Positions 1-64,000 of a DNA stretch of 64,000 bases are shown in pieces. The stretch is taken from the NCBI GenBank assembly GCA_011389865.1, contig JAABTL010000001.1, positions 186,001 through 250,000 on the forward strand, given 5' to 3'. Under the pieces are notes generated by a model, which saw only the letters and a program-made list of their open reading frames with translations, ran no database searches and was not told the DNA's origin. The translations under genes were made by a program, and so were the position numbers. Within the stretch, counting starts at the first letter, position 1, and each line of letters opens with the position of its first letter. The stretch is from Trueperaceae bacterium (GTDB taxonomy: Bacteria > Deinococcota > Deinococci > Deinococcales > Trueperaceae).

Positions 1-14
1 TCGAGGTCGCCCAT
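1..14 (-). CDS. Start of a truncated leaderless gene at the left edge
   Basis: An ATG at 14-12 reads leftward out of the window (Met-Gly-Asp-Leu). It is called only because a TAGCCT -10 box lies 7 bases upstream on the same strand, the same geometry as two dozen other starts here. Nothing can be said about the product. Confidence 0.45.
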
Positions 15-21
15 CGACCGC

Positions 22-27
22 AGGCTA
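22..27 (-). promoter_or_regulatory. -10 box TAGCCT of the left-edge gene
   Basis: TAGCCT read on the minus strand, 7 bases before ATG 14. Divergent from the cobO promoter. Confidence 0.45.
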
Positions 28-86
28 CCGCCCGAGTCCGCGGTGTCGACGTCGGGGTCCGTGGCTGCGGTGTGCCCCGGGCGCCG

Positions 87-128
87 GGCCCTGGGCCCCG
101 GAGCCCAGGCCCTGGGCCCCGGGGCCCA
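87..128. repeat. Two 21-bp tandem palindromic repeats upstream of cobO
   Basis: Units 87-107 and 108-128 differ at one base. Each carries CTGGGCCCC facing a near or exact complement (GGGGCCCAG in the second), so each can form a hairpin. They occupy the place where a -35 box for the 132-137 promoter would lie. Confidence 0.7.
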
Positions 129-131
129 GGC

Positions 132-137
132 TATGCT
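132..137 (+). promoter_or_regulatory. -10 box TATGCT, leaderless cobO
   Basis: TATGCT ends 6 bases before ATG 144, so transcription should begin at or next to the start codon. Confidence 0.65.
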
Positions 138-143
138 CGGCGC

Positions 144-722
144 ATGAAGCTGTACACGCGCACGGGTGACGACGGCACGACCGCGCTCTTCGGGGGCCGC
201 CGGGTTCGCAAGGACGCGTTGCGCGTCGAGGCCTACGGGGCCGTGGACGAGGCCAATGCCGCCCTCGGGATGGCGCGCTCGCAAGGGCTCGACACCGAAC
301 TCGACAGGGTCCTCGCGGACCTGCAGCGTGACCTCTTCGACGTGGGATCCGACCTGGCGACGCCGCACGATGCCCCGGCGAGGGAGGCGCTGCGGCCGAT
401 CCAGGAGGAGGACGTCGCCACGCTCGAGGACCTGATCGACCGCTACGACGAGGAACTCGATCCGCTTCGGCAGTTCATCGTGCCGGGCGGGCACGCCTCC
501 AGCGCGGCGCTGCAGTTCGCCCGGGCGGTGTGCCGGCGCGCGGAACGCGCCGGGGTCGCGTTGGCCGCCGAGGAGGAGGTCAACGCGGTGGCGCTGCGCT
601 ACCTCAACCGGCTCTCCGACCTGCTCTTCGCCCTGGGCCGGGTCGCGAACGCGCGCCACGGGGTGAGCGAGGCGCGTTTCCACGTGCCGCGCCGCATCAA
701 GCCGAAGGAACGGGCCGGCTGA
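144..722 (+). CDS. cobO: Cob(I)yrinic acid a,c-diamide adenosyltransferase, PduO type
   Basis: 192 aa. Transfers adenosyl from ATP to cob(I)alamin to make adenosylcobalamin in the cytoplasm. The amino-terminal motif TRTGDDGTTAL (residues 4-14) and the Arg-rich CRRAERAG segment in the carboxyl half are typical of the PduO family, which acts as a trimer. ATG 144 is preferred over an in-frame start at 72 because the extra 24 residues are Pro/Gly-rich translation of the palindromic repeat and because a -10 box sits just before 144. Converges with pyrD, 7 bases apart. A B12-binding mutase subunit lies at 36.7 kb. Confidence 0.88.
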   Translation: MKLYTRTGDDGTTALFGGRRVRKDALRVEAYGAVDEANAALGMARSQGLDTELDRVLADLQRDLFDVGSDLATPHDAPAREALRPIQEEDVATLEDLIDRYDEELDPLRQFIVPGGHASSAALQFARAVCRRAERAGVALAAEEEVNAVALRYLNRLSDLLFALGRVANARHGVSEARFHVPRRIKPKERAG

Positions 723-729
723 GGGCGCC

Positions 730-1811
730 TCAAACGGCGTCGCGCGCGCTGAGGTAGTCGCCGAGTGTGGCGTGCCCGGCGGCGTCGAGCCAGCGCCGGA
801 TGCCCGCCGCCAGCTTCCGTGGCATCATCGGCCCCTCGTAGATCCAGCCGGTGTAGACCTGCAGCAGGCAGGCCCCGGCCTCCAGGCGAGCGATCGCGTC
901 CTCGGCCGTGAAGATGCCGCCGACCGCGATCAGCGGCAGGGGGGTGCGCTCGCGGAGCTGGCGCAGGACCTCGAGGGCGATGGGGCCCAGCGGCGCTCCC
1001 GAGAGGCCGCCAGCCTCGTTGGGATCGCTCGGCAGCATGTCGCGGCGGACGGTGGTGTTGGTGGCCACCAAGCCGTCGAGCCCGTGCCGTTCGGCCTGCT
1101 CGACGACCGTGTCGAGATCGGAAGCTTCGAGATCCGGCGACACCTTGAGCAGCAGCGGCATCGGCCCCAGCTCGCCGCGCAGCGCCGCGGCGAGCCCGAG
1201 GAGTTCGGACAGCGGGCCGGCCTGCTGCAGCGTGCGCAGTCCGGGCGTGTTGGGCGAGCTGACGTTGAGCACCACCAGGTCCGCGACCGGCCACACGGCC
1301 CGCAGCGACGCCTCGTAATCGGCCGCGGCGTCCTCGAGCGGGGTGACGCGGCTCTTGCCGACGTTGACCGCGACGGGCGCCGTGGGCCACCACGGGCGCG
1401 CGCGTTCGCGCCGCAGCCGCTCGGCCAGCGCCTCGGCGCCGGCGTTGTTGAAGCCCATGCGGTTGATCGCCGCCTTCGATGCCGGCAGGCGGAACATCCG
1501 AGGCGGTGGGTTGCCGGGCTGCGGCAGGGCCGTGACCGTCCCCAACTCGGTGTGGCCGAAGCCGAGCGCCGGCCACACGGCGGCGGCCAGGCCGTCCTTG
1601 TCGAAGCCCGCCCCCAGCCCGAAGGGGTTGGGGAACTCGAGACCGAAGGCACGCACGCGCAGGCGCGGGTCGTCGACGCCCGTCGTCCAGTGCAGCAGCC
1701 GCAGGGCGCCCGGGTGCGCGGCGGCGAAGGCCAGCAGCGCGAACACCCGCGCGTGGATCACCTCGGGATCGAGGCGGAACATCGCGCTGCGTAGGATCGG
1801 GTAGAGGTTCA

Positions 1812-1812
<1 letters not shown>
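730..1812 (-). CDS. pyrD: Dihydroorotate dehydrogenase (quinone), class 2
   Basis: 360 aa. Oxidises dihydroorotate to orotate in pyrimidine synthesis, passing electrons to quinone at the membrane. The FMN-site motif FGLGAGFDKDG near residue 65, NRMGFNN, the loop NVSSPNTPGLR with the class 2 catalytic Ser, and LIAVGGIF near the end are all visible. The short helical amino terminus before the barrel is the class 2 membrane-docking part. ATG 1812-1810 overlaps the stop of the upstream SDR gene (TGATG), so the two are probably translated together. Confidence 0.93.
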
Positions 1813-2540
<728 letters not shown>

Positions 2541-2546
2541 GCCGCG

Positions 2547-2552
2547 AGGCTA
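2547..2552 (-). promoter_or_regulatory. -10 box TAGCCT, leaderless SDR gene
   Basis: Ends 6 bases before GTG 2540. Confidence 0.65.
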
Positions 2553-2624
2553 CCGCAGCGACCGACGGACGGCGCGTGGCGGCCGTCCCGCTGGCGCACG
2601 CGAAGCGTGCGCACGATGACGTGG

Positions 2625-2630
2625 TACCTT
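2625..2630 (+). promoter_or_regulatory. -10 box TACCTT upstream of the histidine phosphatase
   Basis: Ends 10 bases before ATG 2641. It overlaps an alternative TTG at 2629, which argues against that start. Confidence 0.5.
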
Positions 2631-2640
2631 GGCTCCGCCG

Positions 2641-3267
2641 ATGCGACGCCTCACGCTGATCCGCCACGGTCTCACCGAGTGGAACGTCAGCGGGCGTTTC
2701 CAGGGCCACAGCGACGTGCCCCTGTCGCCAGCGGGCCGCACCCAGGCCGTCCTGCTCGCCGGCTACCTCGCCACCTTCGCGGCCATCGACGTCGTGATGT
2801 CGAGTCCGCTGCAGCGCGCCGTCGAGACCGCGCGCGTCGCGATGCCCGACCGCGAGCTGCTGCTCGACGCCCGCCTGCGGGAGCTCGACTTCGGCGCGTT
2901 CGAGGGCCTCACGCGCGACGTGATCGAGCGAGATCCCCGCTGGGACGTGTGGATCCAGGACCCGTTCATGCGAACGGCGCCCGAGGGCGAGTCCTACCAT
3001 CAGCTGCGCGAGCGGATGTTGGCGTGGCTCGCCGAGAGCCGCCACCGCTTCCCCGACGCCCACGTGGCGGCCGTGACCCACTCGGGCTCCATCCAGACGC
3101 TCCTGTCGGCGCTCCTCGGGGTCGAGCGACCGCGTTGGCGCAAGCGCCTCTACCTGCGGCACACCAGCGTCAGCCACGTCCTCTTCAGGGGGGAGGAGGC
3201 GGTGGTCGAGCGGGTCAACGACACCCGCCACCTGGTGGCCGACGGCGAGGACCCGCTCGCCGAGTGA
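2641..3267 (+). CDS. Histidine phosphatase family (phosphoglycerate mutase-like)
   Basis: 208 aa. LIRHGLTEWN at residues 6-15 supplies the phospho-accepting His, ELDFGAFEG the acid/base Glu region and THSGS the second active-site His. The length and motifs fit cofactor-dependent mutase-like phosphatases such as alpha-ribazole or broad-specificity sugar phosphatases; a glycolytic mutase is less likely at this size. Start ATG 2641, with a TTG at 2629 rejected because it lies inside the -10 box. The stop overlaps the GTG of scpA (GTGA). Confidence 0.85.
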   Translation: MRRLTLIRHGLTEWNVSGRFQGHSDVPLSPAGRTQAVLLAGYLATFAAIDVVMSSPLQRAVETARVAMPDRELLLDARLRELDFGAFEGLTRDVIERDPRWDVWIQDPFMRTAPEGESYHQLRERMLAWLAESRHRFPDAHVAAVTHSGSIQTLLSALLGVERPRWRKRLYLRHTSVSHVLFRGEEAVVERVNDTRHLVADGEDPLAE

Positions 3268-4163
3268 AGCCGCCGCCCGCCCCCGACCTCGAAGGACCGA
3301 TCCGGCTCCGGCTGCCGCCGCCGGCGCGCGTGCGCGGCAGTCCGCCGCAGCCCGGTGTGGCGCAGCGACCCGCTGAGGCGCAGCGACCCGGCGCCGCGCC
3401 GCCGACCGGCGCCGCGTCGCCGACCGGCGCTGCACGGGCGACCGGCGCCGACCCCGTCCGTGACGGCACCCTCGTGTTCGAGGGCACCCTCGTGTTCGAG
3501 GGCACCCTCGGCGAGCTGGCGCACGCCCTGCGGACACGCCGGCTCGTCCCCGCCCAGGTCGACCTCGTCTTCGTGGTGCGCGAGGTCCTGGCGCGCTTCG
3601 AGGCCTTCGCGGCGCGTGACCTCGACCTCGCCACGGAGGCCCTGCCCGCGGCGGCCACCGTCATCGAGCTCAAGGCTCGCCTGTTGCTCCCGCGACCGCC
3701 GCGGGAGGCAGACGAAGACGAGGAATCGGCACGCGCCGACGCCCTGGCGGCGGTCGCCGCGCTCGAGGCGTTGGAGGAGGCGATCGTCGAACTGCGGGAA
3801 CGACGCGAGCGGCGCCGGCACCTGCTGCCGGCGCGCGCCTCGGCGCCGAGCTACCCACGCAAACCGCGCCCGCTCGGCGTCCCGCTGACGCGCTTGGCGG
3901 AGCTCGCGGCGCGCCTGCGGCCCGGCCCCTACTTCGAGCTGGTGCGGGATCGGCTGACCGTCACCGCCGCGATCGGTCGCATCCTGGCGTCGTTGCGTCC
4001 CGGTCAGCGGCGGCGGTTCGACGAGCTGCTGGACGACGCGCAGTGGTCGACACGCACCGTCTACTTCGCCGGGGCGCTGGAGCTGGTCCGCGACGGCCGC
4101 TGCGAGCTGCACCAGGATGAGGCCTTCGGCCCGCTGGAGCTCGAGGGCCGGCCCCCGCCTTAG
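3264..4163 (+). CDS. scpA: Segregation and condensation protein A (kleisin)
   Basis: 299 aa, GTG start overlapping the previous stop (GTGA). ScpA bridges SMC heads with ScpB in chromosome condensation. The FEGTLGELAHAL segment (about residues 79-90) corresponds to the family FEGPLDLLLHLI signature. ATVIELKARLLLP matches the AxxLIxIKSRxLLP helix, and a winged-helix-like end follows (about 215-285). Odd: residues 1-80 are a Pro/Ala-rich extension built from short tandem repeats, and the FEG signature is preceded by a second copy from an 18-bp duplication. ScpB and SMC are not in the window. Confidence 0.82.
   Translation: MKPPPAPDLEGPIRLRLPPPARVRGSPPQPGVAQRPAEAQRPGAAPPTGAASPTGAARATGADPVRDGTLVFEGTLVFEGTLGELAHALRTRRLVPAQVDLVFVVREVLARFEAFAARDLDLATEALPAAATVIELKARLLLPRPPREADEDEESARADALAAVAALEALEEAIVELRERRERRRHLLPARASAPSYPRKPRPLGVPLTRLAELAARLRPGPYFELVRDRLTVTAAIGRILASLRPGQRRRFDELLDDAQWSTRTVYFAGALELVRDGRCELHQDEAFGPLELEGRPPP
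3378..3449 (+). repeat. Four 18-bp in-frame repeats in scpA
   Basis: Units begin at 3378, 3396, 3414 and 3432 and encode Ala-x-x-x-Gly-Ala hexapeptides. Confidence 0.85.
3465..3509 (+). repeat. Two and a half 18-bp exact repeats in scpA
   Basis: GGCACCCTCGTGTTCGAG occurs at 3465 and 3483, followed by a half copy; it encodes GTLVFE twice then GTL, duplicating the start of the ScpA signature. Confidence 0.9.
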
Positions 4164-4178
4164 GCCGCGCGCGCCGCC

Positions 4179-5996
<1,818 letters not shown>

Positions 5997-6112
5997 GCGG
6001 GGTTCCTCGTCGATCCGCCGCGGTGCCACCAGGCTCGCCGCGTCGGCGGCGGGCCGGGTTCGGGGGCGTAGAGCGCGGCCTGGGTGCCGCGGCGTCGCCG
6101 CGGCCGTCCGCC

Positions 6113-6118
6113 ATCGTA
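6113..6118 (-). promoter_or_regulatory. Probable -10 box TACGAT for typA
   Basis: Minus-strand TACGAT would give a leader of about 110 bases ending in a GAGGA ribosome site. Divergent from the glutaredoxin promoter. Confidence 0.45.
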
Positions 6119-6181
6119 GCAGGCCGACGAAGGGAATGGGCCCCCGTTCGATGCACGACACACCCGGCGAAGCCGCTCCGG

Positions 6182-6187
6182 TAGCCT
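6182..6187 (+). promoter_or_regulatory. -10 box TAGCCT, leaderless glutaredoxin gene
   Basis: Ends 7 bases before GTG 6195. Confidence 0.65.
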
Positions 6188-6194
6188 CCAGCGC

Positions 6195-6455
6195 GTGGAC
6201 GACGATCACCTCATCATGTACACGACGGGCTGGTGCGGCGACTGCCGCGCGGCGAAGAGCGCCCTCGAGGCCCGCGGGATCTCCTTCGTCGAGGTCGACC
6301 TCGACGCGGACCCCGGTGCGGCGGCCCGCGTCGAGTCGCTCAACGGCGGTCGCCGCAGCGTGCCGACCCTGGTCCGCGGCGGTGCCGCCGCCAGCCTCTC
6401 GCGCTTCTCGCCCGCCAAACTCGACGCCTTCCTCGCGACGGCCGGGCTGCTCTGA
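6195..6455 (+). CDS. Glutaredoxin/mycoredoxin-like protein
   Basis: 86 aa, GTG start. Thioredoxin fold with redox motif C14-G-D-C17 after MYTTGW, and SVPTLV with the cis-Pro that shapes the thiol site. Length and motif resemble mycoredoxins, which reduce mixed disulfides of low-molecular-weight thiols; whether the partner here is bacillithiol, glutathione or another thiol cannot be seen. Stands alone with its own leaderless promoter. Confidence 0.82.
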   Translation: MDDDHLIMYTTGWCGDCRAAKSALEARGISFVEVDLDADPGAAARVESLNGGRRSVPTLVRGGAAASLSRFSPAKLDAFLATAGLL

Positions 6456-6576
6456 TCGTGTGCCCGCAGGCGCCGGCCAGTGGCCCGTGGCCAGCGACGG
6501 CCGGCAGGCGCCGGCCCGCGGTCGCCGGGCGACGATGACGGGGGGCTGGGCCACCGCCGGCGCCGGAACGACGTGG

Positions 6577-6582
6577 TAGCGT
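6577..6582 (+). promoter_or_regulatory. -10 box TAGCGT, leaderless menG
   Basis: Ends 8 bases before ATG 6591. The 6456-6590 gap also has a 13-bp direct repeat at 6466 and 6504. Confidence 0.6.
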
Positions 6583-6590
6583 CCCGTCGC

Positions 6591-7349
6591 ATGCCCGACG
6601 CTCACACCGCCCCCACCGCAGCCACCCGTCACCTGCCTCCGATCGGCGAGGGCGACCCCACCAAGGGGGCCGAGGTGCGCGCCATGTTCGACGGCATCGC
6701 GCCGCGTTACGACGCGCTCAACGCCATCCTGAGCCTCGGCGTGGATCGCGGCTGGCGCCGTCAGGCGGTCGCCTGGGCGGTGGCCGACGACCCCAGCGAC
6801 GTCCTCGACGTCGCGACCGGCACCGCCGATCTCGCGATCGCCCTGCGTCGGGCAGCGCCCGACGCGCGTGTGGTCGGGGTCGATTTCTCAGAGCCGATGC
6901 TGGCGGTCGGGCGCGCCAAGGCCGCCCGCCGCGGCGTGGACGTACGCCTCGAGGTGGGTGACGGCACCGCCCTGCCGTACCCGGATGCATCGTTCGACAC
7001 CGTCACCATCGCGTACGGGCTGCGCAACTTCGCCGACGTCGATGCCGGCCTGCGCGAGTTCCGCAGGGTGCTTCGACCCGGCGGCGTCGTGGTCGTGCTC
7101 GAGTTCCCGCCTCCACCCGAGGGGTTCTTCGGGCGCGTCTTCCGCTTCTACTTCACGCGGGTCGTGCCATGGCTCGGCGGGCGGGTGTCCGGACGCCCTG
7201 GCGCCTACACCTACCTGCCAGCGTCGGTGATGGCCTTCCCGGCCCCCGAGGCGCTCGCCGAACGGATGCGGGCGGCCGGCTTCGCCGACGTGCGCTACCG
7301 GCTGCAGACCGGGGGCGTCTCGGCCCTGCATCGGGGCGTGGCCGCGTGA
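6591..7349 (+). CDS. menG: Demethylmenaquinone methyltransferase
   Basis: 252 aa. SAM-dependent C-methylation, the last step of menaquinone synthesis. Family signatures: VRAMFDGIAPRYDALN near residue 27, VLDVATGTADLA (SAM loop), and the block TIAYGLRNFADVDAGLREFRRVL typical of UbiE/MenG. The ATG follows a -10 box by 8 bases; an upstream in-frame start at 6480 would precede the promoter. mqnD (9.0 kb) and a UbiA prenyltransferase (42.9 kb) suggest the futalosine route. The stop overlaps the next GTG (GTGA). Confidence 0.92.
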   Translation: MPDAHTAPTAATRHLPPIGEGDPTKGAEVRAMFDGIAPRYDALNAILSLGVDRGWRRQAVAWAVADDPSDVLDVATGTADLAIALRRAAPDARVVGVDFSEPMLAVGRAKAARRGVDVRLEVGDGTALPYPDASFDTVTIAYGLRNFADVDAGLREFRRVLRPGGVVVVLEFPPPPEGFFGRVFRFYFTRVVPWLGGRVSGRPGAYTYLPASVMAFPAPEALAERMRAAGFADVRYRLQTGGVSALHRGVAA

Positions 7350-7945
7350 GTGCTCGCGAGCGCGTCGGCCTCGGCGTGGTGGTCAACACCGACGCCGCAC
7401 TGGTCGATCCCGACTGGGACGTCTTCGCGGCCGAGCACGAGCGTCGCTTCGGCCTCGCGATCTCCCACCTCAAGAGCCTCGTCCGCGGACAGAGCTACGA
7501 CAACGAGGTGATGAAGGTGCGCGTGGGCGCGGGCGGCTTCTACGTCCAGTCGCGGCGCTTCCCGGCCGCCTTCTACGGCGACACCGGCCGGCCGACCGTG
7601 CGTCACGTGGGGCGCGAGGAGGCCGAGGTCATCGCGTGGGACGCCGCGGCGCACTACCGGGCCGGCGAGGCCCGCTCGCTCACCTGCATCTACGGCGACG
7701 ACGACCCACCCGACGTCTTCTTCGGCTATCGCACGGGCGGTCAGCGGCGGTACGAGCTCGGCGTCCTGCGCCATCGGCTGCCGCTGCACGCGCGGATCCT
7801 CGTCGAGGGCGCCGGCGCGAGCGAGCTGGTACCGGGGGGTTCCGGCGTTCTGGTGCTGCAACGGCTCGCCGACGAACGCTTCGTGGTGCTGACCGCCCTG
7901 GGCCGTCGCGCGCCGTTCTCCGGGACCTTCGAGCCCGAGGGCTGA
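7346..7945 (+). CDS. Hypothetical protein coupled to menG
   Basis: 199 aa, GTG start overlapping the menG stop. I do not recognise the family. It looks globular and soluble: no signal peptide or membrane segment, and balanced acidic and basic residues. Recognisable stretches are FYVQSRRFPAAFYG, FFGYRTGGQRRYELGV and a carboxyl half that reads like a beta-rich fold. Tight coupling to menG and to the following flavoprotein gene (6-base gap) makes a three-gene operon likely. A role in quinone or tRNA metabolism is only a guess. Confidence 0.72.
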   Translation: MSARERVGLGVVVNTDAALVDPDWDVFAAEHERRFGLAISHLKSLVRGQSYDNEVMKVRVGAGGFYVQSRRFPAAFYGDTGRPTVRHVGREEAEVIAWDAAAHYRAGEARSLTCIYGDDDPPDVFFGYRTGGQRRYELGVLRHRLPLHARILVEGAGASELVPGGSGVLVLQRLADERFVVLTALGRRAPFSGTFEPEG

Positions 7946-7951
7946 GCCGAC

Positions 7952-8692
7952 GTGCGTTCGGTGTTGGTGGTGGGCGGCGGCGCCGCCGGCTGCGAGCTCG
8001 CGTGGGGCCTGGCGCGCCATGGTGTGGCAACGACGCTGCTCACGACGAGCCTCGACACCCTGTACGCGCTCCCCGCCGACAGCTGGCCGAGCCGCCCCCC
8101 GGCGGCGACCCTGTGGTCCGAGGTCGCGCCCGAGGCCCGTGACGCGGCAGGCCTGCAGCGCGCCGGGCCGCTGAGGCGCGCCGCCAAGCGGGAGCTCGAG
8201 CGGCTGGCGGACCTGCGGGTGGTGCAGTCGAACGCCATCGCCCTGGCGCGCGGCGACGCCGGCGAGGTCGTCGGTGTGAGGACGTGGGAGGGTCCGCCGG
8301 TGCGGGCCGGACTGACGGTCCTCGCGGTCGGCAGCTTCCTGGGCGCGCGCCTGACCTTGGGCCCGGCGGTGGAGATCGCCGGCCGCCTCTCGGAGATGGC
8401 CTACGACGACCTGCGCGACGACCTGCGCGACGCCGGTCTGCGGCTCCGGCGGCACACGGTCACGTTGGGCGGTGAAGGGGTCGCGCCGCCCTACGCGGTC
8501 GAGCACGACGTCGTCGACGAGGACGAGTTGGAGCCGCTGCGGGTGGCCGGTCGGGTCGTCGTCGGCGCGGGCCGGGCACGCCGTTGGTCTGGCCTGTGGT
8601 TCGTCGGCGCCTGCACGGGCGACGTCGGCATCGAGGCGGCCGCGGCGGCGGGCCGAGACCTCGCCGCGCATCTTGCCACGGCGACCGCCTAG
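7952..8692 (+). CDS. FAD-dependent oxidoreductase, GidA/TrmFO-related
   Basis: 246 aa, GTG start. VLVVGGGAAGCELAWGLARHG (residues 4-24) is a dinucleotide-binding GxGxxG fold, and GLWFVGACTGDVGIEAAAAAGRDLA at the end resembles the carboxyl flavin-binding motif of GidA/MnmG-type proteins. It is far shorter than MnmG (about 620 aa) or TrmFO (about 440 aa), so it is a compact relative rather than either enzyme. Function unknown; a tRNA-modification or general flavoprotein role is possible. Third gene of the menG operon. Confidence 0.7.
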   Translation: MRSVLVVGGGAAGCELAWGLARHGVATTLLTTSLDTLYALPADSWPSRPPAATLWSEVAPEARDAAGLQRAGPLRRAAKRELERLADLRVVQSNAIALARGDAGEVVGVRTWEGPPVRAGLTVLAVGSFLGARLTLGPAVEIAGRLSEMAYDDLRDDLRDAGLRLRRHTVTLGGEGVAPPYAVEHDVVDEDELEPLRVAGRVVVGAGRARRWSGLWFVGACTGDVGIEAAAAAGRDLAAHLATATA

Positions 8693-8718
8693 CGGGCGGG
8701 CTTGGCCGTGCCCTGGGC

Positions 8719-8928
8719 TCAGTGGAAGCGCATGACGTGCGCGGTGTCCGAACGCTGCCGGGTGTACGCCTCGATCTTGCGCAACTCGGCGGGCGCGGCC
8801 CAGCGCACGCGCGGTCCCTGCGGGGTGGTGGCAAGGAGGCGGTAGCGGGCCGGCGGCTGGCCCTCGATGGCCGAGATCACGTAGCGATCACCGTCGACGA
8901 GCACCTCTTCGCCATGCGTGAAGGTCAT
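8719..8928 (-). CDS. Small hypothetical protein (69 aa)
   Basis: Begins MTFTHGEEVLVDGDRYVIS and ends HVMRFH. No family recognised. The amino half (HGEEVLVDGDRYVISAIEG) reads like a small beta-barrel similar to KOW or Tudor-like folds, which is only an impression. Called because ATG 8928 follows TACCAT by 5 bases, matching the leaderless pattern, and the composition is protein-like. Convergent with the flavoprotein gene, 26 bases apart. Confidence 0.62.
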   Translation of the reverse strand: MTFTHGEEVLVDGDRYVISAIEGQPPARYRLLATTPQGPRVRWAAPAELRKIEAYTRQRSDTAHVMRFH

Positions 8929-8933
8929 GCACC

Positions 8934-8939
8934 ATGGTA
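8934..8939 (-). promoter_or_regulatory. -10 box TACCAT, leaderless 69-aa gene
   Basis: Ends 5 bases before ATG 8928. Confidence 0.6.
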
Positions 8940-9046
8940 GCCGACCCCGGGGTCCGTTACCAGAGCCGCGCGCCCGTTGCCAGGGCCGGGCGCCCGCGGG
9001 ACCGCGGCGAGCGCCGCCCGCCCGTGCGAGGCGAGCGGGGCAAGCC

Positions 9047-9910
9047 TCAATCGGCGGCCGGCACGAACGGGTCCCGCGGCAGTGGCGGCACCAGGCCGAT
9101 CGCCGCCGCCTCGGCCAGCAGCCGCTCGACGGCGGCCTGGCCGTCGGCGCCCACGTCCAGCGAGTACGCGTTGACGTACAGCGCGATGTGCGCGCGGCGC
9201 ACCTCGGGCGACAGTTCCTGCGCGTGAGCGGCCACGTACGGCTCGGACGCGGCAGGGTCGGCGAACGCGGCGGCGACGCTCGCGGCCACGGCGCGCTGTG
9301 CCTCGCGCGCCACGCCGAGCCCGAGCTCCCGCTGCACGGCGATCCCCCCCAGCGGCAGCAACCCGCCGCTGCGGCCCTCCCACCACTCGCCGAGGTCGAC
9401 GGGCGCCAGCAGCCCGTGCTCGGCGTAGGTGAAGCGGCTCTCGTGGATGATGAGGCCGGCATCGACGGCGCCCTCCGCGACGGCCGGCATGATGCGGTCG
9501 TAGCGCACCTCGACCTCCTCGACGTCCTCGGGCGCGAACAGCCGCAGCAGCAGTTTCGCCGTGGTGGTCCCACCGGGCACGGCGACCCGCCGTCCGCGCA
9601 GGTCGAGTGGTTCGCCGGCGGGGCCGTCGGGCCGGGTGACGATCAGCGGCCCCACGCCTCGCCCCAACGCGCCGCCGGCGCGCAGCATCCACCACGCATG
9701 GGCCAGTCTGCCGAAGGCGTGGTAGCTCACCTTGGCGACGTCGAGCTCGCCCGCGAGCGCGCGCTGGTTGAGCGCCTCCACGTCGTCGAGCACGACCTCG
9801 AAGCGCAGCGGCGTGTCGATGCGACCGTGCACCAGGGCGTCGAAGACGAAGCAATCGTTGGGACAGGGGGAGAAGCCGAGGCGGAGGGGTCGGTCGATGT
9901 AGGCGTCCAC
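9047..9910 (-). CDS. mqnD: 1,4-dihydroxy-6-naphthoate synthase
   Basis: 287 aa, GTG start. MqnD cleaves cyclic dehypoxanthinyl-futalosine to 1,4-dihydroxy-6-naphthoate in the futalosine route to menaquinone. The start RLGFSPCPNDCFVFDAL, then VSYHAFG, GPLIV, VAVPGGTTTAKLLLRL and IIHESRFTYAEHGL are family hallmarks of this periplasmic-binding-like fold. GTG 9910 follows TACCCT by 7 bases. Its presence implies this organism lacks or does not rely on the classical o-succinylbenzoate route. Confidence 0.93.
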   Translation of the reverse strand: MDAYIDRPLRLGFSPCPNDCFVFDALVHGRIDTPLRFEVVLDDVEALNQRALAGELDVAKVSYHAFGRLAHAWWMLRAGGALGRGVGPLIVTRPDGPAGEPLDLRGRRVAVPGGTTTAKLLLRLFAPEDVEEVEVRYDRIMPAVAEGAVDAGLIIHESRFTYAEHGLLAPVDLGEWWEGRSGGLLPLGGIAVQRELGLGVAREAQRAVAASVAAAFADPAASEPYVAAHAQELSPEVRRAHIALYVNAYSLDVGADGQAAVERLLAEAAAIGLVPPLPRDPFVPAAD

Positions 9911-9917
9911 GACCGTC

Positions 9918-9923
9918 AGGGTA
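9918..9923 (-). promoter_or_regulatory. -10 box TACCCT, leaderless mqnD
   Basis: Ends 7 bases before GTG 9910. Confidence 0.65.
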
Positions 9924-9993
9924 CGGCGCCGCGGCGGGGGCGAACGTCGGCCCGTTCGTGAGCGGCGCATGGACGCTGATCGGCCGAGTCTGC

Positions 9994-9999
9994 TACACT
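9994..9999 (+). promoter_or_regulatory. -10 box TACACT of the infC operon
   Basis: A TGGACG element at 9970-9975, 18 bases upstream, may be the -35. The leader before the ATC start would be about 60 bases. Confidence 0.6.
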
Positions 10000-10052
10000 C
10001 GGACGCCGCGCTCCATGCCGCCGCGGAAGTGGCGGTGTGCGGTGCGAGCACC

Positions 10053-10060
10053 AGGAGGTG
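10053..10060 (+). promoter_or_regulatory. Strong ribosome site AGGAGGTG of infC
   Basis: AGGAGG ends 8 bases before ATC 10067. The GTG inside it (10058-10060) is in frame but overlaps the ribosome site, which argues for the ATC start. Confidence 0.75.
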
Positions 10061-10066
10061 AAGTCC

Positions 10067-10627
10067 ATCGCGAGAGAGATGAAGGTCAACGACCAGATCC
10101 GCGCGCGTCAGGTCCGCCTGATCGACGCCGAAGGGACGCAGCGAGGCATCGTGGACACCCGCGACGCCATGCGGATGGCCCGGGAGCAGGACCTCGACCT
10201 CGTGCTGGTCGGCGAGCAGGCGCAGCCCCCCGTGGCGAAGCTGATGGATTACGGCCGGTACCGGTACGAGCTCCAGCAGCAGGCCAAGGAGACGCGCAAG
10301 CGCTCGCGCAGCCAGGAGATGAAGTCGATCAAGTTCCGGATCAAGATCGATCGCCACGATTACGAGACCAAGGTGAACCACATCCGTCGGTTCCTCAAGG
10401 ACGGTCACAAGGTCAAGGTGACGATCATGTTCCGCGGACGCGAACGAACCCACCCCGAGCTCGGTCAGGAGATCCTCAACCGGGTCGCCGCCGACACCAC
10501 GCAGCTCGCGGTGGTCGACTCCGCACCGGTGATCGCCGGCATGGACATGAACATGGTCCTCCGGCCGGTTCCCGCGGCCACGCCCGCGGCCGCCGCACCG
10601 AATGCCCCGGCAGCCGTGGCCGACTGA
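10067..10627 (+). CDS. infC: Translation initiation factor IF-3 with a rare ATC start
   Basis: 186 aa from ATC 10067. IF-3 binds the 30S subunit and checks start codons. The amino domain VNDQIRARQVRLID and the linker and carboxyl domain with SIKFRIKIDRHDYETKVNHIRRFLKDGHKVKVTIMFRGRE are classical. ATC is chosen because AGGAGG lies 8 bases upstream and IF-3 genes conserve AUU/AUC starts for autoregulation; ATG 10079 and GTG 10058 are in-frame alternatives. An Ala/Pro-rich tail of about 20 residues is extra. Heads infC-rpmI-rplT. Confidence 0.92.
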   Translation: MAREMKVNDQIRARQVRLIDAEGTQRGIVDTRDAMRMAREQDLDLVLVGEQAQPPVAKLMDYGRYRYELQQQAKETRKRSRSQEMKSIKFRIKIDRHDYETKVNHIRRFLKDGHKVKVTIMFRGRERTHPELGQEILNRVAADTTQLAVVDSAPVIAGMDMNMVLRPVPAATPAAAAPNAPAAVAD

Positions 10628-10716
10628 CCCTCGCGCTTGCCCAACCTCCGCCACCCCCACCGCCAGCGGGCGGGCGCCGCCGGTCGCGCACCGGTGCACG
10701 AGGAGAGACGAAACGC

Positions 10717-10914
10717 ATGCCGAAGATGAAGACCCATAAGGGCACCAAAGCCCGTGTCAAGATCACAGGGCGAGGTAAGGTCGTGGCCATGCGATCCGGG
10801 AAGCGCCACCTGAACTACAAGAAGTCCGGGAAGCGCATCCGCCAGGGTCGGGTCACGCTCGTCATCGCCAAGCCGGAAGCGGACCGCATCAAGCGGCTGC
10901 TGCCGTACGAGTGA
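10717..10914 (+). CDS. rpmI: Large-subunit ribosomal protein bL35
   Basis: 65 aa. MPKMKTHKGTKARVKITGRGK and SGKRHLNYKKSGKRIRQ are the standard bL35 sequence. GAGGAGAG upstream (about 10699-10706) places the ATG. Second gene of the conserved infC-rpmI-rplT operon. Confidence 0.97.
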   Translation: MPKMKTHKGTKARVKITGRGKVVAMRSGKRHLNYKKSGKRIRQGRVTLVIAKPEADRIKRLLPYE

Positions 10915-10926
10915 GGGCGGGCCGAC

Positions 10927-11277
10927 ATGCCTAGAGCCAAGACCGGGATCGTCCGCCGCCGCCGCCATCAGAAGCTGCTCAAGCGCGCCAAGGGCTTCTG
11001 GGGGCTGCGCTCCAAGAGCTTCCGCATCGCCCAGCAGACGCTGCTCAACGCCGCGGACTACGCGTACCGCGACCGCCGCGACAAGAAGAACGTCTTCCGG
11101 CGACTGTGGATCTCGCGCATCAACGCCGCCGCCCGCCTCGAGGGGATGAACTACTCCACCTTCGTCGCCGGGCTCCGGCGCTCCGGGGTCGAGCTCGACC
11201 GCAAGGTGCTCGCCGACCTGGCGGTGCGCGAGCCCGCCGCCTTCAAGGCGCTGGTCGAGCAGGTGCGCGCCGCCTGA
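10927..11277 (+). CDS. rplT: Large-subunit ribosomal protein bL20
   Basis: 116 aa. [48 protein letters not shown] and [17 protein letters not shown] are diagnostic of bL20, which binds 23S rRNA early in 50S assembly and in other bacteria represses this operon by binding its leader. 12 bases after rpmI. Confidence 0.97.
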
Positions 11278-11350
11278 GACCGGCCTGAGAGCGGACCGCC
11301 ACGGCGACGCCGCGGCCCGATCGATCGACCGAACGCATGACCTCGACATG

Positions 11351-11380
11351 AGCGGCCGTGCCCCCAGGGGTGCGGCCGCT
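11351..11380 (+). terminator. Stem-loop after rplT
   Basis: Twelve-base stem (two G-T pairs) with a 6-base loop, 73 bases after the rplT stop. No clear T tract follows, so it may act as a weak or Rho-assisted terminator; the rest of 11278-11445 is otherwise featureless. Confidence 0.6.
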
Positions 11381-11445
11381 GGCGTCATGGGCGCGCGGAT
11401 GCGCGTGGCGCCCGAGGAAGCGGCCGGAGCGCCGACGCCGACCCA

Positions 11446-12423
11446 TCAGTAGCCCGCCTCCACGTCGACCCGCGAGCGCTCGCGCCCCTCGGCGATCGCC
11501 CGCAGGGTGGCGCACACGTCCGCCACGCGCGCGCGCTCGGAGGCGTCGGTGGCGTCGGCCCGGTGCGGGCTGAGGACGACGTTCGGCAGCTCCCAGAACG
11601 GACGTGTGGCCGGCGGGGTCGCCCGCTGGGCCTCCGGTCCATCCGGGTAACGCCACCAGACGTCGAGCCCGGCCCCCGCCAGCCGGCCGCTCGCCAGGGC
11701 GTCGTAGAGGGCGTCCTCGTCGATCACGGTGCCGCGTCCGACGTTGACCACGAGGGCGTCGGGCCTCATCCGGCCCAGCGCCTCGCGGTCGATCAGGCCT
11801 ACGGTGGCCGGCGTGGCCGGCAGCGACACCAGGAGCGCGTCCGCCCGCGCCAGCGCCGCGGGCAGCTCCGCCGGGCCGATCACGCGCACGCCGTCCTCGT
11901 CGCTCTCCGGCCGGCGGCGCAGCGCGCTCACCCGCATCCCGAGCCCGCGGAGCATCGGTGCCAGCTGCCGGCCGATGGCGCCGAAGCCGAGCAGCAGCGC
12001 CTCGCCCCCCGCGAGGTGGCGCGAGCGCTCGGGCCGCGCGCGGTCGCCCCAGTCGCCGCGGCGCAGGGCGGCGTCGATCGGGACGAGTCGCTGGGCCGCG
12101 GCGAGGAGCAGCGCGATCGCGTGCTGCGCGACGAACGGCGCGTTGTAGTGGGCGTTGTACGTCTTCAGGTGCGGCCGCTCCAGGAGCGCCTCGCGCAGGC
12201 TGGGCGGGAAGCCTGCCCAGGGCACGACGACGTGCGCGAGCCGGGTGCCGTCGAGCAGCGGCCCGGGCCGGCCGTCGATCAGGACGTCGATCGTGTCGCG
12301 GACCGCCAGCGCGCGCTCCTCGTCGCGCTCGACGACGAGCTCGCAGCCGGGCGGTAACTCCTCGTCGGTCGGGTGCGGATCGGGCGGCGCGGCCCGCCAC
12401 AGCACGCGTAGGGAACGCGACAT
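11446..12423 (-). CDS. D-isomer specific 2-hydroxyacid dehydrogenase
   Basis: 325 aa. NAD-binding LLGFGAIGRQLAPMLRGLGMRV near residue 140, VVNVGRGTVIDEDAL with the substrate Arg, and LSPHRADATD with the catalytic His. The catalytic Glu region is shifted (GAGLDVWWRYPDGPEAQ), so specificity is uncertain: glyoxylate/hydroxypyruvate reductase or phosphoglycerate dehydrogenase-like. Without an ACT or other regulatory domain it is unlikely to be SerA proper. Start ATG 12423, leaderless, back to back with hisD. Confidence 0.88.
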   Translation of the reverse strand: MSRSLRVLWRAAPPDPHPTDEELPPGCELVVERDEERALAVRDTIDVLIDGRPGPLLDGTRLAHVVVPWAGFPPSLREALLERPHLKTYNAHYNAPFVAQHAIALLLAAAQRLVPIDAALRRGDWGDRARPERSRHLAGGEALLLGFGAIGRQLAPMLRGLGMRVSALRRRPESDEDGVRVIGPAELPAALARADALLVSLPATPATVGLIDREALGRMRPDALVVNVGRGTVIDEDALYDALASGRLAGAGLDVWWRYPDGPEAQRATPPATRPFWELPNVVLSPHRADATDASERARVADVCATLRAIAEGRERSRVDVEAGY

Positions 12424-12430
12424 GCGCGGC

Positions 12431-12436
12431 ATGCTA
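12431..12436 (-). promoter_or_regulatory. -10 box TAGCAT, leaderless hydroxyacid dehydrogenase
   Basis: Ends 7 bases before ATG 12423. One arm of an inverted repeat (CTACCC 12434-12439 with GGGTAG 12443-12448) overlaps it. Confidence 0.65.
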
Positions 12437-12445
12437 CCCCGCGGG

Positions 12446-12451
12446 TAGACT
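12446..12451 (+). promoter_or_regulatory. -10 box TAGACT, leaderless hisD
   Basis: Ends 8 bases before ATG 12460 and only 9 bases lie between it and the opposing -10 box. Confidence 0.65.
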
Positions 12452-12459
12452 GTCGGGCC

Positions 12460-13772
<1,313 letters not shown>

Positions 13773-13773
<1 letters not shown>

Positions 13774-13823
13774 TGGCCCGCTGGTCCTACGCGTGGCGCG
13801 AGGTGCTGAGGAAGCTCGCCTAG
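13773..13823 (+). CDS. Possible 16-aa peptide coupled to hisD
   Basis: ATG overlaps the hisD stop by one base (TGATG) and encodes MARWSYAWREVLRKLA, a Trp-containing amphipathic sequence, ending on TAG 13821-13823. It overlaps the stop of the opposing glycosyltransferase gene. May be chance. Confidence 0.2.
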
Positions 13824-14590
13824 CGCCTGGGCGCCCTGCGTTGAGGCGCAGGCGTGCGCTGGGGCGCAGGCGCGCGCTGCGCAGGCGCGACCGTGCGCTG
13901 AGGCACGGGTCGTTCGCGTGCGCCGCCCGGGCGATGGCGCCACGGCAGCCACAGGTACGCCCACAGGATCTCCGCGTACATGCGCAGGCGGACGAGGACG
14001 CCGCGCAGGACGCCGCGCTTCTCCTCCTTCACGACCTGCGACACCCCCTGCAACGCGACGTCGAGCGTGTTCCAGCCCTCGGCCTTCGCGTGCTCGGCGA
14101 TCGCGATCTCGACGCCGTAGCGGCTCTCGGCCAAACCGGGGACGGCCAGCAGGCCCTCCCGCAGCAGGGCGCGTTGGCCGTTCAGGATGGGCAGCATCCG
14201 CTGCGCGAGGGCGGTCGCCCAGCGCCCGCCGACGAACACCCCGCGGGTCATGTCGGCCTCGCCCGCGGTGACGGGTTGGACGAGCGCCCGCACGTGCTCG
14301 GGCCGCAGGCCGGTCAGGTCGGCATCGAGCAGCACCACCACCGCCTCGCGGCGGGCGCTGGCGCCGGTGGCCAGTGCCCCGCCCTTGCCGCGGTTCGTCT
14401 CCAGCCGCACGACTTCGGCCCCGGCGGCCGCGGCCACCTCGGCGGTGCCGTCCTTGGACCCGTCGTCGATGACGACGACGGGTCCGACCGCCGCCTCGCG
14501 CGCGACGGCGATCACGCTCGCGATCGTCGTGGCCTCGTCGAGCGCGGGGATCAGCACGACGGCGTCGCGCCCGGGTTGGCGGCGTCTCAT
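13820..14590 (-). CDS. Family 2 glycosyltransferase
   Basis: 256 aa. GT-A fold: VVLIPALDEATTIASVI near residue 11, VVIDDGSKDGTAEVA, ETNRGKGGALATGA and VVLLDADLTGLRP (DxD-like metal motif). Resembles dolichyl-phosphate or polyprenyl-phosphate sugar transferases and glucosyl-3-phosphoglycerate synthase-like enzymes; the substrate is not settled. No membrane helices. The last 30 residues are a Pro/Gln/Arg repeat (PAPQRT type). The start overlaps the rseP stop (ATGA), so it is the last gene of the rseP operon. Confidence 0.82.
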   Translation of the reverse strand: MRRRQPGRDAVVLIPALDEATTIASVIAVAREAAVGPVVVIDDGSKDGTAEVAAAAGAEVVRLETNRGKGGALATGASARREAVVVLLDADLTGLRPEHVRALVQPVTAGEADMTRGVFVGGRWATALAQRMLPILNGQRALLREGLLAVPGLAESRYGVEIAIAEHAKAEGWNTLDVALQGVSQVVKEEKRGVLRGVLVRLRMYAEILWAYLWLPWRHRPGGARERPVPQRTVAPAQRAPAPQRTPAPQRRAPRR

Positions 14591-15675
14591 CCGAAGAGCA
14601 ATCCGCCGAGCTCCTGCACGGTGATGAGGACGATCAGGAAGAGGACGGCCGCGATGCCGATGAAGTTGAGCGTCTCCTCCTGGCCTGGACGGAACGGACG
14701 GCCGCGGACGGCGACCACCGTCGCGAGCAGCATGCGACCGCCGTCGAGGCCCGGGATCGGCAGCAGGTTGAACACCGCCAGCGAGAAGTTGATCAGCGCG
14801 GCCAGCAGCAGCACCGGCGCCAGGCCGACCTGGGCGGCCTGGCCGACGAGCGTGACCATGCCGACCGGGCCCGCGACGTCCTCGTTCGGGCGGCCGGAGA
14901 GGGCGGACCCGAAGCCGCGGGCGAAGCCCGCCACCATCTCCGGGAAGATCCGCAGGCCGAAGCCGGCCGACTCGATCAGCGCGGTGCCGAACCCGACCGG
15001 GTCCACCTCGAGTGGCGCCAGCTGGACCCCCAGCAGCGGGCGCTCGCCGTCGGCGAGGCCGGGCGGCGGCCAGTCGGTGGTCACGGTGCGCAGCGAGCCG
15101 TCCTCGCCCGCCAGCTGGAGTTCGAGGCCCTGCGCGCTGCGGATCGCGTCCACCGCCTCGGCGGGCGTCGGCTCGCGCACGCCGCCGATCGCGACCACTC
15201 GGTCGCCGTCGACGATGCCCAGGCCCTCGGCGATCGAGCCCTCGGCCACGCCCACCACGACCGCGCCGCGCACGTCGGGCGCCTGCCCGCTGACGAGCTC
15301 GCGGTACCCGGGTGCCAGCGTGACGGCTGCCGCCAGCAGCAGGATGCCGAGCCCGTAGTTGGCGATCACACCGCCGACCAGCACCCACAGCTTGTGGTGC
15401 AGCGGCCGCACGGCCATGCCCTCGTCGGGGTGCTCGAGACGGCCGTCCTCACCGACCTTGGGGGCCATGCCCGGCAGGTCGACGTAACCGCCGAGCGGCA
15501 GCAGGGAGAGGCGCCACTCGGTCTCGCGCCAGCGCCAGCGCGCCACCACCGGGCCCATGCCGATGCTGAAGGCCCTCACCGGCAGCCCGACGCTGCGCGC
15601 GTTGAGGTAGTGGGCCAGCTCGTGGACGAGCACGGCGGTCATCAGGACGAGCAGGAAGACGACGGCGGTCAGCAC
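14587..15675 (-). CDS. rseP: RIP metalloprotease RseP/RasP (site-2 protease with PDZ)
   Basis: 362 aa. Intramembrane zinc protease. HELAHY at residues 18-23 lies in the first membrane helix; a PDZ domain (about 115-195: VAEGSIAEGLGIVDGDRVVAIGG) follows; NLLPIPGLDGGRM gives the third zinc ligand; the last helix ends ITVQELGGLLFG. GTG 15675 is chosen because it puts the HExxH helix at the usual distance; ATG 15738 would add about 21 unlikely residues. Probable role: regulated intramembrane proteolysis of anti-sigma factors or signal-peptide remnants. 15676-15787 holds only a weak GC hairpin. Confidence 0.9.
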   Translation of the reverse strand: MLTAVVFLLVLMTAVLVHELAHYLNARSVGLPVRAFSIGMGPVVARWRWRETEWRLSLLPLGGYVDLPGMAPKVGEDGRLEHPDEGMAVRPLHHKLWVLVGGVIANYGLGILLLAAAVTLAPGYRELVSGQAPDVRGAVVVGVAEGSIAEGLGIVDGDRVVAIGGVREPTPAEAVDAIRSAQGLELQLAGEDGSLRTVTTDWPPPGLADGERPLLGVQLAPLEVDPVGFGTALIESAGFGLRIFPEMVAGFARGFGSALSGRPNEDVAGPVGMVTLVGQAAQVGLAPVLLLAALINFSLAVFNLLPIPGLDGGRMLLATVVAVRGRPFRPGQEETLNFIGIAAVLFLIVLITVQELGGLLFG

Positions 15676-15787
15676 GGTGGGGTCTCGATCGCGGTGGGTC
15701 GGCGGGGGCCGGTCATGCCCGCAGTATGCCAGAGCCATGCGTCCCGGCGGGTGCCGCCGCCCACCGAGTCGGGCGGGTCGCGGCGCT

Positions 15788-16894
15788 TCACCCCGCGCGC
15801 TGCTGCAGCCAGCGCACGACGTCGGCCTTGGCCAGCACGCCGACGACGCGGCCATCGCGCTCGACCACCAGCAGGCGGCCCGCGTCGGCGGCGGCCAGGC
15901 GGCGCACCGCGGTCTCCAGGTCCTCGTCCGCGCCCACCGTCTCGACGGGGCGCAGCAGGTCGGCCAGGGGCGCCTCGCCGTCGCCGGCGTCGAGGTCCGA
16001 CGCGCGGATCCAGCCGATCGGTGCGCCGTCGACGTCGAGCACCGGGTAGGCGGTGTGCGAACGGAACGCGCGCAGGCGCCGCAGCTGCTCGAGCGACCAG
16101 CCGAGGTCGACCGCCACCGGGTCTGGGGTCATCGCCTCGCGGACCCGGCGCCCCTCGAAGGCGCGCCGCGCCTGACTGGCGGCGACCTCGGCGCGGCCCG
16201 CGGCGTCGACGAAGAAGGCGATGGCGAGCAGGAACACCTGCAGCGTGAGGAAGCCGTAGACCCCCAGCGCGATGGCGACCACGCGGCTGACCGCGCCCGC
16301 CACCCGCGTGGCGCGCGCGTCCCCGAGCGGCAGCGCCAGCAGCGAGCGCAGCACGCGGCCGCCGTCTAGCGGCAGGGCGGGCAGCAGGTTGAACAGCGCC
16401 AGGCCGGCGTTGGTGACGGCGAGGTAGGCCATGACGAACGCGACGCCACCGCCGAACAGGTCGCTGCGCAGCAGCGTCCACAGCAGCAGCGACAGGGCGC
16501 CGCTGGTGATCGGCCCGACGATCGCGACGATGGCCTCCGCCCCGCGCTTGCGGGGCACGTCGTCGAGCTGTGCCACGCCGCCGAGGAACCACAGCGTGAT
16601 CCGCTGCGTGCGCACGCCATACACCCGGGCGACGATGGCGTGGCCCAGCTCGTGAACCAGCACGCTGGCGAACAGGCCGATCGCCGCAGACGCGCCGAGG
16701 AGCCAGGGCGCGGCGCCGGTCGACAGCGGCGCGGGGTCGAGGTCGACGCCGAGCTGCGCGAAGAGCTCCGCGAAGCCGGCCACCTGCGAGCCGATCAGCC
16801 AGGCGAAGAGCGGCAGGATGAGCGCGAAGGTGGGGTCGAGTTCGACCGGCACCCCGAACGGCCGGAACGGCAGTCGCCAGCCGCGGCCCGTCAT
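15788..16894 (-). CDS. M50 site-2 protease with two CBS domains
   Basis: 368 aa. HELGH at residues 81-85 in a membrane helix and [16 protein letters not shown] for the third ligand mark a SpoIVFB-like family 3 site-2 protease with about six helices. Residues about 250-368 hold a CBS pair ([36 protein letters not shown]) that in relatives senses adenine nucleotides. Start overlaps the dxr stop (ATGA). Substrate unknown. Two different M50 proteases are therefore neighbours here. Confidence 0.9.
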
Positions 16895-18081
16895 GCGGCG
16901 CGTCCGAACCGCGCCACCGCCTCTTGCGCCGCGGCGCGCGCCTCGCGATCGATCTCATCCAGCGTCGACCAGTCCGGCGCCGTCGAGGACGCGGTCGCGA
17001 CGACGGCGGCCAGCACCCGCGGGATGCCGTCGAAGCCGAGTCGACCGGCGAGGAAGGCGTCCACGGCGACCTCGTCCGCGGCGTTGAGGCGCACGGGGGC
17101 GTCGCCGCCGGCCTCGCCGGCGGCGTAGGCCAGCGCCAGCGCCGGGAAGCGCTCGGTGTCGGGTGCCTCGAAGGTCCACTCGCCGGATAGCGGCAGCGGC
17201 TCGAGGGGCACGGGCGGGCGGGCGGGCGCGGTGATCGCGTACTGGATCGGCAGGCGCATGTCGTGCGGGCCGACCTGGGCCTTGATGCTGCCGTCGCGGA
17301 AGCGCACCAGGCCGTGGACGAGCGACTGGGGGTGCACCACCACCTCGATGCGGGCGAGCGGCAGGCGGTAGAGGAACGCGGCCTCGAGCACCTCGAGGCC
17401 CTTGTTGAACAGCGTCGCGGAGTCGATCGTGACCTTCGGGCCCATGCGCCACGTCGGGTGGTCGAGCGCCTGGGCGGGCGTGACGGTCGACAGGTCCGCG
17501 GGCGCGCGCCGGAAGGGTCCGCCGGACGCGGTGAGCACGAGCCGCTCGACGCCGTCGGGCGGCTCGCCGAGCAGCGCCTGGTAGAGCGCGGCGTGCTCGG
17601 AGTCCACCGGCGTGAGGCGGGCGCCGTGCGCTTCGGCCTCGGCCCACATCAGCGGGCCAGCGCACACCATGGCCTCCTTGTTCGCGAGCGCCACGTGGCG
17701 CCCCTCGCGCAGCGCGACGCGCACCGGTGCCAGCCCCCGGAACCCCGGGATGGCGGCGACGATCGTGTCGGCCTCGAGGGCGGCGACCTCCTCGACACCG
17801 GCGGGCCCGGGGACCAGGCGGGTGCCCGGCGGCAGCTGGCCGTCGACCTCGCCGGCGACCTCGGCGTCGCATGCCACGAGCCGTGGGCGCCAGCGCCACG
17901 CCTGCGCGACGAGCACGTCGGAACGCCGCCCCGCCGCCAGGCCGACGACCTCGCAGTCCTGCCACTCGGCGACGTCGAGCGTCTGGCTGCCGATCGAGCC
18001 GGTCGAACCGAGGACGACGAGCCGGCGTCGGTCGGCCGGCGCGGGGAAGGGTTGACCGAGGGGGTCGAGGGGCGCGGTCAC
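16891..18081 (-). CDS. dxr: 1-deoxy-D-xylulose 5-phosphate reductoisomerase
   Basis: 396 aa, GTG start. Makes MEP in the non-mevalonate isoprenoid pathway with NADPH and a divalent metal. [15 protein letters not shown] (NADPH), [27 protein letters not shown] and TASGGPFR (active site) are conserved. Heads the row dxr - M50/CBS - rseP - glycosyltransferase; dxr next to rseP is a widespread arrangement and supports the rseP call. A degenerate CATGAT lies 6 bases before GTG 18081, so leaderless expression is possible but weaker than elsewhere. Confidence 0.95.
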
Positions 18082-18172
18082 GGGGCCATCATGGCACGCG
18101 CCGGCCGGCGGCCCCGTCGGGCTCGGGGTCGGTGGCGCTCGTGCTGGACGGTCGGACTCGGCGCCGACCTGC

Positions 18173-18178
18173 TAGATT
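18173..18178 (+). promoter_or_regulatory. -10 box TAGATT of the CBS/ACT gene
   Basis: Implies a leader of about 180 bases holding four imperfect 17-bp repeats, unlike the leaderless neighbours. Confidence 0.5.
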
Positions 18179-18226
18179 GTGGGGGAGCCGAGCGATGCGG
18201 GGCCGGTGCGCCGTCTCTGGCGAGAT

Positions 18227-18313
18227 GGCGCCGAGCCGTCACGAGCGAGACGGCGCCAAGCCGGCCCTGGCGGGCGGTGTCAAGCCGTCCCTTAACGGTG
18301 CCAAGCCTTCCCT
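18227..18313 (+). repeat. Four imperfect 17-bp repeats in the CBS/ACT gene leader
   Basis: Units begin at 18227, 18252, 18276 and 18297, consensus near GGYGCCAAGCCGTCCCT, spaced 21 to 25 bases. They lie between the promoter and the ribosome site, in the transcribed leader. Confidence 0.75.
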
Positions 18314-18356
18314 GAGGGGACGGCGCACGGGTGGCCGCCGGCGGCCGGCCCCGGCC

Positions 18357-18366
18357 AAGGAGGAGA
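18357..18366 (+). promoter_or_regulatory. Strong ribosome site AAGGAGGAGA
   Basis: Directly before ATG 18368; one of the strongest Shine-Dalgarno sites in the window. Confidence 0.8.
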
Positions 18367-18367
18367 C

Positions 18368-18994
18368 ATGCTCGTTCGCGACTGGATGACGAAGGATCCC
18401 CACACGGTCCCGCCCTCCACCCCCGTCATGGAGGCGATGCAGTTGCTGCGCGAGGCGGGTTACCGGCGCCTGCCGGTCGTCAAGGACGGCAGGCTCCTGG
18501 GCATCGTCACCGACCGCGACCTCAAGGAGGCCACGCCTTCCACGGCGACGTCGCTGTCGGTGTACGAGCTCAACTACCTGCTGTCGAAGCTGACGCTCAA
18601 GGACGTCATGCGCACGCCGGCCATCACGATCGGCCCCGACGAGGCCATCGAGCAGGCGGCGCTCACGATGGAGGAGCACCGCGTGTCGGGCCTCCCCGTC
18701 GTCGAGAAGGGCGCGATCGTCGGCATCCTGACGATCACCGACCTGCTGCGGGCGTTCGTCGACTTCCTCGGGCTGCGCGAGGGCGGTAGGCGCGTGACCG
18801 TCGACATGCCCGACGCCCCCGGCTCGCTGGCGAAGGCCGCGGCCGTCGCGCCGCCGTCGAACGTCGAGGCCATCGTGACCGCGGGCGCGGCCGACGGCCG
18901 CCGGCATCTGGTCTTCCGCGTCGCGGGCGAGGGCGCCGACGGCTTCGCCGATCGCCTCAGGGCGCTCGGCATCACCGTCGCCGACGTGCGATGA
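18368..18994 (+). CDS. CBS-pair and ACT domain protein (AcuB-like)
   Basis: 208 aa. Two CBS motifs (residues about 1-60, MTKDPHTVPP, and 78-135, DVMRTPAITIGPDEAIEQAA) with the segment SVYELNYLLSKLTLKDVM typical of AcuB relatives, then an ACT-like domain (about 140-205, VTVDMPDAPGSLAKAA). AcuB-type proteins are thought to sense adenylates; their target is unclear. Cytoplasmic. Overlaps the next gene by ATGA. Unusual for this window in having a long repeat-bearing leader and a strong ribosome site. Confidence 0.85.
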   Translation: MLVRDWMTKDPHTVPPSTPVMEAMQLLREAGYRRLPVVKDGRLLGIVTDRDLKEATPSTATSLSVYELNYLLSKLTLKDVMRTPAITIGPDEAIEQAALTMEEHRVSGLPVVEKGAIVGILTITDLLRAFVDFLGLREGGRRVTVDMPDAPGSLAKAAAVAPPSNVEAIVTAGAADGRRHLVFRVAGEGADGFADRLRALGITVADVR

Positions 18995-19701
18995 GCCGCG
19001 AGCCCGCGGGCGCCACCGCCGGCGCCGACCTGCTCGCGGCCGCCGCGGCGGGTGGGCGAGTGGCGTCGAGTCCCTTCCTGCCCCCGCGCGAGGCCGACGC
19101 CTGGAGCGCCCGCCTGCGTGCGGCCGGCGTCGGCGTGACCGTCGATGGCGGTCGCCCGGGCGCCGACCGCCGCGTCGTCACCGCACACCCGCCCGAGGTG
19201 CCCGCTGCGGGACCGCGCCTGGCGGCGGTGTGGTTCGCGGGCGCCCGCGACGAGGGCACCGTGCGGGCCGCGCTGCGCGCCGCCGGTGTCGACCCGGACG
19301 AGATCGGCGACGTCCTGATCGACGACCGCGGGGCGTCGGCGGTCGTGACCGCGGCGGTCCTGGAGGCCGCCGGCCGGGTCCGCCCCGCCGGCGAGGCGGG
19401 CATCGAGGTGCCCCTGCACGCGCTCGCCCAGGCCCGCGAGCGCACGCGTGCCGCCGTGGTGCCGTCGCTGCGGGTCGACGCCCTCGGGGCCAAGGCCTTC
19501 GGGGTCTCGCGCAGCTGGTTCGCCAAGGGCATCGCCGCCGGCCGGGTCCACGTCAACGGTCGTCAGGTGGGCAAGAGCGCCGAGGCCGCCGTGGGTGACG
19601 AGGTGTGGGCGGACGGCCTGGGCCGCTTCCGCGTGACGGCCGTCCACGGCGAGACGCGGCGGGGCAACCTGAAGGTGACGATCGAGGTCGAGCAGGACTG
19701 A
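18991..19701 (+). CDS. S4-domain RNA-binding protein, YlmH family
   Basis: 236 aa. The carboxyl S4 domain (about residues 160-220) contains SRSWFAKGIAAGRVHVNGRQVGKSAEAAVGDEVW. The amino part matches the YlmH layout: a short domain with FLPPREADAW, then AVWFAGARDEGTVRAALRAAGVDPDEIGDV. In Firmicutes and cyanobacteria YlmH relatives help cell division and ribosome rescue (RqcP-type activity). Coupled to the CBS/ACT gene. Confidence 0.82.
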   Translation: MSREPAGATAGADLLAAAAAGGRVASSPFLPPREADAWSARLRAAGVGVTVDGGRPGADRRVVTAHPPEVPAAGPRLAAVWFAGARDEGTVRAALRAAGVDPDEIGDVLIDDRGASAVVTAAVLEAAGRVRPAGEAGIEVPLHALAQARERTRAAVVPSLRVDALGAKAFGVSRSWFAKGIAAGRVHVNGRQVGKSAEAAVGDEVWADGLGRFRVTAVHGETRRGNLKVTIEVEQD

Positions 19702-19720
19702 CAGTGATGATGGGCGCCGG

Positions 19721-20077
19721 CTAGGGTGTCGCGTCCGGCGGCGGCGTCGCCGTCACGTCGGCGCGCCGGAAGGTACGCACGCCGGTGCGGGTGATGCGCA
19801 TGACCGCCCTGCACTGCGGATCGGGGCACATCACCAGGTCGTCGCTGCTCATCCAGTCGTCCGCGTCGGTCACCCGCTGCTTGGCCGGCAGCAGCGGCAG
19901 GACGGCGGCCAGCGCGTACATGCTGAACGTCCTGCCGGCCGGGATGGAGAGGTTCTCGCCCGACACCGTGAAGTGGTCGCCGAGGTGGTGGTTGCAGACG
20001 TCCTCGAGTCCGGCGGCCACCTCGACGATCTCGACGCGCAGGTCGTAGAGGCGGAAGGTGCGCTCGTCGCCGGTCAC
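19721..20077 (-). CDS. TIGR04076-like small protein
   Basis: 118 aa, GTG start overlapping the reductase stop (GTGA). Sequence FRLYDLRVEIVEV, CNHHLGDHFTVSGENLSIPAG, MYALAAVLPLLPAKQR and MCPDPQCRAVMRI resembles the TIGR04076 family, whose function is unknown and whose members often have paired Cys residues. C-x4-C near the end could bind metal. Downstream partner of the aldo/keto reductase; a redox link is conceivable but unproven. Confidence 0.65.
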   Translation of the reverse strand: MTGDERTFRLYDLRVEIVEVAAGLEDVCNHHLGDHFTVSGENLSIPAGRTFSMYALAAVLPLLPAKQRVTDADDWMSSDDLVMCPDPQCRAVMRITRTGVRTFRRADVTATPPPDATP

Positions 20078-21087
20078 GGTCGCGCCTCGTTGAGGCCGTA
20101 CTTCATCACGCGGCCGTGGCGACCCTCGCGGTCGCGCTCCAGCGCGTAGACCTCGCCGGGGACCTCGGGGAAGGCGGCGCGGGCGCGCTCGAGGCGGGCT
20201 ACCTCTGCCTCGGACAGCTCCTGCGCGTCGCGCAGCTCGACGTGCCGGGTCAGGTGCCGGCGCGAGCGCACACCGACGATGCAGGCGCGCACGCCCGGTT
20301 GACGCAGGCACCAGGCGCTCGCCACGGTGGCGACGTCGCTGCCGCGTGCGTCGGCGACCGCGCGCAGCTCGCGCAGCAGCGCCTGCAGCGCGTCCCAGCC
20401 GCCGAGCTCCTCGACGACGAGCAGGTACTTGACCAGCGAGCGGTTCTCGGGCGTGCCGGCGGGGGCGGGCCGGTCCAGCCAGGCGTCGGACAGCAGGCCG
20501 CCGGCGACGCTGCCGTAGGCCAGCAGGTCGACGCCGTGCGCCGCCGCCAGCTCGGCGAAGGCCCCGCGCGTGCGCCGGTCGAGCAGCGACGCCTGCGCCT
20601 GCAGCGACGCCACCGGGACGCCATGGTCGAGGATCTCGGCGAGGCGCGCGTGGTCGAAGTTGGTCAGGCCGATCTCCCGCACCTTGCCCTGGCGCCGCTG
20701 CTCCACGAGGGCGTCGAGCGCCGCCAGGTACCCCGGCACGGCGAGGTCCCACCAGTGGAACTGCACCAGGTCGAGCGCGTCGACGCGCAGGCGCGCCAGC
20801 GAGCGGTCGACCGCCCGGGCGACGTCGTCGGCGGTCAGCGTCGACAGCGCGGCGAGGTCGGGCACCAGCTTCGTGTGCACACGGACCTCGCCCGCGAGGC
20901 CGTGGGCCGCGACGAAGTCGCCGAGCAGCGTCTCCACGCCGGTGTAGATGTCGGCGGCGTCGAACACGCGGAAGCCGGCAGCGGCGTAGGCGTCGAGGAC
21001 CGCACGGCCGTCTTCGACGTTCGTGCCGTGGCCCTCGGCCAGCTGCCAGCAGCCGACGACCACGCGGTCGAGGTAGGGGAGGGGCAT
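20074..21087 (-). CDS. Aldo/keto reductase
   Basis: 337 aa TIM barrel. Catalytic tetrad visible as DAADIYTG (Asp, Tyr), VHTKLVPD (Lys) and LVQFHWWD (His). The carboxyl part SAWCLRQPGVRACIVGVRSRRHL binds NADP. The substrate is unknown; the WWD segment suggests a distinct subgroup. ATG 21087 follows TATCCT by 5 bases. Forms an operon with the TIGR04076-like gene and diverges from the GH13-like gene. Confidence 0.9.
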   Translation of the reverse strand: MPLPYLDRVVVGCWQLAEGHGTNVEDGRAVLDAYAAAGFRVFDAADIYTGVETLLGDFVAAHGLAGEVRVHTKLVPDLAALSTLTADDVARAVDRSLARLRVDALDLVQFHWWDLAVPGYLAALDALVEQRRQGKVREIGLTNFDHARLAEILDHGVPVASLQAQASLLDRRTRGAFAELAAAHGVDLLAYGSVAGGLLSDAWLDRPAPAGTPENRSLVKYLLVVEELGGWDALQALLRELRAVADARGSDVATVASAWCLRQPGVRACIVGVRSRRHLTRHVELRDAQELSEAEVARLERARAAFPEVPGEVYALERDREGRHGRVMKYGLNEARP

Positions 21088-21092
21088 GGCGG

Positions 21093-21098
21093 AGGATA
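21093..21098 (-). promoter_or_regulatory. -10 box TATCCT, leaderless aldo/keto reductase
   Basis: Ends 5 bases before ATG 21087. Confidence 0.6.
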
Positions 21099-21151
21099 CC
21101 GCGGGCGTCGCCGTCGTCCCGGGCCTGGGACGCGTCGCGCCCCGCCCGTCG

Positions 21152-21196
21152 CGGCCGCCGCGCCGACGGGGACGGGCGGCCGCCGCGCCGACGGGG
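21152..21196. repeat. Exact 20-bp direct repeat in a divergent promoter region
   Basis: Copies at 21152-21171 and 21177-21196, 25 bases apart, end 12 bases before the -10 box at 21208. Suits tandem regulator binding. Confidence 0.75.
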
Positions 21197-21207
21197 CGTC
21201 GTCGGCT

Positions 21208-21213
21208 ACGCTC
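21208..21213 (+). promoter_or_regulatory. -10 box TACGCT of the GH13-like gene
   Basis: Leader about 25 bases with GGAGGAG (from about 21236) before ATG 21247. Confidence 0.55.
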
Positions 21214-21246
21214 GGGGCGACGCCGCCGCGCCGCAGGAGGAGCCGC

Positions 21247-23673
21247 ATGCACGACCCCCCCGCCCGCATCGATGCCGACGCCACCACCGCGCTGGTCGCC
21301 TGGTCGCGCTCGGCCGGGGACGCGGACACCGATGACTTCGCCCGTGCTCGACGCCGCGCCGCCCGGCTCGGCGCGCGCGTGCGCCGCGACGCCGCAGGGA
21401 TCGTCGTCGAGTTCGGGTTCTGGGCGCCGGCACTCGCGGCACGCCGCTTGCCCGACGACCGCGTCCGACTGGAGCTGTTCCTGCCCCCATCCGGACTCGA
21501 CCCGGCGCGGCCGCCGGAGACCGCGCGCTTCGTGCGCCAACGCCTGCCGCTGACGCGCGACGGCGACTACCTGTGGGCCGTCGCGCGCGGGCTGCCGGTC
21601 GGCGACGGCGGGCGCCTCGGCGCGCTCTACGCGCTCGCGCACGCCGACGAGCACGGCCGTTGGCGCAGCCTGCCCGACCCGCTGGCCGCGTCGATGCCGT
21701 TCGGTGCCTTCGCGCCCTCGGAGGTCGTCGACCTGGACGCCTTCCACGAGGGGCGCGCCGACGCGGGCTTCTTCGAACGCCACGCCGCCCGGAACGGCGA
21801 TGGCGCGGAGCCGGCGCGCTTCGGGCCACCGGTCAACGTCCTCCAGCTGCACGTGCCGACCGCCACCGCGGGCGGCACGCTGGCCAGCCTGACGCGCGCA
21901 CTGCGGCGTCTCGCCGCGAAGCTCACGACGGGCGAGCCGCTGACCCCGTACGAGCGCTGCCTGAGCGAGTACGACGCCATCCAGCCGCTGCCGCTCGAGC
22001 CGACGATCGAGCGGGAGCGGGGTCCGTGGCCCTGGTCGCCCGCGCCCGTCGATCCGGCGTCCGACGTCGACGACGCGGTCGCCGTCGACGTGCGGCTGCG
22101 CCGGCCCGACGTCATCGACTGGGGCTACGACATCGCCTTCGCCGGCATGGCTGCCACCAACCCGGCGCTGCTCGCGGGCGGCCGGCCCGACGAGGCGATC
22201 GCGCTGGCGGAGGCGCTGCACGGCTTCCCGGGGCGGCCGATGATGCTGATCCTCGACCTGGTGTACGGCCACGCGGACGACCAGTCGCTCGCCATCCTCG
22301 ACCCCGCGTTCTTCCGCGGGCCCAACATGTACGGCCAGGACGTCAACCAGCAGCACCCGGGGGTGCGCGCGCTCATGCTCGAGATGCAGCGCCGGCGGGT
22401 GGACGTCGGCGCCGACGGCATCCGCGTCGACGGCGCGCAGGACCTGAAGACCTACGACCCGGCCAGCGGTGAGCTGGCGCACGACGACGACTACCTCGTG
22501 GAGATGGGCGAGCTGGTGCAGGAGGTGGCAGGCGTCCGCTACCGCCCGTGGTGCATCTTCGAGGACGGCCGCCCGTGGCCACGCGAGGACTGGCCGACCG
22601 CCAGCCGCTACCGCGAGGTCACGGAGCGGCAGCCGCACGCCTTCCAGTGGGGACCGCTGACCTTCGCGCACAACACGCCCGCCCTGGAGGGCTTCTGGTG
22701 GGACCGCTGGTGGCGCGTCGAGCAGATCCTGGAGGTCGGCGACCGCTGGATCAGCGGTTGCGCCAACCACGACACCGTGCGGCGCGGCACGCAGCTAGAT
22801 CCCGACGGGCCCATCAACCGCCGGCTCGGCGCCACGCTGCCCGAGGTGCTGCGCCGCGCCTACGACCACCCCGCGGGCCAGCTGCTCACCTACGTCGCCT
22901 TCCCGGGCGTGCCGATGGACTTCCTCAACGCCGTGGCGCGTGCGCCGTGGGGGTTCGTGCGCGACACCGACGACCGCCATGCGGTCAAGGTGGCGGCCGA
23001 GGAGGCCGGCTTCCTCGACTGGCAGGTCGACGAGGGGGGCTTCGCCGGCGGGGAGGCCTTCGTGCGCCTCAAGGCACTGGGCTTCACCGAGCTGGCGCCG
23101 CTGCGGCGCGCGTTCCGGGCGCTCGAGGCCGAGGTGCGGGCCGGCTCGGACGTGGCGACCGCGGCCGAGCGCGTCGCCCCGCTGCTGCCCGCGGGCTTGG
23201 GGCGGCCCCCTGGCGTCGAGGGCCTGAAGCGCCTGGCCCACGCGTTCATGGCCGACGCCGCCGCGTGGTGCAACGTCGGGCGCCACGCCGACCGCATCGA
23301 CGCGGCGCAGGCCGAGTTCGGCGCCCGACTGCGGGCGCTGCGGCGCGCGCGACCGTGGCTGATGGCGGCTCTCGGCGACGGCGAGCACTGCCGCGTCGAG
23401 CGCCGCGACGGCGCCACCCTGGTCGACGCGCTGCGGCTCGCGCCCGATGGCGGCGAGGCGCTGTGGCTGGTCGCCAACCTGGAGGGGGAGACGGTCGACG
23501 TGCGCTTCGAGAACGCACCGGCGGCGGGCGCCTGGACGCCGCTGCTGGCCTCGCTGGGGGCGCACGTCGGCGACGGTGTCGTGCGGCTGCCCGACGGCGA
23601 GGGGCTGGTGCTGCGGGGGGCTCGGCCATGGATGGTTGCTTCTTGTCGCGCCACGACCGGCGACGGCCGCTAG
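21247..23673 (+). CDS. GH13-like hydrolase, resembles glucosylglycerol hydrolase
   Basis: 808 aa, no signal peptide. Contains VNVLQLHVPTATAGGTLASL, DIAFAGMAATNPALLA, MLILDLVYGHADDQSL, the GH13 nucleophile motif GADGIRVDGAQDL, WCIFEDGRPWPRED (acid) and SGCANHDTVRRGTQL (transition-state Asp). This layout, with a wide spacing of GH13 motifs, fits glucosylglycerol hydrolase, which cleaves the compatible solute glucosylglycerol in cyanobacteria. A sucrose or glucosylglycerate hydrolase is an alternative. GGAGGAG precedes the ATG. The stop TAG forms the first half of the next -10 box. Confidence 0.6.
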   Translation: MHDPPARIDADATTALVAWSRSAGDADTDDFARARRRAARLGARVRRDAAGIVVEFGFWAPALAARRLPDDRVRLELFLPPSGLDPARPPETARFVRQRLPLTRDGDYLWAVARGLPVGDGGRLGALYALAHADEHGRWRSLPDPLAASMPFGAFAPSEVVDLDAFHEGRADAGFFERHAARNGDGAEPARFGPPVNVLQLHVPTATAGGTLASLTRALRRLAAKLTTGEPLTPYERCLSEYDAIQPLPLEPTIERERGPWPWSPAPVDPASDVDDAVAVDVRLRRPDVIDWGYDIAFAGMAATNPALLAGGRPDEAIALAEALHGFPGRPMMLILDLVYGHADDQSLAILDPAFFRGPNMYGQDVNQQHPGVRALMLEMQRRRVDVGADGIRVDGAQDLKTYDPASGELAHDDDYLVEMGELVQEVAGVRYRPWCIFEDGRPWPREDWPTASRYREVTERQPHAFQWGPLTFAHNTPALEGFWWDRWWRVEQILEVGDRWISGCANHDTVRRGTQLDPDGPINRRLGATLPEVLRRAYDHPAGQLLTYVAFPGVPMDFLNAVARAPWGFVRDTDDRHAVKVAAEEAGFLDWQVDEGGFAGGEAFVRLKALGFTELAPLRRAFRALEAEVRAGSDVATAAERVAPLLPAGLGRPPGVEGLKRLAHAFMADAAAWCNVGRHADRIDAAQAEFGARLRALRRARPWLMAALGDGEHCRVERRDGATLVDALRLAPDGGEALWLVANLEGETVDVRFENAPAAGAWTPLLASLGAHVGDGVVRLPDGEGLVLRGARPWMVASCRATTGDGR

Positions 23674-23676
23674 GAT
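23671..23676 (+). promoter_or_regulatory. -10 box TAGGAT sharing the previous stop codon
   Basis: TAG 23671-23673 is the stop of the GH13-like gene; TAGGAT ends 8 bases before GTG 23685. Confidence 0.55.
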
Positions 23677-23684
23677 GAGCACAC

Positions 23685-26354
23685 GTGCTCCTGCGGACCC
23701 TGGGCGGCCTCAACTTGGAGGGCGCGTCGTTGACGCGACCCAAGCCCCTGCTCATGCTGGCGTACGTCTGTCTCGAGGGCCCGGTCACGCGCCGCGAACT
23801 CTCCGACGTCTTCTTCCACGACGCCGACGACGCTCGCGACAGCCTGTCGACCGCGCTGCGGCACCTTCGTCGGGCGGGCGCCGTGGAACGGCTCCCCGAC
23901 GAGCGGGTCTCGGCCCTGGTGGCATGCGACGCGACCGGGCTGCTGCGCGACTTCGACGCCTACCGCTACGAGGCCGTCCTGCATGCCTACGAGGGGCCCT
24001 TCCTCGAGGGGATCGACGTGTCCCTCGGCCTCGACCTCGAGACCTGGCTGTTCACGACGCGGGAGGCGATCGCGAGACGGGTGCGCGTGGCCGCGCTGCA
24101 TCGAGCCCGAGCACAGATCGCCGAGGGGCAGCTGGACGAGGCCCGCCGACTCGCCGCGCTCGCCGTCCACCTGCGCGGGGCGCCGGAGCTCGAGATGGAC
24201 GAACTGGCCGCCGCCCTGCCCGTGCTGGAGCGGCTGAACCTGCCCGAAGCGGCCCAGGTTCGCGAGCTCGCCGAGAGCTACGGTATCGACTTGGAGCGCT
24301 CCGGCCCCGGGGATGCCGAGCGCGCGCGGATCGCGACCGTGCCGCGCCGCAACACCGCCTTCTTCGGCCGCCAGGACGAACTGCGGGCCTTGGAGGAGAT
24401 CCTGGACGAGCCGAACACGCGTCTCCTCACGCTGTTCGGGCTCGGCGGCGTGGGCAAGACCCGCCTGGCGCTCCGCCTGGCCGAGCGGGTCGCGGCCCAT
24501 GGCTCGGAGCGCTACCCCGACGGCGTCGCGGTCGTGTCGCTGGAGTCGGTGGACCGGCCATCGGAGGTCGCGCACACGATCGCCGCCGGCCTCGCGCTGC
24601 CCGCCACCGCCGGCGCGAGCGCGGGCGACCTCGCCGACGCCCTCGCGAGTTGGCGGGCCCTCCTCGTGCTCGACAACTTCGAGCGCGTGGCCGGCGCCGC
24701 GACCGATCTGGCGCTCCTCACCGACCGCTGCCCGCACCTCCAGTGCCTCGTCACGAGCCGGGTTCGTCTGGGCATCGCGTGCGAGCGGACCTTCGAGCTC
24801 GGCGGTTTGGCGACGCGGAGCTCGGTTGAGCCCGCGGGCGTCGCCCCCGCGCCGACCCTCGGGGCGATGTCCGAAGCCGCCCAGCTCTTCGCCGAGCGGG
24901 CCACGGGTGTGGGCTTCCCGACGGAGGCCGTCACCCGTGACGCGGACGCCATCGAGGCGTTGTGCGGAACGCTGGAGGGGTACCCGCTCGGCATCGAGCT
25001 GGCGGCGGCGTTGACGCGCGCCCTGTCGGTCGCAGAGATCCATGCGGCGCTTCGCCGCGACCTCGAGGTGCTCGACCACGGGCCGCTCGATGCGCCCGCC
25101 CGCCACCAAGGTGTCAGGGCCGTGCTGGAACCGAGCTGGTCCCTGCTGCAGCCCCGCGAACGCGACGCGTTGGCGCGGCTGAGCGTGTTCCGGACGACCT
25201 TCGCCTTCGATGCCGCGGCCGCCGTCGGCGGCCTGTCGCTGCCGTCCCTGCTCCGGCTCGTCGACCACGCCGTACTGCGCGCCGACGGCAGCGGCCGCGG
25301 CCGCTTCGGCTTCCACCCGGTCATGCTGGCCTACCTCCGGGAACGCTGCGGCGCGGCGGAGCGAGCGGCGGCCGAGGAGGCGCACCGGACGTTCTTCGCC
25401 GAGCGCCTGGCGGCGGACGGCCCCCGCGCCGCCTCCGAACCGCGCGAGGTGCTGGACCGCTTGGCCGCCGACCTGCCGGACGTCATGTACGCGGTGCGGG
25501 CATGGTTCGCCGCGGGTGACGACGCCCGCGCCATCGACATGATGCGGGCGTTGGTGGTGGACGCCGAGTTCTTGGTGGCGCGGGGCGGCGGCGTCGAGCT
25601 CATCGCCCTGGCCCGCCAGGCGGCCCTCGCGGCCGAGGCCCGCGGCGACCTCCACGCGGCCGAGCCCCTGTGGACGAAGGTGGCCAACGCGGTGCGCCTC
25701 CTCCAGGACGACCTCTTCGAGGCCGTCGCGTGCTACGCGCGCGCGCTGGAACTGGCCGAGCGGAGCGACGAGGTCGGCCGGCAGGTCATGCTCCATGCGA
25801 TCCTGGGAGGGATCCTGGACGCGCAGTTGCCGGACGTCGCGGAGGCCCACATGACCAAGGCCGGGGACCTCGCGGAGGCGGCGGACGACGACCTCCTTCG
25901 CTGCGAGGTGCTGCACCGCCGCGGGTACGTCGCTTCGGCGCGGGAGGACTGGCCCCGAGCGCGAACGCTGAACGCCCGGGCCGTCGAGATCGCGGACCGG
26001 CTCTGGGCGGCCGGTGCTCACCCCGGTCGCGTGCCCAGCCTGCTCTTCTTCAGCCTGCACAACCTGGGGGTCGCCGAGGAGGGGCTCGGCGACGTGGCCG
26101 CGTCGATCCCGCACCGCACCCGCGCCCTGGAGGTGGCGACCGCCCGCGGGCAGTCCCTGTGGATCGCCAACGCCCGGCACGACCTGGCCATCGCCTACCG
26201 GGCGCTCGACGACCGAGACGCCGCACGCCGCCACGCCGAGGAGGCGCTGCGCCTCTACGACCTCCAGGGGGCCGCCAGGAACCGCGCGAGGGTCCAGGAG
26301 ATGCTCCGCTCGTGGGGGGAGGAGGAGGCGTCTCACGATGAGGTCACGGGATGA
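23685..26354 (+). CDS. SARP/BTAD-type regulator fused to a STAND (NB-ARC) ATPase and TPRs
   Basis: 889 aa, GTG start. Residues 1-95 form a winged helix (RRELSDVFFHDADDARDSLSTALRHLRR). About 95-215 is BTAD-like, opening with YEGPFLEG. The NB-ARC ATPase follows FFGRQDELRALEEIL, with Walker A GLGGVGKT (252-259), ALLVLDNFE (Walker B), LVTSR and GYPLGIELAA. A winged-helix region and carboxyl TPR-like helices end the protein. AfsR-type proteins of this shape hydrolyse ATP on ligand sensing and activate transcription. Followed by a secreted subtilase and a second SARP gene, which may be its targets. Confidence 0.85.
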   Translation: MLLRTLGGLNLEGASLTRPKPLLMLAYVCLEGPVTRRELSDVFFHDADDARDSLSTALRHLRRAGAVERLPDERVSALVACDATGLLRDFDAYRYEAVLHAYEGPFLEGIDVSLGLDLETWLFTTREAIARRVRVAALHRARAQIAEGQLDEARRLAALAVHLRGAPELEMDELAAALPVLERLNLPEAAQVRELAESYGIDLERSGPGDAERARIATVPRRNTAFFGRQDELRALEEILDEPNTRLLTLFGLGGVGKTRLALRLAERVAAHGSERYPDGVAVVSLESVDRPSEVAHTIAAGLALPATAGASAGDLADALASWRALLVLDNFERVAGAATDLALLTDRCPHLQCLVTSRVRLGIACERTFELGGLATRSSVEPAGVAPAPTLGAMSEAAQLFAERATGVGFPTEAVTRDADAIEALCGTLEGYPLGIELAAALTRALSVAEIHAALRRDLEVLDHGPLDAPARHQGVRAVLEPSWSLLQPRERDALARLSVFRTTFAFDAAAAVGGLSLPSLLRLVDHAVLRADGSGRGRFGFHPVMLAYLRERCGAAERAAAEEAHRTFFAERLAADGPRAASEPREVLDRLAADLPDVMYAVRAWFAAGDDARAIDMMRALVVDAEFLVARGGGVELIALARQAALAAEARGDLHAAEPLWTKVANAVRLLQDDLFEAVACYARALELAERSDEVGRQVMLHAILGGILDAQLPDVAEAHMTKAGDLAEAADDDLLRCEVLHRRGYVASAREDWPRARTLNARAVEIADRLWAAGAHPGRVPSLLFFSLHNLGVAEEGLGDVAASIPHRTRALEVATARGQSLWIANARHDLAIAYRALDDRDAARRHAEEALRLYDLQGAARNRARVQEMLRSWGEEEASHDEVTG

Positions 26355-26421
26355 GCCGCAGCATCTTGGTGCGGCGCCATGGCGGCGATCCGCCGTGACT
26401 TCGAATGGGGAGCGTGAGCAC

Positions 26422-27852
26422 ATGGAACGAAGCAGCCGGATCCGTCCCTTCCTCCTCGCCGTGGCCGTTGCCGCCTTGGCGGGCGCCGCCTGGGGCCAAG
26501 CGTGGCAGCCTCACTGGGAGGCGGACCTCTACCACGCGTTCGTCGAGGGGCTCGGCGAACGTCAAGCGTTGGCCGGCAGGATCGCCGACGCCGCCCGGGC
26601 GGGTGCCCGTCTCGACGTCGAGGCCGTCACGGGAGACGTGTGCGCCATGCAGCTCGGGACCGGCGGGAACCCGCGAATCGACGGTGGGGGCGGCACGGCC
26701 CGGATCGACGGCGGGGGCGGCCGGCCCAGGGTCGACGGCGGCGGCGACACGCTGCTGGCGCCGTTCCCCTCGGGAGGCTCGGCGCTCTGGCCCTACCCGC
26801 ACGCGAGCGCCTACGTCGTCCCCTTCCCCCCCACCGGCGGCCTCGAGCCACCCACCGTTCGGATGGCCGTGATCGACGCGTTCGGGACCGGCGCCTTCGG
26901 CGCGCTGACCGGCAGCGGCGCGACGTACAGCGTGGCCGCCCTATGGCACGAGCTGGTCGGTCGACTGCTTCTGGGTCACGGCGCGGATCCGGTCCCCCAC
27001 GGCAACCTGGTCCTGTTCCACCTGCTCGCGCAGTGGGCGGGACAGGACGGGCTCCAGGTTCGTGCCTCGGGGGACGAGGAACGCCCCGTGCTGCACGTCA
27101 GCGCGCCTGGCCGCAGCGAAGAAGCGGACGTCCACCTCCTCGGCGTCGCGTACGCGGACGTCGCGAGCATCCGACGGGCCATGGACGACGCGAGGGAGCT
27201 CGGTGACGCCGTGGTCGTGGCGAGCTGGGGGTTGGTCGACTGCACGGTGGCGGCGGGGTATCAGGCCGCGGCGTCCACGCTGCCCAGCTTCGCCACCTAC
27301 GTCGCCGGCGTGCTGCGGCGCTCGGGCGTATCGCAGGCGCTGCTGAGGGAGCTGTGCGGGGCCTTCGGGCCCGAGATCGCCGCGGTCGTGGGGTACGCGG
27401 ATTGCGAGAACGAGGGCTTCTTGAGATCGATCAGCCGGCTGCTGACCGTGGCGGCGGTGGCGGAGATGGACCGTCGGGCGCGCTTCGCGGTGGAGTGGGA
27501 CGATGGTGGCGACGGCGGGCTCGCCGTCTTCGCATCGGCGGGCAACCAGGGCCTGGCGTTCCCGATGCCGCCGGCCGCGTGGCCGGGGGTGGTGGGCGTG
27601 GAGGCGTGCGTCGCCGGGGCCCTGGACGAGCCGGCGGCCTTCTCGAACGCAGGCAGCACGTTGCTGGACGGCGCCTTCGGGGCCCGCGCCCTCGGCGGCT
27701 GGTTCGCCACGCCGGTCCTCGTGGACGGCGCGCTCCTCGGCTACTGGGGAACCTCGTTCGCGGCGCCTGCCGCGGCGGCGGCCTTCGCCGGCGGGCGCTG
27801 GGACCTCGGTGCCCTCGGGGTCGTGGCGCCCTGCACGGAGGGTCAGAGGTGA
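26422..27852 (+). CDS. Secreted subtilisin-like serine protease (S8)
   Basis: 476 aa. A signal peptide of about 26 residues (basic start, hydrophobic core, AAWGQA end) indicates export. Catalytic Asp152 (VIDAFGTG), His193 (VPHGNLVLFHL), oxyanion Asn375 (ASAGNQG) and Ser445 (GTSFAAP) are all present. The Asp motif is atypical (usually VIDTG). Six Cys in the mature part may form disulfides. Residues 84-110 are three 9-residue R-I-D-G-G-G repeats ahead of the catalytic domain, possibly a propeptide linker. GGGAG lies upstream of ATG 26422. Sits between two SARP regulators. Confidence 0.85.
   Translation: MERSSRIRPFLLAVAVAALAGAAWGQAWQPHWEADLYHAFVEGLGERQALAGRIADAARAGARLDVEAVTGDVCAMQLGTGGNPRIDGGGGTARIDGGGGRPRVDGGGDTLLAPFPSGGSALWPYPHASAYVVPFPPTGGLEPPTVRMAVIDAFGTGAFGALTGSGATYSVAALWHELVGRLLLGHGADPVPHGNLVLFHLLAQWAGQDGLQVRASGDEERPVLHVSAPGRSEEADVHLLGVAYADVASIRRAMDDARELGDAVVVASWGLVDCTVAAGYQAAASTLPSFATYVAGVLRRSGVSQALLRELCGAFGPEIAAVVGYADCENEGFLRSISRLLTVAAVAEMDRRARFAVEWDDGGDGGLAVFASAGNQGLAFPMPPAAWPGVVGVEACVAGALDEPAAFSNAGSTLLDGAFGARALGGWFATPVLVDGALLGYWGTSFAAPAAAAAFAGGRWDLGALGVVAPCTEGQR
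26671..26751 (+). repeat. Three 27-bp in-frame repeats in the subtilase
   Basis: Encode (P/A)R(I/V)DGGG units with 9-residue period, residues 84-110. Confidence 0.8.
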
Positions 27853-27922
27853 TCCCGCGCCGCGGTCGGGTCTTGGACGGAGCGTGAACGGAGCCGCCGC
27901 CGCATCCTGATCTCGCGGGATC

Positions 27923-27927
27923 GGAGG
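27923..27927 (+). promoter_or_regulatory. Ribosome site GGAGG of the small SARP gene
   Basis: 6 bases before ATG 27934. No TANNNT box is seen in 27853-27933, so this gene probably shares a transcript with the subtilase. Confidence 0.55.
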
Positions 27928-27933
27928 CCGCTC

Positions 27934-28785
27934 ATGACCATCAGGAAGGGATTCGATCGCAGCGACGCTGCAGGACCGGCCAGGCGTGTGCGGTCGTGGC
28001 GCCTGCTCGGGGACGCCCGCGAGGGCGTGGCCGCCCCGGCGCGCCGGCGAGGGCGCTCGGCGAGGCGTGGGTTCGACCGCCCGTCCCCGCCGTCGCTGGC
28101 GCTGCTGGGGGCGCCGCGCCTGCGCATCGACGGGGCGTGGCACGATCTGCCGCCGAGCCGCTGGGTCGCCCTGCTGGCGTACGTCGCCCACGCGCGCACA
28201 TGGGTGCGCCGAGAGCTGCTGGCGGTGACCTTCTGGCCCGAACACGACCAGGTGCGCGCGTCGTGGAATCTTCGCCAGTGCCTGCAGACGATCGCCCGCT
28301 CGCGCGCGGGAACCGCCTTCGAGCGCGAGCCCACGCGGGTGTGCTGGCGGGGAACGTCGGACCTCGGCGATTTCCAGTCCTACCTGGAGGCCGCATCGTG
28401 GCAGGCGGCCGTCGCGACGTACCGCGGCCCCTTCCTCGACGGCCTCGAAGCGGTAGACGTCGGCCCCTTCCAGGACTGGCTCGGGGTCGAGCGCGGCGAC
28501 CTGCAGGAGCGGTGGCGGGCGGGCGTCCTGGCGCTCGCGGAGGAGCGGCTCCGCGCCGATCGGGGCGGAGCGGCGCTGGACCTGGTCCACACCCTCCTGC
28601 GGCACGACCCGCTCGACGAGGTCGCCGTCCGGCTCGCCCTGCGCGCCGCCGCGGCGAGCGGCGACCGGACCCGCGGCGCCCGGGCCTACCTGGCGTTCTG
28701 CGAGGCGCTGCGTGACGAACTCGGCGCGGAGCCCGAACCTACGACCGAAGCCCTGTGGAAGGAACTGACGTCGACGCCCGCCTGA
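27934..28785 (+). CDS. SARP/BTAD transcriptional regulator without ATPase
   Basis: 283 aa. Residues about 50-130 are a winged helix (LLGAPRLRIDGAWHDLPPSR, then RRELLAVTFWPEHDQVRASWNLRQCLQTI). About 135-280 is a BTAD helical domain with YRGPFLDGLEAVDV and a TPR-like end. It shares the GPFL-G signature and layout with the amino part of the 889-aa regulator, so the two are paralogues. The first 45 residues are Arg-rich and likely disordered. The stop TGA is the loop of an 8-bp hairpin. Confidence 0.85.
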   Translation: MTIRKGFDRSDAAGPARRVRSWRLLGDAREGVAAPARRRGRSARRGFDRPSPPSLALLGAPRLRIDGAWHDLPPSRWVALLAYVAHARTWVRRELLAVTFWPEHDQVRASWNLRQCLQTIARSRAGTAFEREPTRVCWRGTSDLGDFQSYLEAASWQAAVATYRGPFLDGLEAVDVGPFQDWLGVERGDLQERWRAGVLALAEERLRADRGGAALDLVHTLLRHDPLDEVAVRLALRAAAASGDRTRGARAYLAFCEALRDELGAEPEPTTEALWKELTSTPA

Positions 28786-28793
28786 GGCGGGCG
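28775..28793 (+). terminator. Stem-loop with the stop codon as loop
   Basis: Eight-base perfect stem (CGCCCGCC and GGCGGGCG) with TGA loop, in the 18-base convergent gap with der. Confidence 0.6.
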
Positions 28794-28803
28794 CCGACCG
28801 CCC

Positions 28804-30138
28804 TCAGGTCTGCGTCCGCACCCGCTTGCCGCCCTCCTTGCGCCGCGACTTGAACACCAGCCGGAAGGGCACCTCGGCGAAGCCGAGGTCCTCGCGGATG
28901 CGGTTGATGAGGAACTGCTCGTAGGAGCGGGTGACGTACTTCTCGCTGTTCACGCTCATGTGGAAGACCGGCGGGGCGGTCTCGACCTGGCTGGCGTAGT
29001 AGATGCGCAGCGGCCTGCCCTGGAAGTTGGGCGGCGGCTGGCGGGTGGTCCAGACCTCGATCCAGGCGTTGAGTTCGGCCGTGCCGACGCGCCGCCGGGC
29101 CGTCTCGTAGACGCGCACGGCGGTCGCCAGCAGCTCGTGCAGGCCGAAGTCGGTGAGCGCGGAGGTGTAGACGCGCGGGGCGAAGTCGAGGTGCGGCAGG
29201 GTCTCGTCGATGAGCTTCCTGCGCGGCGCGAGTTCGGCGTCCTCGACGAGGTCCCACTTGTTGATCGCCAGCACGGTCGGGATGCCGCGCTCCAAGGCCA
29301 GGTTGGCGAGGCCCATCTCGTGGTCGCCCATCTCGAACGGATCGACGACCAGCACCGCGACGTCGGCGCGGCGCAGGGCCTCCTCGCTGCGGATGGTCAT
29401 CCAGCGCTCGAGGTCGCGCGTCGGCTTGCGGCGGATGCCGGCGGTGTCGACCAGCACGAAGGGGCGGCCGCCGAACTCGAAGGCGACGTCCACGCTGTCG
29501 CGGGTGGTGCCGGGCACGTCCGCCACGATGACGCGTTCCTCGCCCAGCAGCGTGTTGACGATGCTCGACTTGCCGACGTTGGGTCGGCCGACGACCGCGA
29601 TGCGGATGGGCGCCTCCTCGGCGAGGTCGTCCTCCTCGGGGTCGGGCGGCAGCGCCTCCTCGAGGGCACCGAGCAGCTCCCAGGTGCCGCGCACGTGCGC
29701 GGCACTGGTGGGGTAGACCTCGCCGAAGCCGAGCGCGTACGCCTCGAACATCGGCGCCTGCTCCTCGTGCCGAGGGTCGTCGAGCTTGGTGGGCACCAGC
29801 CACACCGGCTTGCCGAGCGTGCGCAGCCAGGCGGCGATCTCCTCGTCGGCCGACAGCACGCCCTCGCGGCCATCGACGCAGAAGAGCACGATGTCGACGT
29901 CTCGCAGCGCGCGACCCACCTTCTCCTTGATGTCGCGCTCCCAGCGGTCGCCCGACCACAGGCCGCCGGTGTCGAGCAGCGTGATCTCGCGGCCGGAGTC
30001 GAGCGTGACGCTGCCCTCCTTGACGTCGCGGGTGACGCCGGGGTGGTCGTCGACGAGCGCCTCGCGGCGGCCGACGAGGCGGTTGAAGAGGCTGGACTTC
30101 CCGACGTTCGGGCGGCCGACGAGCGCGACCCTAGCCAA
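28804..30138 (-). CDS. der: Ribosome-assembly GTPase Der (EngA)
   Basis: 444 aa, double GTPase for 50S assembly. First G domain VALVGRPNVGKSS (residues 4-16), DTGG; second G domain VVGRPNVGKSSIVN (about 180), VDTAGIRRKPTRDLE, NKWD; carboxyl KH-like domain with YASQVETAPPVFHMSVN. The start is TTG 30138, the only codon giving the usual amino terminus; it overlaps the last 8 bases of fmt. Last gene of cdaA-cdaR-def-fmt-der. Confidence 0.94.
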   Translation of the reverse strand: MARVALVGRPNVGKSSLFNRLVGRREALVDDHPGVTRDVKEGSVTLDSGREITLLDTGGLWSGDRWERDIKEKVGRALRDVDIVLFCVDGREGVLSADEEIAAWLRTLGKPVWLVPTKLDDPRHEEQAPMFEAYALGFGEVYPTSAAHVRGTWELLGALEEALPPDPEEDDLAEEAPIRIAVVGRPNVGKSSIVNTLLGEERVIVADVPGTTRDSVDVAFEFGGRPFVLVDTAGIRRKPTRDLERWMTIRSEEALRRADVAVLVVDPFEMGDHEMGLANLALERGIPTVLAINKWDLVEDAELAPRRKLIDETLPHLDFAPRVYTSALTDFGLHELLATAVRVYETARRRVGTAELNAWIEVWTTRQPPPNFQGRPLRIYYASQVETAPPVFHMSVNSEKYVTRSYEQFLINRIREDLGFAEVPFRLVFKSRRKEGGKRVRTQT

Positions 30139-31111
30139 GGCGCCACCCCGGGACGACGCGCGCGCCGTTGGCCCACGCCCGCGCGTCCATGCGCGGTTTG
30201 CCGGGCGGCTGCACCTCGGTCAGGCGCACGGCGCCCTCGCCGCAGGCGACCCGCAGGCCGTCGGCGTCGACGGCGAGGACGGTGCCGGGGGCGGCCACGG
30301 AGGCGACGGGCGCGCGTGCGCCCGACGAGTCGGGCGCGAGCTCCAGGCCGTGCACCTTGAGGACGGCGGCCTCCTCGTCGACACCGATGCGGCACCAGCT
30401 GCCGGGCCAGCCCGCGACGCCGCGGTGGCGGTCGCGGACGCGGCGGGCGGGATCGGCCCAGCGGATGCGGCCGTCGTCCTTCGTCAGCCGCGGCGCCAGC
30501 GTGGCGCGGTCGTCGTCCTGCGGCACGCTCGGCAGCGTGCCGGCGGCCAGCCGCGCGAGCGCCTCCAGCAGGGCCTCGGCGCCCAGCCGCGCGAGCGCCT
30601 CCAGCAGCGTTGCCGCATCGTCGTCCGGCCCGATCGGTAGTTCCCGGACGAGGCGCACCGGACCGGTGTCGAGGCCCGCCTCCGTCTGCATGATGCAGAC
30701 GCCGGTGACCTCGTCGCCGGCGATGAGTGCCTGCTGCACGGGCGCCGCACCGCGCCAGCGCGGCAGCAGGCTGGCGTGGACGTTGAGGAAGCCCTCCCGT
30801 GGGATCGCGAGCAGCGAGGCTGGGAGGATCTGTCCGTAGGCGGCGGTCACGGCGACGTCGAGGTCCAGCGCCGCGAGGCGCTCGGCGAACGCGGGGTCGC
30901 GCCGCAGCCGCTCCGGTTGGGCGAGCGGTAGCCCGAGCTCGCGGGCGCGCGCTGCCACCGGCGGCGCCGTCACGGCGCGCCCGCGCCCGACCGGCCGATC
31001 GGGCTGGGCGACGACGAGAGCGACGTCGTGGTGGGCGTGCAGCGCGTCGAGCGTGGGCAGCGCGAACTCGGGGGTCCCGAAGAGGGCGACGCGCAGGCGG
31101 TCGCGCCTCAC
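30131..31111 (-). CDS. fmt: Methionyl-tRNA formyltransferase
   Basis: 326 aa, GTG start overlapping the def stop (GTGA). Formylates initiator Met-tRNA. VALFGTPEFALPTLDAL near residue 8, VTAAYGQILP, FLNVHASLLPRWRGAAPVQQALIAGDEVTGVCIMQ (catalytic Asn, His) and MDTGP-type LDTGPV are conserved; the carboxyl OB domain follows. A 36-bp in-frame tandem duplication adds a second LLEALARL helix segment near residue 175. Paired with def, as in most bacteria. Confidence 0.95.
   Translation of the reverse strand: MRRDRLRVALFGTPEFALPTLDALHAHHDVALVVAQPDRPVGRGRAVTAPPVAARARELGLPLAQPERLRRDPAFAERLAALDLDVAVTAAYGQILPASLLAIPREGFLNVHASLLPRWRGAAPVQQALIAGDEVTGVCIMQTEAGLDTGPVRLVRELPIGPDDDAATLLEALARLGAEALLEALARLAAGTLPSVPQDDDRATLAPRLTKDDGRIRWADPARRVRDRHRGVAGWPGSWCRIGVDEEAAVLKVHGLELAPDSSGARAPVASVAAPGTVLAVDADGLRVACGEGAVRLTEVQPPGKPRMDARAWANGARVVPGWRLG
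30547..30607 (-). repeat. 36-bp tandem duplication inside fmt
   Basis: A 25-bp identical sequence at 30547-30571 and 30583-30607, offset 36 bases, encodes LLEALARL twice. Confidence 0.85.
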
Positions 31112-31782
31112 AGCTTCGGCCGCCGCGCGGGCCGCGGCCGGCGCGCCGCCCGCGGTGGCCACGGTTGCGGCGGCAGGCCCGCGGCGCGCAGCTCCTTGAG
31201 GTGGGCGCGGGCGTCGCGTTGCATCTGCGCCAGGTCGGCCCGGTGCGCCTCCATCACCTCGGCGCGGACGTCGCGCGTGAGGCGGTCGAGGAACAGCACC
31301 CCGTCGAGGTGGTCGGTCTCGTGCTGGACGGCCTTGGCGTGGAGGCCTTCGGCTGGCTCCTCGTGCCAGGTGCCGTCCAGGTCCTGGTAGCGCAGCGTGA
31401 GCGCGGCTGCGCGTTCGACGTCGGCGTACACGCCCGGGATCGACAGGCACCCCTCGACGTCGACGCGGCTACCCACGTGCTCGACGAGCTGCGGGTTGAC
31501 GACCAGGCGCACCGCTGCGCGCTCCGTATCGGGATCGTGCTCCTCGGCGGGGTCGAGAACGCCGGCATAGGTGCCGGCGAGCGCGAACAGGCGCAGCGGG
31601 ACGCCCACCTGCGGCGCCGCCAGGCCGGCGCCCTCGGCCGCCAGCATCGTCTCTGCCAGCGCCTCACCCAGGCGCCGGAACTCGGCGTCGAAGTGGGTCA
31701 CCGGCTGCGCGCGTCGGCGGAGCACGGCGTCACCGTAGAGGCGGATCGGGAAGGTGGTCAAGGTGGCTCCTGCGGGTTTCAC
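31108..31782 (-). CDS. def: Peptide deformylase
   Basis: 224 aa from GTG 31782, which overlaps the cdaR stop (GTGA). An in-frame TTG at 31761 preceded by GGAG is the main alternative and would shorten the protein by 7 residues. Metal hydrolase that removes formyl from nascent chains: motif 1 GAGLAAPQVG, motif 2 EGCLSIPG, motif 3 HETDHLDG, all intact. Carboxyl tail is Arg/Pro-rich. Confidence 0.94.
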   Translation of the reverse strand: MKPAGATLTTFPIRLYGDAVLRRRAQPVTHFDAEFRRLGEALAETMLAAEGAGLAAPQVGVPLRLFALAGTYAGVLDPAEEHDPDTERAAVRLVVNPQLVEHVGSRVDVEGCLSIPGVYADVERAAALTLRYQDLDGTWHEEPAEGLHAKAVQHETDHLDGVLFLDRLTRDVRAEVMEAHRADLAQMQRDARAHLKELRAAGLPPQPWPPRAARRPRPARRPKL

Positions 31783-32717
31783 TGGGCGGGGTTCGTCGGC
31801 GCCGTGTACTCGAGGTCGACGGTCGGGCTCTCGACCGCGAGGACGTCGGCGGGGAGCCGAGGGCGCAACTCGAGAGTATACCGCCCGCTTTCGAGGTCGC
31901 CCGTCGGCAGGTCGACGTCGGCCACCACGGCGTCGAGCGCCGCGACCGAGCTGCGCGGCCCGACGACCGTGATCTCGGCCGGAGCGCCGCTCGGGTCCGA
32001 CCACGGTTCGTCTGGCAGCGCTGCGACCTCCAGGGGGAGCGTGCGCTCGACGTACACCGGCTCGAGGTCCCAGTCGAGCGCGAAGCTCTCCGGCTCGATC
32101 GCCACCTCCGGCAGGGGCCGGCCCGTCGCGTCCACGGCGAAGCCGATGCCCGACATGGCGCTGGTCGCCAGGGCGTCGCCGGCCGGCAGGGGCACGACGA
32201 CGGCGACGGCCCGCACGACCACCGCGGTCCGGCCCCGCACCTCCGCTTGGGCCGGCGTCACGGTCGCGCGGACCCGCAGGTCGTCGCCGGCCTCGCCGAG
32301 CACGCTGGGGACGACGGGCAACTGGGCCCGTGCCACCGGCTCGACGATGCCGATGACCTCGCTCGGTACCACCCGCTCCAGGACGATGCCCTGAGGCGGA
32401 GACACGCTCACCTGCAGCTGGAAGTCGCCGCTCACCCCGGCGAGGTCGATGACGGCCTCGAAGCTCTCGGGGCGCAGCCGGTCGATGCGCGTCGTGGGCG
32501 CCGAGACGGTCACCTCCGCGAACTGCGGCAGCCCGATCACCACCTGCTCCGCCGAGACGCCCTCCACCACGATGGGGACGAGCAGGCTGCGCTGCGCGAT
32601 CGTCGCGGTGTCGGTCGCGACGAAGAGCCACACGACGATCGCGACCACCAGCGCGCCGAGCTTGCGGGGCGCGTTCTGGATCAGCAGCCGGTCCAGCAGG
32701 TCGAAGACGGTCGTCAT
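31779..32717 (-). CDS. cdaR: YbbR-domain protein, CdaR-like regulator of c-di-AMP synthase
   Basis: 312 aa. One amino-terminal membrane helix (KLGALVVAIVVWLFVATDT, residues about 19-37) and about three repeated YbbR-type beta domains outside the membrane (for example VVIGLPQFAEVTVSAP). In Firmicutes CdaR binds and tunes CdaA. ATG 32717 shares one base with the cdaA stop; GTG 32720 would add one residue. Position between cdaA and def supports the call. Confidence 0.85.
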   Translation of the reverse strand: MTTVFDLLDRLLIQNAPRKLGALVVAIVVWLFVATDTATIAQRSLLVPIVVEGVSAEQVVIGLPQFAEVTVSAPTTRIDRLRPESFEAVIDLAGVSGDFQLQVSVSPPQGIVLERVVPSEVIGIVEPVARAQLPVVPSVLGEAGDDLRVRATVTPAQAEVRGRTAVVVRAVAVVVPLPAGDALATSAMSGIGFAVDATGRPLPEVAIEPESFALDWDLEPVYVERTLPLEVAALPDEPWSDPSGAPAEITVVGPRSSVAALDAVVADVDLPTGDLESGRYTLELRPRLPADVLAVESPTVDLEYTAPTNPAQ

Positions 32718-33490
32718 CACGGTCCGTACACCTCGCGCAGCGCCGCGAGGACGGCGGCGGGGGCGATGTCGACGCGCAGGACGCCGTCGCGCGCCACCGA
32801 GACGGTGCCGCGCTCCTCGCTGACCACCAGCACGAGCGCATCGCTGATCTCGGAGAGCCCGAGGGCGGCGCGGTGCCGGGTGCCGAGCTTCACCGAGAAG
32901 CCCTCCTCGCGGTCGCGGTCGGAGAGCGGGAAGATGGCGCCCGCGTGGGTGACCACGTCGTCCTTGACGATCACGGCGCCGTCGTGCAGCGGGCCGCGGC
33001 TGGCGAACAGCGTCTGCAGCAGCGCGGCGGTGACCGGCGTCCCGAGTTCGGTGCCCGCGCGGCCGTACTCGCGCAGCGGCGTCGACTGCTCGATGGCGAC
33101 GAGCGCCCCCACCCGCTGCTGGGCGAGTTCACGCACGGCCGTCATGACCTCCTGCACCGGGTCGCCGGTCGCGCCCGGCTTGCGCCGGCCGCGCCCGAAG
33201 CGCTCCAGCGCCGAACGCAGCTCGGGCTGGAACACGACCACCACCGCCAGGAAGGCCACCGGCGCGAGGCGGTCGAACATCGCGCTGGTCGCGTCGAGGC
33301 CCAGCAGCGTGGCGAGGAACCACAACGCGGCGAGCGCCGCGAGGCCACGGAACACGTTCCAGGCGCGCGAACCGATCAGCAGGGCGTATCCCTGGTAGAT
33401 CAGCGCGGTCAGGATGAGCACGTCGAGCACGTCGAGCGGGCCGAAGCCTTCCAGCGGGGTCAACCTTCGCCTCCGGGTGTCAGGGGCCAT
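32717..33490 (-). CDS. cdaA: Membrane diadenylate cyclase CdaA
   Basis: 257 aa. Makes c-di-AMP from two ATP. Three membrane helices in residues about 18-85, then the DAC domain with catalytic LHDGAVIV and GTRHRAALGLSE. DAC domain motifs are clear. ATG 33490 has no good ribosome site; the first 15 residues are variable. c-di-AMP usually controls potassium uptake and osmotic and wall stress. Heads a five-gene run and diverges from prfB. Confidence 0.93.
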   Translation of the reverse strand: MAPDTRRRRLTPLEGFGPLDVLDVLILTALIYQGYALLIGSRAWNVFRGLAALAALWFLATLLGLDATSAMFDRLAPVAFLAVVVVFQPELRSALERFGRGRRKPGATGDPVQEVMTAVRELAQQRVGALVAIEQSTPLREYGRAGTELGTPVTAALLQTLFASRGPLHDGAVIVKDDVVTHAGAIFPLSDRDREEGFSVKLGTRHRAALGLSEISDALVLVVSEERGTVSVARDGVLRVDIAPAAVLAALREVYGP

Positions 33491-33523
33491 ACCGTGCGTG
33501 GTGCACGGTGTTCCGGTGGCGCG

Positions 33524-33529
33524 ATCGTA
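33524..33529 (-). promoter_or_regulatory. -10 box TACGAT of the cdaA operon
   Basis: Leader about 25-30 bases. 17 bases separate it from the opposite prfB -10 box. Confidence 0.5.
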
Positions 33530-33546
33530 CCATGGGCGCGGCGCGG

Positions 33547-33552
33547 TACACT
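33547..33552 (+). promoter_or_regulatory. -10 box TACACT of prfB
   Basis: Leader about 90 bases to ATG 33648, with GAGG near 33637. Confidence 0.5.
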
Positions 33553-33647
33553 CGCAGCGCACGCAGTGCGTCCCGCGCCGAGCGCCGGACGCCGACCGCG
33601 CCGGTCCGAGGACCGAGCGCCTGCGGGCAGAACTGTGAGGACCCGCG

Positions 33648-34755
33648 ATGGAAACGCTCCGTCAGCGACTCGATGCCCTCCGGGGGTACCTTTGACTTGG
33701 TCGGGAAGCAAGCCCGCCTGGCCGAGCTCGAACCGGAACTGAACGACCCCGACCTCTGGAACGACCCCGATCGAGCCCGCTCGATCAACCAGGAGGCGAC
33801 GCGCCTGCGCCGCGTGGTCGACGCGTACCACACGCTCGCCGACGACGTCGCCGGCCTCGCCGAGTTGCGGGAGTTGGCCGGCGACGACGACGCCGCCGAC
33901 CTGGCGGACGAGGAGGCCAGGGTCGAGGCCGACCTCGAACGTCTCTACCGCGAGACGCTGTTCCGCGGCGAGCACACCGAGCGCGCAGCGATCGTCACGA
34001 TCAAGCCGGGCGCCGGCGGCACCGAGTCGTCGGACTGGGCGGGCATGCTGCTGCGCATGTACCGCCGCTACGCCGAGCGCAACGGTTTCAAGGTCGAGCT
34101 GCTCGACGCCGTCGGCAGCGACGCCGCGCCCAACGGCATCGACTACGCGCAGATGATCGTGCGCGGCGAGCGGGCCTTCGGGCTGCTGTCGGTCGAGGGC
34201 GGCGTCCACCGCTTGGTGCGCATCAGCCCGTTCGACAGCCAGAACCGGCGCCACACGAGCTTCGCGTCGGTCGAGGTCATGCCCGAGATCGACGACGCCA
34301 TCCAGATCGACATCGATCCCAAGGACGTGCGCGTCGACGTCTACCGCTCGTCGGGCCCCGGCGGGCAGTCGGTCAACACGACGGACTCCGCGGTGCGCGT
34401 CGTCTACCTCGGCGGCACCCCCGACGAGATCGTCGTCACCTGTCAGGACGGCAAGTCGCAGATCAAGAACCGCGAGAAGGCGATGACCGTCTTGCGCTCG
34501 CGGCTGTGGGAGCGCGAGGAGCGGCGCCGGCTCGAGGAGCAGATGAAGGCGCGCGGCAGCCAGAAGGCGATCGAGTGGGGATCGCAGATCCGCAGCTACG
34601 TGCTGGACAAGCAGTACGTCAAGGACCACCGCACCGGCGCGATGCGTCACGACCCCGACCACGTGCTCGACGGCGACATCGAGGACCTCATCTGGAGCGG
34701 CCTCGAGTGGCGTGCGACCGAGGCCCTCGGCGAGGGCGCGCCACAGAGCGCCTGA
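33648..34755 (+). CDS. prfB: Peptide chain release factor 2 with programmed +1 frameshift
   Basis: 368 aa as join(33648..33692, 33694..34755). The zero-frame ORF is METLRQRLDALRGYL then TGA (33693-33695); +1 slippage on CTT-T enters GAC and continues DLVGKQARLAELE. The site CGGGGG-TAC-CTT-TGA-C matches the classic RF2 site, with an internal Shine-Dalgarno-like GGGGG 3 bases before CTT. RF2 markers: SPFDSQNRRHTSF (SPF specificity) and GPGGQSVN (catalytic GGQ). The frameshift is autoregulatory: low RF2 lets the ribosome pause at TGA and shift. Confidence 0.96.
33682..33696 (+). promoter_or_regulatory. prfB +1 recoding site
   Basis: GGGGG 33682-33686, TAC, CTT 33690-33692, TGA 33693-33695, C. 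The T at 33693 is skipped. Confidence 0.93.
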
Positions 34756-34760
34756 GCCCC

Positions 34761-35405
34761 GTGGGCGTCGTCCGCGTCCTTGCCATCGCCGACGCGGTCT
34801 CGCCCGTCGTCTATTCCGAGAACTTCCCCGGCAACCTGCCGCCCTTCGACGTCGCCCTGTCCGCGGGGGACATGCCGGGTCACGTGCTGGAGTTCATCGC
34901 CACCAAGACGCGCACGCCCCCCGTCTACGTGATCGGCAACCACGCCAACGCCTACCTGCGCGGCGAGGACCCCGACGAGGCGCGCCTGCCGGGGGGCTGC
35001 ATCAATGCCCACCGGCGGGTCGTGCGGGTCGCCGGGCTGATCGTCGCGGGTTTCGACGGCTCCGCCCGCTACCGCCCGGGGCCGCACCAGTACGCCCAGG
35101 CGACCTACCACGCGATGCACGCCGGGATGACACCGCAGTTGCTGTGGCATCGCGCCCGCTACGGCCGCGCCGTCGACGTCCTGCTGACCCACGCGGCGCC
35201 CGTCGGGCCACAGGCCGGCGACGACTGGCCGCACCGCGGGGTGGGCGCCTTCAACCGCTTCCACGCGCGCTGGCGGCCGCAGGTGCACGTGCACGGCCAC
35301 GTCCACCTCTCGGGCGCCAACGCGAGCCGTTCCTACGTGACCGCACACGGCGTCCGCGTCGTCAACGCCTTCGAGTTCACGCTGTTCGAGATCACGGTTC
35401 CATGA
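34761..35405 (+). CDS. Metallophosphoesterase-like protein
   Basis: 214 aa, GTG start 5 bases after prfB. Calcineurin-like fold: LAIADAVSPVVYS, SAGDMPGH, VIGNHANAY, LLTHAAPVGPQAGDDWPHRG and HVHGHVHLSG. The first motif lacks the usual D-x-H (reads IADAVS) and the third has GNHA instead of GNHD, so metal binding may be altered. Likely a distinct subgroup of phosphoesterase; substrate unknown. Probably co-transcribed with prfB. Confidence 0.78.
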   Translation: MGVVRVLAIADAVSPVVYSENFPGNLPPFDVALSAGDMPGHVLEFIATKTRTPPVYVIGNHANAYLRGEDPDEARLPGGCINAHRRVVRVAGLIVAGFDGSARYRPGPHQYAQATYHAMHAGMTPQLLWHRARYGRAVDVLLTHAAPVGPQAGDDWPHRGVGAFNRFHARWRPQVHVHGHVHLSGANASRSYVTAHGVRVVNAFEFTLFEITVP

Positions 35406-35420
35406 CCGCGCTCGGTCATG
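35401..35420 (+). terminator. Stem-loop at the end of the phosphoesterase gene
   Basis: Perfect 8-base arms CATGACCG and CGGTCATG with a CGCT loop, spanning the stop codon. Could slow or end transcription before the ygfZ-like gene. Confidence 0.5.
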
Positions 35421-35469
35421 TGACCGCGTGCGGCCGCCCGATCCCAGACACGATCCCCAGGAGCCCGGC

Positions 35470-36663
35470 ATGACCGAACCCGATCGTCCCGACGCGCCAG
35501 ACCGCGCGCCCACGCGCGAGGTCTGGCGATCTCTGTTGCCCGAGGCGGTCCTCGCCGGCCGCGGCGTGCCCTGGCTGGCGGCGGCGGCGCTCGACCACCT
35601 CGGCGACCCGGACGGCGAGCGCGTCGCCCTGCTCGGCGGTGGGCCCGTGCTGCTGCCGCGGCTGGCGCACGGTCACCTGCGCCTGACGGGTGCCGACCGG
35701 TTGGCGTTCGTGCATGGCCTCGTCAGCCACGACGTCGCCGGCTTGGCCGAGGGTGGGGCGATCGACGCGCTGCTGCTCGACCACCGCGGCCAACCGCAGG
35801 CCGGCCTCACCGTCCATCGGCGGCACGACGACCTGTTCCTCGCCGTCCACGACGGTGCGGGCCCCGCGGTCGCGCGGACGCTGGCAGAGCACGTGATCTT
35901 CGACCAGGTCGTCGTCCAGGATCTCGACGAGCGGCTGGCGAGCCTGACCCTGTGCGCGGCCGACGGCGCCGCGGCCGCCGACGTGCTCGAGGCGGGTTGG
36001 CCGGGTGCAGGCGCGGCGCTGACGGGAGCGTTGGCCTCGGTGTCGCCTGCGACGGGGGCGCCGGTTGCGGCGACGCCGTGCGCCGTCGTGCCGACGCCAC
36101 ACGGCCGGGCGCTGCTCCACCCGCGGCGACTGGGGACCACCTGGGCCGTCGACGTCCACCTGCTGTCCGAGGACCTGGCGCCCGCGTGGGCGCGGTGGAC
36201 GGAGGCCGGCGCGCGGCCGGTGGGCGAGCGCGCGTGGACGGCGGGCCGCGTGGCGCACGGGGTGCCGAGCGCGTACGCCGAGGGCCGGCTGGGGTTGCCA
36301 CAGGAGACCGGGCTCGAAGACCGCATCAGCTACCGCAAGGGCTGCTACCTGGGGCAAGAGATCATGGCGCGCGTCGAGGCGCGCGGCCGCCTGCGGCGCG
36401 GGCTGCGCGCCGTGCGCCTCGACGGGCCGCCGCCCGGGCTCGGCGCGGCGCCCGGCTGGCGCCTCGAGGACGCGGCGGGCCGCGCCGTCGGCGCCCTCGG
36501 CAGCGCGGCGCCTGCGCCCGATGGCGACGGCTGGTGGGGGCTGGCGGTCGTGCGCGAGGACGCGGACGCCTCGGCGGGGTGGCGCCTCGTCGTCGACGGC
36601 GAGCCGCCGCGCGTCGGGCCCGCGGAGGTCGGGGTATCCCTTCGCCCGACCGCCGCGTCCTGA
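35470..36663 (+). CDS. Folate-binding YgfZ/GcvT-like protein (Fe-S cluster assembly factor)
   Basis: 397 aa. HGLVSHDV near residue 78 and the diagnostic YRKGCYLGQEIMARVEARG near residue 290 (KGCY-x-GQE, TIGR03317) identify the YgfZ branch of the GcvT fold, which helps maintain certain Fe-S enzymes through a tetrahydrofolate-linked reaction. AGGAG at 35459-35463 places ATG 35470. The central third is Ala/Gly-rich and poorly conserved. Stop is directly followed by the next -10 box. Confidence 0.88.
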   Translation: MTEPDRPDAPDRAPTREVWRSLLPEAVLAGRGVPWLAAAALDHLGDPDGERVALLGGGPVLLPRLAHGHLRLTGADRLAFVHGLVSHDVAGLAEGGAIDALLLDHRGQPQAGLTVHRRHDDLFLAVHDGAGPAVARTLAEHVIFDQVVVQDLDERLASLTLCAADGAAAADVLEAGWPGAGAALTGALASVSPATGAPVAATPCAVVPTPHGRALLHPRRLGTTWAVDVHLLSEDLAPAWARWTEAGARPVGERAWTAGRVAHGVPSAYAEGRLGLPQETGLEDRISYRKGCYLGQEIMARVEARGRLRRGLRAVRLDGPPPGLGAAPGWRLEDAAGRAVGALGSAAPAPDGDGWWGLAVVREDADASAGWRLVVDGEPPRVGPAEVGVSLRPTAAS

Positions 36664-36669
36664 TACCAT
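36664..36669 (+). promoter_or_regulatory. -10 box TACCAT next to the ygfZ-like stop
   Basis: Begins on the base after TGA 36661-36663. Leader about 45 bases to ATG 36724. Confidence 0.5.
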
Positions 36670-36723
36670 GGCTCGGGTTCCACGCGGATGTCATCTGCAC
36701 ACCGTGCGGGGTCGTGGTGCGCC

Positions 36724-37143
36724 ATGAGGAGACCGATACGCGTGTTGATCGCCAAACCCGGCCTCGACGGCCACGACCGCGGCGCCAAGGTCGTCGCGCG
36801 AGCGTTGCGCGATGCCGGCATGGAGGTCGTCTACACCGGGCTGCGGCAGAGCGCCGAGGCGATCGCGACCGCGGCCCTGCAGGAGGACGTCGACGCCGTC
36901 GGGTTGTCGGTGCTGTCGGGCGCGCACCTGCAGCACTTCGGTGACGTGACCGAGCGGCTGCGGGCCGCCGGCGCGGGCGACGTGCTCGTCTTCGGGGGCG
37001 GGATCGTCCCGGACGGCGATCGGGCCGCGCTGGCGAGCATGGGGGTCGGCGAGGTGTTCGGACCGGGCAGCCCGACCTCAGCCATGGTCGCGTACCTGGA
37101 GCTCGAGGTCGCGCGCCGACGCGCGCTCGAGGCCGCCTCATGA
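36724..37143 (+). CDS. Cobalamin-binding subunit (methylmalonyl-CoA mutase carboxyl domain type)
   Basis: 139 aa. Free B12-binding domain: LDGHDRG (residues 14-20) supplies His17, the axial cobalt ligand; [10 protein letters not shown] and FGGGIVP are the other B12 motifs. Such small subunits pair with a separate catalytic mutase chain. No large subunit is in the window, so the partner is elsewhere; methylmalonyl-CoA or a related acyl-CoA mutase is likely. Start ATG 36724 gives the usual amino end; ATG 36688 is an alternative. Confidence 0.88.
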
Positions 37144-37162
37144 GGCTCATGATGGCCTTGGT

Positions 37163-37168
37163 TACTTT
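37163..37168 (+). promoter_or_regulatory. -10 box TACTTT of the LysM/M23 gene
   Basis: AGGAGG at 37190-37195 sits 9 bases before GTG 37205, so this gene is leadered. Confidence 0.5.
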
Positions 37169-37204
37169 CGCACACGTCGTGACCACGTCAGGAGGCCCCC
37201 GCTC

Positions 37205-38206
37205 GTGAGATCCCACCGAGGCTTGCGAGCGCTCCTCGCCGTCGCCGCGACGGCGTGCCTCGCCGTCGGCGCGGCCCAGGGCTACGCCGTCGTCGTCGTG
37301 CAGCCGGGTGACGCCCTCGGCTCGATCGCCCAGCGCTACGGCATCGGCGTCGAGGCGCTGAGCGAGGCGAACGGACTGGGCGGTAACCTGATCCGCCCTG
37401 GGGACGTGTTGCACGTTCCGCTGCAGGAGTCGCGCGGCGGTCTCGCCGAGCCGGCCCCCGCACCGCCCGTCGGCTTCCGGCGCCACACGCTCGCTGCCGG
37501 CGAGACGCTGTCGAGCGTCACGTCCCTGTACGGCATCACCATCGCCGCCCTGGTGGGCGCCAATCCCGACCTGTCGTCGCTCGATCGGCTGCCGGTCGGC
37601 GTCGAGTTGCTCATCCCGCCGGGCGAGGGCCTGCTCGTCACCCTCGAGTACGGCATGGAGCTGATGGACCTGCTGGCCGCCTACGGCGCGGACCCGATCG
37701 CGGTGGCGCGGGCCAACGAGATCCGCAGCCCCTTCGACCTACGGCCGGGCATGCTGCTGTTCCTGCCCGGGGTCGAGCCGACCGCTGCCCTGGAGCGGTT
37801 GGCGGCCGTGCGCGAGCTGGAGAACACCTACGTCTGGCCGCTGCACGGGCGTCTCACCTCGTACTTCGGCCGCCGCAACCTCGGCCTCGGCACCAGCACC
37901 TTCCACCGCGGTCTCGACATCGCGGCCCCGACGGGCTCCACCATCGTGGCGGCGCGGTCCGGGACGATCACGTTCGCGGGCTGGTCGAGCCAGGGCTACG
38001 GCAACCTGGTCAAGATCCGCCATGCGGGCGGCGCCGAGACCTGGTACGCGCACGCCAGCCGCATCCTGGTGCGCGTGGGCCAGGGCGTCTCACAGGGCGA
38101 ACCGATCGCCCTCGTCGGCTCGACGGGCATCTCGACCGGCCCGCACCTGCACCTGGAGATCCACGTGGCCGGCCGGGCGATCGATCCGCTCGGCGAACTG
38201 CGCTGA
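37205..38206 (+). CDS. LysM and M23 peptidase (murein hydrolase, NlpD/EnvC type)
   Basis: 333 aa, GTG start. Signal peptide of about 25 residues, then LysM-like repeats at about 29-72 (VVQPGDALGSIAQRYGI), 90-133 (TLAAGETLSSVTSLYGI) and a degenerate one near 145-187. The M23 domain (about 210-330) holds FHRGLDIAAP and HLHLEIHV zinc motifs. An exported peptidoglycan endopeptidase or an activator of amidases. The zinc ligands (H, D, HxH) look complete, so catalysis is plausible. Confidence 0.9.
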   Translation: MRSHRGLRALLAVAATACLAVGAAQGYAVVVVQPGDALGSIAQRYGIGVEALSEANGLGGNLIRPGDVLHVPLQESRGGLAEPAPAPPVGFRRHTLAAGETLSSVTSLYGITIAALVGANPDLSSLDRLPVGVELLIPPGEGLLVTLEYGMELMDLLAAYGADPIAVARANEIRSPFDLRPGMLLFLPGVEPTAALERLAAVRELENTYVWPLHGRLTSYFGRRNLGLGTSTFHRGLDIAAPTGSTIVAARSGTITFAGWSSQGYGNLVKIRHAGGAETWYAHASRILVRVGQGVSQGEPIALVGSTGISTGPHLHLEIHVAGRAIDPLGELR

Positions 38207-38208
38207 CC

Positions 38209-38250
38209 GTGTGTCCGGGTCCGCGGGCGCGCCCGCGGACCCCGACACAC
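38209..38250. terminator. Long perfect palindrome between convergent genes
   Basis: A 26-bp perfect palindrome (38217-38242) extended by 7-base arms GTGTGTC and GACACAC across a C-C mismatch. Likely bidirectional terminator for the M23 and zinc-ribbon genes. Confidence 0.75.
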
Positions 38251-38277
38251 GTGTCCGCGGGCGTGCCCGAGGACACG
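38250..38277. repeat. Second stem-loop CGTGTCC...GGACACG
   Basis: Abuts the first palindrome and shares its GTCCGCGGGCG core; inner arms GGGC and GCCC. Confidence 0.65.
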
Positions 38278-38285
38278 AACCCTCG

Positions 38286-38302
38286 CGTCCGCGACGCGGA
38301 CG
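38286..38302. repeat. Third stem-loop CGTCCGC-GAC-GCGGACG
   Basis: Seven-base perfect arms; ends 6 bases before the stop of the zinc-ribbon gene. Confidence 0.65.
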
Positions 38303-38307
38303 ACGGC

Positions 38308-39012
38308 TCAGTCTTCAGTCGGCTGGACCAGCAACCGCCCGCACGACGGGCAGCGGGTGACGCCCGCGCCCCTGCGGACCTTCTGCAACACGTGAATCGG
38401 CAGCTGGACGTGACAGCCGCCGCAGCGCTTGCCACCCTCGAGGCCGACGAGCGCCAGGCCCCTTCTGGCACGACGCACCTGCTCGTACTGGCGTAGCAGG
38501 CCCGCCTCGACCTCGTTGCAGAGGCGTGCTCGGCGGTCGGCGAGGTCGGCGTCACGGGTGTCGATCACGGTCAGGCGTTCGCGCTCCGCGGCCTCCAGGG
38601 CCTCGAGTTCGGGGGTCATCGCGGCGAGCTGCTCTTCGAGCTCGGCCATCGCCGCGGCGATGCCCTCGAGCTCCTCCATCAACGGCAGCGTGTCCTCTTC
38701 GAGTTCCTGCGCTCGGGTCGTGAACTGCAGTTCCTGGTTCTGGTACTGCGCCATCTCCTTGCTCGTCGTGGCCCGCAGGGCCGCTTCCGACGCGTCCTTG
38801 CGGCGCTCCTGCAGCGTCTTGAGGTCGAGCTCGTTGCTCGCGACGCGGCGACGCAGCGCCTCGTGCTCCTGCTGCACCTTCGCCAGGTCGCGGCGCAGCG
38901 TCTCGCGCCGCTCGCGGGCGGCCAGCAGCTCGGTCGGCACCTCGCCGCGTTCGACGGCGAGGGCGTCGCGCTGCAGGTCGAGGGACTGGACCTCGCTCAG
39001 GGTCTCGAGCAT
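38308..39012 (-). CDS. Coiled-coil protein with carboxyl C4 zinc ribbon
   Basis: 234 aa. Residues 1-185 are long charged heptad helices (LDLQRDALAVERGEVPTELL onward). The end holds CGGCHVQLP and CPSCGRLLV, two CxxC pairs of the CT398/zf-RING_7 family. Family members are thought to bind nucleic acid or to link flagellar or secretion parts, but the role is not established. ATG 39012 has GGAGG 5 bases upstream; ATG 39039 would add 9 residues and remove the inverted repeat from the leader. Confidence 0.85.
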   Translation of the reverse strand: MLETLSEVQSLDLQRDALAVERGEVPTELLAARERRETLRRDLAKVQQEHEALRRRVASNELDLKTLQERRKDASEAALRATTSKEMAQYQNQELQFTTRAQELEEDTLPLMEELEGIAAAMAELEEQLAAMTPELEALEAAERERLTVIDTRDADLADRRARLCNEVEAGLLRQYEQVRRARRGLALVGLEGGKRCGGCHVQLPIHVLQKVRRGAGVTRCPSCGRLLVQPTED

Positions 39013-39031
39013 GCGGCCTCCAGAACGAACA

Positions 39032-39061
39032 CGCTCCATGCGGCGTTGGCCACATGGAGCG
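39032..39061 (-). repeat. Inverted repeat in the zinc-ribbon gene leader
   Basis: Nine-base perfect arms CGCTCCATG and CATGGAGCG around 12 bases. It can hide ATG 39039 and lies 20 bases before the ribosome site. Confidence 0.65.
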
Positions 39062-39099
39062 CTGAGAGGAACGGTGGGGAGAACGACTTCACGGCCTGG

Positions 39100-39105
39100 A
39101 GTCTA
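39100..39105 (-). promoter_or_regulatory. -10 box TAGACT of the zinc-ribbon gene
   Basis: Leader about 80 bases containing the inverted repeat. Confidence 0.55.
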
Positions 39106-39152
39106 CCACCACCCCCCGGGGTCGCCGGCCGCGGGCGAGGGCGTGGTCACGG

Positions 39153-39158
39153 TACACT
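39153..39158 (+). promoter_or_regulatory. -10 box TACACT, leaderless 157-aa gene
   Basis: Ends 6 bases before ATG 39165. Confidence 0.6.
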
Positions 39159-39164
39159 CGTCCG

Positions 39165-39638
39165 ATGTTCGAGGATTCGGTAGAGGGCTTCATCGACCGC
39201 TGGCGTCGGCACGCGATCGATGGCGTGGCCTTCGCGCGCGCGGAGGGCAGCCCCCTGCTCGAGGTCGCCGTCGGCGGCGCTGTCGTGCAGCTGTTCGAGC
39301 GCACCGGTCCGTACGACGCGCCCACTGGGCCCGTGCGGCTCATCGTGCACGCCGTGGCGTCGTCGTGGACCACCGCATCGGGCGACGCCCCGTCGCTTAG
39401 CGCGGTGAGCCCCGCGCGCCTGCGCATCAGCGGCACGGTCGTCGAGGCCGACGGGGCGATGGTGGTCGTCGACGCGGGGGTACCGGTGGTGCTCGGCCTC
39501 GATCCGCTCGACGATGCTCAGCCGCAGCCGTCCGTCGGCGCTCGGCTGGAGTGTGAGTCGCTGGTGCCGGCCCAGGCGTTCGTCCTGCGCAGCAGCGGTC
39601 CGCGCCGCCCCGCGGACGCGGTCGACGACCAGGTCTAG
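39165..39638 (+). CDS. Hypothetical protein (157 aa)
   Basis: No family recognised. Begins MFEDSVEGFIDRWRRHAIDG; the middle (SARLRISGTVVEADGAMVVV style, LRISGTVVEADGAMVVVDAG) reads as beta strands and could be an OB-like barrel. No signal peptide or helices. Leaderless; 3 bases before the deacetylase gene GTG, so the two are one operon. Confidence 0.7.
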   Translation: MFEDSVEGFIDRWRRHAIDGVAFARAEGSPLLEVAVGGAVVQLFERTGPYDAPTGPVRLIVHAVASSWTTASGDAPSLSAVSPARLRISGTVVEADGAMVVVDAGVPVVLGLDPLDDAQPQPSVGARLECESLVPAQAFVLRSSGPRRPADAVDDQV

Positions 39639-39641
39639 CGC

Positions 39642-40535
39642 GTGCCGCGCGCCTTCTCGCCGCGCGCGCAGCGGGTGCCATTGCCCGCGGGCCACCGCTT
39701 CCCCATGGACAAGTACGACCGGGTCGCGCAGCGCCTCGAGGGGGTGGGGTGGAACGTGCTCGACGCCCCCGACGTCGCGGACGAGGCTCTGGCGCTCACC
39801 CACGACCGCGACTACCTCGGTGCCGTGGCGGGCTGCGCGCTCGATGCCCGTGCCGAGCGGCGCCTGGGGTTCCCGCAGTCGCCCGCCCTGGTGCGGCGCT
39901 CTCGCGCATCGGTGGGCGGCACCGTGGCGGCGGCCCGCGCCGCGCTCGACGACGGCCTCGGGGTGCAGCTGGCGGGCGGCACCCACCACGCCTTCCGCGA
40001 CCGGGGCGAGGGCTTCTGCGTCTACAACGACCTCGTGGTCGCCGCCCGCGCGCTGCTCGCAGAGGGCGCCATGCGGCGTGTGCTGGTGATCGATCTCGAC
40101 GTCCACCAGGGGAACGGCACCGCCGCGCTGTGCGCCGACGACCCGCGGATCGCGACCTACTCGGTGCATGGCGACCGCAACTACCCCTTCGTCAAGGAGC
40201 GCAGCGACCTCGACGTGCCGCTGCCGGATGGCACCGGCGACGGGGACTACCTCGCGGCGCTCGACGCCAGCCTGCCCGCGTTCGCGCGCGCCGCACGGCC
40301 CGATCTCGTGCTCTACCAGGGCGGCGTCGACGTGCTCGCGGGCGACCGCTTCGGTCGCCTGGCGCTGTCGCTCGAAGGCGTCGTCGAGCGCGACCGGCGG
40401 GTGGCGACGTGGTGCCGCGACGCCGGCGTCCCGCTCGTCACCACCCTCGGGGGCGGCTACCACGCGGACGTCGACGCGACCGTGGCCGCCCACGTCGCGG
40501 GGCTCGTGGTCGTCGCGGAGACGCTGGGCGTCTAG
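39642..40535 (+). CDS. Histone deacetylase family (AcuC/acetylpolyamine amidohydrolase-like)
   Basis: 297 aa, GTG start. Zinc deacetylase fold: GGTHHAFRDRGEGFCVYNDL (active His pair), VIDLDVHQGNGT (zinc Asp and His), YQGGVDVLAGDRFGRL and TLGGGYHAD (Tyr of the site). Shorter than AcuC and without the amphibian HDAC additions. The substrate could be acetyl-lysine, acetylpolyamine or another N-acetyl compound; unknown. Confidence 0.92.
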   Translation: MPRAFSPRAQRVPLPAGHRFPMDKYDRVAQRLEGVGWNVLDAPDVADEALALTHDRDYLGAVAGCALDARAERRLGFPQSPALVRRSRASVGGTVAAARAALDDGLGVQLAGGTHHAFRDRGEGFCVYNDLVVAARALLAEGAMRRVLVIDLDVHQGNGTAALCADDPRIATYSVHGDRNYPFVKERSDLDVPLPDGTGDGDYLAALDASLPAFARAARPDLVLYQGGVDVLAGDRFGRLALSLEGVVERDRRVATWCRDAGVPLVTTLGGGYHADVDATVAAHVAGLVVVAETLGV

Positions 40536-40600
40536 CGGGCCCGGAACCGCGGCCGGCGCGGCGCGTCGGCCCGAATCCTGGCAGCGCGCGGGCGACCTGC

Positions 40601-40606
40601 TAGGCT
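40601..40606 (+). promoter_or_regulatory. -10 box TAGGCT, leaderless DUF512 gene
   Basis: Ends 8 bases before GTG 40615. Confidence 0.6.
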
Positions 40607-40614
40607 GCGCTGTC

Positions 40615-42027
40615 GTGCCCCACGCCCCTCGCCCCCCCAAGGACCCCAGCGCGCCGCCTTTCACCGCCGCCGTGCGCGAGGTCGCGCCCGGTTCGCCGGC
40701 CGAGCGCGCCGGCGTGCGCGCGGGGTGGGAACTCGTGAGGATCAACGGCCAGTGGGTGCCGGACGTGCTCGCCTACCGCCGCGAACTCGAGCGCGGCGAG
40801 GCCACGCTCGAGGCACGTGACCCGCTCGCGGGCACGGAGGTCGTCTTCACGGTCGCGTGGGAGGATCCCGGGCTCGAGTTCGAGGACGTCATCTTCGACG
40901 GCCTGAGGCTGTGCGCCAACCAGTGCGAGTTCTGCTACGTGCACCAGATGCCCAAGGGCTTCCGCAAGAGCCTCTACGTGATGGACGACGACTACCGGAC
41001 GAGCTTCCTCTACGGCAGCTTCGTGACGCTCACCAACCTGACCGAGGCCGACGTCCGGCGCATCCTCGACGAGCACCTGTCGCCGCTGTACGTCTCGGTG
41101 CACACGGCGGACGAGGACCTGCGGCGCGACATGATGCGCTGGTTCCGACTCAAGGTCAGGGACCCGGCCGCCACCAGCGTCCGCGGCATGATCGAGCGCC
41201 TCGAGCCGATCGACCTCTTCACCCAGGTGGTGGCGTTGCCCGGCCGCAACGACGGCGAGGCGCTCGACCTCACGCTCGCGTACCTCGCCTCGCGACCGAA
41301 CGTCCAGGCGGTCGCCGTGGTGCCCGTCGGCCTGACCGACCACCGCCGCAACCTGCCGACCCTGCGGACCTTCACCCGCGAGGAGGCCGACGCCGTGGTC
41401 GCCCGCGTCGAGGCCTTCCAGCGGACGATGCTGCGCGAGCGCGGCACGCGTTTCGCCTTCCTGTCGGACGAGTTCTACCTGGTGGCCGGGCGGCCGCTGC
41501 CGCCGGCGTCGGCGTACGAGGGCTTCAGCATGCTGGAGAACGGTGTCGGGATGGTGCGCGACTTCATCGCTGGGTCGACCCCTCCGCTGCCCGCCGCCCT
41601 GCCGCGCCCGTTGCGGGTGATCTGCGCGACCGGCACGCTGTTCGCCCCCGTCCTCGACGCCGCGCTCGCCCCGCTGCGGGCGGTCGAGGGACTCGAGCTC
41701 GAGGTGCGGCCGCTGGTCAACCGCACGTTCGGCGCCGTCACCACCGTCACCGGCCTGCTGGCCGGGCGCGACTTCCTGACGCAGATCTCGCCCGGGGAGG
41801 CCGACCTGCTGCTGGTGTCGCCCAGCGTGCTGAAGTACGGCACCGAGACCCTGCTCGACGACCGCACCCTCGATGACCTGCGCCACGAGCTGGGCATGCG
41901 CGTCGAGGTCGGCGGGACGAACCTCGCCGAGCTGATGACGTCCATCCTGTCCGGGCACGGCCGCTCGGCGCTGCCGCAGTTCGGCTTCTCGACCCACGCC
42001 GTCAAGGAGACCACGGGGCAGCACTGA
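40615..42027 (+). CDS. DUF512 protein: PDZ plus radical-SAM-like Fe-S protein
   Basis: 470 aa, GTG start. A PDZ-like domain (about residues 12-75, VAPGSPAERAGVRAGWELVRING), then the Fe-S motif CANQCEFCYVHQMPKGFRKSLY near residue 100 (C-x3-C-x2-C), then a DUF512 domain ending SHTAVKE-like (GFSTHAVKETT). Conserved in cyanobacteria, clostridia and Deinococcota; function unknown. Cytoplasmic. MBL gene follows 12 bases later. Confidence 0.9.
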   Translation: MPHAPRPPKDPSAPPFTAAVREVAPGSPAERAGVRAGWELVRINGQWVPDVLAYRRELERGEATLEARDPLAGTEVVFTVAWEDPGLEFEDVIFDGLRLCANQCEFCYVHQMPKGFRKSLYVMDDDYRTSFLYGSFVTLTNLTEADVRRILDEHLSPLYVSVHTADEDLRRDMMRWFRLKVRDPAATSVRGMIERLEPIDLFTQVVALPGRNDGEALDLTLAYLASRPNVQAVAVVPVGLTDHRRNLPTLRTFTREEADAVVARVEAFQRTMLRERGTRFAFLSDEFYLVAGRPLPPASAYEGFSMLENGVGMVRDFIAGSTPPLPAALPRPLRVICATGTLFAPVLDAALAPLRAVEGLELEVRPLVNRTFGAVTTVTGLLAGRDFLTQISPGEADLLLVSPSVLKYGTETLLDDRTLDDLRHELGMRVEVGGTNLAELMTSILSGHGRSALPQFGFSTHAVKETTGQH

Positions 42028-42039
42028 CGCCCGTCGACC

Positions 42040-42786
42040 ATGCCCACCACCGTCGCCCCCGGCGTTCACGTCATCGGTCTGCTCATGGTCAACGTCGTGC
42101 TGCTCGAGGGGCGCGATGGCTGGACCCTGATCGACACGGGCACGGAGGGCACGCTGGGTCGGCTGCGCGCCTCGCTGCGCCGCATCGGGGCGCCGGCGAG
42201 CGATCTTCGCCGGGTCCTGATCACCCACGCGCACCCCGACCACGTCGGAGGCCTCGCCGAACTCGTGCGGGCGTCGGGCGCCGAGGTCTGGGCGCCGGAG
42301 GCCGATCGCGCCTGGGTCGAGGGCCCCGGGTCGCCGCCGCGCCCCGATCCGGCGACCCTGCGCGGCGTGCATCGCCTGCTGGGCCGCATCGAGCCGACGG
42401 CCGCGACGCCCGTGGCCGTCGACCGGGGCCTTCGCGGCGGCGACCGGCTCGATGCCGTGCGCGAGGGCCTCGAGGTCGTCGCGCTGCCCGGCCACACGCC
42501 GGGGCAGGTCGGCTTCTGGCTGCCGTCCGTACGGGTGATCGTCGCGGGTGACGCGCTCATGCACGTGTTCCCGTGGTGGCACCCGCCGATCGCGGCCTTC
42601 AGCAGCGACATGCAGCAGGCGCGACGCTCGGTGGAGCGCATGGCGGCGCTCGAGCCGCGTGTGGTCGTCGTCGGACACGGGCCGCCGGTGTCGCTGCCCG
42701 CTGGCGCAGCGAGCAGCGCGAGCCTGGCGCCGCGCCTGCGCCGCGCCCTCCGCACCTTCCCGCCGGTCGACGACGCGCGCGGGTGA
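42040..42786 (+). CDS. Metallo-beta-lactamase fold hydrolase
   Basis: 248 aa. Dinuclear metal motif THAHPDHVGG, DTGTEGTL, LPGHTPGQVGFWL, VIVAGDALM and VVVGHGPPV. The fold covers glyoxalase II, lactonases and others; nothing here fixes the substrate. Follows the DUF512 gene closely. Confidence 0.88.
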   Translation: MPTTVAPGVHVIGLLMVNVVLLEGRDGWTLIDTGTEGTLGRLRASLRRIGAPASDLRRVLITHAHPDHVGGLAELVRASGAEVWAPEADRAWVEGPGSPPRPDPATLRGVHRLLGRIEPTAATPVAVDRGLRGGDRLDAVREGLEVVALPGHTPGQVGFWLPSVRVIVAGDALMHVFPWWHPPIAAFSSDMQQARRSVERMAALEPRVVVVGHGPPVSLPAGAASSASLAPRLRRALRTFPPVDDARG

Positions 42787-42854
42787 CCGTGCGGGCCTCG
42801 GGGTCGGCCCGGGCGTGCGCGTGCGCGCACACGATGTCCCACCCAGACGGGGTG

Positions 42855-42860
42855 TAGGCT
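42855..42860 (+). promoter_or_regulatory. -10 box TAGGCT of the UbiA transcript
   Basis: Ends 9 bases before ATG 42870, the small upstream ORF, and 56 bases before ubiA. Confidence 0.55.
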
Positions 42861-42869
42861 CGCGCCGAG

Positions 42870-42920
42870 ATGGACGACGGACGACGCCGACACCACCGCT
42901 TCGCTCGGGGCCCCGCATGA
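42870..42920 (+). CDS. Possible leaderless 16-aa upstream ORF of ubiA
   Basis: Encodes MDDGRRRHHRFARGPA; its TGA overlaps the ubiA ATG as ATGA. It would be the first codon of the transcript. No ribosome site is seen before ubiA, so coupling could be how ubiA is translated. Confidence 0.4.
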   Translation: MDDGRRRHHRFARGPA

Positions 42921-43801
42921 CGGCGCCCGCCACCGAACGCCGCCGCACCCTGGCCGCTTACCTGCGGCTCGTGCGCTTCCAGCACACGCTGTTCGCCCTT
43001 CCCTTCGCCTACGCGGGCATGTGGCTCGCGGCCGATGGCTTCCCCGGCTGGGCGACGTTCGGCTGGGTGACGCTGGCGATGGCGGGCGCCCGCACCTTCG
43101 CGATGGCGGTCAACCGCGTGCTCGACGCTCGCATCGACGCCGCCAATCCGCGCACGGCCGCGCGCGAGATCCCCAGCGGCGTGCTGAGCGCCGCCGACGG
43201 CTGGCTGCTGGCCGCCGTGGGGCTGATCGCGTTCGTGACCGCGGGCCTGGCGCTCAACCCGCTCACCGCCGCGCTGCTGCCGATCGCAGCCGTGTTCCTC
43301 GCCGTCTACCCGCTCGTCAAGCGGGTCTCCTGGTGGTGCCACGCGTGGCTCGGCGTCACGATCGGCGCCGCCGCCGCCGGCGGTTGGATCGCGGTCGCGG
43401 GCGCGTTCGCGCCGCCCGTCTGGTGGTTGTGGCTCGGCGTCGGCGCCTGGATCGGTGGCTTCGACGTCGTGTACGCCATGCTCGACCGGCGCTTCGATCA
43501 GGCCCACGGGGTGCACAGCGTGCCCGCCCGCTTCGGCGATCGGACGGCCGCGCGCATCGCCATCGGCGCGCACGTGCTCGCCGTGGCGTCCCTCGTGCTG
43601 CTGGCGCCGGCGGCCGGTCTCGGCGCGACCTACCTGGCTGCGGTCGCCGTCGTGGCGGCGGTGCTCGGCCTCCAGCACGTGTGGGTGGCGCGCCACGGCC
43701 CGGCGGTGGCGTTGCGGGCGTTCGACGCCAACCTGGTGATCGGTCTGGTGGTGCTGGGGGGCGTGGTCGCCGACCACGCCGTCCGCGGGGCGGGCGGCTG
43801 A
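42917..43801 (+). CDS. UbiA-family prenyltransferase (MqnP-type candidate)
   Basis: 294 aa, about nine membrane helices. First Asp motif N66-RVLD70-ARID74 and second DVVYAMLDRRFDQAHG are the prenyl-diphosphate sites of UbiA enzymes. NPRTAAREIPSG and GVHSVPARFG match the 4-hydroxybenzoate/MqnP branch. With mqnD and menG in the window, prenylation of 1,4-dihydroxy-6-naphthoate is the likely reaction. Start overlaps a small upstream ORF. Confidence 0.88.
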   Translation: MTAPATERRRTLAAYLRLVRFQHTLFALPFAYAGMWLAADGFPGWATFGWVTLAMAGARTFAMAVNRVLDARIDAANPRTAAREIPSGVLSAADGWLLAAVGLIAFVTAGLALNPLTAALLPIAAVFLAVYPLVKRVSWWCHAWLGVTIGAAAAGGWIAVAGAFAPPVWWLWLGVGAWIGGFDVVYAMLDRRFDQAHGVHSVPARFGDRTAARIAIGAHVLAVASLVLLAPAAGLGATYLAAVAVVAAVLGLQHVWVARHGPAVALRAFDANLVIGLVVLGGVVADHAVRGAGG

Positions 43802-43805
43802 GGGC

Positions 43806-43845
43806 GGCGGTCGGGTCGCGGCCCGCTCGCGTCGGCCGACCCGCC
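43806..43845 (+). terminator. Probable hairpin after the UbiA gene
   Basis: Arms GGCGGTCGG and CCGACCCGCC with one bulge, just after the stop and before the tRNA promoter. Confidence 0.45.
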
Positions 43846-43858
43846 CGGCCCGCTTCGG

Positions 43859-43888
43859 TTGACACCTCGAGGAGCGACTGCGTATGCT
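43859..43888 (+). promoter_or_regulatory. Consensus promoter of tRNA-Asp
   Basis: TTGACA 43859-43864, 18-base spacer, TATGCT 43883-43888. The only near-perfect two-box sigma70 promoter seen here. Confidence 0.85.
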
Positions 43889-43901
43889 CGCTAACGCGTT
43901 T

Positions 43902-43977
43902 GGAGCGGTAGTGTAGCGGTTAGCATATCTGCCTGTCACGCAGAAGGTCGCGGGTTCAAATCCCGTCCGCTCCGCCA
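43902..43977 (+). tRNA. tRNA-Asp (anticodon GTC)
   Basis: 76 bases including encoded CCA. Acceptor GGAGCGG pairs with CCGCTCC; the anticodon loop CTGTCAC gives GTC; the T arm carries GGTTCAAATCC; discriminator G 43974. Reads GAC and GAT codons. Confidence 0.97.
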
Positions 43978-43981
43978 AGGT

Positions 43982-44013
43982 CGCCGGCCCCCGAAGGGGG
44001 CCGGCGTTCGTTT
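43982..44013 (+). terminator. Rho-independent terminator of tRNA-Asp
   Basis: Eleven-base perfect GC stem with GAA loop followed by TTCGTTT. Confidence 0.85.
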
Positions 44014-44075
44014 GGGGTCGCGGCCGTCGTCCCCGCACGGGGCGTGGGGCCACCTTCCGTAGGCGCCGCGGCTGG

Positions 44076-44081
44076 TAGCGT
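44076..44081 (+). promoter_or_regulatory. -10 box TAGCGT, leaderless Lon-N gene
   Basis: Ends 6 bases before ATG 44088. Confidence 0.65.
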
Positions 44082-44087
44082 GAAGGC

Positions 44088-44744
44088 ATGGCCGAGCTGC
44101 CCGTCTTCCCGCTCGATCTCGTGGTGTTCCCAGGGCAGACGGTGCCGCTGGTGGTGTTCGAGGCGCGCTACAAGCGGTTGGTCAAGGCGGTCCTCGAGCT
44201 CGAGGAGCCTCGCTTCGTCATCGCCCGCGCCCTGGCTGCGGCCGACGGCCCGGCGATGGCCCCGATCGGTACGGTGGTCCGGGTCGTCGAGCTCGCCGAG
44301 CGCCCGGACGGCACCTACACGCTTACGGGCCACGGTGGCGAGCGCGTGCGGGTCGACGTCACGCGCCGCGAGGACGTGGCCGAGGCGGACGGCAGCGAGC
44401 GGCCGCTGTTCTTCACCGACGCGGAGCCCCTGCCGGTCGTGCGCGACGACCCGAACCTCGAGCGGGTGGCCGCGTGGGACGCCCTCGAGGCCTTCAGGCG
44501 CTACGCCCGCACCTTCTTCGCGGCCGACGCCGAGCAGCAGGTCGACGACCACGTCCCCGACGAGTCGCTCTACCAGGCATCGTTCGTCTGCGCCAACCTG
44601 CGGCTGGAGGGCGACGAGCGCCAGGCGCTGCTCGAGGCGCCATCGCTCGTCGACCGCTTCAGGCTCGCAGAGCGGCTGATCGAGGAGCGTCTGGAAGCCC
44701 ACGCGCCTGGCCTCGGTGACGCCGACGCTGGCGACGTCGGGTGA
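44088..44744 (+). CDS. Lon amino-terminal (LON) domain protein
   Basis: 218 aa. ELPVFPLDLVVFPGQTVPLVVFEARYK at the start is the LON substrate-binding domain, and a helical end (FFAADAEQQVDDHVPDES) follows. No AAA ATPase or protease part, so it is a stand-alone LON-domain protein of unknown role, perhaps an adaptor. Leaderless; overlaps truD by GTGA. Confidence 0.88.
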   Translation: MAELPVFPLDLVVFPGQTVPLVVFEARYKRLVKAVLELEEPRFVIARALAAADGPAMAPIGTVVRVVELAERPDGTYTLTGHGGERVRVDVTRREDVAEADGSERPLFFTDAEPLPVVRDDPNLERVAAWDALEAFRRYARTFFAADAEQQVDDHVPDESLYQASFVCANLRLEGDERQALLEAPSLVDRFRLAERLIEERLEAHAPGLGDADAGDVG

Positions 44745-45892
44745 GGCGGGGCGACGACCTGGCCGATGCACCCGCCGTCGAGCGGCGGCTCGACGCGGAC
44801 CGGGGGACGTTGGACGAGGCGCTCGAGCACGCGCTGACGTTCCGCTGGGGCGATCTCCCGACGGTGACCCCGGAGTTGCCGGGTGCCGGAGGTCGGGTGC
44901 GCGCAGATCCCGAGGACTTCGTCGTCCGCGAGCTGCCCCTCTACCTGCCGAGCGGCGAGGGGAGCCACGCCTACGCCCGCGTCGAGAAGGTCGGTTGGAC
45001 CACCCGGGACCTGCAGCGTGCGCTGATCGCGGCCGGCATCGCGGCCCAGCAGATCGGCGTCGCCGGCCTCAAGGACAAGGTGGCGCGCACCGAGCAGTGG
45101 CTGTCGGTTCCTCGACGGCACGAGGCCGAGGCCTGGGAGGCCCTGGAGGCCATGCCCGGGGTCCGCCTGCTGGAGACCGGACGGCATGCCAACAAGCTCG
45201 GTGTCGGTCACTTGCGCGGCAACGCGTTCCGCGTGCGGGTCCGCGACGTCGGTGCCGAGGGCGCGGACCGGGTGCGCGAGGTCGCGGCCCGGATCGCCGC
45301 CTGCGGCGTCCCGAACTACCTCGGCCCGCAGCGCTTCGGGCGTTTCGGGCGCAACGCCGTGGACGGCTGGCGCCTGGTGCACGGCGAGCGCGTGCACGGC
45401 GACGTGCGCCTGCAGCGCTTCTTCGTGTCCGCGTTGCAGTCGCAGGTCTTCAACCTGCTGCTCGCGGAGCGGGTGCGCGACGGGCTGTTCGAGCGCGTGA
45501 TCGCCGGCGACTGGGCCCGGAAGCACGCCACCGGCGGCACCTTCGAGGTGATCGACCCCGAGGTCGAGACGCCGCGCGTCGCGGCCCTGGAGATCTCGGC
45601 GACGCTCCCGCTCCACGGCAAGAAGGTCCGGCCCTCCGCAGGCGAGGCCGGTGCGCGCGAGGTGCGCGTCCTGGAGGCGTTGGGGCTGCGCTGGACCGAC
45701 CTGGTCCGGCGCCATGGCGACCGCAGGATCACCCGCATCGTCGGCGCGAACGTCGAGGTCGAGGAGATCGGCGACGATCTGTGGCTCGCCTTCGAGCTCC
45801 CGAAGGGGAGCTACGCCACGACCTTGCTGCGCGAGCTCCTCAAGGTCGACGTCGATGCGCCGCTCGACGGCCCCTCGTCCTCCGGGCCGTAG
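44741..45892 (+). CDS. truD: tRNA pseudouridine(13) synthase
   Basis: 383 aa, GTG start on the previous stop. Isomerises U13 of some tRNAs. GVAGLKDKVARTEQ holds catalytic Asp112; GNAFRVRVRDV, GVPNYLGPQRFGR and ALQSQVFNLLL are TruD signatures, and a TRUD insertion domain lies in the middle. The 3' end overlaps the opposite VWA gene by 82 bases. Confidence 0.93.
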   Translation: MRRGDDLADAPAVERRLDADRGTLDEALEHALTFRWGDLPTVTPELPGAGGRVRADPEDFVVRELPLYLPSGEGSHAYARVEKVGWTTRDLQRALIAAGIAAQQIGVAGLKDKVARTEQWLSVPRRHEAEAWEALEAMPGVRLLETGRHANKLGVGHLRGNAFRVRVRDVGAEGADRVREVAARIAACGVPNYLGPQRFGRFGRNAVDGWRLVHGERVHGDVRLQRFFVSALQSQVFNLLLAERVRDGLFERVIAGDWARKHATGGTFEVIDPEVETPRVAALEISATLPLHGKKVRPSAGEAGAREVRVLEALGLRWTDLVRRHGDRRITRIVGANVEVEEIGDDLWLAFELPKGSYATTLLRELLKVDVDAPLDGPSSSGP

Positions 45893-48309
45893 CGCCGGAC
45901 GGCGAACTCCGCGAGCGCGAGCAGCAGCGCCAGCGCGGCAGGCCACCCCCACAGGGGCGCCGCCGATGGGGCGCCCAGCGGCGCGTAGGCCTCGCCGGGC
46001 TCGATCACCGCCCCGCCGGTCCTGGTGGCCAGCGTCTCCAGCAGCGTCGCTCCGTCGACGTCCGCGAACTCCGGGTCGGGCGTGGCGACCGTACGCCGGG
46101 CGACGACCTCCGCGCCGTCCGCGACCACCACGGTCCCGCCGCTGCCGCGCACCGGTAGCTCGCCGACGTAGCGCCCCGGGGCGACCTGGCGCAGCTCCGT
46201 CTCGCTGCCCTGGAAGCGGGCCACCAGCGGGCGCTCGTTGACGTAGGCGCCGGCCTCCACGGCGTCGACGACCACCTCGAGGGTCGCGCCGCGCACCGTC
46301 ACGCTCGCCGAGTACGGCGCGGGCCGCGCCTGCAGCCAGCGCACGAGGCCGCCGAGGAGCCCCGGTAGCCCGTCCCAGCGACCGAAATCACCGGCCCACG
46401 AGCCGAGGTCGGTGGTGAACGCCGCGCTCCGCCCCAGACCGTAGCGGCCGACCGCCAGCAGCGGCTCGCCGTCGAGCGCCATGAACAGCGCCTCGCCGTC
46501 GGGCTTGAGGCTGGTGGCCACGTAGGCGGACAGGGGGGGCGCCACGCCCTCGAACGACGACAGCGGGTGGCGGCGGCCCTCGGGCGCGACGGGCTCGTCG
46601 CGCAGCAGGTCGCGGGTGGCCGTGAGGGCCTCCGCGACGAACAGCCTCGGCAGGGTGCGGACGTCGAACGCCTCGTAGAAGCGGCCGCCACCGCCCGACG
46701 CCAGCGCCGTCAGGGCCTCGGTGTCGGCGTCCGCGCCGATCGCGACCGCGCTGGTGGTGATGCGGTCGCCACGGGCGGCCGTCGCGGCGCCGAGCCAGTC
46801 GACGCCGTCGGTGGCGGCGAAGGGCCCCTGGCGGTCGAAGAGCTTGCCGTCCGAGAGGACGATCACGTGCTTGACCGCGGCGTCGGTCGCGCGCAGGGCG
46901 TCGATCGCCATGGTGTACCCGGGGAGCAGGACGGTGCCCCCCTGTGGTTCGAGCGCCAGGGTCGCGTCCAGCATCGCCCGCTTGCCGCTGTCCGTCGCGG
47001 GCCTGAGATCGAAGACCCAGCGCGTCAGGGCCGGGTCCGAGAACACGACCAGGCCCAGCAGGTCGTCCTGGTAGGCGAGATCGATCACGTCGATCACGCC
47101 CTGCTTGGCGAGCTCGAGGCGGCTCGGGTTGCCGACCGCCATCGACTGCGAGATGTCGAGGACGATCACCATCGCCACCTGTGGCACGGTGACCTCGGTA
47201 CGGACGTCGCTCGACACCGGCAGCACCGCCTCGACCGGCGTGCGGTACCACCCGCCGAGCCCGAAGCCCTCGGGACCCCCCGTCATCAGCAGGCCGCCGC
47301 CCTGGTCGACGTAGCGGGCGAGCAGCTCGAGTTGACCGGGGGTGAACGAGCCGGCGCCGCCGCGCAGGACCAGCGCGCTGGGCTGGAAGGGCGCCGTGAC
47401 GCGCTCGGGCCCGCCCTCCTCGACGTCGAATCCCTGTGCCCGCAGGAGGTCGGCCATCGCGGCGTCGCCGACCACGAGAACCGGGGAGGGTGCCGTGACG
47501 GCGACGTCGACCACCTGGTTGTCGTCCTCGACGGGCTGGGCGAAGTCGACGTCGAGCGTCGCGCCCACCTGCAGCAGCGCCCCGGCGGCGGGCGCCGCGC
47601 TCGCCGGGGCGACCACGCGGAAGGGGACCGCGTGCCTGCCCGCGGGCAGCGCCACCTCGATGGCCTCCTGCGGCGCGCCGTCGACGTCCGGGCGCAGCGT
47701 GACGCGGGCGGGGCGGTCGAGGCGGACGACGGCGACCACCTCGGCGCTGGCGCCGGGCGCGACCCTATCCGGCGCCCAGAGGGCCTCGAGGCGCGCGTTC
47801 GGCTGCCGCGGCACCACCACCACGTCGACGGGTACCGCGGCGTGGGGCACGCCTGGCTCGTCGCTCACGACCCCGGTCGTGCGTGGGCCGCCCGCGGCAT
47901 CGACCCCGTCGGACAGCAGCAGCACGCGGCGCGCCCCGTCGGCGGCCGCCACCGCCAGGGCGCGCCCCAGGTCGGTCCGGCCCGCGTCGAGGGCCACGGG
48001 CGTGGGGGCCTGCAGCGCGTCGACCCGGGTCGCGTCGCCGGCGAACAGGATGATCGAGGCGTCCTCGCCGAGGTCGGCGAGGAACGGCGCGGCCGTGCTA
48101 CGGGCCGCATCCCCGACGCTGGCTGAGACATCGACCAGCACGGCGATCCGATCCTCGACCGCCGGCCGTTGCGGCTGCGCCAGCGCCACGATCAGGGCCG
48201 CGAGCGCGGCCATGCGCCAGCGCCGGCCGCGCCCCCGGGGAAGCAGCGGGATCAGCGCCAGCGCCAGCAGCGCCCACGGCAGGGCGAAGAGGTCGGTGAT
48301 GGCGGTCAT
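45811..48309 (-). CDS. Membrane VWA protein with GATase-like domain
   Basis: 832 aa. Two amino-terminal membrane helices (about 10-45), VWA-like domain 1 (IAVLVDVSASVGD, MIDAS DxSxS), a GATase1-like region (VLVVGDAAMADLL and GGGLLMTGGPEGFG), VWA domain 2 (VAMVIVLDISQSMAVG), then beta domains and a carboxyl helix (WGWPAALALLLALAEF). Similar to BatA/YegL-type envelope proteins of unknown function. The last 27 residues lie antisense to truD and are low-complexity. Leaderless ATG 48309; divergent from the kinase. Confidence 0.87.
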   Translation of the reverse strand: MTAITDLFALPWALLALALIPLLPRGRGRRWRMAALAALIVALAQPQRPAVEDRIAVLVDVSASVGDAARSTAAPFLADLGEDASIILFAGDATRVDALQAPTPVALDAGRTDLGRALAVAAADGARRVLLLSDGVDAAGGPRTTGVVSDEPGVPHAAVPVDVVVVPRQPNARLEALWAPDRVAPGASAEVVAVVRLDRPARVTLRPDVDGAPQEAIEVALPAGRHAVPFRVVAPASAAPAAGALLQVGATLDVDFAQPVEDDNQVVDVAVTAPSPVLVVGDAAMADLLRAQGFDVEEGGPERVTAPFQPSALVLRGGAGSFTPGQLELLARYVDQGGGLLMTGGPEGFGLGGWYRTPVEAVLPVSSDVRTEVTVPQVAMVIVLDISQSMAVGNPSRLELAKQGVIDVIDLAYQDDLLGLVVFSDPALTRWVFDLRPATDSGKRAMLDATLALEPQGGTVLLPGYTMAIDALRATDAAVKHVIVLSDGKLFDRQGPFAATDGVDWLGAATAARGDRITTSAVAIGADADTEALTALASGGGGRFYEAFDVRTLPRLFVAEALTATRDLLRDEPVAPEGRRHPLSSFEGVAPPLSAYVATSLKPDGEALFMALDGEPLLAVGRYGLGRSAAFTTDLGSWAGDFGRWDGLPGLLGGLVRWLQARPAPYSASVTVRGATLEVVVDAVEAGAYVNERPLVARFQGSETELRQVAPGRYVGELPVRGSGGTVVVADGAEVVARRTVATPDPEFADVDGATLLETLATRTGGAVIEPGEAYAPLGAPSAAPLWGWPAALALLLALAEFAVRRYGPEDEGPSSGASTSTLRSSRSKVVA

Positions 48310-48315
48310 CGGGTC

Positions 48316-48321
48316 AACCTA
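48316..48321 (-). promoter_or_regulatory. -10 box TAGGTT, leaderless VWA gene
   Basis: Ends 6 bases before ATG 48309. Confidence 0.6.
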
Positions 48322-48362
48322 CCCGTCGCCGGTGACCGGACCATGAGCCCGCTGCCTGTCGG

Positions 48363-48368
48363 TATGAT
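48363..48368 (+). promoter_or_regulatory. -10 box TATGAT, leaderless histidine kinase
   Basis: Ends 6 bases before ATG 48375. Confidence 0.65.
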
Positions 48369-48374
48369 GCGCAC

Positions 48375-49556
48375 ATGCAGGTGAAGGCCGCACCTTACGT
48401 GCTCCTCGCCATGGCGACCGAAGCCCGCGGCGAGGGCCTGCGGCCCGTGGTCGAGCAGCTCGAGTTGGCGGCCGAGGTGTTCACCGACGTCGAGCGGTTG
48501 CTGTACCACACGCGCGGCTCGGTGCCCGAGGCGATCGTCTTGGAGCACGGCCTCGTGGAGAAGGTGGCGCAGCTCGACCTGGTCGCGCTGTTGCGCCGAC
48601 GCGCCTCGCTGGTCGACGTACCGCTCGTGTACCTCGGTCCGCCGCAAGCGGACGTGACCGCGCGGGTCGTCGAGCAGGGGGTCGACGCCTACGTCACCCT
48701 GCCGACGCGGCCCGACGTGGTCCGCGTCACGCTGCGCCGGCTGCTCGACCGACGCCAGGCCGAGCGCGGCCTCCGCTACGCGCTGGAACAGTCCCGCCGC
48801 TACGAGCAGGCGTACAAGGAGTCGGAGCGGGTCAAGGACGACCTGATCCACATGCTGGTGCACGACCTCAAGAGCCCGATCTCCAGCGTGATGGGGCTCC
48901 TCGACCACTCGCTGGAGATGCTGAAGACGGAGACGCACGATGACGGTGGCGTCGACGAACTGCTCAGCCTGGCGCGCGGCGAAGCGCAGCACCTGCTCAA
49001 CCTGGCCGCGAACATCCTCGACGTCCGCCGCATGAAGGACGGGCACATGCCCTACGCGCCCGACGTCGTCACCAGCCTCTCCGAGCTCGCCAAGGAGGCC
49101 CTCGGCGACGTCTCTGGTGGCCCGCGCGATCGCCACTTCGGCTTCCTCGTCCGCCCCGAGGCGGAGCGCCTCCAGGCCGACCCCAACCTGCTCCGGCGGG
49201 TCCTCGCGAACCTGATGGCGAACGCGATCAAGCACACCCGCCGCGGCGGTTACATCGACTTCCGCGCCTGGCGCCAGGACGACGACTTCGTGCTGTCGAT
49301 CCGCGACGACGGCGAGGGCATTCCCGAGTCCGACCAGAAGCGCATCTTCAACGCCTTCGAGCAGTCCCGGCACACGGTGCACGATCGCTACGACAGCGGC
49401 ATGGGCCTGACGTTCTGCAAGCTGGCGGTCGAGAAGCACGGCGGGCGGATCTGGGTCGAGTCCAAGGTCGGTCGCGGCTCGACGTTCTACTTCACGATCC
49501 CCGTCGACGTGGCCACGCCCGTCGGCGACGATGCCGTCACCGTCGCCGGGGGTTGA
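48375..49556 (+). CDS. Soluble histidine kinase with degenerate receiver domain
   Basis: 393 aa, no membrane helix. Residues about 1-125 look like a receiver (VPLVYLGPPQADVTARVVEQGVDAYVTLP) but the phospho-acceptor position reads VLEHG, with no Asp. A coiled linker, His163 in HDLKSPISS (HisKA), NLLRRVLANLMANAIKHT (N box), DDGEGI (G1), FNAFEQS and GMGLTFCKLAVEKHGG (G2) follow. An intact kinase that likely receives a signal from another protein. The response regulator is not in the window. Confidence 0.92.
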   Translation: MQVKAAPYVLLAMATEARGEGLRPVVEQLELAAEVFTDVERLLYHTRGSVPEAIVLEHGLVEKVAQLDLVALLRRRASLVDVPLVYLGPPQADVTARVVEQGVDAYVTLPTRPDVVRVTLRRLLDRRQAERGLRYALEQSRRYEQAYKESERVKDDLIHMLVHDLKSPISSVMGLLDHSLEMLKTETHDDGGVDELLSLARGEAQHLLNLAANILDVRRMKDGHMPYAPDVVTSLSELAKEALGDVSGGPRDRHFGFLVRPEAERLQADPNLLRRVLANLMANAIKHTRRGGYIDFRAWRQDDDFVLSIRDDGEGIPESDQKRIFNAFEQSRHTVHDRYDSGMGLTFCKLAVEKHGGRIWVESKVGRGSTFYFTIPVDVATPVGDDAVTVAGG

Positions 49557-49565
49557 CGGACGAGG

Positions 49566-50222
49566 GTGCCACCCGACCTGAGGCTCGAGCGCGCGCTTCG
49601 CCTGCGCGGTTGCCTGACCGTCGCCGGCGTGGACGAGGCCGGTCGAGGCGCCTGGGCGGGTCCCGTGGTGGCGGCGGTCGTCGTGCTCCCCGATCTCCCC
49701 GGCCTGCCGTACGTCGACTCGAAGATGGTGTCCGCCGTCAGGCGCGAGCGTCTCGCCGAGCACGTGCGGGCGACGGCGACGGCGTGGGCCGTGGCGGAGG
49801 CCACCGTCGCCGAGGTCGACGAGATGGGCCCGCTGCGCGCCACCCACGTCGCCGTGCACCGCGCCATCGCCGTACTCGGCGTCGCCCCCGACGCCTACGT
49901 GACGGACTACCTGCGGCTGCGGTTCGCGACGTTGCCGCAGCCCGAGATCATGGCCCCCGCGCGCGCCGAAGGCCTGTCGCTGAGCGTGGCGGCCGCCTCG
50001 CTGCTCGCCAAGACCCACCGCGACGCACGCATGCGCGCCGCAGCGGTAGATTGGCCGACGTACGGCTTCGAGCGCCACATGGGCTACGGCGTGCCGGCCC
50101 ACCGGGCGGCGCTGCGCCACACCGGCCCGTGCCCGTGGCATCGCCGCAGCGTGCGGCCGGTGGCCGAGATCGCCGCGGCGAGCTGCCTGCCCCGGCCGGA
50201 CGCGAAGGAAGGTACCGCATGA
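49566..50222 (+). CDS. rnhB: Ribonuclease HII
   Basis: 218 aa, GTG start. Removes ribonucleotides from RNA/DNA duplexes. VAGVDEAGRGAWAGPVVAAVVVLP (catalytic Asp-Glu), YVDSKMVS, VTDYLRLRF and SLSVAAASLLAKTHRD (catalytic Asp region) fit RNase HII. ATGA overlap with ricT. Confidence 0.93.
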   Translation: MPPDLRLERALRLRGCLTVAGVDEAGRGAWAGPVVAAVVVLPDLPGLPYVDSKMVSAVRRERLAEHVRATATAWAVAEATVAEVDEMGPLRATHVAVHRAIAVLGVAPDAYVTDYLRLRFATLPQPEIMAPARAEGLSLSVAAASLLAKTHRDARMRAAAVDWPTYGFERHMGYGVPAHRAALRHTGPCPWHRRSVRPVAEIAAASCLPRPDAKEGTA

Positions 50223-51019
50223 CCGACGCCATCGGCGTGACGTTCGACAACGGCCCCAAGCTCCACTTCGTGGAGTCCCCGCCGACGCCCCCACCGGTGG
50301 GCGCGCACTGCGTGGTCACCACCCGCCGCGGCCTCGAGGTGGGTCGCGTGCGCACCGAGCCCCGCCGCGAGGACCGCACCGTCGGTCACCTGTTGCGGAT
50401 CGCCGACGAGGTCGACCTCGAGGCGCACGAGCGCCTGCGGACCAAGGCCGACGACCTCAAGTGGCTGGTCCGCGCCCGCGCTCGACAGGCGGCCGCGGAG
50501 GTCAAGATCGTCGCCCTCGAGTTCACGCTGGACGAGGCGGCGCTGGTGGTCAGCTACACCGCCGAGGCGCAGGCGCCGCTGCGGGTGATCGCCCAGGCGC
50601 TCATGGACCACACCGAGGCGCGGCTCGAGTTCGTCAACGTCGGCCCCCGCGACCAGGCGCGCATGCTCGGCACCCTCGGTCGCTGCGGGGACGGCTCCTG
50701 CTCGTCCACCTGGCTGCAGTCGTTCAGCGCCGTGTCGATCCGCATGGCACGCGACCAGCAGCTGCCGCTCAACCCCGAGAAGATCACCGGTCCGTGCGGC
50801 CGGCTGATGTGCTGCCTGCAGTACGAGCACGACCTGTACCGCGAGCTGTTGCAGGGCATGCCCAAGAAGGGCGGCAAGGCCTGCCACGATGCGTCGGGTG
50901 TCTGCGGCCGCGTGGTCAAGGTCAGTCCTCTCGCCGGCACCGTCGAGTTGCGGACGGAGGAGGGCACCTTCCACGAGCTGCCGGCGGACGAGGTTCGGCG
51001 CATCAAGGGCGGCGACTGA
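50219..51019 (+). CDS. ricT: RicT/YaaT-like PSP1 domain protein
   Basis: 266 aa. PSP1 signature: GRVRTEP near 42, EFVNVGPRDQARMLGTLGRCGDGSC, LPLNPEKITGPCGRLMCCLQYEHDLY. Conserved Cys (CGDGSC, CGRLMCC) bind an Fe-S cluster in Bacillus RicT, which works with RicA and RicF in RNA processing. Neighbouring holB, as in many genomes, supports it. Partners RicA and RicF are not seen. Confidence 0.9.
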   Translation: MTDAIGVTFDNGPKLHFVESPPTPPPVGAHCVVTTRRGLEVGRVRTEPRREDRTVGHLLRIADEVDLEAHERLRTKADDLKWLVRARARQAAAEVKIVALEFTLDEAALVVSYTAEAQAPLRVIAQALMDHTEARLEFVNVGPRDQARMLGTLGRCGDGSCSSTWLQSFSAVSIRMARDQQLPLNPEKITGPCGRLMCCLQYEHDLYRELLQGMPKKGGKACHDASGVCGRVVKVSPLAGTVELRTEEGTFHELPADEVRRIKGGD

Positions 51020-51040
51020 GCACCGCGGAGCCGCACCCGC

Positions 51041-51985
51041 CTAGCGCGGCTGGGCGCGCCGCAGTTGCAGGACCCACGCCCTCAGCGCCAGGTCGCGCTG
51101 CGCGTACGCGGCCCAGGCGGTCTCGAGCGTGGTCGTCGCCGCGTCTCCCGAGAGGTACGCCTGCTGACCCCTGGCACGCCAGGCCTCGCGCAGCAGGCCG
51201 GGGACCTCGGCGTCGCCCGGGGGCCACGCGTCGGCGAGCGCATCCGCGGCGTCGAAGGCCTCCGCGAGATCGCCGTCGATGGCGCCCAGCAGGCGCTCGA
51301 CGGCGGCCCGCCGGGCGGCCGTCGTCTGCGGGTCGGCCAGGGCGGCTTGCCACGCGCCGGGTCGCCCGAGGCGCAGCGCCGGGTGGGGCGCCAGCGCGGC
51401 GCGGACCTCGGGCGGGGCCTCTGCCGGGACCAGCCGCAGGGTCGTGCAGCGCGAGGCGACGGTCGGCAGGAGGGCATCGGGGCCCTCCGCGATCAGTACG
51501 ATCGTCGCCCGCGCTGGCGGGTCCTCCAGCGTCTTGAGGAAGGCGTTGGCGGCCTCGTCGGTCAGCGACTCGGCGTGGTCGATGACGGCGACGCGATGCC
51601 GGCGGACCGGCGGGCGCTGGAGCCACGGGCCCAGCGGCTCGGTCTCCGCGCGTTCGCGCGGTACCAACTGCTCGATCCGGAGCTGCGGCCGGCGCGCCGG
51701 CTTCCCGTCGCGGGTCGTCGTCGCGGGTCCGATCTCCCGGTAGTCGGCGGCCGGCACGACGCCGTCCGCGTCGGGGGCGTGATCGCGGCACGCGGGGCAA
51801 CGTCCGCAAGGGTCGTCGAGGCGCGCCTCGCAGTTGCGCAGCGCGGCGTACCAGCGGGCCACGGCGCGCCGGCCGACGCCCACCGGGCCGGCGAGCAGCA
51901 GCGTGCGGGGGGCGTCGCGCTCCGCGCTCGCCATCGACCGCAGCGCCGCCAGCACCGCGTCCTGGCCCATCGGGGTCGGGATCAT
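51041..51985 (-). CDS. holB: DNA polymerase III delta-prime subunit
   Basis: 314 aa. Clamp-loader subunit. Zinc motif CEARLDDPCGRCPACRD, LKTLEDPPARATIVLI and SRCTTLRL (arginine-finger SRC). The P-loop reads GPVGVGRRA without Lys, as expected for the non-ATPase delta-prime chain. Overlaps the phosphoesterase stop (ATGA). Convergent with ricT. Confidence 0.93.
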   Translation of the reverse strand: MIPTPMGQDAVLAALRSMASAERDAPRTLLLAGPVGVGRRAVARWYAALRNCEARLDDPCGRCPACRDHAPDADGVVPAADYREIGPATTTRDGKPARRPQLRIEQLVPRERAETEPLGPWLQRPPVRRHRVAVIDHAESLTDEAANAFLKTLEDPPARATIVLIAEGPDALLPTVASRCTTLRLVPAEAPPEVRAALAPHPALRLGRPGAWQAALADPQTTAARRAAVERLLGAIDGDLAEAFDAADALADAWPPGDAEVPGLLREAWRARGQQAYLSGDAATTTLETAWAAYAQRDLALRAWVLQLRRAQPR

Positions 51986-52743
51986 CGGCCTTCCAACAGG
52001 CGGCTCGCGAGGCGCTCTGGGTAACCCGCCCTGCGGACCCGCCGGATCACCGAACCGACGTCGTAGGGAACCCGGTTGACCTCGAACTGGCGCGTCTCGG
52101 CGTCGAACAGGGCGTACGCCGCGAAGTGGTTGCCGTCGCGCGGTTGGCCGACCGAGCCCGGGTTGAGGAACGCGCTGGCCCGCGGCGGCACGCGGTAGCT
52201 CCGCCGCGCGCCGCCGAAATCGATCATGCGCCACAGGCGTTCGCCCTCGTGGGCCACGCTGACGTGCGCGCGCGGGACGTGCGTGTGCCCGACGAACCCG
52301 ACGGGCGCGGGGAGGTGCTCCAGCTGCTCCTCGGCGTCCGCGAGGGTCATCAGGTAGTCGAACGGGCGCCGGAAGCCCCCGTGCGCCGCCGCCCAGCCGT
52401 CCCACTGGGCCCGCGCGGTCATCCCGTCGAGGTAGCGGCGCTCGGTTTCCCCCAGTTCGCCCAGGTGCCGCTCGACCACCTCCACGACCACCGGCTCCTC
52501 GTCGGCCGCGTCCGGGTCGCCGCCGTTCGCGAGGGTCAGCAGCAGCTCGTCGTGGTTGCCGCGCAGGGCGACGACGGGTTCGAGGGCGCGGACCAGATCG
52601 AGCGCCTCGCAGGGATACGGGTAGTAGCCGACGAGGTCGCCCAGGAAGACGGCGGCGTCGTAGCCACGGCGCCTAGCATCGGCCACGACCGCCGAGAGCG
52701 CGGGAGCGTTGCCGTGCACATCGCCGAAGACCAGGTAGCGCAT
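51982..52743 (-). CDS. Metallophosphoesterase (YfcE/PP2A-like)
   Basis: 253 aa. Complete metal motif set: GDVHGN, GDLVGYYPYP, LRGNHDE, HGGF and GHTHVP, plus NPGSVGQPRD. Typical phosphodiesterase or protein phosphatase of the YfcE/Apf-like class. Leaderless ATG 52743; co-transcribed with holB. Confidence 0.92.
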   Translation of the reverse strand: MRYLVFGDVHGNAPALSAVVADARRRGYDAAVFLGDLVGYYPYPCEALDLVRALEPVVALRGNHDELLLTLANGGDPDAADEEPVVVEVVERHLGELGETERRYLDGMTARAQWDGWAAAHGGFRRPFDYLMTLADAEEQLEHLPAPVGFVGHTHVPRAHVSVAHEGERLWRMIDFGGARRSYRVPPRASAFLNPGSVGQPRDGNHFAAYALFDAETRQFEVNRVPYDVGSVIRRVRRAGYPERLASRLLEGR

Positions 52744-52751
52744 GCGGCTGC

Positions 52752-52757
52752 ACCATA
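52752..52757 (-). promoter_or_regulatory. -10 box TATGGT, leaderless phosphoesterase
   Basis: Ends 8 bases before ATG 52743. Confidence 0.55.
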
Positions 52758-52799
52758 CACCGCGCCACGCCCGGGTTCCCACGCCCGGGGGCCCGGGCA

Positions 52800-52884
52800 G
52801 GGGCGCACGCGCGGGACGCGCGCACGCGGGGGGCGCGCACGCGCGGGGGGCGCGCGCACGCGGGGGGCGCGCGCACGCACGGGG
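52800..52884. repeat. Five 17-bp CG-alternating tandem repeats
   Basis: Units begin 52800, 52817, 52834, 52851 and 52868; 52817-52833 and 52851-52867 are identical. Long C-G alternation could adopt Z-DNA. Between two divergent leaderless genes. Confidence 0.85.
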
Positions 52885-52933
52885 ACGACCTCACGCGCGG
52901 GCCCGCGGCCCAGAACGGGGGGCGAGCGACTGC

Positions 52934-52939
52934 TAGACT
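52934..52939 (+). promoter_or_regulatory. -10 box TAGACT, leaderless PEGA gene
   Basis: Ends 7 bases before ATG 52947. Confidence 0.65.
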
Positions 52940-52946
52940 GGCGCGG

Positions 52947-54122
52947 ATGCAGGCCTCCCGGGCGGTACCCCGATTCGTCGCCCCACCGTCCGACCCGAGG
53001 ACGTCGTCGTTCTCGAGGCGCCGGCGCTGGTGGTCGGGTGCGGTCGTGTGGCTGCTGTGCGCGTGGGCGCCGCTGGCGTTCGCGGAGGGTTTCGCGATCC
53101 CGGACTTCCCGCCACGAGGCGACGTGCCCGAGGCCGTCGCCGAGACGTTCATGAGCGCGTTGCGTGCCGAGCTGGCGGCCCGCGGTCTGCGCGTCAGCAG
53201 CGCGCCGCTGGTCACCGCCGGCATCGCGGGCAGCCTCGAGCCGGCGTTCGGCGAGCTGGTCGCCGACCTGGAGGGCACCCGCTACGCCGTGCTCGGCGAG
53301 ATCCTGGAGCGCGACTCGCTCGACGGACCCTACGCCGTCGATCTGGTGATGGTCGACGCGGTCGGCGGCCGCTCGAGCGACCTCGTCTCGCGGGCCTTCG
53401 GACTCGCGACCCAGGACGCGGTCGTCCAGGACGTCGCGGCGATCCTGCTGGCCTTCACGGTGCCCGACGTGGTCTTGCCGCCGGGCGATGCGGGGCTGTT
53501 CATCTCGACCGCACCGAGCGGCGCCGAGGTGCGGGTCGAGGGCACGGTCGTCGGCGTCTCGGGGGCGATCGATCTCCTCAACCTCCGGCCCGGGCGCTAC
53601 GAGATCGAGGTGCGGCTGCCGGGCTACCTGCCCGAGGTCCGGAGCCTCGAGCTGCGCAGCGGCGACACCCGGTTCCTCCACGTGGTGCTGACCGAGATCG
53701 TCGGCGGCAGCCTGCAGGTGCTCGCGTTCCCCGACGCCGAGGTGTGGTTCGAGGGTCGCCACGCGGGCACGACGCCGGCCACCCTCACGGCGCTGCCGGG
53801 CGACGTCGAGGTCGAGCTCCGCCGCCCCGGTTTCGTTTCGCGCAGCTTCACCGTGCCCGTGCGCAGCTTCCGGGTGACCAGGGTCGACGCCGTCCTCGAG
53901 CCGCTCGGCCAACCGATGATCGTGTGGTCCTTGGACGAGCGCGCCAGGGTGCTGATCGACGCGCAGCTGTACGAGGAGGGCTACGCCCTCATCGGCGTCG
54001 GCCTGCGCACGATCGAGGTGCTCCAGGCCGGCGAGGTGCGGCGGTGGCGGCGCGCGCTGCCCGAGGAGGGCGTCTTCGAGCTCGACCTCGAGACCGGCGA
54101 ACTGCGGTTGATCTACCCCTGA
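52947..54122 (+). CDS. Exported PEGA-domain protein
   Basis: 391 aa. Signal peptide with hydrophobic core in residues about 29-47 (VVWLLCAWAPLAFA), then a FlgT-like or CsgG-like alpha/beta domain (about 48-180). PEGA repeats follow near 190-250 (ISTAPSGAEVRVEGTVVGVS, LRPGRYEIEVRLPGYLPE), 265-310 and 330-370. Probably sits at the cell envelope; function unknown. Confidence 0.85.
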   Translation: MQASRAVPRFVAPPSDPRTSSFSRRRRWWSGAVVWLLCAWAPLAFAEGFAIPDFPPRGDVPEAVAETFMSALRAELAARGLRVSSAPLVTAGIAGSLEPAFGELVADLEGTRYAVLGEILERDSLDGPYAVDLVMVDAVGGRSSDLVSRAFGLATQDAVVQDVAAILLAFTVPDVVLPPGDAGLFISTAPSGAEVRVEGTVVGVSGAIDLLNLRPGRYEIEVRLPGYLPEVRSLELRSGDTRFLHVVLTEIVGGSLQVLAFPDAEVWFEGRHAGTTPATLTALPGDVEVELRRPGFVSRSFTVPVRSFRVTRVDAVLEPLGQPMIVWSLDERARVLIDAQLYEEGYALIGVGLRTIEVLQAGEVRRWRRALPEEGVFELDLETGELRLIYP

Positions 54123-54154
54123 CCGGCGGTGGCGGAGCGGCCTGACGCCGCGGC

Positions 54155-55141
54155 TCAGCGGTCGCTCGTCAGTGCCCAGGCCAGCTCGAGCGACGCGGCG
54201 CCGGGCGCGACCCAGCGGGCGCCGACGTGCACCGTGCCCGTCCCCCACGGACGTCGCACGGCGGCGGCGAGGTAGGCGTCCGGGCGGTCCGACCAGCGCG
54301 GGCCGACCGCGCCGGTCAACGTCGCCTGCGTGCCGCCCTCGCGCACCACCCACGTCAGCTCAAGCCCCGGCCCACGGCGCGCGGCGTCGCCACCCCACCA
54401 CGCGGTCAGCTGGGACTCGGGCGCCCGGCGCGGCACGTGGTGGACCGTCAGCCCCGCGGCCGCGTGGTGGCCCAGCGGCCCGAACGCCAGGTCGAGGCGG
54501 GCGCTGACGTCGATGTCGGGCGCGACGGCCGCGCGCCGCAACGAGGCGGCGGTGGCGCCCGCCCAGCCGTCCGCGGAGCGGTGCGCGCGCGGCGTCACCT
54601 CGACCGTCCAGCGACGGTCGATGCGCCACACGGCGTTCGCGCCGAGGTCGAGGCGGACGCCGCCAGCGGGGCCGGCCAGCGGTGCCAGGTCGGGCACGGG
54701 CGGCGTCGTCGTCGGCGCCCGCGCCGTCACCGACCAGGGGGCCGGGGCCCGGGTGCCGGCGGCGGCCTCGAGCCGCAGTGCGACGGGACCGAGCGTGCCA
54801 CGGGCGGCGACGTCGAGGCCGGCGCCCCTGGGTTCGACGCCTGCGCGCGCGTCCAGGACGAACGTGCCGAGCGGTCCTGCGGCCATCGTCCGCCGCCATC
54901 CGGCGGCGGCCGCCAACCCGCCATCCGTCCAGCCGATGCCGAACTCGAAGGCGTCGTCGTCGAGGCGCAGGTCGTGCAGCGCCACGCGCGCGTTCGGCGT
55001 CGGCCCGCCGCCGGCCGGCGGCCCGCCGCTGGGCGAGGCCGCGTCGACCCCGAGGCCGACGGTCCACGAGCGGGCCACGGCGGACGGGGTGACGGCGAGG
55101 CAGGCGCCGAGCAGGAGGGCGAGCGAGACGAGGCGGCGCAT
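54155..55141 (-). CDS. Exported protein, possible outer-membrane barrel
   Basis: 328 aa. Signal peptide of about 24 residues (LVSLALLLGACLAVTPSAVA) with a Cys inside. The mature part is Ala/Gly-rich with alternating hydrophobic strands (SWTVGLGVDAAS, VHVGARWVAPGAASLELAWALTSDR), which suggests a beta-barrel but without a terminal Phe. No family recognised. Leaderless; convergent with the PEGA gene and divergent from glgP. Confidence 0.7.
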   Translation of the reverse strand: MRRLVSLALLLGACLAVTPSAVARSWTVGLGVDAASPSGGPPAGGGPTPNARVALHDLRLDDDAFEFGIGWTDGGLAAAAGWRRTMAAGPLGTFVLDARAGVEPRGAGLDVAARGTLGPVALRLEAAAGTRAPAPWSVTARAPTTTPPVPDLAPLAGPAGGVRLDLGANAVWRIDRRWTVEVTPRAHRSADGWAGATAASLRRAAVAPDIDVSARLDLAFGPLGHHAAAGLTVHHVPRRAPESQLTAWWGGDAARRGPGLELTWVVREGGTQATLTGAVGPRWSDRPDAYLAAAVRRPWGTGTVHVGARWVAPGAASLELAWALTSDR

Positions 55142-55146
55142 GGCCC

Positions 55147-55152
55147 ACGGTA
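55147..55152 (-). promoter_or_regulatory. -10 box TACCGT, leaderless exported-protein gene
   Basis: Ends 5 bases before ATG 55141. Confidence 0.55.
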
Positions 55153-55186
55153 CCAACCACCGCCGTGACCAGCGGCGGGGCGGTGG

Positions 55187-55192
55187 TACCAT
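55187..55192 (+). promoter_or_regulatory. -10 box TACCAT of glgP
   Basis: Leader about 75 bases; GGAGG at 55265-55269 is 7 bases before the ATG. Confidence 0.5.
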
Positions 55193-55276
55193 CTGCAGTC
55201 GCGAGCGCGCCCGCAGGCGCACCCGTGCACCCGCGCCCCGCCCAACGGCGAGCCGGCGCGAACTGGAGGCCCCAGC

Positions 55277-57814
55277 ATGACCATCCTCGGGAGGATCACC
55301 GTCCTGCCGCGCGTACCCAAGGCGCTCGAGCGCCTCGAACGCCTCGCCCACAACCTGGCGTGGACGTGGGACCCCGACGCCCGCGTGCTGTTCCGCGCCC
55401 TCGACGAGGAGCTGTGGGACCGGGTCGGCCACAACCCGCTCGCGTTGCTGCGCGACGTCGATCAGGCACGCCTCGACGCCATGGCCGAGGATCCCTCGTT
55501 CCTGGCCCAGCTCGAGGTCGTCGCCGCCCACTTCGAGGCCCACCTGGTCGACGTCGGCTGGTACGGCCGCGAGGTCGGGGCGGCCGACACCTACGCGTAC
55601 TTCTGCGCCGAGTACGGCTGGCATGAGGGCACCGCGACCTACTCCGGCGGGCTCGGCATCCTCGCCGGCGACCACACGAAGGCCGCCAGCGAGCTCGGCG
55701 TGCCGTTGGTCGCCGTCGGCATGTGGTACCCGGAGGGCTACTTCCACCAGCGGGTGGCCGCCGACGGTCGCCAGGAGGCGGTCTACCAGCGCACGAGCCC
55801 CGACGAGCAGCCGCTGGAGCGGGTCGTCGGCGACGCCGGTCAGCCGGTGCGCGTGCGCCTGCGGGTGTTCGGCCGCGAGGTCGTCGTGGGCGCGTGGCGC
55901 GCCTGGGTCGGGCGCATCCCCGTCCACCTGCTCGACGTCGATCTGCCCGAGAACCACCCCGACGACCGCGCCCTGCTCGCCCGCCTCTACGGCGGCGACC
56001 AGCGCACGCGCATCGCGCAGGAGATGATCCTGGGGATCGGTGGCGTGCGCATGCTGCGGGCCCTCGGGATCGCGCCGACGACGTGGCACATGAACGAGGG
56101 GCACTCGGCGTTCATGGCGCTCGAGCGCTGCCGCGAGTTGGTCGCGGAGGGCATGCCCTTCGACCAGGCGCGCGAACTCGTCGCGGCCAGCACGGTGTTC
56201 ACGGTGCACACGCCGGTCGCGGCCGGCAACGACGCGTTCCCGTTCGACCTGGTGACGCAGGCCTTCGCCGGCGACTGGAACGCGCTCGGGCTGCGGCAGC
56301 ACGACTTCCTCGAGCTCGGCCGCGCGGACCACGGCTGGGGACCGGTGTTCAGCATGCCGGCGTTGGCCCTGCGTTTCACCACCGGCCGCAACGGCGTCGC
56401 CGAACTCCACGGCGACACCAGCCGCCGCATGTGGTCCGAGCTGTGGCCCGAGGTGCCGATCGACGAGGTCCCCATCGGGCACGTCACCAACGGCGTGCAC
56501 GCCGGCACCTGGGTGGCCGCCGAGGTGCGCGACCTGGTGACCCGCGAGCTACCGGAGGACTGGCGCGCGCGGCTCGACGACGACGACATGTGGCGGCCGG
56601 TGGCCGATCTCGAGCCGGCCGAGCTGTGGGCCGTGCGGCAGCGCATCAAGGCGCAGAGCGTGCGCTTCCTGCGGCGGCGCGTCGCGCGCCAGCTCGAGCG
56701 TCAGGAGGCCAGCGCCACGGCGATGGCCGACGCCTCGGAGCTGTTCGATCCCGCGGCCCTGACGATCGGCTTCGCCCGCCGCTTCGCGACGTACAAGCGC
56801 GCCACGCTGGTGCTGCGCGACCTGGAGCGCCTGCACGCCATCCTCAGTGACCCCGAGCGCCCGGTGCAGCTGGTGTTCGCGGGGAAGGCCCACCCGGCCG
56901 ACGAGGGCGGGCAGGAGCTCGTGCGGCAGATCCACACGCTGTCGAACGACCCGCGCTTCCACGGGCGCATCCTCTTCGTCGAGGACTACGACATGGCCGT
57001 CGGGCGCGCCCTCACGCGCGGCGTCGACGTGTGGCTCAACAACCCGCGGCGGCCGCTCGAGGCCTCCGGCACTTCGGGACAGAAGGCGGCGATGAACGGC
57101 GTGCTCAACCTGTCGATCCTCGACGGCTGGTGGCCCGAGGGCTTCGACGGTCTCAACGGCTGGGCGATCGGCGGCGACCGCGTCTACGTCGACGAGGCCC
57201 GCGGCGACGAGGCCGACGCCGACCAGCTGTACGACCTGCTGGAGCGCGAGGTCGTGCCGCTCTACTACCAGCGTGACGAGAGCGGTGTCCCGACCGAATG
57301 GATGCGCCGTTCGGCGCGCGCGATCGCGACGGTCACGCCGCGGTTCAACGCCCAGCGGATGGTCAAGGACTACGTGCGGAAGTACTACGCCCCGGCGAGC
57401 GAACGCGGTAGGGCGTTCGCGGCCGACGACGGCGCCCTGGCGGCGGACCTCGCAGCGTGGCGCAAGCGGATCGCCGAGCACTGGTCGAGCGTGCACTTCC
57501 AGGGACATCCGCTGGAGAAGGGCGCGCGCCGCATCGGCGACGAGCTCGAGGTCGAGGCGGTGTTCAACCCGCGCGGCCTGCGCGGCGAGGACATCGTCAT
57601 CGAGCTCGTCTACAGCCTCGAGCGCGACGGCCTGCAGCACGGCCTGCACCGCGTGCGGATGGAGAAGGCGGAGACGTACCCGGACGGGGGAGAGCGCTAC
57701 GTGGCACGCTTCGCGCCGGCGATCAGCGGCCGTCTGGTGTACGGCGTGCGCGCCTACCCGACGCACCCGGGCCTGGCGCACCCGTCCGATGCCATCGCGA
57801 TCCGCTGGGGCTGA
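55277..57814 (+). CDS. glgP: Alpha-glucan phosphorylase (bacterial/archaeal type)
   Basis: 845 aa. Phosphorolysis of glycogen or maltodextrin to glucose 1-phosphate. A DUF3417 amino region (LERLAHNLAWTWDPDARVLF), CAEYGWHEGTATYSGGLGILAGDH, TWHMNEGHSAFM and TNGVHAGTW precede EASGTSGQKAAMNG, where Lys603 should bind PLP. This is the TIGR02094 branch found in Deinococcota and actinobacteria. Convergent with pgl. Confidence 0.95.
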   Translation: MTILGRITVLPRVPKALERLERLAHNLAWTWDPDARVLFRALDEELWDRVGHNPLALLRDVDQARLDAMAEDPSFLAQLEVVAAHFEAHLVDVGWYGREVGAADTYAYFCAEYGWHEGTATYSGGLGILAGDHTKAASELGVPLVAVGMWYPEGYFHQRVAADGRQEAVYQRTSPDEQPLERVVGDAGQPVRVRLRVFGREVVVGAWRAWVGRIPVHLLDVDLPENHPDDRALLARLYGGDQRTRIAQEMILGIGGVRMLRALGIAPTTWHMNEGHSAFMALERCRELVAEGMPFDQARELVAASTVFTVHTPVAAGNDAFPFDLVTQAFAGDWNALGLRQHDFLELGRADHGWGPVFSMPALALRFTTGRNGVAELHGDTSRRMWSELWPEVPIDEVPIGHVTNGVHAGTWVAAEVRDLVTRELPEDWRARLDDDDMWRPVADLEPAELWAVRQRIKAQSVRFLRRRVARQLERQEASATAMADASELFDPAALTIGFARRFATYKRATLVLRDLERLHAILSDPERPVQLVFAGKAHPADEGGQELVRQIHTLSNDPRFHGRILFVEDYDMAVGRALTRGVDVWLNNPRRPLEASGTSGQKAAMNGVLNLSILDGWWPEGFDGLNGWAIGGDRVYVDEARGDEADADQLYDLLEREVVPLYYQRDESGVPTEWMRRSARAIATVTPRFNAQRMVKDYVRKYYAPASERGRAFAADDGALAADLAAWRKRIAEHWSSVHFQGHPLEKGARRIGDELEVEAVFNPRGLRGEDIVIELVYSLERDGLQHGLHRVRMEKAETYPDGGERYVARFAPAISGRLVYGVRAYPTHPGLAHPSDAIAIRWG

Positions 57815-57841
57815 CCCGGCGGGCCGGGCGGTATTGGGCGC

Positions 57842-58579
57842 CTACGCGGCGTCCGTCGTGCCTTGGCCGGCGGCGGCCGGGTCGGCGAGCAGCCACAGGC
57901 GCTCCCGCGGGCGGATGGCGAGCAGCGGGAGGGCGTCGGGGTCCGCGTCGGGGTGCGGGGGACCCAGCAGGCCCGCCGCCAGCGTCCGCTGCAGCGCGGG
58001 GCGCTTGTCCGCCCCGGTGACGAGGACCCACGCCTCGCGCGCGCGCGACAGCGCGGCGGCCGTCAGGCTCAGGCGCGCGGGGCCGGCAGCCGTAGGCCGC
58101 ACGACCGTCGTGACGCCCACCGCGGTCACCGCGCCCGTCCCCGGGAAGAGGCTGGCGGTGTGGGCGTCGGCGCCCAGACCGAGCAGCGCGAGGTCGATGT
58201 CGAGGGGGTCGCCGAAGGCCGCGCTCAGGCGCGTCGCGTGCTCGGCGGCCGCGGCCTCCGGGGCGTCGCGCCGCGGCCAACCGAGCACCTGGTCCGGCGG
58301 GATCGGGACGCGATCGAGCCACGCCTCGCGGGCCGCGCGCTCGTTGCGGTCTGGGTGATCGAGCGGCACGTCGCGTTCGTCGCCCCAGGTGACCCACAGG
58401 CGCTCCCACGGCAGGTCGAGGCGCTCTCCGAGCCTGCGGTAGCCCGGCAGCGGCGTCCCGCCGCCCGCGAGCGCGACGACGAACCTGCCCCGCGCGGCGA
58501 CGGCGTGGTGGCAGGCGGCGACGAAGCGCGCCACCCAGGCCTCGGTGACGTCGTCGGCGACCTGAAGCGCGGCCTCCAT
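57842..58579 (-). CDS. pgl: 6-phosphogluconolactonase
   Basis: 245 aa. Hydrolyses 6-phosphogluconolactone in the pentose phosphate path. ALAGGGTPLPGYRRL near 37, VTWGDERDVPLDHPDRNERAARE and LLGLGADAHTASLFPGT are the family motifs. Leaderless ATG 58579; divergent from the HD gene. zwf and gnd are not in the window. Confidence 0.93.
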   Translation of the reverse strand: MEAALQVADDVTEAWVARFVAACHHAVAARGRFVVALAGGGTPLPGYRRLGERLDLPWERLWVTWGDERDVPLDHPDRNERAAREAWLDRVPIPPDQVLGWPRRDAPEAAAAEHATRLSAAFGDPLDIDLALLGLGADAHTASLFPGTGAVTAVGVTTVVRPTAAGPARLSLTAAALSRAREAWVLVTGADKRPALQRTLAAGLLGPPHPDADPDALPLLAIRPRERLWLLADPAAAGQGTTDAA

Positions 58580-58586
58580 GGCGTCG

Positions 58587-58592
58587 AGCGTA
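58587..58592 (-). promoter_or_regulatory. -10 box TACGCT, leaderless pgl
   Basis: Ends 7 bases before ATG 58579. Confidence 0.6.
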
Positions 58593-58618
58593 CCACCGGC
58601 GCCGACGCGGGCTCGGGG

Positions 58619-58624
58619 TAGCCT
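58619..58624 (+). promoter_or_regulatory. -10 box TAGCCT, leaderless HD gene
   Basis: Ends 5 bases before ATG 58630; 26 bases from the opposing box. Confidence 0.6.
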
Positions 58625-58629
58625 GTCGC

Positions 58630-59214
58630 ATGAACTGGACGCGAGCCGAAGCCTACGACCTGATGACCTCCTGGACCGAGAGCGAGAGCCTCCGCCACCA
58701 CATGCTGGCCGTGGAGGCCGCGGTCGCCGCCTACGCCGCGAAGGAGGGCGCCGACACCGAGCTGTGGGCCGCCACCGCGCTGCTCCACGACTTCGACTAC
58801 GAGCGGCACCCCGACCTCGGACCCGACGGCCACCCGTTCGTCGGCGTCGCGCACCTGCGTGAGCTCGGCGCGCCCGAGGAGATGCTCGACGCCATCATGG
58901 GTCACGCCGACCACACGGGCGTCCCCCGGACCACCCGCCTGGCGCGGGTGCTCTACGCCTGCGACGAGGTGACGGGCCTGATCACCGCCGCCGCGCTGGT
59001 GCGCCCGGACAAGGACGTGCGCTCCGTCGCCATCCCCAGCCTGAAGAAGAAGTTCAAGGACAAGGCGTTCGCTCGTGGCGTGGTGCGCGACGACGTCCGC
59101 CGCGGCGCCGAGGAGCTCGGCGTCGAGCTGTGGGACCACATCGCGACCGTGCTCGCCGCCATGCAGGACCGCGCGGCGGAACTGGCGCTGGACGGGCGGC
59201 GGGCGGCCGGCTGA
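58630..59214 (+). CDS. HD domain phosphohydrolase
   Basis: 194 aa. HHMLAVEAAVAAYA, LLHDFDYERHPD (HD pair) and IMGHADHTGVPRTT fit a small HD hydrolase (HDIG/YfbR-like) with metal-dependent phosphatase activity. Carboxyl third is helical and Lys-rich (SLKKKFKDKAFA). Substrate unknown. Confidence 0.9.
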   Translation: MNWTRAEAYDLMTSWTESESLRHHMLAVEAAVAAYAAKEGADTELWAATALLHDFDYERHPDLGPDGHPFVGVAHLRELGAPEEMLDAIMGHADHTGVPRTTRLARVLYACDEVTGLITAAALVRPDKDVRSVAIPSLKKKFKDKAFARGVVRDDVRRGAEELGVELWDHIATVLAAMQDRAAELALDGRRAAG

Positions 59215-59223
59215 CGGACGCCG

Positions 59224-59829
59224 TCAGAGGCGGTGCACGTTCCAGCTGCGCTGCCCGTCGGTGTCGCTTCGCCACGGTGGCCAGACGACCCACGAGGCGC
59301 GGCCCGCCACGTGGTCGAGCGGGACGGGCCCGAACGCGCGGGAGTCGCGCGATGCGAGGGGCGAACGGTTGTCGCCGAGGACGAAGAGGTGATCGCTCGG
59401 CACCACGGTGGGCGCCAGGCTCGTCACGCCCGCGGTCCCGCCGGCCAGGTAGGGCTCGGCGACCTGGGCGCCATCGACCCACAGTCGCCCGCGGCGCAGC
59501 TCGACGGTCTGACCCGCGATCGCGACCACGCGCTTGATGAGGAAGGGCCCCCCGGTCAGGCGCTCGATGAGGGTCTGGGGCGAGGCGCCCGGGGGCCGGA
59601 AGTAGACGACGTCGCCCGGCGACCAGCTCCGCAGCCCCAGGCGGACGAGCCAGGTCTCGAAGCGCGGGACCCAGGCGCGGTCACCGTGCTGCAGGGTCGG
59701 GGTCATCGAGGCGCCGTCGACGCCCACGGTGGTGAAGCCGAAGTTGGCGACCGCCAGGCCGAGCGTCAGGACCAGCAGGGTCCGCAGCAACGAGCCTGCG
59801 AGCCGCTCCGCGGGCCGCCGGTCGAGCAT
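59224..59829 (-). CDS. lepB: Signal peptidase I (short form)
   Basis: 201 aa. One amino-terminal helix (LVLTLGLAVANFGFTTVG), catalytic Ser in GASMTPTL, Lys in FLIKRVVAIAG, and the GDNRSPLASRDSRAFGPV box. ATG 59829 follows the upstream stop by 2 bases, so it is co-transcribed with the longer signal peptidase. Confidence 0.92.
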   Translation of the reverse strand: MLDRRPAERLAGSLLRTLLVLTLGLAVANFGFTTVGVDGASMTPTLQHGDRAWVPRFETWLVRLGLRSWSPGDVVYFRPPGASPQTLIERLTGGPFLIKRVVAIAGQTVELRRGRLWVDGAQVAEPYLAGGTAGVTSLAPTVVPSDHLFVLGDNRSPLASRDSRAFGPVPLDHVAGRASWVVWPPWRSDTDGQRSWNVHRL

Positions 59830-59831
59830 GC

Positions 59832-60779
59832 TCAGGGCGCGTTCGTGGGCGCCGGCACCGCCTCGAACGCCTCCGGCGGACGCAGGGCACGCCAGTTCCA
59901 TTCGCCGTCACGCAGAGGCGGCCAGATCACCGCGGTCGCCTTGCCGGCGATCGCCATCAGCGGCACCGGACCGAACAGTCGCGAGTCCTCGCTGCCGCCG
60001 CGGGCCCGCTGGCGGTTGTCACCCATGACGAAGTAGTGCTCGTCGGGGATGACGATCTCGTGCAGGAAGGGGATGGCCTCTGGGGCGTCGGCCGGTATCG
60101 GCGCCAGCGAGTCGAGCGTCTGGCCGTAGTAGAGGGCGATCCGCGGGTCGCTGACGGGCAGCGCCGGCGGGTAGAAGCCCGTGATCGGCAGGTCCGGGGC
60201 GGGCGTGCCCGACGGCGTGGTGGCGAAGCGCACGACGAAGCCCTCGAGTTCCCCGTCGCGCACCGTGATCACCGGGAAGTCCTGGCGGTCCGGGGTGATC
60301 TCGCCGCTGTCGGCGATGAATCCCTGGTCGATCGGGTGACCGTTGACGATCACCTGGCCGGCGTCGATGCGCAGGCGGTCACCGGGGACGGCGACCACCC
60401 GCTTGATGAAGAAGGGGCGGCTGCCGGTCTCGAGCGCGGTGGGCGAGTTCGCCGGATCGCGCACGACGACGATGTCGCCGCGCCGGTAGGGGCCGGTGAC
60501 GCCGACGCGCTTGAGCCACGTCTCGTACTTCGGGATGAACACCCGGTCGCCGGTCAGCAGCGATTGCAGCAGGTTGCTGCCGCCGACCCCGCCGTCGAGG
60601 TTCGGGCGCATCGAACTGCCGACGACGCCGACGGTGTTGAAGACGAAGGTCACGACCAGGAAGGCGATCGCGAGCGCCTCGGCGTACCCGCGCACCTCCG
60701 TCCAGAAGCGGCGCTGCCAGGTGGGCTGCGGGGGGACCTTGCTCGGGACGGCGGCGCGCGCGCCGGGTGTCGATGCCAT
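59832..60779 (-). CDS. lepB: Signal peptidase I (long form)
   Basis: 315 aa. Helix (AIAFLVVTFVFNTVGVV), Ser in GSSMRPNL, Lys in FFIKRVVAVPGD, GDNRQRARGGSEDSRLFGPV. Roughly 70 residues longer than the second copy through an insertion after the Lys domain (about 170-235: ITPDRQDFPVITVRDGELEGFVV). Both sets of catalytic residues are intact. Leaderless start; its -10 box reuses the patatin stop codon. Confidence 0.92.
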   Translation of the reverse strand: MASTPGARAAVPSKVPPQPTWQRRFWTEVRGYAEALAIAFLVVTFVFNTVGVVGSSMRPNLDGGVGGSNLLQSLLTGDRVFIPKYETWLKRVGVTGPYRRGDIVVVRDPANSPTALETGSRPFFIKRVVAVPGDRLRIDAGQVIVNGHPIDQGFIADSGEITPDRQDFPVITVRDGELEGFVVRFATTPSGTPAPDLPITGFYPPALPVSDPRIALYYGQTLDSLAPIPADAPEAIPFLHEIVIPDEHYFVMGDNRQRARGGSEDSRLFGPVPLMAIAGKATAVIWPPLRDGEWNWRALRPPEAFEAVPAPTNAP

Positions 60780-60786
60780 GGGCGGC

Positions 60787-60792
60787 AGTCTA
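60787..60792 (-). promoter_or_regulatory. -10 box TAGACT sharing the patatin stop
   Basis: TAG of the box is the stop codon of the patatin gene; box ends 7 bases before ATG 60779. Confidence 0.6.
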
Positions 60793-61914
60793 CCCCCGCC
60801 GCAGGTGTGACCAGAGCGCGCGGATCGACTCGCCCGTGCGTTCGCTCCGGTCGCTCGGCTGCGCCCCGGAGGCCTCGGCGGCGCCGGTCTCCGCCGCGGG
60901 GCGACCGGCGGCGCTCGCCGGCCCGCCGCTCGGGCCAGAGGGCGACCGGGTTCGCGCCCAGCCGTCCGGTGGTCCGTCGACGGCCGCCGGCGGCAAGGAG
61001 CGCCGCCGCATCGGCGCGGTCGAGGCGGCCTGCAGCCGCTCGAGCAGCGCCGGTTGGGCACGCAGCGCGGTCTCGGCCTCCGCCTCGCCCAGCGCGACGA
61101 TCTCGTCGAGCGCCCAGAACGACTCGATGCGGTAGCCCGGCATCTCGTGCTGGATCCGCAGGTCGGCCGGATGGTGGATGTACTGCGCGTCGGTCAGGAG
61201 CCGCATCATGATGTCCGCGGCGCGGAAGGTGGCGGCCGCCAGGGGCGTGCGGCGCTCCAGCGTGACGGTCGCCACGACCCGCTGCCACCACGAGGCGTGG
61301 CCCCCGTGCGTGTCCTCATAGACGGCGCGCCGCGGCGGCGACACGTCGGAGGCGAGCGTCAGGTCGGTGTGGACGAGCGCCAGCGCGTCGACCGGCAGGT
61401 TGTTGAGGATGCCGCCGTCCGCCAGGGTGCGCCCCAGGTACTCCACCGGCTCGAAGGCGCCCGGGAGGCAGGCCGAGGCCCGCACGGGCGTGATGAGGTC
61501 GCCCCCGGTGAACACGAGCTGCTCGCCGGCCTCGATGTCGGTGCAGGTCACGGCGAGCGTCTTGCCAAGGTCCTCGAAGCGAGGCGGCAGGTAGGTGGAG
61601 AGGAGCTGATGCAGCTTCTCGCCCTTGACGACGCCGCCGCTGAGCGAGAGGTCGATCACGTCGCGCCACGACACGGTGCCGGCCAGTTCGTGGAGGTCGT
61701 CCGCGCGGTAACCGTGGGCGTAGAGCGCCGCCAGGATCGCGCCCATCGAGGTGCCCGCCAGAGCGTCGACCTCGATGCCGTAGCGCTCCAACACCCGCAG
61801 GACGCCGATGTGGGCGAAGCCGCGGGCGCCGCCGCCGGACAGCACCAGGCCGATCTTCGGGCGATGGTCGGTCGCCGGTCGCGTCTTGGGGGGGGCGCTG
61901 CTCGGGCGTGGCAT
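60790..61914 (-). CDS. Patatin-like phospholipase
   Basis: 374 aa. VLSGGGARGFAHIGVL (oxyanion loop), GTSMGAI (nucleophile Ser) and LADGGILNN (Asp of the dyad) are intact, so it should be an active serine lipase of the RssA/NTE type. The last 70 residues are Pro/Ser/Ala-rich and probably disordered. Leaderless. Its stop forms part of the next promoter. Confidence 0.92.
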   Translation of the reverse strand: MPRPSSAPPKTRPATDHRPKIGLVLSGGGARGFAHIGVLRVLERYGIEVDALAGTSMGAILAALYAHGYRADDLHELAGTVSWRDVIDLSLSGGVVKGEKLHQLLSTYLPPRFEDLGKTLAVTCTDIEAGEQLVFTGGDLITPVRASACLPGAFEPVEYLGRTLADGGILNNLPVDALALVHTDLTLASDVSPPRRAVYEDTHGGHASWWQRVVATVTLERRTPLAAATFRAADIMMRLLTDAQYIHHPADLRIQHEMPGYRIESFWALDEIVALGEAEAETALRAQPALLERLQAASTAPMRRRSLPPAAVDGPPDGWARTRSPSGPSGGPASAAGRPAAETGAAEASGAQPSDRSERTGESIRALWSHLRRG

Positions 61915-61918
61915 GGGT

Positions 61919-63868
61919 TCAGTCTAGCGGCGGGAGCCCTTCGAGGGTGTCGGCGCTGCTGACCAGCGTGCGACCGCCACGCTCCAGCTGCACGGTCAGG
62001 GTCTCGCCGTCGTCGCGCAGCTCCTCGCCGCTCAGCGCGTCGGTCCAGGTTCCCGTCACGCCGCAGCGGCCGACCGGCAGCACCACGCGGCCGCCGACGC
62101 GATGCGTGACGACGAGGACGGCCCCATCGCGGTGGACCCGGGCGAACGCGTGCGCGTCGCCCTCGGCGAGGAGCGGGCGGTAGCGGCCGCGGGCCAGCGC
62201 GGGGTGACGGCGCCGTAGGTGCGCCAGCCGCCGGATCGTTCGGTGGATCCGCCGGTCCCAGCGCGCCTCGTCCCAGGGGAAGGGGCGGCGGTTGTCCGGG
62301 TCCTCTCCGCCCTCGAGGCCGATCTCGTCCCCGTAGTAGACGCACGGCACCCCGACGTAGCCGAACAGCGCGTGGTGGGCCGCGAGGAAGGCGTCGCGGT
62401 CGCCGCGGACGCGCGTGAGGAAGCGGGGCACGTCGTGCGAGGAGAGCAGGTTGAACTGCGACAGCGCGATCGGCCACGGCAGCCGCGAACGAACCCGCGT
62501 GAGCCGATGCTCGAGTTCGGCCGCGTCGCAGCGTTCCGGGTCGCCGCGGAAGTCCACGCCGGCCCAGAACGCCAGCATCGGGCGCAGGAAACCGGCGTAG
62601 TTCATGGCACCGTCCTCCTGGTCCCCCTGGAGCCACGCGGTGGCGTCGAAGAAGTGCTCACCGAGCACGTACGCATCGCGGCGTTCCTCGCGGATCGCTC
62701 GTCGGATGGCGCGCACGTGCTCGGCGTTCGCCGCCGCGCCCTCGCCCTCGCCGAGCATGTGGATGACGTCGAGTCGCCAGCCGTCGATGCGCCACGGGGG
62801 ACGCAACCAGCGCCGCAGGATCGCCGCATCGCCGCCATACACGTCGTGGCGCACGGCGCCCGACGCGAAGTCGAGGACCGGCAGCGACCGCACGCCCGCC
62901 CAGCCGACGTAGCTCTCCGGGTCGGCCGGGTCGCGGAACACGTAGCGCTCGCGGTGCGGTGAGGCGGGGTCGGCGAAGGCGCCGAGCGGCTCGGCGACCC
63001 CCGCCCGGTCGAACCACGGGTGTCGGTCGCTGGTGTGGTTGACGACGGCGTCGAGCACGACGCGCACGTCGCGGCGACGCATCTCGGCGAGCAGTCGCTC
63101 GAGCGCGGGCTCGCCCCCCAGGTGGGGGTCGACACGACCGTAATCGACGGTGTCGTAGCGGTGGCTCGAAGGGCTCGCGAAGATCGGGTTGAGGTACAGC
63201 GTCGAGGCGCCGAGGTCGACGACGTGGTCGAGTCCCTCACGGACGCCGTCGAGGTCGCCGCCGAAGAACTCGCGCGCGCCCATGCCACGGGTCGGCAGGT
63301 CGTCCCAGGCGCGCCGCACGATCGGCCGGCCGTCGACCTCCCAGGCGCCGTCTCGTGGGTCGTTCGCCGGGTCGCCGTTGCGGAAGCGGTCGGGGAAGAC
63401 CTGGTACGCGACCCGCGGCCAGATCCACGCCGCCGGCTCGTAGCCGGCGACATGGCGGAAGTGGTGCTGCGGGTCGGGCTCACCCGGATGCAGGCCGTCG
63501 GCGGCGAGCCACAGCTGATGGTCGTCGAAGACGAAGCGGAACGCGTAGCGGGTGGTCGCCTCGTGCGTCGCGATCGCCGTCTCGGTGACCCAACACGTCC
63601 AGCCGCGTTCGTCCGGCCCCCACTCGACGCGCAGTGGGGTCAGCCGTTCCTCGTGGTGGGGCTCGCTCCGGAGCCACGCGCTCCGCGGGACGGGGCCGCG
63701 GGTCAGCACCCGCAGCCGCAAGCGGTCGCCGAGGTCGTCGAGGAGGTCCTCGACGGGCGTGTGGTCAGCGTCGAACGCGTTCGCGTCGCCGGCGTCGAAC
63801 GCTATCGCGTCGCCGGCGTCGGACGCGCCCGTGCCCGCGGGCACGGGGTCGGCGGGGAGGTCGGCCAT
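61919..63868 (-). CDS. GH13 alpha-amylase family (maltodextrin glucosidase/neopullulanase-like)
   Basis: 649 aa, no signal peptide. An amino-terminal CBM34-like beta domain (about 45-125), then GH13: VAYQVFPDRFRNGDP, LDAVVNHTSD, GWRLDVIHML (nucleophile Asp), YVLGEHFF (acid Glu) and LLSSHDVPR (Asp). This set fits intracellular maltodextrin or cyclodextrin degradation, consistent with glgP nearby. Residues 15-36 are DAGDA repeats from a 24-bp tandem. Leaderless ATG 63868. Confidence 0.9.
   Translation of the reverse strand: MADLPADPVPAGTGASDAGDAIAFDAGDANAFDADHTPVEDLLDDLGDRLRLRVLTRGPVPRSAWLRSEPHHEERLTPLRVEWGPDERGWTCWVTETAIATHEATTRYAFRFVFDDHQLWLAADGLHPGEPDPQHHFRHVAGYEPAAWIWPRVAYQVFPDRFRNGDPANDPRDGAWEVDGRPIVRRAWDDLPTRGMGAREFFGGDLDGVREGLDHVVDLGASTLYLNPIFASPSSHRYDTVDYGRVDPHLGGEPALERLLAEMRRRDVRVVLDAVVNHTSDRHPWFDRAGVAEPLGAFADPASPHRERYVFRDPADPESYVGWAGVRSLPVLDFASGAVRHDVYGGDAAILRRWLRPPWRIDGWRLDVIHMLGEGEGAAANAEHVRAIRRAIREERRDAYVLGEHFFDATAWLQGDQEDGAMNYAGFLRPMLAFWAGVDFRGDPERCDAAELEHRLTRVRSRLPWPIALSQFNLLSSHDVPRFLTRVRGDRDAFLAAHHALFGYVGVPCVYYGDEIGLEGGEDPDNRRPFPWDEARWDRRIHRTIRRLAHLRRRHPALARGRYRPLLAEGDAHAFARVHRDGAVLVVTHRVGGRVVLPVGRCGVTGTWTDALSGEELRDDGETLTVQLERGGRTLVSSADTLEGLPPLD
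61921..61926 (-). promoter_or_regulatory. -10 box TAGACT, leaderless patatin gene
   Basis: Ends 6 bases before ATG 61914 and overlaps the stop TGA of the amylase gene by one base. Confidence 0.6.
63768..63826 (-). repeat. 24-bp in-frame repeat in the amylase amino end
   Basis: Copies at 63768 and 63792 plus a partial third, encoding DAGDA-type units. Confidence 0.75.
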
Positions 63869-63875
63869 GCGCCGC

Positions 63876-63881
63876 AGCCTA
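63876..63881 (-). promoter_or_regulatory. -10 box TAGGCT, leaderless amylase gene
   Basis: Ends 7 bases before ATG 63868. It lies just beyond the stop of the partial gene at the right edge. Confidence 0.6.
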
Positions 63882-63892
63882 CCCGCCGCCGC

Positions 63893-64000
63893 TCACTCCG
63901 CGGGCGGCACCGCCAGCGCGACCTCGACCGTGCGCGTGTCACCGTTGCGCCACACCTCCAGCGTGACCGTGTCCCCCGCATCCTTGGCGAACACGATGCG
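63893..64000 (-). CDS. Carboxyl end of a PDZ-domain protease (HtrA/Deg-like), partial
   Basis: The last 35 residues, RIVFAKDAGDTVTLEVWRNG and on to TVEVALAVPPAE, match the end of a PDZ domain of the type that closes HtrA/DegP proteases (PGDTVTLEVWRNG motif). The gene continues beyond the right edge on the minus strand. Confidence 0.65.
   Translation of the reverse strand, partial: RIVFAKDAGDTVTLEVWRNGDTRTVEVALAVPPAE

Follow-up and report, generated by a model that had tools for sequence, protein, structure and literature searches.

What could tie together, in a member of the Trueperaceae, relatives of Deinococcus that have received little study, an AfsR-type regulator, an exported subtilase and a second, smaller SARP regulator, and does the large regulator govern the protease that follows it? 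This locus was analysed within a window of 64,000 nucleotides, by which we mean the whole stretch of DNA considered (contig JAABTL010000001.1, positions 186,001 to 250,000), and it comprises the following features, with coordinates given in the window.

23671..23676, + strand: -10-like TAGGAT, 8 bases 5' of the GTG start of the large regulator; a probable leaderless promoter, judging from its position
23685..26354, + strand: large SARP (AfsR-type) P0001, 889 aa, with SARP-like N-terminus, NB-ARC ATPase and TPR
26040..27850 (edges approximate), + strand: allelic replacement block, covering the ~105 C-terminal aa (TPR) of the regulator and the entire protease
26422..27852, + strand: exported S8 subtilase P0002, 476 aa, with signal peptide and catalytic D152/H193/N375/S445
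26656..26748, + strand: imperfect tandem repeat GNPRIDGGG/GTARIDGGG/GRPRVDGGG of P0002, about residues 79-109, N-terminal to the catalytic domain
27873..27894, + strand: SARP box TTGGACGGAGC GTGAACGGAGC, an 11-bp direct repeat
27903..27908, + strand: -10-like CATCCT, 8 bp 3' of the SARP box, a spacing identical to the published SARP promoter geometry
27934..28785, + strand: small SARP P0003, 283 aa, with winged helix, BTAD and an N-terminal extension

An earlier sequence-only reading had correctly placed three genes on the same strand, separated by 67 and 81 bases, and had described the regulators as a SARP/BTAD-NB-ARC-TPR protein and a small paralogous SARP, with which Pfam, BLAST and a profile match to AfsR agree. 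NB-ARC/AAA and TPR_12 were detected by Pfam in P0001, while its N-terminal SARP part, below Pfam detection, matches by BLAST the small SARP P0003, itself recognized through its BTAD domain (E 4.9e-16); the partner regulators of relatives carry a Pfam BTAD. The Walker A motif GxGGxGKT is conserved in the large regulator, and the solved AfsR is the first structure match of the profile of P0001 orthologues (E 2.6e-14). The locus thereby displays the SARP N-terminus, the NOD/NB-ARC ATPase with TPR C-terminus and the promoter of SARP-box geometry by which large SARPs are recognized. The TAGGAT upstream of the large regulator is kept in the window genome (G000), G001, G002 and G004 despite a differing upstream gene; in the window this gene is amylase-like, and its stop codon coincides with bases 1-3 of the putative -10 (23671-23676). 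P0003 resembles the small SARPs of the RedD type in its winged helix and BTAD, its length of about 280 aa and its SARP-type promoter, but differs from them in not belonging to a recognised antibiotic cluster.

The protease is more divergent. Inspection of P0002 reveals a Sec signal peptide, and its match to the Pfam S8 family is sub-threshold (E 5.7e-4, 19.7 bits against a cut-off of 21.8) and confined to the C-terminal part (residues 362-456); several of its relatives exceed the cut-off. D152, H193, N375, S445 and six cysteines are invariant across eight orthologues sharing 27-58% identity, which bears out the former description of a signal-peptide S8 protease with all catalytic residues, and the Asp/His/Ser triad and oxyanion Asn are also invariant, in order, in the full family alignment. 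The half carrying the catalytic Asn and Ser aligns to Tk-subtilisin (E 4.4e-14), with cyanobactin proteases among the matches. This half constitutes the likeness to S8A subtilisins and N-terminal cyanobactin proteases, from which P0002 differs by its divergent Asp/His half, its repeat region and the lack of an above-cut-off Pfam match. An AlphaFold model built from a shallow alignment had a mean pLDDT of 38. The protease defines a distinct exported S8 subfamily, apparently undescribed.

Co-occurrence of the three families in related genomes had been proposed as a check on the original reading, and both synteny and co-inheritance were found. Eight genomes belonging to two genera of Trueperaceae carry the cassette: its three genes keep their synteny in G000, G001, G002 and G004, which belong to the genus of the window, and in G015, G035 and G037 of the second genus, and are adjacent in a reordered form in G029, while a copy in G038 is broken by a contig end. 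This repeated synteny indicates that the trio is more than a chance assembly. The two genera have different sequences flanking the cassette, which therefore moved or was inherited at different sites; in G003, of the same genus as the window, no cassette was found beside der, another gene lying 12 bases after it. In the genomes read, orthologues of the small SARP occur only beside the cassette, except in G032, where a short contig carries a distant one. No published description of a SARP/STAND regulator paired with an exported S8 protease was found in the literature searched, in which few subscription journals were covered, in line with the previous remark that no system of this exact composition was known.

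The association of protease and regulator extends beyond the three-gene cassette. Using a subfamily profile to which full-length relatives score above 85 bits and ordinary S8 genes below 60 bits, through their C-terminal part only, 30 members were collected, 28 of which could be assessed for their neighbours. A large SARP/NB-ARC-TPR regulator adjoins 22 of these 28, the large SARP or NB-ARC-TPR gene being directly 5' of the protease in 21 and on the other side in one; in a further member the protease is the second of a tandem, in four it is preceded by a class III cyclase-ATPase-TPR gene rather than a SARP, and one (G021 C304) has no STAND neighbour, with only GGDEF/EAL genes nearby. This last member (L115) carries GVRAMGS repeats and lies near two large PAS/GAF/GGDEF/EAL genes. 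At the four cyclase-linked loci (L111, L112, L113 and L118) the exported S8 protease has GLQAVGA repeats, followed in L112 by a SulP-STAS transporter with a cNMP-binding domain; they may possibly represent a cyclic-nucleotide version of the regulator-protease unit. Four generic S8 genes were checked and none lies beside such a regulator. No consistent pattern of S8 genes or repeats was found 3' of other large SARPs. The association reaches Truepera radiovictrix, the Thermaceae-like G104 and one Anaerolineae MAG. Outside Deinococcota at least 14 loci were found and, among the matches listed, only the Anaerolineae locus scores at subfamily level; a shallow scan of Chloroflexota, with scoring limited to three candidates per genome, gave one match in 400 genomes, suggesting that the association is rare in this phylum. 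Distances between regulators correlate with those between proteases (Mantel r 0.87 overall and 0.71 for distant pairs, p 1e-4), as can also arise from shared descent alone, and three changes on the tree suffice for the paired regulators, where shuffling gives a mean of 18.6, a result favoured by the sampling of part of the tree's regulators through protease loci.

The promoter regions indicate how these genes could be connected. SARP promoters are organized as 11-bp direct repeats followed by 8 bp and a -10 (PMC10936776). Each of the eight cassettes has, 5' of the small SARP, an 11-bp direct repeat of the TGRACGGR type followed after about 8 bp by a -10-like CATCCT or a variant of it, and in G029 the box remains with this gene despite the altered gene order. 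Allowing two mismatches, the box of the window has no second match within the window and, allowing one, none in the whole 3.05 Mb genome; over nine genomes, the pattern with at most one mismatch retrieved nine matches, six of them at the cassette. No box was found 5' of the protease or of the big regulator in the clade of the window, and the window box, part of a putative promoter, would drive the small SARP and not the protease. The boxes, with their geometry and near-uniqueness, are read directly from the sequence, as are the genes, their conservation and co-inheritance and the block replacement described below.

A different layout was observed in relatives having only the two genes, the sequence of the box varying between clades. 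In G021 (5.6 Mb), exact TGCAAACGC repeats occur at only two sites, which flank the regulator, one of these boxes lying 8 bp from a TAGACT that precedes the protease. Likewise, only two sites are present at up to one mismatch in the 3.26 Mb genome of T. radiovictrix, both flanking the regulator, one 5' of the protease and the other 5' of a DUF6345 lipoprotein gene. The twin-box layout is repeated in G035 with a weaker match (2 mismatches), and further weak matches are found elsewhere in that genome. These flanking boxes constitute the best evidence suggesting that the regulators control the protease, and a circuit leading from regulator to protease in the two-gene relatives is, on such grounds, well supported. 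They also bear, together with the repeated independent adjacency and the co-inheritance, on whether the genes could be unrelated neighbours with no functional tie: many other large SARPs in these genomes do have varied neighbours, but an explanation by chance is contradicted by the conserved synteny and was rejected as barely credible.

We therefore favour, with a fair degree of confidence, a dedicated local SARP/STAND circuit for the exported subtilase. The large regulator would have its own promoter, from which the protease located 67 bases downstream is probably transcribed as well, and ATP or a ligand would release its ATPase/TPR part. A SARP domain of the cassette (that of the large protein, that of the small one as an autoactivator, or both) would then activate the promoter at 27873-27908 and thereby the small SARP gene, whose product could amplify or pass on the response; a feedback role of this small regulator, as initially suggested, is possible. 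In the two-gene relatives, the twin boxes around the regulator are placed to switch on the protease and the exported protein or lipoprotein on the other side. In this scheme we infer which of the proteins binds the box, that it activates and does not repress, what the cue is and what the protease cleaves. The sequence-only reading had anticipated regulators that activate nearby genes, and SARP-type promoter boxes do tie them to the locus; its further proposal that the big regulator switches on the protease finds a parallel in two-gene relatives, where the boxes preceding the protease suggest direct control, but in the clade of the window the box stands only 5' of the small SARP.

The adjacency of a STAND ATPase and a protease, the allelic replacement of a putative effector and a patchy presence could also evoke a cassette for defence or conflict in which a STAND protein acts with an effector. 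The STAND-linked conflict systems of PMC7159879 resemble the present locus by an ATPase regulator near peptidases; the S8 domains mentioned there are fused to nuclease and trypsin-like domains, and the S8 protease is here a separate exported protein. Export, which had already been recognized as not fitting intracellular STAND-protease effectors, the absence of a meaningful PADLOC match (a single weak one, mad8, E 0.016) and near-unique transcriptional boxes, pointing to gene regulation rather than to direct activation of an effector, led us to reject this very improbable explanation.

Comparison of the window with G001 and G002 revealed a contrasted history within the locus. Nucleotide identity is about 88-98% in most of the upstream part of the regulator and in the downstream der, drops from about 26,040 to 57-80% over most of a block spanning the last TPRs and the protease, and recovers by the small SARP and der; G001 and G002 are mostly 80-99% identical to each other throughout. 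The dS values reach 0.60-0.71 for the protease against 0.15-0.28 for both regulators. As synonymous divergence is raised as well, the block reflects a replacement and not only selection, and a rapid evolution of the protease in place was rejected. The protease and the C-terminal TPR of the regulator were replaced as one allelic block.

The region preceding the catalytic domain raises the question of the signal and of the function of the protease. Most two-gene and cyclase-linked relatives display there a heptapeptide (PYRVVGA, AMRINGS, GLQAVGA, GLNAVGA, GVNALGA or GVRAMGS), usually in 2-3 exact tandem copies, located between a Cys-containing PGQ/NPQ motif and GG. Within an array, and between orthologues with 41-79% protein identity, all differences between copies are synonymous, and the paralogues of G021 carry different units. 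The imperfect nine-residue Gly/Asp-rich repeat of the window protease is the counterpart of these exact heptads, and in several members there is just one copy. Two cysteines, one before the repeat and one C-terminal, show full or almost full conservation.

These two cysteines and the position of the repeats are consistent with a strap, fixed by the N- and C-terminal Cys, that would block or fold the protease as in a zymogen, the regulator merely controlling an exported protease for nutrition, surface remodelling or competition. Proteolysis at the cell surface is suggested by the exported partners seen in relatives (PKD, papain-like and DUF6345), in agreement with such a role, which we regard as a plausible though minority alternative; it explains poorly the exact identity within arrays and the complete change of unit between paralogues. 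At L117 (9303-11834) an exported papain-like protein adjoins the protease, and the divergent neighbour in T. radiovictrix (L047, 13842-15449) is the DUF6345 lipoprotein; these partners may also be proteases.

The exact heptads with their silent changes and the switch of unit within the single genome of G021 could conversely point to a self-contained peptide signalling, in which the exported subtilase carries in its pro-region a repeated pheromone and lies next to an AfsR-type STAND-TPR regulator. The peptide would be freed by the protease itself or with other proteases and, once imported, sensed by the TPR of the partner, which would re-activate the protease via the near-unique flanking SARP boxes. 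The partner usually has a TPR part, the C-terminal portion of which was exchanged jointly with the protease in the window, but adjacency alone can yield such a linked exchange. The units are embedded in a large protease and not in a small propeptide, the repeat of the window is imperfect and several members are single-copy, and the argument from purifying selection is inflated by the choice of arrays for their identical copies. We consider this scenario unlikely, and less so than the defence cassette.

A precedent for it is given by RRNPPA systems, whose tandem pheromones are matured by extracellular proteases (PMC11343458). Rap-Phr and related systems share with the present loci a TPR regulator, short exact repeated peptide units and subtilisin-type proteases in the pathway; here the propeptide, maturation protease and receptor-regulator would share one locus, the repeats are built into the protease, the regulator is of the ATPase/SARP and not of the Rap or PlcR types, and the peptide is a putative one. 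The candidate receptor, a SARP-STAND protein, falls outside the Rap/Rgg/NprR/PlcR/PrgX/AimR family, its profile giving only a weak generic TPR match to RapH. If true, this scenario would define a new class of peptide signalling locus, for which the exact heptapeptides and the joint TPR/protease exchange provide a concrete candidate signal.

To our knowledge, the ligands and targets of the numerous large SARP/STAND regulators are mostly unknown. The regulator, its probable target and a near-unique operator are gathered here in one small locus, including that of the cultured type strain T. radiovictrix, which makes ligand sensing by an AfsR-type protein directly testable. AfsR of Streptomyces coelicolor (PDB 8k60, 8jke, 8hvr; PMC10936776) has the same SARP-NOD-TPR order and box geometry; its role is pleiotropic, whereas the regulators described here have local near-unique boxes; they adjoin an exported subtilase, which in relatives they appear to control.

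Two exact GTTGACGC direct-repeat boxes were also seen on the minus strand of L195 (G008:C12, 2208 and 8272), one of them upstream of a small lipoprotein gene and both at a distance from any S8 gene seen there. BTAD regulators are greatly expanded in the family, the window genome having at least 16 matches to P0003, several in tandem, on contigs C2, C3, C5, C18, C20, C28, C66 and others.
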